A DNA stretch of 26,547 bases from a virus: the IMG/VR virus record IMGVR_UViG_3300028835_000846, positions 1 through 26,547 of that record; one strand, 5' to 3'. The position numbers were made by a program, and so were the translations under genes. Of this stretch, positions 1 through 26,547 are shown piece after piece (position 1 is the stretch's first letter; every line of letters starts with the position of its first letter). The notes under the pieces were generated by a model that searched no databases, was not told where the DNA came from, and saw only the letters and a list, made by a program, of their open reading frames with translations.

Positions 1-245
1 TCAACAGGCTCTACATCCAGGGCACTACAAAGGTCTATTATCTGTTGCTCAAGCTCCATCTTGTGGTTTGCTAGTTCTACCTTTTGTGCGTTGGTCAAGG
101 TGAGAACATTGGGGCTACACTCACCTGTCTTCACTGCTGCATCCAGTTCCTCGTAGAACAGCCTCATGAGATTGATGTCGTCAAGCGTCTCAATGCCCCG
201 AGCATTTAGTTTGACTAGTGTCGCTGGATAGTTTACTTCTCCCAT
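1..245 (-). CDS. Small phage structural-region protein, 3' end cut by window edge
   Basis: The gene starts at ATG 245-243 with an SD (AAGGAGGGG) a few bases upstream, and stays open to the window edge, so at least 81 residues are present. The product begins MGEVNYPATLVKLNARGIET and is hydrophilic and probably helical, with no membrane segment and no motif I recognise. It follows the 294-aa beta-rich gene by 11 nt and is the last visible gene of the late operon. The neighbours suggest a virion-related or chaperone-like small protein, but the sequence itself gives no function. Confidence 0.8.
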   Translation of the reverse strand, partial: MGEVNYPATLVKLNARGIETLDDINLMRLFYEELDAAVKTGECSPNVLTLTNAQKVELANHKMELEQQIIDLCSALDVEPV

Positions 246-256
246 TTAACCCCTCC

Positions 257-1141
257 TTAATCAGAAACTACATATTCGGCATAGAGTATAAACTTCCCTG
301 CTGTTAAGTCCTGCACCGCTACTGTCATCGAGAGTTCTCTGTCATCGGTGCATATCTCAGCGAAGTTACCGACAGCCCCATCTTGGATACATTCATGGTA
401 TCCAGCATCCCAAGGTGTGCCATTGTTAATTGCAATAGCAGCTAGAATACCAGCAACATCGTCAGTGGGAATATCCAGCGAGACTGTTGCAGTATCCCCA
501 GCACTCTGTAAAGTGGTCTTCACATCATACCACGCCCTTACAATAACCGCATTGTCAGGTATGGTTACATGAAGCCCTATAACACCTTGTGCCCCTTCAT
601 CAACTGCAAAGTCATATGTCCCTCTAGCGATAGCGTGGGGATGAGAGGCATCTGTTATGCCATGAGCGGTCCCCAGTTCAACCTCGCCCCCCAGGAGGGC
701 TCTTCCGTCCTCGTGGAACTTATGCTCCTGGCTTCCGCCAAGCGCCGCATAAGGGACACTAGCGTGATTCTTCAGCCTAACCAGCGTCTTGAAGGCCGGC
801 GTTCCTCCCGTCATCCTAGCCTGCAAATCATAATACGCATCGGCAGTCGTTGTTCCCTTTATGACTTTAGCTGAGGTAGAAATAAAGATGTCGCCAAAGA
901 CACGGTTGTTATTTTGGTTCACATCACCCCAGGCGTTATCCGCAAGGTTTCTTACAGAAAGGCCATCTGTGTAGCCCGACTTATCGAAGAGCATCCAGAG
1001 AGCAGTCTTGAGTTTATTACCGCCAATGGAGACATCGCCACCGAAAGTAAGAGCAGGAAATGTAACTGTGCCAACGGCAGTCCAAGTGCCGTGCATTGCT
1101 ATAGCGGTCAGAACCTCTACGCCGTCTATATATACAGCCAT
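257..1141 (-). CDS. Beta-rich phage structural protein (head fibre/decoration-like), 294 aa
   Basis: The protein is rich in G, T, V and A with alternating hydrophobic residues and has no signal peptide or transmembrane segment. It appears to have two parts. Residues about 1-150 begin MAVYIDGVEVLTAIAMHGTW. A C-terminal domain from about residue 165 to the end contains the segments HPHAIARGTYDF, IPDNAVIVRAWYDV and VSLDIPTDDVAGILAAIAI. This resembles beta-sandwich domains at the ends of many uncharacterised phage virion proteins, a similarity judged from memory and not from a search. Its ATG overlaps the preceding stop as TAATG, and its SD (GAAGGAGAAAGG) lies in the end of that gene, so translation is probably coupled. 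A fibre, appendage or decoration role is inferred from fold-like composition and position after the capsid genes. Confidence 0.75.
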   Translation of the reverse strand: MAVYIDGVEVLTAIAMHGTWTAVGTVTFPALTFGGDVSIGGNKLKTALWMLFDKSGYTDGLSVRNLADNAWGDVNQNNNRVFGDIFISTSAKVIKGTTTADAYYDLQARMTGGTPAFKTLVRLKNHASVPYAALGGSQEHKFHEDGRALLGGEVELGTAHGITDASHPHAIARGTYDFAVDEGAQGVIGLHVTIPDNAVIVRAWYDVKTTLQSAGDTATVSLDIPTDDVAGILAAIAINNGTPWDAGYHECIQDGAVGNFAEICTDDRELSMTVAVQDLTAGKFILYAEYVVSD

Positions 1142-1347
1142 TAACCTTTCTCCTTCGACATAGGCTCAAACTCCCATGTGCTGGTATTTAGGTTATAGTC
1201 CCCTTCAAGTCCCATACCCTCCTTGCAACCTTGAACATACATATTAAGCCTTTCCTGTGCTTGCCTAGCATCAGACATTAGAGCTTGAATCGCTACCCTT
1301 GCACTATCGGGCACAGGCATCACTTTGCGTTTTGCTTTATCCATCAT
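1141..1347 (-). CDS. Small conserved-type phage protein, 68 aa
   Basis: This short charged protein contains helix-forming stretches (ARVAIQALMSDARQAQERLN) followed by LEGDYNLNTSTWEFEP. Short proteins of this pattern (helix, then G-D-x-x-L-x-x-x-x-x-x-F) occur near tail or fibre genes in other phages, but I know of no assigned function. Two adjacent ATGs (1347 and 1344) are possible starts. The SD (AGGAGGG) is about 2 nt from the first and about 5 nt from the second, so the second, giving 67 aa, may be the one used. The gene ends in KEKG-stop, and those codons form the SD of the next gene. Confidence 0.72.
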   Translation of the reverse strand: MMDKAKRKVMPVPDSARVAIQALMSDARQAQERLNMYVQGCKEGMGLEGDYNLNTSTWEFEPMSKEKG

Positions 1348-1353
1348 ACCCTC

Positions 1354-4035
1354 CTATATCGGCTTCCAGCAAACATCACAGCCTATATCCTGCGCACCAG
1401 TGTTACTCTGAGCAACGACTAGCTCATCATCCTCGGAGAAGTTCGCAGGCCCCTCGAATGTTTTACGATGTGAGGTAGAGGCCGCTGTTACTATATCAAA
1501 CGAGTAGACAATGGTATCGAACCAGGCTTGATTTGTACTTCCGTCTGCACCAGCATCCTTAGTTATTGTCAATGCTGTCCCTGCTAAGCCTGCACCAGCA
1601 TGAAGGTCTAGACTCAGCAGTTGGAAAGGAGTCTTTGGCGCTACAGTAAAAGTAAAAGTAGCTGCCGTAGTTTCTGAGTAGTCATGGATAGGAGCTAAGT
1701 CCGCATCTGTCCTCGGCTTCAGAGGTATCTGCTGATTGTTAAGCACCAAATCAACCAGCCAAGCATGGTCGAATGTTCCTGATGCTTCCCATCCCATCTC
1801 GAAGGATATTCGGTAGATAGTCCAGGTATTAAAGCACTCATCAGCTTGGAAGTCATCCCAACCAAAGAGTGTGCCTGGGCCAGCCCCGGTTATGACGCTT
1901 GTGTTTGCTACGCCTTCCCCATAGTAGAAGAACTGGTCTGTAGTCTGATTAAGCTCGTGAGCGTTCCGTCCCGATGCTCTATCTACTAGGCTACCTAGTT
2001 GGGTTATCTCAGCCCTCTTAATATGGTCATAAGGATCATGCACCCAGATAACCATGTTCACACCCATAGACTGAGCGCTTTGCATAACATATGACCACCT
2101 AGCCGTATTGAAGAGTGGGACTGGTAATTCATTTATGGGAATGTAGCAGGCTGCCCAATCATCCCCTGTCTGAGCTCTACCGTGTAAGCAAGCCTGCCAG
2201 CCAGTACCGCTCGCATGGTATCTGGGGTCAGCACTTCCCCGGGACCAATAAGCCCTAGAGTTCTTGTTATATCGCAACTCAGGCGCACCGAATATACTCT
2301 TTTCGAACTCGACTACCTCAGCCTTTTGAGTCTCATCAGGCACTAATGGAATGAGCTTCCCGTTTATCCTTATCCCACCAATCCAGGCATCGCCAGTTGA
2401 CAGCGTGCCACCCCAATAGCCGAAGTCTATCTTTATCATATAGACCACATGGTGGGCGAATGCCTTATCAGCCTGATACGCTGCAAGAGTAGATAGGGTC
2501 GCAACCCCCTCAGTTATATCTGAGGTTACATTGTTGCCATACCAGAAAAGTTTAGCAGTGGTTGTTGGCGCGAGAGTGTTCTCATGCCACCCCTCAGTCA
2601 TGGTGCCACCCCAAGCTATGTCCTGGGTTATATCAGCCCTCTCGTCATGGTCGTCAGGGTTACGTGTAGTAATAACAAAGTTAGGCGGACGATAGCCACT
2701 ATCAGCCGTGCCATCCAAGAACCTGTAGTAATTGAAGGCAAACTCAGTAAAGTCCTTTAGCGGTATATCGTTGACTGGTATCCAGATAGAAGCCCAATCC
2801 TCTCCACTTGCTTGAGCACCACCGTTGAGGTGAATAGCCCATTCGCCATGACGGAACTGCCTGTTGGCATCTGCTCCCATAATATACTTGGCGTTTCTGG
2901 CTACTCGCTCCCACTTACCCCAACCTCTGTTATCACAACGGATTTCAGGCTGCCCGAACTTCCATGTTGGGATAATCCTTTGAGCAGCAGCAACATTATC
3001 CCGCATTAGGTCAAGCTGTTCCTTAACCGAGGGCTCCAGGCGTATAGTCTCGCCGTTGATAAGCGCTTGAGTAAGGAAGCAACCATTCATCAACTCGCCA
3101 CCGGTATGATAGCCATAGTCAAGCGTAATCTTGAATACAGTCCACCCACTAAATACCGAGTCGGCCTGGAACTGAGCCCACGTATAAGCAGTACCCTCAG
3201 TCGGGCAGGTATCAGGAGTGTCTGTTACATTGCCATACCAGAAGAAGGCGTGTCCCGTTGGCACATCAGTAGGGTAGTTCAGCTCACGCCATCCCGCAGC
3301 CGATGTAGTCGCTGGGGTGTGAGAAATCTCTACGACCTGGTCAAAGTCCTCGGGGTCATGGAGGTAAACACAGACACCCATATCGATACCCGAAGCCTCT
3401 GAGTAGTAGGCATGGAGTCTAACAGAGTCAAGGTCTAAGAAGGGTAGTTCATTTACCGGGATTGCCACCTTTGCGAAGTCATCCCAAGAGGACTGGGGGC
3501 CAGCGTCTAGTCTAACAGCCCACGGACCCGTGCTTCCCTGACCTGAAACAGCAGCCCCATAAATCTCCAGTCTGCTCGTGTCAGTCCACTTTGCCTTGCC
3601 CTTACCGCCGGCCTCTAAGACAGGCTCGCCAAACTTCCACTCAGCTTTGGCACTATCACTCCAGGGTGCAACGGCTGAGGATTCATGTCCCGACACATCA
3701 ACGGAGATAGTACCAGCACTTCGGGTCATCACTAACTGCATTCGGTGCCAGTGTTCAGGAACACAGTAGTAATAGCGCCCGGTATCACCAACGAATTCTA
3801 GTTGGTTGTTGATAAGCGACTGTATCCCGTCCTGTCCCATACGGAAGTAAGCCACATTGTCAAAGGTTCCGAGGTCGGATTCCTTGCCCTTGATATCAAG
3901 AGTGCCGGTGAAGCCAGTAGTGGCAATCTCAATAACCTTGGTCATACAGAGGGAGAACTCGGTGTCGAGGGTTACTGTCTCTGTTACTGCTTTAGCAGCC
4001 CAGACTTTCTCTTGTTTGGTAAAGGGAAGAGTCAT
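1354..4035 (-). CDS. Large modular virion protein with three ~200-aa internal repeats, 893 aa
   Basis: The architecture is visible directly. An N-terminal beta-rich domain covers about residues 1-125. Three divergent tandem modules follow at about 131-335, 355-566 and 578-774, and a C-terminal beta-sandwich-like domain covers about 785-893. Each module has the same landmarks in order: WKFG-P or FGAPE, a Trp near +20, WAVRLDAG/WAIHLNGG/WQACLHGR, a D-W-A or D-F-A element followed by I-P-[IV]-N-[ED]-[LI]-P, a [VT]-x-[DN]-P-[EDY]-D motif, F-[WY]-YG-[NE], QAD, a GY/GW turn, and [IV]-x-L-x-P at the end. The spacing suggests a repeated binding or appendage domain such as a carbohydrate-binding jelly roll. 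The family is not identified. A tail-fibre, spike or capsid-appendage role is inferred from size, modularity and late-operon position. The start has a good SD (AGGAGG, 9-nt spacing). Confidence 0.82.
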   Translation of the reverse strand: MTLPFTKQEKVWAAKAVTETVTLDTEFSLCMTKVIEIATTGFTGTLDIKGKESDLGTFDNVAYFRMGQDGIQSLINNQLEFVGDTGRYYYCVPEHWHRMQLVMTRSAGTISVDVSGHESSAVAPWSDSAKAEWKFGEPVLEAGGKGKAKWTDTSRLEIYGAAVSGQGSTGPWAVRLDAGPQSSWDDFAKVAIPVNELPFLDLDSVRLHAYYSEASGIDMGVCVYLHDPEDFDQVVEISHTPATTSAAGWRELNYPTDVPTGHAFFWYGNVTDTPDTCPTEGTAYTWAQFQADSVFSGWTVFKITLDYGYHTGGELMNGCFLTQALINGETIRLEPSVKEQLDLMRDNVAAAQRIIPTWKFGQPEIRCDNRGWGKWERVARNAKYIMGADANRQFRHGEWAIHLNGGAQASGEDWASIWIPVNDIPLKDFTEFAFNYYRFLDGTADSGYRPPNFVITTRNPDDHDERADITQDIAWGGTMTEGWHENTLAPTTTAKLFWYGNNVTSDITEGVATLSTLAAYQADKAFAHHVVYMIKIDFGYWGGTLSTGDAWIGGIRINGKLIPLVPDETQKAEVVEFEKSIFGAPELRYNKNSRAYWSRGSADPRYHASGTGWQACLHGRAQTGDDWAACYIPINELPVPLFNTARWSYVMQSAQSMGVNMVIWVHDPYDHIKRAEITQLGSLVDRASGRNAHELNQTTDQFFYYGEGVANTSVITGAGPGTLFGWDDFQADECFNTWTIYRISFEMGWEASGTFDHAWLVDLVLNNQQIPLKPRTDADLAPIHDYSETTAATFTFTVAPKTPFQLLSLDLHAGAGLAGTALTITKDAGADGSTNQAWFDTIVYSFDIVTAASTSHRKTFEGPANFSEDDELVVAQSNTGAQDIGCDVCWKPI

Positions 4036-4071
4036 TGTCTATATCCTCCTATTTATATTTCCCTGATTATT

Positions 4072-4257
4072 CTATTTTGGTATACTAGGTTTCGTCTCCC
4101 TAGCCTTTGCATAGGCCGCGGCTGCACAAATCTCTTGAGCGTGTGCCGCATTCTTGGGCCTTATATCTCCTATCTTCCCAGTCCTGCGCCAAGACCTTAT
4201 GCACTCGGCGATATTCTGGGAAATAACCTGCTGGCTTCCGCCTTCTTTTAAGGGCAT
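4072..4257 (-). CDS. Small basic phage protein, 61 aa (start moved to ATG 4257)
   Basis: I chose ATG 4257 over an upstream TTG (4287). A G-rich SD-like stretch (GGGGGGATT) lies just before it, whereas the TTG start lies inside a perfect hairpin. The product begins MPLKEGGSQQVISQNIAECI and later has AHAQEICAAAAYAKARE. The opening MPLKxGxSQxxISxNI is the signature of a family of very short phage proteins that usually sit near head genes (DUF6496-like, from memory). Their function is unknown. The middle segment RSWRRTGKIGDIRPKNA departs from the usual short form. The protein is soluble and basic, with no Cys pair that would make a zinc site. Confidence 0.66.
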   Translation of the reverse strand: MPLKEGGSQQVISQNIAECIRSWRRTGKIGDIRPKNAAHAQEICAAAAYAKARETKPSIPK

Positions 4258-4283
4258 ATCAATCCCCCCAATCTGTCCGGTTA

Positions 4284-4321
4284 GCAAGGAGGGGGAAAAG
4301 AAAGGAAAACCCCCTCCTTGC
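4284..4321 (-). terminator. Perfect 12-bp intergenic hairpin after the decoration gene (no U-tract)
   Basis: The arms at 4284-4295 (GCAAGGAGGGGG) and 4310-4321 (CCCCCTCCTTGC) are perfectly complementary around a 14-nt A/G-only loop. One more A-T pair (4283/4322) extends the stem to 13 bp. It lies between the stop of the decoration-protein gene and the start of the next gene. No U-run follows in the direction of transcription, so it is a poor intrinsic terminator. It may instead block 3' exonuclease or be a processing site protecting the abundant capsid message, which is an inference. Confidence 0.6.
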
Positions 4322-4352
4322 TCTCAATATGATGCGGTAGCTAGCCGCAGTG

Positions 4353-5210
4353 TTAGACCTTCCAGCCACGCAGGACAAGATGTATACTAGTAGCTCCATT
4401 GGTCAGGACATCCCAGTCAAGAAGCAAGCAGAAGTTTCTACCTGGCTTCCAGAGACCAGAGTCAAACTGAGCACTAACATCTATCCAGAGTATCTTATTG
4501 TCTGCATCAGTCTGCACCCAGTCTTCACCAGCCGCCGTACCTGGACCAGTATCCTGGTTGTTGGCAGCAGCGGCAGCAGCCGTCCCATCATACGCACCGA
4601 CAATCGACAAATCTACATCGCCAGCACTTGAGTTGATGGAGTTCATAATCACTCTTGCTGAAAGCACATCCCCAACCAAACCAGCAGGCAACCTACCTTT
4701 GTAGTAGACCGCTTCTGTGCCATCAGGTTCTGCTCCAACCCAGCCGGTATCAGCAAGACCAATTCCAGGCTCCCCAGTGCCATCATACGGTCCTTCCCTA
4801 ATGACCAACTCAAACAACTCAGGCGCTTTAAGCTCTATCCTGCACCGATAGACATCCAGAGAACGCCCTACTACCTGAACTATATCGCCATCAGTAGCAG
4901 GATAAGTCTCGGTAATGTTTGGTGCAGTCGTAGTCGTGCCACCGAGATACTGAGGTGTGTTGGCCGTCCAAGTCGAATCCTCATCCTCAAGCGTGCAACT
5001 CCGGCAGACTTTAATCCACCGCCCAGTTGCTTCACCTGGGTTGTCCTCCAATGCTATGAACTGTGCATAGATAGCAGCAGCAGTGTCAGCATCAGCCACT
5101 ACCCAGCCAGTACTATATCCAAGCAGTTGACCTCTCTTGATAACAGTAGACGCCTTTGCCTGAAGTTTGGTCTTACCTTCCACATCCATTATTTTTGTTG
5201 GTTCCGCCAT
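4353..5210 (-). CDS. Capsid cement/decoration protein with extra C-terminal beta domain, 285 aa
   Basis: The N-terminal ~130 residues read like a DUF2190-type capsid cement protein: KASTVIKRGQLLGYS, then A-x-Y-A-Q-FIALEDN, a conversion-like stretch, and GDIVQVVGRSLDVYRCRIEL. Family members coat the HK97-type shell and stabilise it. From about residue 140 a second Gly/Asp-rich beta domain follows, with WVGAEPDGTEAVYYKG, LSARVIMNSINSS and LWKPGRNFCLLLDWDV, ending in LRGWKV. Simple cement proteins are usually about 100-150 aa, so this is a fusion, possibly displaying an extra domain on the capsid surface. The gene is directly downstream of the major capsid gene, as expected, with an SD (GGAGGAAG) before the ATG. 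The DUF2190 match is by pattern memory only. Confidence 0.74.
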   Translation of the reverse strand: MAEPTKIMDVEGKTKLQAKASTVIKRGQLLGYSTGWVVADADTAAAIYAQFIALEDNPGEATGRWIKVCRSCTLEDEDSTWTANTPQYLGGTTTTAPNITETYPATDGDIVQVVGRSLDVYRCRIELKAPELFELVIREGPYDGTGEPGIGLADTGWVGAEPDGTEAVYYKGRLPAGLVGDVLSARVIMNSINSSAGDVDLSIVGAYDGTAAAAAANNQDTGPGTAAGEDWVQTDADNKILWIDVSAQFDSGLWKPGRNFCLLLDWDVLTNGATSIHLVLRGWKV

Positions 5211-5282
5211 TTTAAACTTCCTCCATGTTTATTCGAGGGTTCATTTACTAGGGTTGAACACCCGCAAAACCATCCCTTGATC

Positions 5283-6275
5283 TTACAGACCATCCGTTAT
5301 GCCGATTGCTACCGCCGCGGCGCGGGTGTTACCAAGTTTGAGCGCTGCATACATCTTGATGCGTGTCCTTTTGGCATCCTTCGTCTCAAGGGTGCCTATC
5401 GGCTCAACCTGGAGGCCACCATTCCACAACCCGACAAGTCCATCCCCGCCTACCCTGAAGGCAAATATCGGGGAGTTGTCATCACTGGACCCTCTACTTG
5501 TCGTCTGCGCATAGCTGGCTAAAGCCAGAATACTAGATGCATCGAGGTCATCGTAGTTGTCCAGAATGAAGTCGTTGGGTAGAATGGTAACACCGTTATA
5601 CCTCTGAACCTCGGTTCCCAACTCCGTCTTCCCGAAAGTCAGGTTGCCTCCGCCGGCCCGGCATAGCCCGGTCAGCTTCTCAATGCTCCTGTAACTCATC
5701 ATCAGGAAGTCAGGCTTTCCACCTTTCACTCTGTGGATAAGGGTGTCTATGTGCTGCAATGTCATCGTGGTTCCGGCACTGGCAGCAGGAGCAAACACCT
5801 GAGAGTTGTTCGGGGCATCAAGGTCAGTGGTCGAACTGGTCTCACACTCGGCTATAAGCCGGAGTAAACCCTTAAACCCGTTCACATCATAGGTAGTTGT
5901 AGTGTAACCCAGTATCAATTCCTTGAGGAACCGGTCCCGAATCGCCTTAGCCTTGAGTGAGATAACCTCTTGCTCAATATCCATGACATTTGAGCGGGTC
6001 TGTGCCACATAGCTATCTACATCAGCATCCCCGCCAAGAATGGCAAGGGAAACCGATCTCTGCACCCATGTAGGAGTAGACTCTGCCCACTCTTCGCCGA
6101 CAGCATAGAACTGGGCCCCACCTTCGGTAGCCTCCATATTGTATTTCAACGAGTTACCAACGATGGTCACAAACGGCAGCTTCTCGAAAAGCGGACAGTC
6201 TTTGACGATAGTGTTGGCAATACCCTTCTCCACAGGATCAGTTGACAGATACGCATACTCGACTAATGTGTTCAT
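5283..6275 (-). CDS. Major capsid protein (HK97-fold type), 330 aa
   Basis: The protein has the usual length and layout of a HK97-fold coat protein. An N-terminal arm (MNTLVEYAYLSTDPVEKGIA) leads to an E-loop-like region with KYNMEATEGGAQFYAVGEEW. A long charged helix with DIEQEVISLKAKAIRDRFLKE follows, then a P-domain/A-domain region with LIHRVKGGKPDFLMMSYRSIEKL, VQRYNGVTILPNDFIL and FRVGGDGLVGLWNGGLQVEP. The final beta strands (KRTRIKMYAALKLGNTRAAAV) match the end of this family, where R/K-rich strands close the A-domain. It follows a putative scaffold gene and precedes a cement protein, the standard head order. The SD GAGGTG lies about 5 nt before the ATG. It assembles the icosahedral shell in the host cytoplasm. 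Confidence 0.9.
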   Translation of the reverse strand: MNTLVEYAYLSTDPVEKGIANTIVKDCPLFEKLPFVTIVGNSLKYNMEATEGGAQFYAVGEEWAESTPTWVQRSVSLAILGGDADVDSYVAQTRSNVMDIEQEVISLKAKAIRDRFLKELILGYTTTTYDVNGFKGLLRLIAECETSSTTDLDAPNNSQVFAPAASAGTTMTLQHIDTLIHRVKGGKPDFLMMSYRSIEKLTGLCRAGGGNLTFGKTELGTEVQRYNGVTILPNDFILDNYDDLDASSILALASYAQTTSRGSSDDNSPIFAFRVGGDGLVGLWNGGLQVEPIGTLETKDAKRTRIKMYAALKLGNTRAAAVAIGITDGL

Positions 6276-6293
6276 CTTTCACCTCGTCTTATT

Positions 6294-7022
6294 TTAGGCT
6301 TGTGATCTTTGCTCAAGCCCCACTCTTATCTGCTCTTGGGGCGACATGTCATCGAGGCTTTTGCCACCGGAGGGGATTTGACTGCTTATCTTGTGTAAGC
6401 CTTTCTCTTCCCTCTCCTTCTTACCCTTCGCCCTTTCGTCTGCCCTTATCCTTGCCTCCATCTCTTCAGGAGTTTCCTGTTTGGAGGGATTCGCAGGGTC
6501 AGGCTTTGGAACTACTGGGTCCGGTGTCTGAGCCTCTACACTCAACACAGGCTTCAAATACAGCGACCAAACTTTGTGAGCTTCCACAGGGTCTTCAGCA
6601 TCTCGGAGGCGTTGAAGCCGGGGGTCAGTTTTAAGGTCTAGCCCTAATTGGGTTACTCCTCGTTTCATTTCCCTTTCGGCTATTGCCCGCGCTGCTTCTT
6701 CATCACCACTGGCTATAAGTGTCTGTATACGCAATTCTGTCTGTTCATCTCTTTGCGACTCAATACCAGTTTTGATTTCAGTAAGCACCGACTTCAGACC
6801 TGCTGTGTCCATTCCCGCTTGTTCAAGCTGCGTTATCCTGCCAAGTGCTACCTCATGTCTCTTTTGCAGTGATATGTGTTGGGTTTTAGGAACTGTGCCA
6901 TCTTGGTCTTTAGAGCCTTCCTCCTCACCTGCTTCAGGCGGTAAGGGTGTAGCCTTTTCAGGGTCGTTCCCTTCTCCTCCCTCCGCAGGGGCTGGGGTGG
7001 TCTTCTCTGGATCTGCTGGCAT
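6294..7022 (-). CDS. Probable head scaffolding protein, 242 aa
   Basis: This very charged, low-complexity protein sits immediately before the major capsid gene, where scaffold genes normally lie. The N-terminus is Pro/Glu/Ala-rich and acidic (PADPEKTTPAPAEGGEGNDP). The middle, about residues 55-140, is predicted coiled coil (KRHEVALGRITQLEQAGMDT, then SGDEEAARAIAEREMKRGV). A Pro-rich linker follows at about 165-185, then a basic C-terminus (RADERAKGKKEREEKGLHKI). Acidic front, helical middle and basic tail that docks onto coat protein is the usual scaffold pattern. There are no protease motifs, so an internal prohead protease must lie elsewhere or be absent. The start ATG has GGAGG about 10 nt upstream, a rather long spacing. 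Confidence 0.72.
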   Translation of the reverse strand: MPADPEKTTPAPAEGGEGNDPEKATPLPPEAGEEEGSKDQDGTVPKTQHISLQKRHEVALGRITQLEQAGMDTAGLKSVLTEIKTGIESQRDEQTELRIQTLIASGDEEAARAIAEREMKRGVTQLGLDLKTDPRLQRLRDAEDPVEAHKVWSLYLKPVLSVEAQTPDPVVPKPDPANPSKQETPEEMEARIRADERAKGKKEREEKGLHKISSQIPSGGKSLDDMSPQEQIRVGLEQRSQA

Positions 7023-7055
7023 TATTCTTGAACCTCCTTATTTTGGTAAACAAAA

Positions 7056-7092
7056 GAGGCGACCTAAACTCTTTCGAGCTCAAAGTCGCCTC
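7056..7092 (-). terminator. Intrinsic terminator between DUF2292-like gene and scaffold gene
   Basis: On the minus strand the arm GAGGCGAC (7092-7085) pairs perfectly with GTCGCCTC (7063-7056) across a 21-nt loop. The transcript then runs directly into TTTTGTTT. A GC-rich stem plus U-run is the standard rho-independent form. It lies in the 99-nt gap between the 62-aa gene and the scaffold gene, inside the late module. It probably lowers, rather than stops, read-through from the terminase-portal segment, or it pairs with a separate capsid promoter that I could not identify in the gap. Confidence 0.65.
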
Positions 7093-7121
7093 GGTTCTTC
7101 CGTCAGCGTATTATTCAGTTG

Positions 7122-7310
7122 TTAATCGAGCCTGATACTTTCCTTCACAAGCTCTATTCGAGCAGGTTCTCCGTCTCGCATGAAGATTGCAACTTCCCCA
7201 AAGGGTATCTTCCTCAACTCTTCTAGCAGACGATGCTCCTGTCTACTAATCTCTATAGTAACACGACTATTCTTGTCTGTCAAGCCCCCACACTTTTCTG
7301 CCATTATCAT
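7122..7310 (-). CDS. DUF2292-like small protein, 62 aa
   Basis: The C-terminal two thirds (LLEELRKIPFGEVAIFMRDG then RIELVKESIRL) match the pattern of DUF2292 small proteins: a helix ending in L, then [FY]G-[ES]-V-x-[IL]-x-x-[DR]-G-x-[VAP]-x-[QR]-IE, ending in x-IRL. The function of that family is unknown. The first ATG (7310) overlaps the giant gene's stop as ATGA. The third codon is also ATG (7304) and sits at better distance from GGAG, so 60 aa is possible. Its place between the giant virion gene and a terminator is unusual for this family, which is often found alone or in small-gene clusters. Confidence 0.7.
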   Translation of the reverse strand: MIMAEKCGGLTDKNSRVTIEISRQEHRLLEELRKIPFGEVAIFMRDGEPARIELVKESIRLD

Positions 7311-10300
7311 TGCTCCATAATGGGAACCCGGTCATAAAATGTTACCAAGTATGCGTCCATCTTCGGGTCGGCCCTTCTCATTTCCTCTCGCTTGTCTCCA
7401 AGCACTGATCCCACAGTAGGAATTCTTATTCGATCTGCCCATGCAAAGAGTCCCCTCATATAGCTGCTGCCCCGGTATTTATCATAAAGCGCTCGATCTT
7501 CCTCGTAGGCTCTAACCATTGCTGCGTAGAGTTCGCTAGCATATTTATTACTCTTCGCCATATCTCTAACAATCCATTCCTCTTGCTCTCCCCTATCCTT
7601 TGGGTACCGCCCACTAGCCAACAATGTCTCCTCTACTTCCCAGTATGGCCTCAGGTGTTCCTTAGCCGCCCTTAGTTCAACCACTAGAGGAGGTTCTTCT
7701 CTTAATCTTGCCAACTCTCTTTGAACCCACTCATAGGTAGGTCTCCCCCATTCTAAAATAAACTCTTGTTCTCTTTTCTCTATCTCATCCCAAAGCGGGT
7801 TGCCACTCTCATCCTCCAACCCCCCCTTCTCATACATCAGCCAGACATACTCGTCATACGCTGCGATGTTCCGTATACTGGATTCCTCTTCCTCGGCCCC
7901 CCATTGGTCGAAGAGTTCATAAACATCGGGGAAGTCTACCCTTAACTGCTGGCGCCTATTGTAAACAGCCGTGCCTATGTCAGAAATCTTGCCCCGGAAT
8001 GTTCTCCCTGCACCCTTTGCCTTCTCAATCTCTTCCTCTGTTAAAGTGGTATCACCCTCACGCCATCTCTTCTTTAGCTCCATATTGTGCTGGTATTCAG
8101 TTATGGCAATATCCCACTGCCCTTGACGATATACCTCAATCTGGTTTGACGATTCCTGCCATTTCCCATATCTCTTCTTCTCCTCATCGCCTCGCTTAAT
8201 GCTTTGCAGGGAACTCTCGAGCTCCAGTGCTGCCAAATCAGGATTGGTCTTTATCAATACTTCCTTCTGGCCTTTGCTTAAATGCCCCCACTCCAAAGTT
8301 CCCGCATTTCGCATACCTATTTGTTCGGTTGTAAGATCAGGGGCAAATGGAGCCAGTCTATCCCGTTCCTCTTTTAGGTAATCCCAGATAGATTTAGGGA
8401 AGGTTCTCATGCCCATTATTTCGGCGAGAAGCGATACGAAGTTTGCCTTATCCTTTTGAGTCGTAACACTTTGCATTGCAATCGGGGTTACAAAGCCAAG
8501 CAAATACCTTGCCACATCTCCTGTGTCCTCTAATGGATCCCCAAAGTAGTTTACGGCTGTTCCCCCGGCAAGTAGCTTTATCGGGTTTTCGGTCAGCCTC
8601 GTCAACTGAGCACTCTTATTATAGAGAAACTTTAGGATAGGGTTATCCCTCCGGCTAAAGACAAACAAATCTGACGGGTCTGTAACCGCACTCGCCATCA
8701 AGTTGGATTGAAACCGCACAAACGACATCATAAAGCCACCAACACCAACATTCTGGTTGCCTATACGAACAGTCATAAAGGTGGGGTAACGAGGGTCAAG
8801 GTTGGGTGTTTGCCCTAATGCGTTACAGGTCCCGATATAGACCGCCATCCCTCCAGCCATAAGCCCCCCCAGGGACTCACGGGCTAGCTGACCTCTTATG
8901 CCCCCACGGAAAATGTCTGCTATAAGAGCAAAGCCTGCCCTCGTATATCGGGGGGCAAAGAATACCCAGCCTGACTCAATAGCTGCCTGACTAGCACCAA
9001 TCCCTAGACCCTGACTCGATGTTACCCCTGTCATCTTATTTATGGTTTGCACGAGCTCAGCGTAGTCTTTTGGCTCAACCAAAGGCTTCAAACTTCGCCA
9101 AAGTTCAACTCTGGCAACATCCCCAAAAGCACCGAAGGCTGCTTCGGCTCTCCCATAAGTCTGTCTCAAGACCCAAAGTGGCGGCGTGGCTGTCCCTTTT
9201 GGTAAACGCCCCCCTGCTGTAGTAATAGTCCTTATCAGATTTTGGATGGTAGACATCGCCTCATAAAATTCAGACCCGCCGACATAGCCACCATGCTTTA
9301 CAAACTCAGCAATCGCTGCCTCATTCTTCACCAAGTATTTAGCATGAATGGTATAATCGAGAAGAGTATGGAAAGACCGTGTTACCGAATTTGCCCAAAC
9401 AAAGGTCGGCTTCCCAGCCAGAGCATTTGCTACATCTTGCCCGAAAACAGGTAGCCCGTGAATAAATGCAGCCGACATATCAAGAGCAGCAACCGCAGTT
9501 CGCAATAGCCCACTTACTGTGGCACTTGCTCTAAGCCACGCATTTGTCTCAGTCTTGAACGCTTTGGTTATAGTAGCAACTATCTCCTCATCAAACAGCT
9601 TACCGGCAAAAGCAGGGTGTTGAATATAGTTCTTATCTATAGGTCTCCGAGCTATCTCCACCGCAGTCTTATATTGCCTTTTAAGCACATTCAGTTCAGC
9701 GCGAGTTACTTTTATCTGAGCTTCAATGTCGACAAGAAGTTCTTTAATAAGGGCTTCTCGCTCCGCACTCGGTATTTTATAAGCCTGTTTGTATATTTGG
9801 TTAAGCAACTTAACAGATAACCTTGCCTCAACATTCAGCTTTGTTAAAGTCGCCGTGAGTTCACCAGGCAGGACATTCTTCTCTCCAATAATGATACCTT
9901 TAGCAACTCGTTCACCTCGCACCTCAGCTAATACTTCCAGAAATCTTGCACGGGTAATCTTCGTGGACTGCCATTGCTCCTTCGAGATAGCCTTAACTGT
10001 CTTCTCCAGTACAGGCATCGGTATCTCTGTAATCTGCCTCAGCTTAGCCCCTAATGCAGGAAACCTTACCTCTGCTGCTTTTATTGTTCCTTCAGGTATC
10101 TTCCACCATTGCCTCACCCTTTGAACAGTTGCCTTGAGACCTGGCGTATAATGGAAATGTTTAACACCCTTTGCAGTAAACTCAATCCTGCCACCACCAA
10201 GATATTTCGACTTATTTGCCGTATCTCTCAATGCCTGAATTAGCGTGGGCTGTTGTCGTGCAACAATTTGAGTCGGGGTTATACCCTTTGGGCTAATCGT

Positions 10301-12985
10301 ATCTGCCAGACGCTTATCAGCTACCATCCTAATAATGCCGTCGAGGTAAGCCCCGATATATTCCTCGGCACTCCCTCCATAGGGGACCCCAACCTGAATG
10401 CCCTCCATCATAGTCTCGTGTTGCCTAATTCTCGCAAAGAACGGCGTTGTCCCAACACGAGCTCCTGTATAAGAAATAACCTCCCCTTTAGCCAAACCAA
10501 AGTGGGTAGTTCGAGGAACATAATGCAAACCTTCCAGCATTTCCCGCTTGTTGATCCTGACATCATGCCGTAACGCAAACGCTACTGCCTCATCAACAAC
10601 CTCATGCAATTTGGTAATATAGGTTGCCTGCTCAGGCGTAAACAGGTATTTACATAGAGGAGAAGCAGGTATCGTCTCAAGAATATCCCCCAATGCCATA
10701 CTCGCTCCCTCTTGACCTGGCTTTACTCTAACCTTAGTAACAAACGGGGCGTCCACGCTCTCCTCCGGGAGAACCTTCACCACCTCTTCTTTAGGGAATT
10801 TCGCCCTTTCTCCTCGAACAACAACTTTCTTCAACTGGATACCGAATAATCTGGTGCTTTGCCCCACAGATGCCAGTTCACCCGACACCCAGTAGCTCTT
10901 CCAGCTTTGCATAACTACTGTGTCGTCCAGCCATACTATTACTGCTTGTCGGGCTGCGGTATCCGCAGTGGCTGATTTATTGACCCTCTCTATCACCCAC
11001 TTCGCCTGTGGATTCTTTGCGGCATAAAGCCCCGCTTGGCGGTACATATCAGGATTGAAACGAACAGCCGCCACCTCTTCTACAGAACGAAGCATAAAGG
11101 TGTGCATATCCCCGTGAAAGGCGTTAATCTCACCAGCCTTTGCCTCAAAAAGGTTCTTGGCTCTAGCCCATGTCTCCTGCGACACCCATAAGGGCTTTGG
11201 ACCCTTTATCATGGTTTGTGAGATTACGGTAAGTGAGGGATGCTCTGCGGTAGAATACACTGTGCCCAAACGACTCTCGGTAACTCTAGCGTTAGGCCAA
11301 ATTCTTTCAATAAACAGAGATTTAGGCATTGCAACATCAAGCTCTTTGACATAAATCATCTCATTAAGCCCTGCCATATCCTCGGGGATAAGTTTACCGG
11401 TCACCACATAGTTTTTTACCTCAGACATATCCCTGGCAAATACCTCGAGGCCCTTCGTCTCAGGCGTAATTCCTCGAACAACATAAGCCGCGTGAGGAGC
11501 TTCGGCTGTAGGGCGAGTGGCACTTACCTGCAAGCCTTTAGGCATGGCTGTTTTGTTTAATGCCTTTAAGTTCAGGGCAGAGGCTACAGTTCTCACCCCA
11601 TAGCGAACTGGAATTGTAATAGGCTTTAGAGTCGCCTTTACAACACCAACCACTGCTTTACTAACAACCCCGCCAGTCCAGAGAACAGACCTCGCTGCTA
11701 GCGCCGCGGGTTCCATAGTCGCCGCTGTAACCGCGGTTACGGGCTTCATAAGGTTAGCGATCTTAGGTAATTGTGCTCGAAGGGCAGGATGCTCAACCGC
11801 TAACTTTGTCCACTGCATCATGCGAATAGTCTCAGGAGTCCACCCAAGTGTACCCCGAATCGCAGTCGGCGCCCCAGCGATACCTCTAACACCTTGCAAT
11901 GCCGCTCCATAAGGGAACATAAACCACGGGGCTATCTCCACAACACCCTTTACCCCCCACGGGTAGTCCATTTCACGGTAACGCTCCAGTGCCTCTTGGG
12001 TAAAAGGCAAAGGCATCTCTCGTAGTTCCCTGAAGGCTCTTTCCCCACCCGGTGTCCCTATACCTATAGCAGCTAAGGGAGCAAGCCACCCTGTCTCGAC
12101 TCCCATCATAAAAGCAGCGGCAAAATACTCTTCCCCCCTCTTAATAGTCCCGAAAACCGCTTCTACTTTTTCCTGATGGAATCCTGAGAGAATACCTAGG
12201 GGAACTGTAATAGGAAGAAGCGGAGCCATATATAGAGGAGCACCAAGAACAGTCGCCTCAAAAGATGCGGTTATCTTTTCCCACGAGGACTTTTCTGCCC
12301 ATGCTGACAGAGGCATATACTTTTCAGGATAAAGCAAAATATCGGCAAGCCCTGCAAGCGTTTCCTCAGCCATAGCCAGGGCCTCGGTTCGGGTCTCCGG
12401 CTCTTCCTCTTGCTCCCAGAAGTATCGATATTTCTCAAGAGCGGTCTGATATTCAGGGATTAAAGCTGAAACCGCATCGATGTCCTCATCTTTCTTTAAG
12501 AGTTCCTGGAGATTACCAGCATAACTTGATATTGCCTCCTGAACCTCAAAGAATTCGGCCGCCTTCTGCTTTTGTTCCGCCATAGCAGCATCAAGTGCTG
12601 CTATATTTTCTGTATACCATTCCTCTGCCGCTTTATATTGCCTCCACTCATCCCCTCTTTCTATCATCTCTTTAGGGGGCAATCCTGCAACAGCCTCAGC
12701 AAACCCAGTTTCTATTTTGGACTTCTCTTCCTCATACCATTTCGTACTCTCGGCCTCTTGCTCTTCCCGGGCAGAAGGCAAGGCGGGTTTTCTTATTGGC
12801 TTAGGGAGTGTAGGCAATGGCTCCTCAATAGGAACTTCCTTAATTGCCTCTCTCTCTAGTTTCCGTAGCTCGCTTAGTGGTTTTAGCAGAGGGGCCTCCT
12901 TAGTCTCCTCAACTTCCTCTACTTCCCACCATTTTCTTTTAGCAGGCTTTGGCTTTGCTTCAGGGGATGCGCCAGGATATAACAT
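7307..12985 (-). CDS. Giant polyvalent/ejection-type virion protein, 1892 aa
   Basis: The start is ATG 12985, not the GTG at 12997: the ATG overlaps the previous stop as TAATG and has SD GGAGGAA. Residues below count from that GTG. The N-terminus (1-220) is Lys/Glu/Pro-rich and helical. Hydrophobic patches follow at about 247-272 (LGAPLYMAPLLPITVPLGIL) and 292-316. A mixed alpha/beta middle spans about 500-1000, and a basic helical region about 1000-1120. A phage-type C-terminal region at about 1150-1530 contains LRTAVAALDMSAAFIHGLP, ESGWVFFAPRYTRAGFALI and FMTVRIGNQNVGVGGFMMSF. The last ~360 residues are highly charged, helical and Trp/Tyr-rich. The region around FAPRYTRAG resembles large polyvalent protein domains of podovirus-type phages (LPD38-like, from memory). 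Such proteins are packed in the head and ejected with DNA. Membrane-interacting patches fit that role, but no enzymatic motif is clear. Confidence 0.8.
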   Translation of the reverse strand: MLYPGASPEAKPKPAKRKWWEVEEVEETKEAPLLKPLSELRKLEREAIKEVPIEEPLPTLPKPIRKPALPSAREEQEAESTKWYEEEKSKIETGFAEAVAGLPPKEMIERGDEWRQYKAAEEWYTENIAALDAAMAEQKQKAAEFFEVQEAISSYAGNLQELLKKDEDIDAVSALIPEYQTALEKYRYFWEQEEEPETRTEALAMAEETLAGLADILLYPEKYMPLSAWAEKSSWEKITASFEATVLGAPLYMAPLLPITVPLGILSGFHQEKVEAVFGTIKRGEEYFAAAFMMGVETGWLAPLAAIGIGTPGGERAFRELREMPLPFTQEALERYREMDYPWGVKGVVEIAPWFMFPYGAALQGVRGIAGAPTAIRGTLGWTPETIRMMQWTKLAVEHPALRAQLPKIANLMKPVTAVTAATMEPAALAARSVLWTGGVVSKAVVGVVKATLKPITIPVRYGVRTVASALNLKALNKTAMPKGLQVSATRPTAEAPHAAYVVRGITPETKGLEVFARDMSEVKNYVVTGKLIPEDMAGLNEMIYVKELDVAMPKSLFIERIWPNARVTESRLGTVYSTAEHPSLTVISQTMIKGPKPLWVSQETWARAKNLFEAKAGEINAFHGDMHTFMLRSVEEVAAVRFNPDMYRQAGLYAAKNPQAKWVIERVNKSATADTAARQAVIVWLDDTVVMQSWKSYWVSGELASVGQSTRLFGIQLKKVVVRGERAKFPKEEVVKVLPEESVDAPFVTKVRVKPGQEGASMALGDILETIPASPLCKYLFTPEQATYITKLHEVVDEAVAFALRHDVRINKREMLEGLHYVPRTTHFGLAKGEVISYTGARVGTTPFFARIRQHETMMEGIQVGVPYGGSAEEYIGAYLDGIIRMVADKRLADTISPKGITPTQIVARQQPTLIQALRDTANKSKYLGGGRIEFTAKGVKHFHYTPGLKATVQRVRQWWKIPEGTIKAAEVRFPALGAKLRQITEIPMPVLEKTVKAISKEQWQSTKITRARFLEVLAEVRGERVAKGIIIGEKNVLPGELTATLTKLNVEARLSVKLLNQIYKQAYKIPSAEREALIKELLVDIEAQIKVTRAELNVLKRQYKTAVEIARRPIDKNYIQHPAFAGKLFDEEIVATITKAFKTETNAWLRASATVSGLLRTAVAALDMSAAFIHGLPVFGQDVANALAGKPTFVWANSVTRSFHTLLDYTIHAKYLVKNEAAIAEFVKHGGYVGGSEFYEAMSTIQNLIRTITTAGGRLPKGTATPPLWVLRQTYGRAEAAFGAFGDVARVELWRSLKPLVEPKDYAELVQTINKMTGVTSSQGLGIGASQAAIESGWVFFAPRYTRAGFALIADIFRGGIRGQLARESLGGLMAGGMAVYIGTCNALGQTPNLDPRYPTFMTVRIGNQNVGVGGFMMSFVRFQSNLMASAVTDPSDLFVFSRRDNPILKFLYNKSAQLTRLTENPIKLLAGGTAVNYFGDPLEDTGDVARYLLGFVTPIAMQSVTTQKDKANFVSLLAEIMGMRTFPKSIWDYLKEERDRLAPFAPDLTTEQIGMRNAGTLEWGHLSKGQKEVLIKTNPDLAALELESSLQSIKRGDEEKKRYGKWQESSNQIEVYRQGQWDIAITEYQHNMELKKRWREGDTTLTEEEIEKAKGAGRTFRGKISDIGTAVYNRRQQLRVDFPDVYELFDQWGAEEEESSIRNIAAYDEYVWLMYEKGGLEDESGNPLWDEIEKREQEFILEWGRPTYEWVQRELARLREEPPLVVELRAAKEHLRPYWEVEETLLASGRYPKDRGEQEEWIVRDMAKSNKYASELYAAMVRAYEEDRALYDKYRGSSYMRGLFAWADRIRIPTVGSVLGDKREEMRRADPKMDAYLVTFYDRVPIMEQ

Positions 12986-13152
12986 TATTCCTCCCACCAG
13001 CGCTTTATGCGTTTCTCCAGTCTTCTCCTGACTCGCTCATGCCTCTTCTTCTCATCGCCACTCCCCATCTCTTGCTTAATCTCTTCACGAACTTCAGTGA
13101 TAAGAAATTTAACCTCTTCCCTTGCCTCTTGAAACAGATTTTGCTTTGGCAT
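12985..13152 (-). CDS. Small charged helical protein after portal, 55 aa
   Basis: Translation from ATG 13152 gives a protein beginning MPKQNLFQEAREEVKFLITE and ending RLEKRIKRWWEE. Its TAA overlaps the giant gene's ATG as TAATG, and its own ATG lies 2 nt after the portal stop (TAATAATG). Both junctions are too neat for chance, and they also fix the start of the giant gene. The product is almost entirely charged amphipathic helix with an Arg/Lys-rich C-terminus. It has no family I recognise. A cofactor of the portal or giant protein is possible on position alone. No strong SD precedes it, so it probably depends on re-initiation after the portal gene. Confidence 0.75.
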   Translation of the reverse strand: MPKQNLFQEAREEVKFLITEVREEIKQEMGSGDEKKRHERVRRRLEKRIKRWWEE

Positions 13153-13154
13153 TA

Positions 13155-14897
13155 TTACTCTCCGAAACCAAGCTCCTCGCCCTCACTATACCCAAAACCG
13201 CCACCAGCATGACCTGGCGTCTTAGGGGTCATCTGGACCGGGGTAAGAAGTTCTTGGAACTCCCGCTTTTCTCCCGCGCTTGCCTCACGCATAGGGCCAC
13301 CTTCTACCTCGCCTTCTTGTCTCCCCTCTGCCTGCTCCATCTGTTCCTCAATGCCCATTTCCTTTGCTATCTCACGGGCAAGCATCTGAATAAGAGCCGG
13401 GTCTTCAAACAATCTATCCTTAATAAGCCCTCTGCGAATGGCTGAGATGTTTGCACTATCCAGATAATCCTTGCCGTGAGCGGTTTCAAAGTCAATTAGA
13501 CCTCTTGCCTTCAGCATACTGGCTATAATAGACCTGAGCCGTTTCTTGGCAATATCCTCATACTTGAATGTAACCTCGGGGCGATAGTAGCCTCGTATCT
13601 CTTCTGGTCTAATATGTATGCCGGGTATCTTTTGCTTTACCACATTTTCCAGGAGAAACAGGGATTGAGCCAGGACATCGGCATACGCTGACTCCATACT
13701 ATTTATCAGTGTCCGATACAGCTTCTCGCCACGCTCAAGCAGGATTTCCTCGAAGATAGCCGATGTAACCCCTGCGGGTCTATCGCCAGAGAGCAACTTC
13801 GCCCCCCACATTCTCTCGATTTCCTGGTCCATATAGAGAACCATATTGTAGAGGTCTGGGCTAACAGGCAAAAGCGGCCACGGCTCCAATTCGGTATCAG
13901 TCTCAAGTTCGGTTACATCACCAGGTGCAAGCCCAACCTTCAGGCCACCAGCTGGGGCGTTACGCAACCGCCACCGACCAATAGCTGACACCTGTAAGAT
14001 TATGCTCACCGATGTCAGCGCCCTGGACTTCTCTTTAATCTGATTTATAACAGGATAGATTAGCCCCACCGCTCTCTGCTCAGGCTTGCCGTAAGGACTA
14101 TTCTTTCCCAGCCCACTCCACACCAGCGTATACGGCACAAGCCCGTAAGGGTTCGTAGGATCTCGCAGATTTTCTGTCCTTGTCTTCTCATTCCCTGCAA
14201 TATACAGCCACGAGTCCTTATCAAAATAGGTAGTAAAATCCACCTCGCCCTTATAGGGGTCAGCGTTTTTGTAATCAGGGAACTCTGCCATAAGCACAGA
14301 GGGCTGCACTTTATAGAACTCTATCATATCCGTAGGTGTGGTCTCCCCTACCGGTGGTAGCATATTCAATGGGTCAATGGCGCTAATAACCAGTGGTAGT
14401 GTTGTTGACCTTTCTGCCTCCCACAGGGCTTCCCTATACTCAAAATCCTCTTTGCTTTCTCCTGCTCCTTTCTCGGGCGGATTGCCCCAAGCCTCCCTAT
14501 CATAGAGGGTTCTCAATCCACTAAGTCCATAGATGCAGACATTCTTGCCAGCTTCAGACAAAGGCGACAGGGCTTTTGTAAAAGCCCAGCGGTTAAGCAA
14601 GGCATACGATAACTCTTCCAGTTTGTCTGCCTGCTGCTTAGACTTATCCGACTTGCCTAATGGCTCAAAGTGGATGGAGACTGAGCTCGGTCTAATATGA
14701 GCGGACACCTCCTCCACCATTGTTCTTGAGATTGTTGTTAAAACCTCGTGTAGCTTGTTCTTGTTACGGAGATCGGGCTGGAGTACATGGAAATCGCCAT
14801 TAAACATTCTAAGAGACTCTTCCATCTGGCGGTGCATCTCCCTGTAGAATTTCACCCGGTAGTTCTTAATCTCAAACACTTCGTCAATCGTTTTCAT
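13155..14897 (-). CDS. Portal protein, 580 aa
   Basis: This is the dodecameric ring at the packaging vertex. Evidence is position directly after the large terminase, size typical of portals, and order of elements. An N-terminal helical part contains MEESLRMFNGDF and ISRTMVEEVSAHIRPSSVSI. A wing region carries GLSGLRTLYDREAW, LPLVISAIDPLNMLPPVG and YGLVPYTLVWSGLGKNSPYG. A stem/clip region contains LIYPVINQIKEKSRALTS and the basic-aromatic WRLRNAPAGGLK. The crown-proximal helices include RMWGAKLLSGDRPAGVTSAI and LINSMESAYADVLAQSLFLL. GxxxxGVTSAI is the segment that in many portals leads into the long stem helix. The C-terminal ~80 residues are Glu-rich and Gly-rich and probably disordered. SD AGGAGGTT precedes ATG 14897, 9 nt after the terminase stop. 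Confidence 0.88.
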   Translation of the reverse strand: MKTIDEVFEIKNYRVKFYREMHRQMEESLRMFNGDFHVLQPDLRNKNKLHEVLTTISRTMVEEVSAHIRPSSVSIHFEPLGKSDKSKQQADKLEELSYALLNRWAFTKALSPLSEAGKNVCIYGLSGLRTLYDREAWGNPPEKGAGESKEDFEYREALWEAERSTTLPLVISAIDPLNMLPPVGETTPTDMIEFYKVQPSVLMAEFPDYKNADPYKGEVDFTTYFDKDSWLYIAGNEKTRTENLRDPTNPYGLVPYTLVWSGLGKNSPYGKPEQRAVGLIYPVINQIKEKSRALTSVSIILQVSAIGRWRLRNAPAGGLKVGLAPGDVTELETDTELEPWPLLPVSPDLYNMVLYMDQEIERMWGAKLLSGDRPAGVTSAIFEEILLERGEKLYRTLINSMESAYADVLAQSLFLLENVVKQKIPGIHIRPEEIRGYYRPEVTFKYEDIAKKRLRSIIASMLKARGLIDFETAHGKDYLDSANISAIRRGLIKDRLFEDPALIQMLAREIAKEMGIEEQMEQAEGRQEGEVEGGPMREASAGEKREFQELLTPVQMTPKTPGHAGGGFGYSEGEELGFGE

Positions 14898-14906
14898 AGC
14901 AACCTC

Positions 14907-16346
14907 CTAAATAAATGGGGATTGGTGTGTTACCCCAACAGGTGCTCTATTCACCCTGATATAGCCATACTTGCCGACAAGCCAATAATACAGAGCCTTA
15001 GCCGCGTGGTTGTTCTTATCCATCGGCTTACCAGTATTCTTATCCCTGAGCCAGGGACCCCCATTCTCAATCGGCGATTTACCCCCGCCAGCCTCTGAGA
15101 TAAGCCCCTTACATGTCCTGTTCACAAAGAGATGCGGCAAATTCGTTACCGGGTCAATCTTGAGGAATGTCCTTAACCTGTCAATCCCGCCGGCCTCCTC
15201 GATTTTATTAGTTCTCAGGTGGAGGCCAGTTTTCTTTTGCCATATCTCCGTGTCCGAAGACATCTCCCTCAACCCCACAGTATGGTGTTGTTTGGCTGCA
15301 ATGTCAATAACACCACCCCGCACATTCTTCCACCAGGGCTTATTAAGAACAATGGGGTCTATTATCTCCTCGGTGACATATCCTCTCAGATAAATCTCGT
15401 CCACAACATAGATGTTACCGGCCCACTCCTGAATTACGAGAATCGCATAAGCCCCCGACTTAAACGCTCCCCCGGGGTCCACCGCTAAATCCACTGGCAG
15501 ATCAGACTTGAAGGCAAAATCGCCTATATGGGCTTCAGGCTTGAATTCCCTCAAGATGATATTCGATGGCGAACATGGCTTACCCGCAAAGCGCTCATTA
15601 AATATATCCTCTGGCAGTATCTCCTCGTAGTGCTTTATCTGCGAGTCTTCCCGACCCTCAGGATACCTGTGGATGTTAGACCAGCTTGGCATAAAAAAGG
15701 TCTTCGCCCCTTCCGGGTTCGAAGCCTGATATTCAGTAACCTTCTGGGCATACCACCCTAAACTTCCCTCGATTGTGCCTGAGTACAGCAGCCACCCCCT
15801 TGCAGCCGCCACCCTTGTCCTGCACCTCTGGACAGCATCCCAGTTAACCTGTGCTGCCTCGCAGATAACTATGCCACTCGGGGACTCTTGCCCAACACGA
15901 TGCAAATCCTTGAGGCTTATGGTCTTGATTATAGCCGCCCCGTTGCAGAGCTTCAGAACACATTGCCCATAACCTGCGTTGGAGCTATATCCTATATGCT
16001 CCCTCTTATTCCATATCAGACTGAGCTTTATGGCATCCTCCATGCAATACTCAAACTCTTTCTTCGCATTGTTATAATCAGAACCCGCGAGCCACCATAT
16101 CGAAGGGGTCCCCTCGGTGTCGGGCCCCTCAACCATACACCGGCTCATCGTTTCCTTTGCAGAGGCAAAACTCTTGCCGCTTTGCTCCCCCCCACTTATC
16201 CACTTCTCCCTCATCTCCGCATCATAAAGGTCGGCGAAATGAGCTTCCTCCTGCTCCTTGGTGGGCTTATACCCCAGCAGTTTAAAAATCCCTTGCCTCT
16301 GCTCTAGTGACGCTTTCACAGTTCCTCTAACGCCATCCTCTTGCAT
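14907..16346 (-). CDS. terL: Terminase large subunit (packaging ATPase-nuclease), 479 aa
   Basis: The N-terminal ATPase has Walker A GGEQSGKS (residues 52-59), Walker B GIVICEAAQ (158-166) and coupling motif LLYSGTIEGS (186-195). The C-terminal RNase H-like nuclease has LAVDPGG (first acidic residue near D290), GGVIDIAAK (D348) and DKNNHAAKALYYW near the end. In Walker B the first acidic position is Cys (C162), followed by the catalytic Glu (E163), which is unusual. The enzyme translocates DNA into the prohead and makes the genome cuts. The ATG at 16346 lies 31 nt inside the upstream gene. GTG 16319 gives a GTGA overlap with an AGAGGA SD and is a credible alternative (470 aa). The seven small genes between it and terS are an uncommon separation. 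Confidence 0.93.
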   Translation of the reverse strand: MQEDGVRGTVKASLEQRQGIFKLLGYKPTKEQEEAHFADLYDAEMREKWISGGEQSGKSFASAKETMSRCMVEGPDTEGTPSIWWLAGSDYNNAKKEFEYCMEDAIKLSLIWNKREHIGYSSNAGYGQCVLKLCNGAAIIKTISLKDLHRVGQESPSGIVICEAAQVNWDAVQRCRTRVAAARGWLLYSGTIEGSLGWYAQKVTEYQASNPEGAKTFFMPSWSNIHRYPEGREDSQIKHYEEILPEDIFNERFAGKPCSPSNIILREFKPEAHIGDFAFKSDLPVDLAVDPGGAFKSGAYAILVIQEWAGNIYVVDEIYLRGYVTEEIIDPIVLNKPWWKNVRGGVIDIAAKQHHTVGLREMSSDTEIWQKKTGLHLRTNKIEEAGGIDRLRTFLKIDPVTNLPHLFVNRTCKGLISEAGGGKSPIENGGPWLRDKNTGKPMDKNNHAAKALYYWLVGKYGYIRVNRAPVGVTHQSPFI

Positions 16347-16762
16347 TTAGGACACTTCCTCCGTGGCTTCTTCCCTCGAACTTGGACCCCGCAATTCGAG
16401 CACTTGAACTGCCGGTATTCCTCATAGGGTCTCTCCTTTGCTAGCTTCACAGCTTCCCCTACTCCCTCTATCCCCCATTTCATAGCTTTGCCTGGAAGGC
16501 TTTCTCCCATAGACTCATCTATCAACCTCTCTTCCCTTTTGTCCAGATAGTCCACTATCGCCTCTATCACATTCCCCAGAGCATACCCCTGAACGCCCTG
16601 TCCCTTTATCAGCACCGCCTGCTCCCTCAGTATCCCGTAGTCTAACTCCCGCAACGGCGCCAGTATCTCTTCTATTACCTTCAGCCTCTTTTCAAACTCC
16701 AGCCCTGTCTTGATAAACGCTTCCTGTATCTCGGCTTTTGTCGGGTTCTTCTCTTCACTCAT
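16316..16762 (-). CDS. Zinc-ribbon protein upstream of terL, 148 aa
   Basis: Start ATG 16762 is preferred over a start 16 codons upstream because GGGGAGG sits 7 nt before it and the ATG overlaps the previous stop (ATGA). The first ~110 residues are helical and charged (EKRLKVIEEILAPLRELDYG, IEAIVDYLDKREERLIDES). The last ~30 form a zinc ribbon, FKCSNCGVQVRG then RKCPKCKRM, two CxxC knuckles. Helical body plus a metal knuckle next to the large terminase suggests a packaging or DNA-binding cofactor, but there is no direct evidence. It is not the typical small terminase, which is better matched by the gene starting at 18767. Confidence 0.75.
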   Translation of the reverse strand: MSEEKNPTKAEIQEAFIKTGLEFEKRLKVIEEILAPLRELDYGILREQAVLIKGQGVQGYALGNVIEAIVDYLDKREERLIDESMGESLPGKAMKWGIEGVGEAVKLAKERPYEEYRQFKCSNCGVQVRGKKPRRKCPKCKRMALEEL

Positions 16763-16926
16763 TTTGTAGCCTCCCCTTTTAATTTCCTGAATATCGTGTC
16801 CTTTATCCAATACTTCCCAATTTGCACTTCCCCTTCTCTTACTGCCACAACAACAAAAGTAGCTGGTTTACCATAAGCGGTTTCTCCGTATGTTACTATG
16901 TCTCCTCTTTTAAATTCCCCCCTCAT
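16759..16926 (-). CDS. Small SH3-like/beta protein, 55 aa
   Basis: Read from ATG 16926, the product starts MRGEFKRGDIVTYGETAYGK and has FVVVAVREGEVQIGKYWIKD. Both ends lock to neighbours: the start overlaps the previous stop (ATGA), and the stop overlaps the next ATG (AAAATGA). The SD (GGAGGTAAAGG) is inside the preceding gene. FKRGDIVTYG, then valine-rich strands, then WIKDTIFRKL resembles small KOW/SH3-like barrels that regulate binding, but this is only a visual impression. The function is unknown. Confidence 0.72.
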   Translation of the reverse strand: MRGEFKRGDIVTYGETAYGKPATFVVVAVREGEVQIGKYWIKDTIFRKLKGEATK

Positions 16927-17108
16927 CCTTTACCTCCTTCTTTTTTTCCGCACTCAAGACATTCTCCCTCTAATATCTTTCCACACTTCGGGCAATGCTC
17001 GTGAGAATTCGGAACTCTCATCTGACACCTCGGACACCAACGCCAACCACCAAACTCTAGCTTGTCAGAACTCGGAGGCCAGCTTTTTTCTTCTGTACCA
17101 CTTGTCAT
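16923..17108 (-). CDS. Zinc-ribbon microprotein, 61 aa
   Basis: The protein is dominated by Cys knuckles: WCPRCQMRV at about residues 24-32, HCPKCGKIL at 38-46, and a third CLEC at about 50-53. The C-terminus KKEGGKG is lysine- and glycine-rich, and its codons supply the SD for the next gene. The two first knuckles form a standard zinc ribbon, and the third pair could hold a second metal or be a spare. Such proteins bind nucleic acid or a protein partner. The specific role here is unknown. SD AAGGAGGAAACC precedes the ATG. Confidence 0.72.
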   Translation of the reverse strand: MTSGTEEKSWPPSSDKLEFGGWRWCPRCQMRVPNSHEHCPKCGKILEGECLECGKKEGGKG

Positions 17109-17123
17109 TAGGTTTCCTCCTTT

Positions 17124-17288
17124 TTAGAGATGGTCTACTGTATCTAGCAGATGCTCGATGTTTTGGGCTATCCCCTCGGGGTTAACATATCTCCCTTCCT
17201 TAAAGTCGTATAGCACTGGAATCCTTATCTCTTTTATCCTCCCAGTTTCTGGGTATACCGAAAGTGTGCGATACATGTCCTCTTGCAT
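17124..17288 (-). CDS. Small hypothetical protein, 54 aa
   Basis: The ATG at 17288 has an ideal SD (AAAGGAGG, 5-nt spacing). The product begins MQEDMYRTLSVYPETGRIKE and ends IAQNIEHLLDTVDHL. It looks like one beta-hairpin followed by a C-terminal helix. I recognise no family. It lies in the terS-terL small-gene run, 15 nt before the next gene. Confidence rests on SD quality and on the open frame that exactly fills an otherwise empty gap. Confidence 0.7.
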   Translation of the reverse strand: MQEDMYRTLSVYPETGRIKEIRIPVLYDFKEGRYVNPEGIAQNIEHLLDTVDHL

Positions 17289-17305
17289 CTCTACCTCCTT
17301 TTTCT

Positions 17306-17449
17306 TTACTCGATTTCTATCCTGATTCTCCTTAGTCCTTTCTTTCTGTCCCCATCGCTACAAAGAGGAGCGCTACCTACCCGGCAACTATTGTAGTAAA
17401 CAACTACCTCTTCCCCTTCTCTCTCTATGTCAAGCGTTTCCTTTGCCAT
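17306..17449 (-). CDS. Small hypothetical protein, 47 aa
   Basis: ATG 17449 is 6 nt from a GGAGG SD contained in the end of the upstream gene, which it overlaps by 20 nt. The product begins MAKETLDIEREGEEVVVYYN and ends KGLRRIRIEIE. It looks beta-rich with two cysteines (C22, C30) too far apart for a zinc knuckle on their own. No family is recognised. It may be translationally coupled to the ABA-sandwich-like gene upstream. Confidence 0.66.
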   Translation of the reverse strand: MAKETLDIEREGEEVVVYYNSCRVGSAPLCSDGDRKKGLRRIRIEIE

Positions 17450-17792
17450 CTTGCTCCTCCTTATCTATAAGTTGCTCTATGGCTTTGCAGAGAGCTAGAG
17501 CCTCTTCTTTTAGCCAATAATATCCATGTCCACAACCCTTTTCTTTAAGCTCTGGCCACCCTTGCCAGATTTCACATACTACGCTATCCTCTGCGGAGGA
17601 ATAACTGAACCTAATCTCTGTGTTCCCTTGATTGTATAACTTCGGCACTAGCCACTTGAAGCAGGCATCGAGAGATAAGGTGAAGTTAGGTTCAAAGTGT
17701 AATTCACCCATGACATCTTTCCAGCCTGCTGTCTTTAACTTAACCCACCCTGCCCATTCTGCTAGCTTCTTGTTTAGCTCTTGGTCAGTCAT
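17430..17792 (-). CDS. Phage ABA-sandwich-type protein, 120 aa
   Basis: It starts MTDQELNKKLAEWAGWVK and has SLDACFKWLVPKL in the middle and a C-terminal helix with WLKEEALALCKAIEQLID. This order (MTDQE-helix, W-G, aspartate-phenylalanine-TxSLDACFKWL, beta segment, EALALCKAIEQL) matches the phage ABA-sandwich domain found in small genes of many phages. The molecular function of that domain is unknown. A second, more distant copy of this family lies at 23526-23921. The start has SD AAAGGAGGTAGC. Confidence 0.78.
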   Translation of the reverse strand: MTDQELNKKLAEWAGWVKLKTAGWKDVMGELHFEPNFTLSLDACFKWLVPKLYNQGNTEIRFSYSSAEDSVVCEIWQGWPELKEKGCGHGYYWLKEEALALCKAIEQLIDKEEQDGKGNA

Positions 17793-17815
17793 CCGCTACC
17801 TCCTTTTTATGCTTT

Positions 17816-18064
17816 TCAAAATACTCTGGGAGAGCTAATTGCTGTACCCTCTGTGAATGGATACACCTTTCGGCAATTCCTGCAGATTGCCTTGTAGTTT
17901 CTGCTTCCAATTCTGTAGGTAGCGTCAGAACTCCAGCTATCTCCCTTGTTCCTGAAATACTCACTTGCCTTTATCGGTTCCTTCTTGGGATCTGTCCGCA
18001 CTATCTCGAACTCTAGCCCACCACACTCATCACAAATTGGCCTCTCACTCCATTCGTCTACCAT
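17816..18064 (-). CDS. Zinc-ribbon protein, 82 aa
   Basis: Two CxxC pairs, ICDECGGLEFE (about residues 10-20) and AICRNCRKVYPF (about 59-70), are separated by about 45 residues, a spacing that suits a zinc ribbon closed around a small beta-sheet. Between them is an insert with KASEYFRNKGDSWSSDATYR. The product is soluble and small, with no other motif. The SD AGGAGGAAGG lies just before ATG 18064. It is one of several metal-knuckle genes between the terminase subunits. Confidence 0.74.
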   Translation of the reverse strand: MVDEWSERPICDECGGLEFEIVRTDPKKEPIKASEYFRNKGDSWSSDATYRIGSRNYKAICRNCRKVYPFTEGTAISSPRVF

Positions 18065-18085
18065 TACCTTCCTCCTTTTTGTTTC

Positions 18086-18280
18086 TTAAGAAATCTGGGG
18101 GGCACCCCTGTATGAAATAGAAGTACCCTCGCGACGGTTGGGTTCGCCCCCTCGAGCGTGTGCGTGCGTCTGTGCGTGTATGTGTGTGCGTTCCTCTTGT
18201 GCGTGGGTAAGGGGTGCCCCCTGGTGTAGGAACGGGGTATAAGAGCCATTATACTCGTAGCCAAAGCTATACGCCTTCAT
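18086..18280 (-). CDS. Doubtful His-rich ORF over a GT-repeat tract, 64 aa
   Basis: ATG 18280 overlaps the terS stop by 14 nt and has an AGGTGG SD. The first 25 residues (MKAYSFGYEYNGSYTPFLHQ) look protein-like. From about residue 30 the frame runs over an alternating purine-pyrimidine tract and encodes a His-Thr-Ala string (THIHAQTHAHAR). Another frame is open over the same tract but starts at TTG without SD. The gene may be real with an expanded repeat, or a remnant, and I cannot decide. Confidence 0.42.
   Translation of the reverse strand: MKAYSFGYEYNGSYTPFLHQGAPLTHAQEERTHIHAQTHAHARGGEPNRREGTSISYRGAPQIS
18098..18221. repeat. 12-bp inverted repeats flanking a GT-rich alternating tract
   Basis: GGGGGCACCCCT at 18098-18109 is the exact reverse complement of AGGGGTGCCCCC at 18210-18221, with 100 nt between. 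Inside, 18156-18191 is almost purely alternating purine-pyrimidine (GCGTGTGCGTGCGT, then TGTGCGTGTATGTGTGTGCG), a sequence that can form Z-DNA and slips easily during replication. It overlaps a doubtful ORF just downstream of terS. Nothing else in the window has this composition. Confidence 0.7.
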
Positions 18281-18767
18281 CTCTTACCACCTCACCCTCT
18301 ACAATCTCCCCTTGTGGTAGGGCTACAGGGGCCTGAGCCCCTAGTTGCCGCAGCATCTGTAGAAGTTCAACGCCCTTCCGCACCACATCGCTGTCCTCTG
18401 GGGGCCGGTCTCTCCTAGCCCACCGGTCAGGGAAGCGACGTTCCAGGTAGGTCATGCCGGCGATCCAGTTCTTCGGCACAGCCTTGAGAATAAGAGCTAC
18501 TATCTTTTCTTCTGACTCAGCTTCAGCTTTTTTTACAGCGTTTGCGAAACGAGTGTAGAGGCTCTCCACGCCTTCCGTAGCATCAGTTTCGGCCAACTTA
18601 AGCCAGTGATAGTATTCCACATGAGAGATACCGCAGGCCTGGCAAGCGACACGAACATAGTTTCCCTCTTTTATATAAGAGATAATGCGTTCTTGGAGCT
18701 CTGGGGTAAGCTCAGGGTGTCTCCCGGTAGGAGAAGGGGGCTTCTTAATGAGAGGCGTATTACTCAT
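18267..18767 (-). CDS. terS: Terminase small subunit, 166 aa
   Basis: I place the start at ATG 18767, not the GTG 18 codons upstream, because the latter precedes the promoter. Residues about 15-55 form a helix-turn-helix DNA-binding domain (HPELTPELQERIISYIKEGN, then RVACQACGISHVEYYHWLKL). A helical oligomerisation region follows (ETDATEGVESLYTRFANAVK, KAEAESEEKIVALILKAV), then IAGMTYLERRFPDRWARRDR, a segment common in this family. The acidic C-terminus probably contacts the large subunit. It recognises the packaging site. No SD precedes the ATG, and the -10 box is 7 nt upstream, so the message is probably leaderless. Short genes separate it from terL. Confidence 0.83.
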   Translation of the reverse strand: MSNTPLIKKPPSPTGRHPELTPELQERIISYIKEGNYVRVACQACGISHVEYYHWLKLAETDATEGVESLYTRFANAVKKAEAESEEKIVALILKAVPKNWIAGMTYLERRFPDRWARRDRPPEDSDVVRKGVELLQMLRQLGAQAPVALPQGEIVEGEVVRDEGV

Positions 18768-18773
18768 ACTATT

Positions 18774-18803
18774 ATTATACACTGCATTGTCAAAGGTCGT
18801 CAA
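18774..18803 (-). promoter_or_regulatory. Sigma70-type late promoter giving a leaderless terS message
   Basis: On the minus strand there is a -35 box TTGACG (18803-18798), an 18-bp spacer, and a perfect -10 box TATAAT (18779-18774). The expected transcription start, 6-7 nt past the -10, falls on or next to A of ATG 18767. No SD is present. It lies just after a terminator, so it is the likely entry point for the terminase-to-capsid transcript. TTTGAC occurs twice, 10 nt apart, within the -35/spacer region and could help an activator bind. Confidence 0.7.
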
Positions 18804-18841
18804 AGAAACGGCGCTGCGCACTAGACAACATACCCAAAAGA

Positions 18842-18877
18842 AGAGGGCTGCTCGAGTTAATTCTCCGGCAGCCCTCT
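18842..18877 (-). terminator. Intrinsic terminator ending the small-gene operon
   Basis: AGAGGGCTGC (18877-18868 on the minus strand) pairs perfectly with GCAGCCCTCT (18851-18842) across a 16-nt loop, and the transcript then reads TCTTTTGGG. The 10-bp GC-rich stem plus a short U-run fits rho-independent termination. It is 26 nt after the last gene of the operon and about 40 nt before the terS promoter, so it separates two transcription units. Confidence 0.78.
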
Positions 18878-18903
18878 GGCGAGCAAAGGGGTTATGTCAA
18901 GCT

Positions 18904-19110
18904 CTATGGTTTCCCAAGTATAGCGACCTCTAGTTCCTGGGGGGAGCCAAGCATCTCATAGATCTGGTGATCAAGGGAGATAGTGCCTGAGATGGCCCCA
19001 GCCCAGGGGGCAACCTCTAGCCTTTTCCGAAAGCACGGCCAACGCTCTCTATCGCTCAGATATTCTGGACCCAGCTTAAAGGTCACAAGTATGCCTTCGC
19101 CCTTACCCAT
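18904..19110 (-). CDS. Hypothetical protein, last gene of the small operon, 68 aa
   Basis: The product begins MGKGEGILVTFKLGPEYLSD and has WAGAISGTISLDHQIYEMLG and ends ELEVAILGKP. It looks like a small alpha/beta protein without Cys pairs or membrane segments. No family is recognised. SD AGGAGGTGAT lies about 7 nt before ATG 19110, inside the end of the upstream gene, which it overlaps by 8 nt. It is followed by the operon terminator. Confidence 0.68.
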   Translation of the reverse strand: MGKGEGILVTFKLGPEYLSDRERWPCFRKRLEVAPWAGAISGTISLDHQIYEMLGSPQELEVAILGKP

Positions 19111-19261
19111 GCTCTATCACCTCCTTTCCCTTGCTTTGCTTCACTTGCCGCACCCGGGGCTTGTTCCAGTATGGGGACCGGCACCCAGCACACACGGTAG
19201 GAGTCTTCTTTCTACTTGCCCACTCATAGCCACAGCGCAGGCATTTATGAATGTAAATCAT
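19103..19261 (-). CDS. Zinc-ribbon microprotein, 52 aa
   Basis: From ATG 19261 the product reads MIYIHKCLRCGYEWASRKKT, then VCAGCRSPYWNKPRV. The pattern [HK]-C-x-x-CG-[YH]-x-W-x-x-R, then C-x-x-C-x-SP-Y-W-[DN] is a familiar short phage and bacterial zinc ribbon of unknown specific role, probably a nucleic-acid or protein-binding adaptor. The lysine-rich tail (KQSKGKEVIEHG) provides the SD of the next gene. Its ATG directly abuts the upstream stop (TAGATG). Confidence 0.8.
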   Translation of the reverse strand: MIYIHKCLRCGYEWASRKKTPTVCAGCRSPYWNKPRVRQVKQSKGKEVIEHG

Positions 19262-19354
19262 CTATCCCCCTTTTCCCGGGTGCCTTGCGAGCCGGCGAGC
19301 CCCCAAGAGGATCACAATCACCAGGAACACGATGATTGTTTGCTCTATAGTCAT
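19262..19354 (-). CDS. 30-aa single-pass membrane microprotein
   Basis: Translation from ATG 19354 gives MTIEQTIIVFLVIVILLGAR followed by RLARHPGKGG. Residues about 5-19 are an unbroken hydrophobic segment, flanked by an acidic short N-terminus and an Arg/Lys-rich C-terminus. By the positive-inside rule the tail is cytoplasmic. It has an excellent SD (AAAGGAGGGGAGACC), and its stop abuts the next ATG. Possible roles include superinfection exclusion, a holin-like accessory or modulation of a host membrane protein. None is shown by sequence. Confidence 0.75.
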   Translation of the reverse strand: MTIEQTIIVFLVIVILLGARRLARHPGKGG

Positions 19355-19367
19355 GGTCTCCCCTCCT

Positions 19368-19682
19368 TTATAGCCAATGATGGTAGAGTTTGGTCTGGTA
19401 TGGGTAGTCTTTGTTGAGACCATATGCTTCTAGGAAAACATTGTAGGCGAGCTCAAAGCCCATATCCATACCGCAACCGTTACAAGGGGCCTGTCTTGCC
19501 AAGCAAATGGGAACGCTACCTTTAATGATATACAGGCTTATGTGGCGATGCATACCACTTTGGGACACATGGTTCAACACCGTGTAGAGGGTTACCCCTT
19601 CGTCTGGTTGGCCCAGTGCTTCCTTTAGCCACCGGGCCGCAGTCTCCCTAATCTCCCAATACTTTGATTGTGTCTTGCTCAT
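19368..19682 (-). CDS. Widespread-type phage protein of unknown function, 104 aa
   Basis: The protein contains LYTVLNHVSQSGMHRHISLY and later NGCGMDMGFELAYNVFLEAY. The two signatures, Y-T-[VI]-L-x-H-V-S-x-SGM-x-R-x-IS and GCGMDMGF-x-[LV]-YN, are shared with a family of short proteins in many phages and bacterial genomes, whose role is unknown to me. Conserved His, Ser, Cys and Asp residues suggest a catalytic or metal-binding site. SD AAAGGAGGTAAC precedes the ATG. Confidence 0.78.
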   Translation of the reverse strand: MSKTQSKYWEIRETAARWLKEALGQPDEGVTLYTVLNHVSQSGMHRHISLYIIKGSVPICLARQAPCNGCGMDMGFELAYNVFLEAYGLNKDYPYQTKLYHHWL

Positions 19683-19706
19683 CGTGTTACCTCCTTTCTT
19701 TTAGTG

Positions 19707-19883
19707 CTAATCATATGCAAAGAGCTTGGCAATTTTAGCCTTTGCCCCCGCAGATAGACTTTGATACTCTTTGGGGTATCCTAATACTCCTAGAGCTTCC
19801 TTTTTACCTACCATCATAACCTTTTCGTAATCCTCACTATCATCATACCAGTCTTCTATCTCACCTTTGTATGCCTCTATCAT
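19707..19883 (-). CDS. Small acidic protein, first gene after a consensus promoter, 58 aa
   Basis: The product begins MIEAYKGEIEDWYDDSEDYE, continues KVMMVGKKEALGVLGY, and ends with a helix AGAKAKIAKLFAYD. The acidic N-terminus and basic helical C-terminus give strong charge polarity. I recognise no family. Its place as first gene behind the strongest promoter in the window, with a leader of only about 20 nt, suggests it is made abundantly and early, like host-takeover or DNA-mimic proteins. That is an inference. SD-like AAGGTGAG lies 4 nt before the ATG. Confidence 0.72.
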   Translation of the reverse strand: MIEAYKGEIEDWYDDSEDYEKVMMVGKKEALGVLGYPKEYQSLSAGAKAKIAKLFAYD

Positions 19884-19895
19884 TAGCTCACCTTC

Positions 19896-19940
19896 TTATA
19901 TCCCTATAGTTATTATAAGGGAAGGGATATAACCTGTCAA
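19896..19940 (-). promoter_or_regulatory. Consensus sigma70 promoter with dyad operator over the -10 box
   Basis: On the minus strand the -35 box is TTGACA (19940-19935), the spacer is exactly 17 bp, and the -10 box is TATAAT (19917-19912), so both hexamers match consensus. A perfect 10-bp inverted repeat, TTATATCCCT (19932-19923 on the minus strand) and AGGGATATAA (19905-19896), is centred on the -10 box. One arm lies in the spacer and the other at about +1 to +10. This geometry is typical of a repressor operator. No repressor gene is visible in the window. Confidence 0.82.
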
Positions 19941-19990
19941 GTAAAGATTTGGTAAAGGAAACTGGGGGGATTATAGCATCATCGGGAGAG

Positions 19991-21352
19991 CTACCTTCTA
20001 AATACAAGGACATCCTCTTGGTCAATTCGGGGTGCATCGGGGAACTTCTGATAATAGATTGTTCTCCAGAATGATTGAGCCATTAGCTTGCGGTAATGCC
20101 TTTCGACAAACTGGAAGCCTGCCTGCTCGCATAGCTTGATGGTGTGCTCGTCTAGGGGAACAATTTGCTTGTCTCGGATAAAGTTTTTTGTGACTAGAAT
20201 CATCAAACCGCCATCAGGCTTGAGGCATTTGTGGCATTGCTGATAGACTTGGAGCATAGCTTCGAGATAGGAGTCTGCTTTGAGGTTACCTATGTTGGCT
20301 ACATCTGACGAGTATTCAGCACCAACGCTAGGAACACTTTTTCTACCATACCTATTTGAGGTGGGGTCTTCAGCTAGTTTGTCCCATCCCTTATCACCTG
20401 ATTCAGCAGTTAAGCTCCTCTCATACGGCGGGCTAGTTATCACTGCATCAACCCGCTCTGTATAAGTAACAGGGTTGGATTTCTCTTGAGCTAGTTTATC
20501 TGCCCTAGGACTGTGGTGCTTCTTACCCATAGCCTCCTCATATGGAGGGCTTGTTATAACAGCATCTATCTGGCCATAGGGAAGATTGGATATGTTATCT
20601 TTTGACGCTGTGTAATCTGCCCCCTGTGGAACACCAACCATTTTCCCGTCGGGGCTTTGCGACCATTCCCCACTACCCTTATGCACCATCTCCGAGTAAG
20701 GCGGTGAGCTAATAACACAATCAACCGAGACGCCCTCAAGTTCTCTCGCATCACCTTGCTTGATAACCGCCTGCCCCATCTCGCACCCTAGCTGTGCCCC
20801 GACCTCTTGCACCCGCTCCCAGTTACCCTGAACACGATGAGGGGCGTGCTCCTCTGTTTTACCACATTTGGTCTGGGGTATTCTTTCAACCCGTGCAGGT
20901 TCAGCTTCCTGGTATCGGATTTCTATTTGGTCTTCATCCTCTCCCAATACCGATTTAAGTTGACCGCTTGTGATATATTCCTCTGCTTCCTGCTTTGTTG
21001 GAAAGGGGTTGCTATACCAGTAACCATCCCCAACATCTATAACCCACCCAGCCTCAACTTCCTCGTGTTCAACCTCTGTATAGCCTATTATCTGACCATC
21101 ACAATCATAGCCAGCCATCATATCTATAAACTTATCTTCAAGCTCGACCAAGACCACATTCCTACCCATCGAGCAAGCCACAAGTAGTGTCCCTGAGCCA
21201 GCCATCGGATCGAGGATAACATCGCCAGGCTTGGTATAGGTATCTATAAGCCACTCGCATAGGCCGAGGTGCATCTTCGCTGGGTGAGCAAAGTGCTTGG
21301 CTGTAAAGCGCCACTTCCTACGCTTGGTATCAGACCTTAGTTTTAATTCCAT
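19991..21352 (-). CDS. DNA amino-methyltransferase with three SPPY motifs, 453 aa
   Basis: The S-adenosylmethionine-binding motif DPMAGSGTLL is at residues 48-57, after HFAHPAKMHLGLCEWLID. The catalytic-type motif occurs three times: SSPPYSEM (215-222), TSPPYEEAM (267-275) and TSPPYERSL (306-314), with different spacers between. The last part has LKPDGGLMILVTKNFIRD and RTIYYQKF, common in N4-cytosine/N6-adenine enzymes. It transfers methyl to an exocyclic amino group of DNA. A roughly 110-residue insert (about 80-190) with NPFPTKQEAEEYI separates motif I from the SPPY block. Extra SPPY copies are rare and at most one is likely catalytic per site. The start overlaps the nuclease stop (TAATG). 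It is the last gene of the replication-modification operon. Confidence 0.85.
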   Translation of the reverse strand: MELKLRSDTKRRKWRFTAKHFAHPAKMHLGLCEWLIDTYTKPGDVILDPMAGSGTLLVACSMGRNVVLVELEDKFIDMMAGYDCDGQIIGYTEVEHEEVEAGWVIDVGDGYWYSNPFPTKQEAEEYITSGQLKSVLGEDEDQIEIRYQEAEPARVERIPQTKCGKTEEHAPHRVQGNWERVQEVGAQLGCEMGQAVIKQGDARELEGVSVDCVISSPPYSEMVHKGSGEWSQSPDGKMVGVPQGADYTASKDNISNLPYGQIDAVITSPPYEEAMGKKHHSPRADKLAQEKSNPVTYTERVDAVITSPPYERSLTAESGDKGWDKLAEDPTSNRYGRKSVPSVGAEYSSDVANIGNLKADSYLEAMLQVYQQCHKCLKPDGGLMILVTKNFIRDKQIVPLDEHTIKLCEQAGFQFVERHYRKLMAQSFWRTIYYQKFPDAPRIDQEDVLVFRR

Positions 21353-21636
21353 TATGCCTTCAAGACCTCCACTATATCTTCAAAGTCATCAGGTCGCCAC
21401 AAAAAGACCTCACACGCGCTCAACATGCCCAAGCGAGCCAGCCATTCCTCCTGAACACTGGTTAGCTTGCCCTTCTCACTCTTGAGCTCCGCAAAGATAA
21501 GTCGCGGGGGCCTCACCATCACCAAATCGGGGAATCCCGCCGGGCTGTGTATGCTGCGCCAAGTCCGGTATATGAGCCACCCGTAGAGATGGCCCAAATC
21601 GACAACCTGTTGGCTAAACTGCTTCTCGGTTATCAT
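21352..21636 (-). CDS. VRR-NUC domain nuclease, 94 aa
   Basis: This is a compact single-domain member of the PD-(D/E)XK superfamily. The core is visible: an N-terminal helix (TEKQFSQQVVDLGHLYGWL), then SPAGFPDLVMVRP with catalytic Asp about residue 37, then RLIFAELKSEKGKLTSVQEE with the E-x-K pair, and a C-terminal LW-[RK]-P-D-D segment. Small stand-alone VRR-NUC proteins are common in phages and are thought to process branched or flapped DNA in replication or recombination. This one sits between two methyltransferase genes with ATGA and TAATG overlaps, so they are co-translated. Whether it is a restriction partner is open. Confidence 0.86.
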   Translation of the reverse strand: MITEKQFSQQVVDLGHLYGWLIYRTWRSIHSPAGFPDLVMVRPPRLIFAELKSEKGKLTSVQEEWLARLGMLSACEVFLWRPDDFEDIVEVLKA

Positions 21637-22610
21637 TGCTTCGCCTCTCGTATCTCATCAAGAAGCCTTCTCCTTATCGCCTCAACCACATTGGTCGTTA
21701 CCGCATTGCCAAGTGCTTTGTATCTTTGCGTATCACTTACCCCTTCCGTCCACCCATCAGGGAAGCCCTGAAGTCGCTCACATTCCAAGGGCGTAAGTTG
21801 GCGGATTTTGGGCATGGGCTCGTGCTCACTTCCCAATACTGAGCCGATATTCGCCCCATCTGGTTGACACCCACCCTCATCAATCATTAGCATATCTAAT
21901 TGCTTTCCTTGTCCTCGCCATTGCCTTTCCTGTAAACTGGGGGATACCGATTGGTTTCCTTCATCCACCTTGCCATTCGCTTCATCTGGTGTTCCGAGAG
22001 GAAATACTTGGGGTCTGGGGATTCCTCTAAGATGTCCGATAATGAACACCCGCTCCCTATTCTGCGGGACTTCGAAGTGTTTGCTGTTAAGCACTTCCCA
22101 TTGCAGGTCATACCCAATCTCCGAAAGCGAGTTGAGGATTGCCTCGAAGGTAAACCCATTGTCGACCGAGAGGAGTCCTTTGACATTCTCAAGCAGAAGA
22201 TAGCCAGGTCGTTTTTGCTCGCAGATTCTAAGTATTTCAAAGAAGAGAGTTCCTCTTGGGTCGCGGAAGCCTCGCCTCTTTCCAGCCACCGAGAAACTTT
22301 GGCAAGGGAATCCCGCACAGAAGAGGTCGAAGTCTGGAAGTTCGGCAGGGTCAACTGCTCTTGAGTCTCCCCATTCTGGCTTATGTCCGAAGTTTCTGGC
22401 GTAGACTGCTCGGCACCATTTGTCGATTTCGCAGGCTCCGACACAACTAAAGGCGGCTCTTTCCACATATTCTCCCCCAGAGTCGGACATATATCCTTTG
22501 GCGTTTCCACTTCCTTGTCCCTCTTGCGTTGTTTGGGATTTAATATTCGCCTTTTCGAGTCCATACCTGAATCCTCCTATGCCAGCAAACCAATCAACGA
22601 AGCGTATCAT
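21633..22610 (-). CDS. C5-cytosine DNA methyltransferase, 325 aa
   Basis: All major motifs are in order: motif I VDWFAGIGGFRYGLE at the N-terminus, motif IV FCAGFPCQSFSVAG with the catalytic Cys, motif VI YLLLENVKGL, motif VIII PQNRERVFIIGHL, a target-recognition region ending with RQLTPLECERLQGFPDGWTE, and motifs IX/X RYKALGNAVTTNVV. The start is ATG 22610, with SD GAAGGAGAAGGG and ATGA overlap with the upstream stop. The GTG 9 codons further up is less likely. An insert of ~30 residues (SQTTQEGQGSGNAKGYMSD) follows motif I before the usual motif II (CVGACEIDKWCRAVYARNFG). It methylates carbon 5 of cytosine, probably protecting phage DNA from host restriction. Confidence 0.92.
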   Translation of the reverse strand: MIRFVDWFAGIGGFRYGLEKANIKSQTTQEGQGSGNAKGYMSDSGGEYVERAAFSCVGACEIDKWCRAVYARNFGHKPEWGDSRAVDPAELPDFDLFCAGFPCQSFSVAGKRRGFRDPRGTLFFEILRICEQKRPGYLLLENVKGLLSVDNGFTFEAILNSLSEIGYDLQWEVLNSKHFEVPQNRERVFIIGHLRGIPRPQVFPLGTPDEANGKVDEGNQSVSPSLQERQWRGQGKQLDMLMIDEGGCQPDGANIGSVLGSEHEPMPKIRQLTPLECERLQGFPDGWTEGVSDTQRYKALGNAVTTNVVEAIRRRLLDEIREAKQ

Positions 22611-23335
22611 CCCTTCTCCTTCGGCCACTCCTGCCACGACTCGGGCCAGTGAAGATTGTCCTTGAGGAACACCGGAACGCCTGCTCTATCAGCATCATCG
22701 ATTATCTCCTGCACCCATTTAGGTTTTGGGGGCTTTGCCCCGGGCCCGGTCTGTCCCCCGATGATGAGCCAGTTAAGAAAGCCAATAATATGTTTGACTG
22801 GGACTCTTTCCAGAAGTGGCTCATAGGAAGCAAACTTTACTGATGCCTCTACTTGAGCCATAGGAGTAATAGTATCTATCAACTGTTCCACACTCGTTAT
22901 GCTTACTCCGACCCAAGCGTTATCAGGCCACGGGTTCCACTTCGGCAGGTTCCAGGGGCACTTCGTCAAGAACACAAAGGTGTGCCGGGGGCAAGCCCTT
23001 GCTTGATTCAATATCAAAAGTCTAACTCTATCCATCGTTTCAACTAGATTTGCAGATTCAGGGAATGAAGCCCAAGGCCAACCCCCAAAGAGGTCCCCCA
23101 TAAAGGAAACCCCTATTATAGCTGGCTTCTTATGCTTCATTGGCTCCAGAAAACGCTCAGGGTAAAATGTAGGCTCAAAGCCATTGGGGTAATTCTTCTT
23201 AAAGCGTATCGTTTGGGTCATTGCCCAGCACCTAAAGTCTTTGCCCCCTCCCCCGCATATGCCCAGTCGCCAGTTGTTGCAACCGGTATAGGGGTTCCAA
23301 GTTAAATCAAGGTAGTCAATCTTTGTCGGGTTCAT
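22607..23335 (-). CDS. Phage Gp37/Gp68 family (DUF5131) protein, 242 aa
   Basis: Start ATG 23335 has SD AAGGAGAAGGG and an ATGA overlap, better than the start 17 codons upstream. Family landmarks appear in order: LDLTWNPYTGCNNW, a Cys-rich segment ending CWAM, IIGVSFMGDLFG, FVFLTKCPWNL, NAWVGVSITSVEQL, KFASYEPLLERV, and LIIGGQTGPGAK followed by AGVPVFLKDNL. The family is found in phages and mobile elements, sometimes next to a three-Cys partner (TcmP), and resembles a TIM-barrel radical-SAM protein, though the activity is not established. The Cys cluster is unusual: spacing is C-x7-C-x8-C with a GGGGKDFR insert instead of the common C-x6-C-x2-C. Confidence 0.84.
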   Translation of the reverse strand: MNPTKIDYLDLTWNPYTGCNNWRLGICGGGGKDFRCWAMTQTIRFKKNYPNGFEPTFYPERFLEPMKHKKPAIIGVSFMGDLFGGWPWASFPESANLVETMDRVRLLILNQARACPRHTFVFLTKCPWNLPKWNPWPDNAWVGVSITSVEQLIDTITPMAQVEASVKFASYEPLLERVPVKHIIGFLNWLIIGGQTGPGAKPPKPKWVQEIIDDADRAGVPVFLKDNLHWPESWQEWPKEKG

Positions 23336-23529
23336 CCCTTCTCCTTCTCTTGATAAAATTCGAGTATCTCCTCTATCCACATACAAGGGTATCCATTATC
23401 ATAAATTGCATCTCCACAAGAACCACATCCTTCATCATCAACTTGACAGATGTGGCTACCCTCTGTTTTAAGTTCACACCTAACCCTCTTTATTTTGCCC
23501 ATACTTGGTTTATAATCTCCAGGTTTCAT
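23332..23529 (-). CDS. Small Cys-rich protein, 65 aa
   Basis: From ATG 23529 (SD GGAGGAGAAGGA, ATGA overlap with the previous stop), the product begins MKPGDYKPSMGKIKRVRCEL and contains HICQVDDEGCGSCGDAIYDN and YPCMWIEEILEFY. Five cysteines, including CGSC, could bind a metal, but the order is not a classic ribbon. It ends QEKEKG-stop, whose codons form the SD for the Gp37/Gp68 gene. Because the two genes are tightly coupled, this could be a small Cys partner for the Gp37/Gp68 protein, by analogy with known three-Cys partner systems. That is an inference. Confidence 0.68.
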   Translation of the reverse strand: MKPGDYKPSMGKIKRVRCELKTEGSHICQVDDEGCGSCGDAIYDNGYPCMWIEEILEFYQEKEKG

Positions 23530-23921
23530 TCCTTCTCCTCCATCACCGCAAGCCAAGCTGCCTTGCAACCTGCCTCACAAAATCCTTGCATCCCATCTGA
23601 CCATTCTGCTCTACAGCGATGAACCTTAGCTGAGAAATGGTAGTGAAAGCCAACAAACGAGAAGTAGGCATCAACCCAAGGCTCAACTATCAATGCCCAC
23701 TGATATTGCCGCCCATAACTCCTCATCTTCTCCACCACCTGCCAGAAGGCAACGATGTCGGTGGTGGGAGACCAGAAAAAGCCATAAGCCATCAACTTAT
23801 CCCCATCATAATAGCCAATAGCTTCTTTGCGTTGCCACCCCATCACCTTCTCGGCTATGGCAATAGTCTTCTCCTCTGTGGTCATACTATCCCATAGTGC
23901 TAGGGCTTGTTCTCTATTCAT
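23526..23921 (-). CDS. Second phage ABA-sandwich-type protein, 131 aa
   Basis: It starts MNREQALALWDSMTTEEKTI and has the segment WSPTTDIVAFWQVVEKMRSY, then YQWALIVEPW and a C-terminal part with CRAEWSDGMQGFCEAGCKAA. The central W-[SP]-TTDIxAxWxVVEK pattern is typical of the ABA-sandwich family of small phage genes. A more canonical relative lies at 17430-17792. The C-terminal Cys residues add a possible metal site. The function is unknown. SD GAGGT is 9 nt before ATG 23921, inside the end of the upstream gene. Confidence 0.76.
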   Translation of the reverse strand: MNREQALALWDSMTTEEKTIAIAEKVMGWQRKEAIGYYDGDKLMAYGFFWSPTTDIVAFWQVVEKMRSYGRQYQWALIVEPWVDAYFSFVGFHYHFSAKVHRCRAEWSDGMQGFCEAGCKAAWLAVMEEKE

Positions 23922-23923
23922 CG

Positions 23924-24157
23924 CTAATATACCTCGATTCCAAGACCTGCCAAGAGCTTCCTGATGGCTTCTGCCTCTGGCAAACCCTCTAATTTGACAC
24001 CTTGACTCACTGAACTTAGGTCAATACCTACAGCTCTACCGTATAGATCGCGGTCAATAAGACGGTTATCGTCAAGTTCCTCTGTGTAACCTATCGGCTC
24101 ATCAAGCAATTGAATATAGATAGCATCGGTTATTGGGTCAGTCGCTATACGTAGCAT
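23924..24157 (-). CDS. DUF2283-family protein, 77 aa
   Basis: The protein fits the DUF2283 pattern closely: an opening strand with ATDPITDAIYIQLLDEP (compare Y-D-x-x-x-D-A-L-Y-I-x-L), a middle TEELDDNRLIDRDLYGRAVG, and IDLSSVSQGVKLEGLP. The family is a small beta-rich protein common in phages and bacteria, and its biochemical role is unknown. A Leu-rich C-terminal helix (AIRKLLAGLGIEVY) extends beyond the core. SD GGAGGGGTGAT precedes ATG 24157, and the upstream stop is just before it, so the two genes are coupled. Confidence 0.83.
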   Translation of the reverse strand: MLRIATDPITDAIYIQLLDEPIGYTEELDDNRLIDRDLYGRAVGIDLSSVSQGVKLEGLPEAEAIRKLLAGLGIEVY

Positions 24158-24158
24158 A

Positions 24159-24380
24159 TCACCCCTCCATTCCTAGTGCTTTCTTGAGAGCTTGCCAATC
24201 TTCACTGCCAATAAGTAAACACTTTGAGTCAACCATTATAGAATCCTCAACCACATCATGGCTCTTCAGCCACTCTACCAGCTTCCTTTGGGCACAAGCT
24301 GGACATCGGGGCAGACATCCAATCTTCCCAGATAGACCTTGAACAGTAGTGTGCCTTTCTATCACATCTTTAAGTTTCAT
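24159..24380 (-). CDS. Small Cys-containing phage protein, 73 aa
   Basis: It starts MKLKDVIERHTTVQGLSGKI and has GCLPRCPACAQRKLVEWLKS with three cysteines in a C-x3-C-x2-C pattern, then DSIMVDSKCLLIGSEDWQAL. Four cysteines in all could coordinate one metal. It has no clear family. The start ATG overlaps the helicase-loader stop (ATGA), and the SD (GGAGGAGCAAG) is inside that gene. A role tied to replication is possible from position only. Confidence 0.7.
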   Translation of the reverse strand: MKLKDVIERHTTVQGLSGKIGCLPRCPACAQRKLVEWLKSHDVVEDSIMVDSKCLLIGSEDWQALKKALGMEG

Positions 24381-25048
24381 CTTGCTCCTCCTTTTCTTCG
24401 GTAGCTTGATGCTTTAAGCACAAAAACCTTGCCCTCCATAAGCCTGTCGGCAATCCTCGGTAAAAGCTGGTCCATCGCCAGGTTACTCGTAATTATCGTG
24501 GGCAGCCCGTTGACATACCTGTGATCAATTATCTCGTCTAGTTTAGCCCCGGCCCACTCTGTCGTCTTCTCCGCACCGAGGTCGTCAAGAACCAATAAGC
24601 TACAAATCTTCACGAAGTTAATCAGCACATTCGGGTCCTCAACCTGGACACTCTCGAGCCCGGATGCCTGCTTCTGCGTATAGGCATTGTGGGCAGCATA
24701 GCCCCAACGAAGCTCATCAAGAAACGCCTCCACCTGGCGATAGGCTACAGTGCCTCGCCCTGTCTCAAGCCAATCCCAGGCTGCCGCTAGTGTCAGGTGC
24801 GTCTTCCCTGTTCCAGGTACACCCAAAAGGGATAGAAAATGATGTTCAGTCTTGCCAGAAGCAAACACCTTCATATAGTCGAGCACCTTTGACAAGGCAG
24901 ATATAGGCTTCCAGGTAAAAAAGCGATGCGTCTCCCGGGTTCGCAGGGGCAACCCCGATATTTTGCTTCGAATGTCTAATGTCTCCTGGTCTACCGGAGA
25001 GTCGGGTATCCCTCGATAGACACCAGGTAGTTCAGTTTTCCACACCAT
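24377..25048 (-). CDS. DnaC/IstB-like helicase loader ATPase, 223 aa
   Basis: This is an AAA+ protein with Walker A GVPGTGKTH (residues 76-84), Walker B LLVLDDLGAEKTTEW (151-165, acidic pair D155-D156), sensor 1 TIITSNLAM (184-192) and a Box VII-type Arg region RIADRLMEGK (198-207). The LDDLGAEKxTEW signature is characteristic of DnaC-type loaders. It probably delivers the host replicative helicase to the phage origin. The upstream gene is an O-like initiator, so the pair corresponds to lambda O and P, although this protein is DnaC-type and not P-type. It overlaps that gene by 17 nt. The N-terminal ~65 residues have no zinc motif. Confidence 0.88.
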   Translation of the reverse strand: MVWKTELPGVYRGIPDSPVDQETLDIRSKISGLPLRTRETHRFFTWKPISALSKVLDYMKVFASGKTEHHFLSLLGVPGTGKTHLTLAAAWDWLETGRGTVAYRQVEAFLDELRWGYAAHNAYTQKQASGLESVQVEDPNVLINFVKICSLLVLDDLGAEKTTEWAGAKLDEIIDHRYVNGLPTIITSNLAMDQLLPRIADRLMEGKVFVLKASSYRRKGGAR

Positions 25049-25859
25049 CTTCGGCCCCCCTTAAAGAATTCTCAAGCTCTTCGGTCGATGGTAACCGCCT
25101 CCCAGCCAGCGCTCCCCGTGGCGGGGGCCTAGTGTTTTCACGCCTAAATCCATCTGCTCTTGTTATCCAATTAAGTAGTGCCAACTTTGGGTTTTTTAGC
25201 TTGCGCTTCTCCCAATAGAGCCAAAACTTTTCAAGTTCGACTTTGAAGTCTATATGAGGGAATCTCAACTGTAGTTCCTCTTTGTAATTCTCAAAGGTCT
25301 GGTCCCTACTACTTCTTGATAAAGAAGTAGTAGTTTTCTTTAATGGGGGGTGGGGAGGTACCCCGCCCCTCCCCACCCCCCATTCTTTAGGCGTATCTGA
25401 TTTTGTATCTACAGTGTTTACCTTTTCGGTAAACTGGAGTTTACCTTTTCGGTAAACTTTTATTCCCTCTTTTGTTTCCCCTTTCGGTAAGTTTTGTTTG
25501 TTTGAATTAAGGTTGAGACTTACCAATTCGGTAAGCCTCTGGTGAGTATACCCTGTGGCCCGGGAGACCCGCCATTGGTCGAAGTCCTTGTTGAACGAAT
25601 ACACATTATCGTCCCGGAAGATTACCTTTGCCTCAGTTAGCCAGTCCAGTTGCGTTTTGACATGCCCTTCGCCAACCCCAACGACCTCAAAGGCACGCTG
25701 GTAAGGGATAAGAGCCGTTTTCTTACCGCAGCCCCAGGATAGCCGGAGGATCAGGTCAAGTATTCTCCGTTGCCGTTCCGTGAAGTGGCTCACCATAAGC
25801 TGCTCGTTTATCTTATGGGCTACCCTGAGGTGGGCATCCGTGGGTTGAGGATTCGCCAT
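25032..25859 (-). CDS. Phage O-like replication initiator carrying origin iterons, 275 aa
   Basis: The N-terminal ~100 residues form a winged-helix domain of the phage replication O type: HLRVAHKINEQLMVSHFTER, then RRILDLILRLSWGCGKKTAL, IPYQRAFEVVGVGEGHVKTQ and NVYSFNKDFDQW. The linker (about 105-190) is Lys/Thr/Gly-rich, and its DNA carries four iterons and two hairpins. The C-terminal ~85 residues (FENYKEELQLRFPHIDFKVE, EKFWLYWEKRKLKNPKLALL) are a typical helicase-loader-contact region. It would bind iterons and recruit the loader encoded next. Part of the linker, GVGRGGVPPHPP, exists because the DNA there is a perfect palindrome. Start ATG 25859 has an AAGGGAT SD from the upstream gene end. 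Confidence 0.86.
   Translation of the reverse strand: MANPQPTDAHLRVAHKINEQLMVSHFTERQRRILDLILRLSWGCGKKTALIPYQRAFEVVGVGEGHVKTQLDWLTEAKVIFRDDNVYSFNKDFDQWRVSRATGYTHQRLTELVSLNLNSNKQNLPKGETKEGIKVYRKGKLQFTEKVNTVDTKSDTPKEWGVGRGGVPPHPPLKKTTTSLSRSSRDQTFENYKEELQLRFPHIDFKVELEKFWLYWEKRKLKNPKLALLNWITRADGFRRENTRPPPRGALAGRRLPSTEELENSLRGAEDGVEN
25306..25333. repeat. Perfect 12-bp hairpin with 4-nt loop inside the initiator gene
   Basis: CTACTACTTCTT (25306-25317) and AAGAAGTAGTAG (25322-25333) are perfect complements around GATA. On the plus strand the stem is followed by TTTTCTTT, so it could terminate antisense transcription. On the coding strand no U-run follows. It lies 8 bp from a larger hairpin next to the iterons. 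Confidence 0.72.
25342..25384. repeat. Perfect 17-bp GC-rich palindrome near the origin iterons
   Basis: The arms at 25342-25358 (AATGGGGGGTGGGGAGG) and 25368-25384 (CCTCCCCACCCCCCATT) are exactly complementary with a 9-nt loop. The strand with the G-runs could also form a quadruplex. It encodes residues ~159-173 of the initiator. A coding palindrome of this length and GC content must be selected or very recent. Confidence 0.78.
25416..25536. repeat. Candidate replication origin: four dyad iterons in the initiator gene
   Basis: Two identical 19-bp iterons GTTTACCTTTTCGGTAAAC lie at 25416-25434 and 25439-25457. Each is a 7-bp inverted repeat (GTTTACC/GGTAAAC) around 5 nt. Diverged copies lie at 25474-25492 (15 of 19 identical) and 25518-25536 (14 of 19, arms CTTACC/GGTAAG perfect). 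Number, length, dyad symmetry and position in the linker of an O-like gene all match the lambda origin. The intervening DNA (25458-25515) is T-rich and could unwind. No other copy was noticed in the window. Confidence 0.8.
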
Positions 25860-25862
25860 CTA

Positions 25863-26099
25863 CTATCCCTTCTTGCTTTTTTGTGCCTCTTTTAGAAATA
25901 GCTCCAGTTTTTCCAGGAAACAATCCCGGCAAAGCTCGGCATCGTATTTATCCCATAAGGTAACTTTCGCTGAAATATGGAGGAAGGGTAACTCCCAACT
26001 CTCTTGTCCCTTTTCAATGGGTAGGTATCCAAAAAGCCCCTCATTTGCGGGAGTACCTTCCTTAAATTCCCCGCAAGCATCACACTTGAATGCTTTCAT
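25863..26099 (-). CDS. Zinc-finger-like small protein, 78 aa
   Basis: It begins MKAFKCDACGEFKEGTPANE and has ELCRDCFLEKLELFLKEAQK near the end. The two CxxC pairs, about 50 residues apart, suit a zinc site at the base of a beta-sheet (LPFLHISAKVTLWDKYDAEL). The helical C-terminus KSKKG provides the SD of the initiator gene. Strong SD AAAGGAGGTG precedes ATG 26099. The family is not recognised. Location just upstream of the initiator suggests an early regulatory or replication accessory protein. Confidence 0.74.
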   Translation of the reverse strand: MKAFKCDACGEFKEGTPANEGLFGYLPIEKGQESWELPFLHISAKVTLWDKYDAELCRDCFLEKLELFLKEAQKSKKG

Positions 26100-26106
26100 T
26101 TTTCAC

Positions 26107-26139
26107 CTCCTTTCTGAAGCCCCTGCCCTGCGAGCTAGG
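26107..26139 (-). repeat. Copy A of a 33-bp leader repeat before the 78-aa gene
   Basis: This stretch matches 26327-26359 at 28 of 33 positions and all five differences are transitions. Both copies end in an AAGGAG ribosome-binding site just before a start codon, so the repeated unit is a 5' leader. Shared core: CCTAGC-CG-AGGGCAGG. Confidence 0.65.
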
Positions 26140-26156
26140 CTGGTATCCACCCACCT

Positions 26157-26318
26157 CTACTGTTTTGCGGCTTCCATATCCTCTTGTGTTAATGGGTCTG
26201 TGCTGATATAGATAGCCGCATAGAGCGGAGCAAGAGATTCTATTGTTGCCCCTAACCCCTTACACTCATCGGCTATTTTCTTCAGCTCCAGCTTTTGTTC
26301 TTTTCTCCACTTATACAC
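26157..26318 (-). CDS. Small hypothetical protein with GTG start, 53 aa
   Basis: GTG 26318 follows AAGGAGAG by about 8 nt, and an in-frame TAG lies upstream, so no earlier start is likely. The product begins MYKWRKEQKLELKKIADECK and has LGATIESLAPLYAAIYISTD, ending with LTQEDMEAAKQ. It is a helical, charged N-terminus followed by a hydrophobic helix, soluble overall. No family is recognised. It is the first visible gene of the replication operon from the right and is preceded by the second copy of the leader repeat. Confidence 0.68.
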   Translation of the reverse strand: MYKWRKEQKLELKKIADECKGLGATIESLAPLYAAIYISTDPLTQEDMEAAKQ

Positions 26319-26326
26319 TAGACTCT

Positions 26327-26359
26327 CTCCTTCCTGGAGCTCCTGCCCTACGGGCTAGG
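26327..26359 (-). repeat. Copy B of the 33-bp leader repeat before the 53-aa gene
   Basis: This pairs with copy A at 26107-26139. Here the unit contains a small hairpin (GCCC-GTA-GGGC) and the palindrome GGAGCTCC just before the ribosome-binding site. Related short CTAGCCC motifs occur at 26471-26480 and 26522-26532. Confidence 0.65.
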
Positions 26360-26472
26360 GATTTGCACCCTAGATGATGCTCTCGAATGGAAGCTAACCC
26401 ATAAGGGATTGTGTTTTACAGCAACTCATAGAGCAACCCCGTTCAGGCGTCTACCTCTTCCGCCACCCGCAG
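26348..26472 (-). other. tRNA-Leu-like sequence, interrupted or degenerate
   Basis: On the minus strand, CTGCGGG (26472-26466) could pair with CCCGTAG (26354-26348) as a 7-bp acceptor stem with one G-T pair. TG and GCGGAAGAGGTAGACGC follow, a close match to the D-arm of bacterial tRNA-Leu. A 5-bp T-stem (TAGGG/CCCTA) closes a loop TGCAAAT, which lacks the expected TTC. The middle is about 40 nt too long, and no normal anticodon stem can be drawn. There is no encoded CCA. The rest of 26340-26547 has no supported gene. Confidence 0.3.
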
Positions 26473-26547
26473 GGCTAGCGGGCATATTACATTCCCTCCT
26501 GGGCCGACTGCTCATCCAGGCTTCGGGCTAGCGCTCCTTGCTCCTCT

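Follow-up and report, generated by a model that had tools for sequence, protein, structure and literature searches.

A candidate lambda/P22-type replication origin within a phage initiator gene, and recognition-helix residues that track its iterons

The 26,547-nt viral DNA analyzed here (the window) carries an array of dyad repeats inside the coding sequence of an O-type replication initiator, raising the question of whether these repeats form a replication origin and whether the initiator's own sequence tells which repeats it would recognize. Lambda O binds four inverted-repeat iterons located in its own gene beside an AT-rich tract (PMC7466680), and origin binding by lambda O resides in its N-terminal 162 residues (PMC2629481). 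The proteins of lambda, P22 and phage L seem to differ in the in-gene iterons that they bind (PMC8022706), and it has been described as unknown how much diversity a change in nucleic-acid-binding specificity takes in these phages (PMC2629481).

An initiator gene with iterons and an adjoining DnaC-like gene

On the minus strand, the gene at 25032-25859 encodes a protein of 275 amino acids matching Phage_rep_O (PF04492; E 3.4e-18, 66.4 bits against a curated cut-off of 28.7, residues 8-96) and phrog_16826 (E 2.6e-40). The AlphaFold2 model, made with an alignment of 37 sequences, predicts a winged-helix domain at residues ~9-120 (mean pLDDT above 90 at residues 11-110), a disordered linker at ~121-183 (below 50 at 133-166 and 174-183) and C-terminal helices at 189-243. 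Within the domain the model places helices at 9-23, 28-44, 54-60 and 106-120, a recognition helix at 64-76, whose codons occupy 25632-25670 on the minus strand, and wing strands at 80-83 and 86-89. Solved structures searched with the initiator sequence gave no meaningful match, and Foldseek comparison of the model with the PDB returned nothing below E 0.001, the weak matches being only winged-helix regulators and the DnaD N-terminal domain.

The four dyad repeats that the first-pass annotation had placed at 25416-25536 are present, each 17-19 bp long and of the form TTTACC-N5-GGTAAA, and are encoded, as seen from the gene, on the minus strand over residues 109-148, i.e. from the last domain helix into the linker. 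In gene order, iteron 1 (25518-25536) reads GCTTACCGAATTGGTAAGT (ACTTACCAATTCGGTAAGC in window coordinates) and overlies the conserved codons LTELV; iteron 2 (25474-25492) reads ACTTACCGAAAGGGGAAAC (GTTTCCCCTTTCGGTAAGT) and has one degenerate half; iterons 3 (25439-25457) and 4 (25416-25434) are identical and read GTTTACCGAAAAGGTAAAC (GTTTACCTTTTCGGTAAAC). Counted from start to start, and beginning with iterons 3 and 4, the spacings are 23, 35 and 44 bp. The pattern TTACCNNTTCGGTAA, allowing up to 2 mismatches, matched the window five times, always within the array and once as a copy read in reverse, as compared with a mean of 0.43 and a maximum of 2 matches in shuffled sequences. No further good copy was detected elsewhere in the window, nor any exact copy outside the array in a 38.8-kb relative (G001) that contains the entire window at 99.99% identity. 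The peptide with which iteron 1 coincides, LTELVSLNL, is conserved and marks the end of the domain, so that a single stretch of DNA may serve both the protein fold and a binding site.

Directly downstream, overlapping the 3' end of the initiator gene, lies a gene (24377-25048, minus strand) for a DnaC/IstB-like AAA+ ATPase, a probable helicase loader. Its product matched PF01695 (E 2.6e-9) as well as phrog_50 (E 3e-36) and phrog_3277 (E 8e-20), both of which are DnaC-like helicase loader families. This neighbor is of the DnaC/IstB type and not of the P type, so that the locus would work in the manner of the lambda origin without qualifying as a strict lambda O-P module. The succession of an O gene and a DnaC-type loader, which had been singled out as a departure from lambda, is real but not novel: public annotations show it for Klebsiella phage 6 LV-2017, Morganella phage IME1369_01 and Brevibacillus phage Jimmer1.

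Iteron arrays, their spacing and a putative unwinding element among relatives

Scans with an alignment of the domain yielded 35 viral and 19 genome loci and then 80 and 80 more, among them contigs of Syntrophomonas, Paenibacillus, Brevibacillus, Thermoactinomyces and Burkholderia; the genome contigs surfaced only with the alignment query, the initial protein search having returned none. From annotated records we added lambda, P22, phi80, Geobacillus phage GBK2, Jimmer1, Klebsiella phage 6 and Morganella phage IME1369_01. In most relatives the domain is immediately followed by three to eight dyad repeats (ten in one later example), usually with a run of A at the iteron center (CAAAACG, GAAAAG), lambda included. 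Arrays occupy the same position in lambda, P22 and phi80, and public records annotate the lambda iterons and the phi80 gp15 sites. We chose 62 related genes whose arrays share one register; their best array scores had a median of 37.5, as compared with 10.5 in synonymous shuffles. Start-to-start gaps across the family cluster with a periodicity of ~10.7 bp (22-23, 32-34, 42-45 and 54 bp), indicating that the 23, 35 and 44 bp of the window are helical-turn steps. The final pair of iterons is 23 bp apart in 40 of the 62 genes and likewise in lambda and P22. Hence the values reported earlier for a widening spacing were right, whereas the widening itself is no new feature but the helical phasing seen across the family.

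No clear in-gene dyad array was seen in a Brevibacillus clade with N65-V66 (L069, L070, L074, L089-L091), whose iterons may take another form or whose origin may be at a different place. The domain also occurs in stand-alone versions of ~140 amino acids lacking a long linker, on plasmids of Bacillus velezensis and Cytobacillus (L307:1187-1624, L308:1223-1639), and these two plasmid replication proteins had no in-gene iterons and no clear array nearby. Outside initiators, paired TTACC-N5-GGTAA dyads were seen beside small helix-turn-helix repressor-like genes (L017, L020, L021, L024, L031), where they are probably repressor operators with a similar half-site.

Past the array, on the minus strand, a putative unwinding element comprises two motifs, TAAAGAA at 25383-25389 and TTAAAGA at 25337-25343, located 27 and 74 bp downstream of iteron 4 at distances typical of the family. 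Units of the TAAAGA type, single or several and often in tandem (TATTAAAGACAGTATTAAAGACAG...), follow the iterons in most relatives, and in a close relative (L050) the position of the second motif of the window is taken by three TAAAGAAAG units without interruption; lambda, P22 and the Klebsiella phage carry AAAAGACA at the position of the element. Within 200 bp past the last iteron the 62 genes contain 104 occurrences of TAAAGA[ACG], as compared with 29 expected from synonymous shuffling (maximum 44). The first of these is most often found 45-46 bp from the last iteron, other clusters being at 26-27 and 56-58 bp. Describing the A-rich element by one 28-base pattern proved too strict and gave no match.

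The two motifs in the window are separated by a GC-rich perfect inverted repeat (25342-25384; 43 bp with 17-bp arms and a 9-nt loop), the strongest inverted repeat in the window. It includes a G-quadruplex-type tract, GGGGGGTGGGGAGGGGCGGGG, the only motif of its type in the 38.8-kb relative. No equivalent perfect hairpin was found at this position in the relatives compared; C-rich tracts without a hairpin do lie near the unwinding element in L003, L068, L075, P22 and Klebsiella phage 6, and these could simply be proline-rich linker codons. Directly downstream, at 25306-25333, we observed a second perfect inverted repeat, CTACTACTTCTT-N4-AAGAAGTAGTAG, which was likened to DnaA-trio repeats by eye only; TAGTAGTAG or ACTACTAGTAGTAG lies near the equivalent position in several relatives (L050, L057).

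Comparison with characterized and annotated systems placed the locus further. The lambda origin in gene O shares the Phage_rep_O initiator, four dyad iterons directly past the DNA-binding domain, the 23-bp distance between the final two and an A-rich AAAAGA tract downstream; it differs in its half-site (TCCCTC as compared with TTACC) and in its P-type loader, and the N-terminal domains are ~20% identical. The iteron had been thought to be new in sequence, but P22 gene 18, whose in-gene repeats have been noted (PMC8022706), carries ATTTACCAGATCGGTAAAA at the same place. P22 shares the near-identical iteron TTTACC-N5-GGTAAA, four in-gene copies and an AAAAGACAATA tract downstream; its N-terminal domain is ~18% identical, its next gene encodes a DnaB-type helicase (12), and it has T65-K66 where the window has G65-H66. 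The N-terminal domain type itself is shared with Jimmer1 gp77/gp78 (48% identity) and with Paenibacillus, Thermoactinomyces and Syntrophomonas elements, with dyad TTAC iterons in the linker and, in Jimmer1, also a DnaC-like next gene. These elements mostly pair GTTAC half-sites with K64 or R64, unlike the CTTAC/TTTAC half-sites and E64 of the window. Klebsiella phage 6 LV-2017 and Morganella phage IME1369_01 have the same order of O-type initiator, in-gene iterons and DnaC-type gene but an N-terminal domain of the Gram-negative type, the former with TTACC half-sites at wider spacing and the latter with GTCTC half-sites.

A probable in-gene origin

Taking homology, position, frame independence, the putative unwinding element and the arrays of relatives together, we conclude from the sequence that the window very probably contains a theta-replication origin of the lambda/P22 type inside a tailed-phage initiator gene, as the first-pass annotation had proposed. 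By analogy with lambda, two initiator winged-helix domains would bind each dyad iteron; recognition-helix residues 64-66 would then face n1, n3 and n4 in every n1-T-T-n3-n4 half-site. Successive iterons are separated by about 2, 3 and 4 helical turns, which would put the bound dimers on the same side of the DNA, and they may wrap it. The downstream A-rich TAAAGA tract would then melt, and the C-terminal part of the initiator would recruit the DnaC-like loader encoded next door, which would deliver the host replicative helicase. Counted against the origin are the 43-bp GC-rich palindrome interrupting the putative unwinding element, the position of iteron 1 on conserved codons and the weak half of iteron 2. 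GC skew was positive throughout the 38.8-kb relative, no sign change being found, and is therefore uninformative.

Repeats within a gene might be by-products of a repetitive linker peptide, and in some relatives (L016, L027, L029, L030) the iterons do encode in-frame VTESVT-like peptide repeats. The copies in the window, however, use all three reading frames and translate as four different peptides (LTELVS, LPKGET, VYRKGK and FTEKVN). The gene contains 3, 4 and 4 copies of the iteron motif at 0, 1 and 2 mismatches, as compared with means of 0.01, 0.13 and 0.63 and maxima of 1, 2 and 3 in 2000 synonymous-codon shuffles that kept the protein fixed and never recreated the array. Two or three frames are likewise used in 59 of the 62 related genes. 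The frame placement and the failure of the shuffles indicate that amino acids do not account for the repeats, as the first-pass annotation had allowed they might, and that these were selected as DNA, leaving the window gene with at least three frame-independent dyad iterons just past its DNA-binding domain. For copies 2-4 the peptide explanation is already refuted by this test; iteron 1 is the exception, since the conserved LTELV could contribute to its sequence, and for the array as a whole we give the by-product explanation practically no credence. It is somewhat less far-fetched, though still very improbable, that the repeats are operators for autorepression of the initiator at the level of transcription or translation. 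Plasmid initiators that bind iterons often autoregulate, and the initiator would bind the sites whether they were operators or an origin. Yet every copy lies 325-443 nt inside the gene and none upstream of it, for which reason we rejected a promoter operator, and the downstream TAAAGA element and the helical phasing are both common to the proven lambda origin. An origin of the known lambda/P22 in-gene type would best account for this arrangement.

Residues 64-66 and the bases of the half-site

The first-pass annotation had asked whether the iteron co-varies with the N-terminal domain, and it does. In 42 genes, domain distance correlated with half-site distance (Mantel rho 0.447; the maximum of 2000 permutations was 0.355). 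Two helix residues were linked to the variable bases by eye in this discovery set, and scanning every domain column against every base of n1-T-T-n3-n4 in the 62 genes ranked E64 top for base 1, G65 for base 3 and H66 for base 4 (numbering and residues of the window, codons 25662-25670, minus strand). At residue 64, K goes with G in 24/24 genes, R with G in 6/6 and E with C in 10/12. At residue 65, G goes with A (13/13), Q with C (9/9), N with C (8/9) and T with A (14/21), and at residue 66, N with T (13/13), D with G (9/9), K with C (7/7) and H with C (29/33). Three of the four H66 exceptions belong to a P-A-T-H group with CTTCAC and one to a mis-registered array (L032). The residue-66 pairings agree with canonical side-chain contacts, His or Lys to G, Asp to C and Asn to A, if these are made on the opposite strand.

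Genes outside the first 42, some of them close to discovery genes, fit at base 4 in 29/30, at base 3 in 24/28 and at base 1 in 19/20, whereas guessing the majority base gave 15/30 for each of bases 4 and 3; the pairings of residues 66 and 65 had been seen in the 42 genes, while the factorized form and the residue-64 rule drew on the wider set. New combinations fit additively: T-N with TTAT, N-N with TTCT, and T-D, G-D and V-D with TTAG. Once the rule had been fixed in writing, another scan and additional database searches brought only three new genes with clear arrays, which fit at base 4 in 3/3, at base 1 in 2/2 and at base 3 in 1/2. L295 (T65-N66, for which TTAT is predicted) had degenerate copies only and was left out of the counts. 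Exceptions to the code are P63-A64-T65-H66 with CTTCAC and, in Gram-positive types, T65-K66 with TTCC or TTGC; iterons 3 and 4 of the window have T at base 1, whereas E64 predicts C. Extended to lambda and phi80, the code did not fit in the same register.

Given that gene and iteron are inherited together, some association is expected from shared descent of whole genes, with no contact by residues 64-66, and the tree holds no more than about 9-12 changes for each base. When labels were simulated along a tree from which the helix columns had been left out, with the numbers of changes matched, the observed association was, however, not reached in any run (0/2000 at every one of the three bases), and the top z-scores among all columns belonged to E64 for base 1 (7.1), G65 for base 3 (5.4) and H66 for base 4 (11.3). 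In independent contrasts a change of base went with a change of the residue in 6/7 for base 4, 7/8 for base 3 and 8/11 for base 1, and close pairs such as L225/L224 switch jointly, N66/H66 with T/C. We therefore regard shared descent as an unlikely explanation of the co-variation, and one that would leave the origin reading standing. The comparison, which spans about a hundred relatives, points instead to three adjacent residues tracking the DNA letters of the site, and the O-type initiators of this group probably follow a compact, near-additive code in which each of three consecutive residues at the helix start would specify one half-site base.

In the part of the literature covered we found no earlier report of the residue code, of the shared TAAAGA element or of helical phasing across Gram-positive phages. 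The in-gene arrangement provides a matched protein-target pair in each genome, here resolved to three residues and three bases. Since nearly all initiator genes of this group contain binding sites for their own product, protein and target would co-evolve within one gene, and the code would become readable from sequence alone. The residue-base combinations are directly testable in vitro. For uncharacterized phages they would offer a rule for finding origins, leading from a Phage_rep_O gene through residues 64-66 to a predicted dyad.
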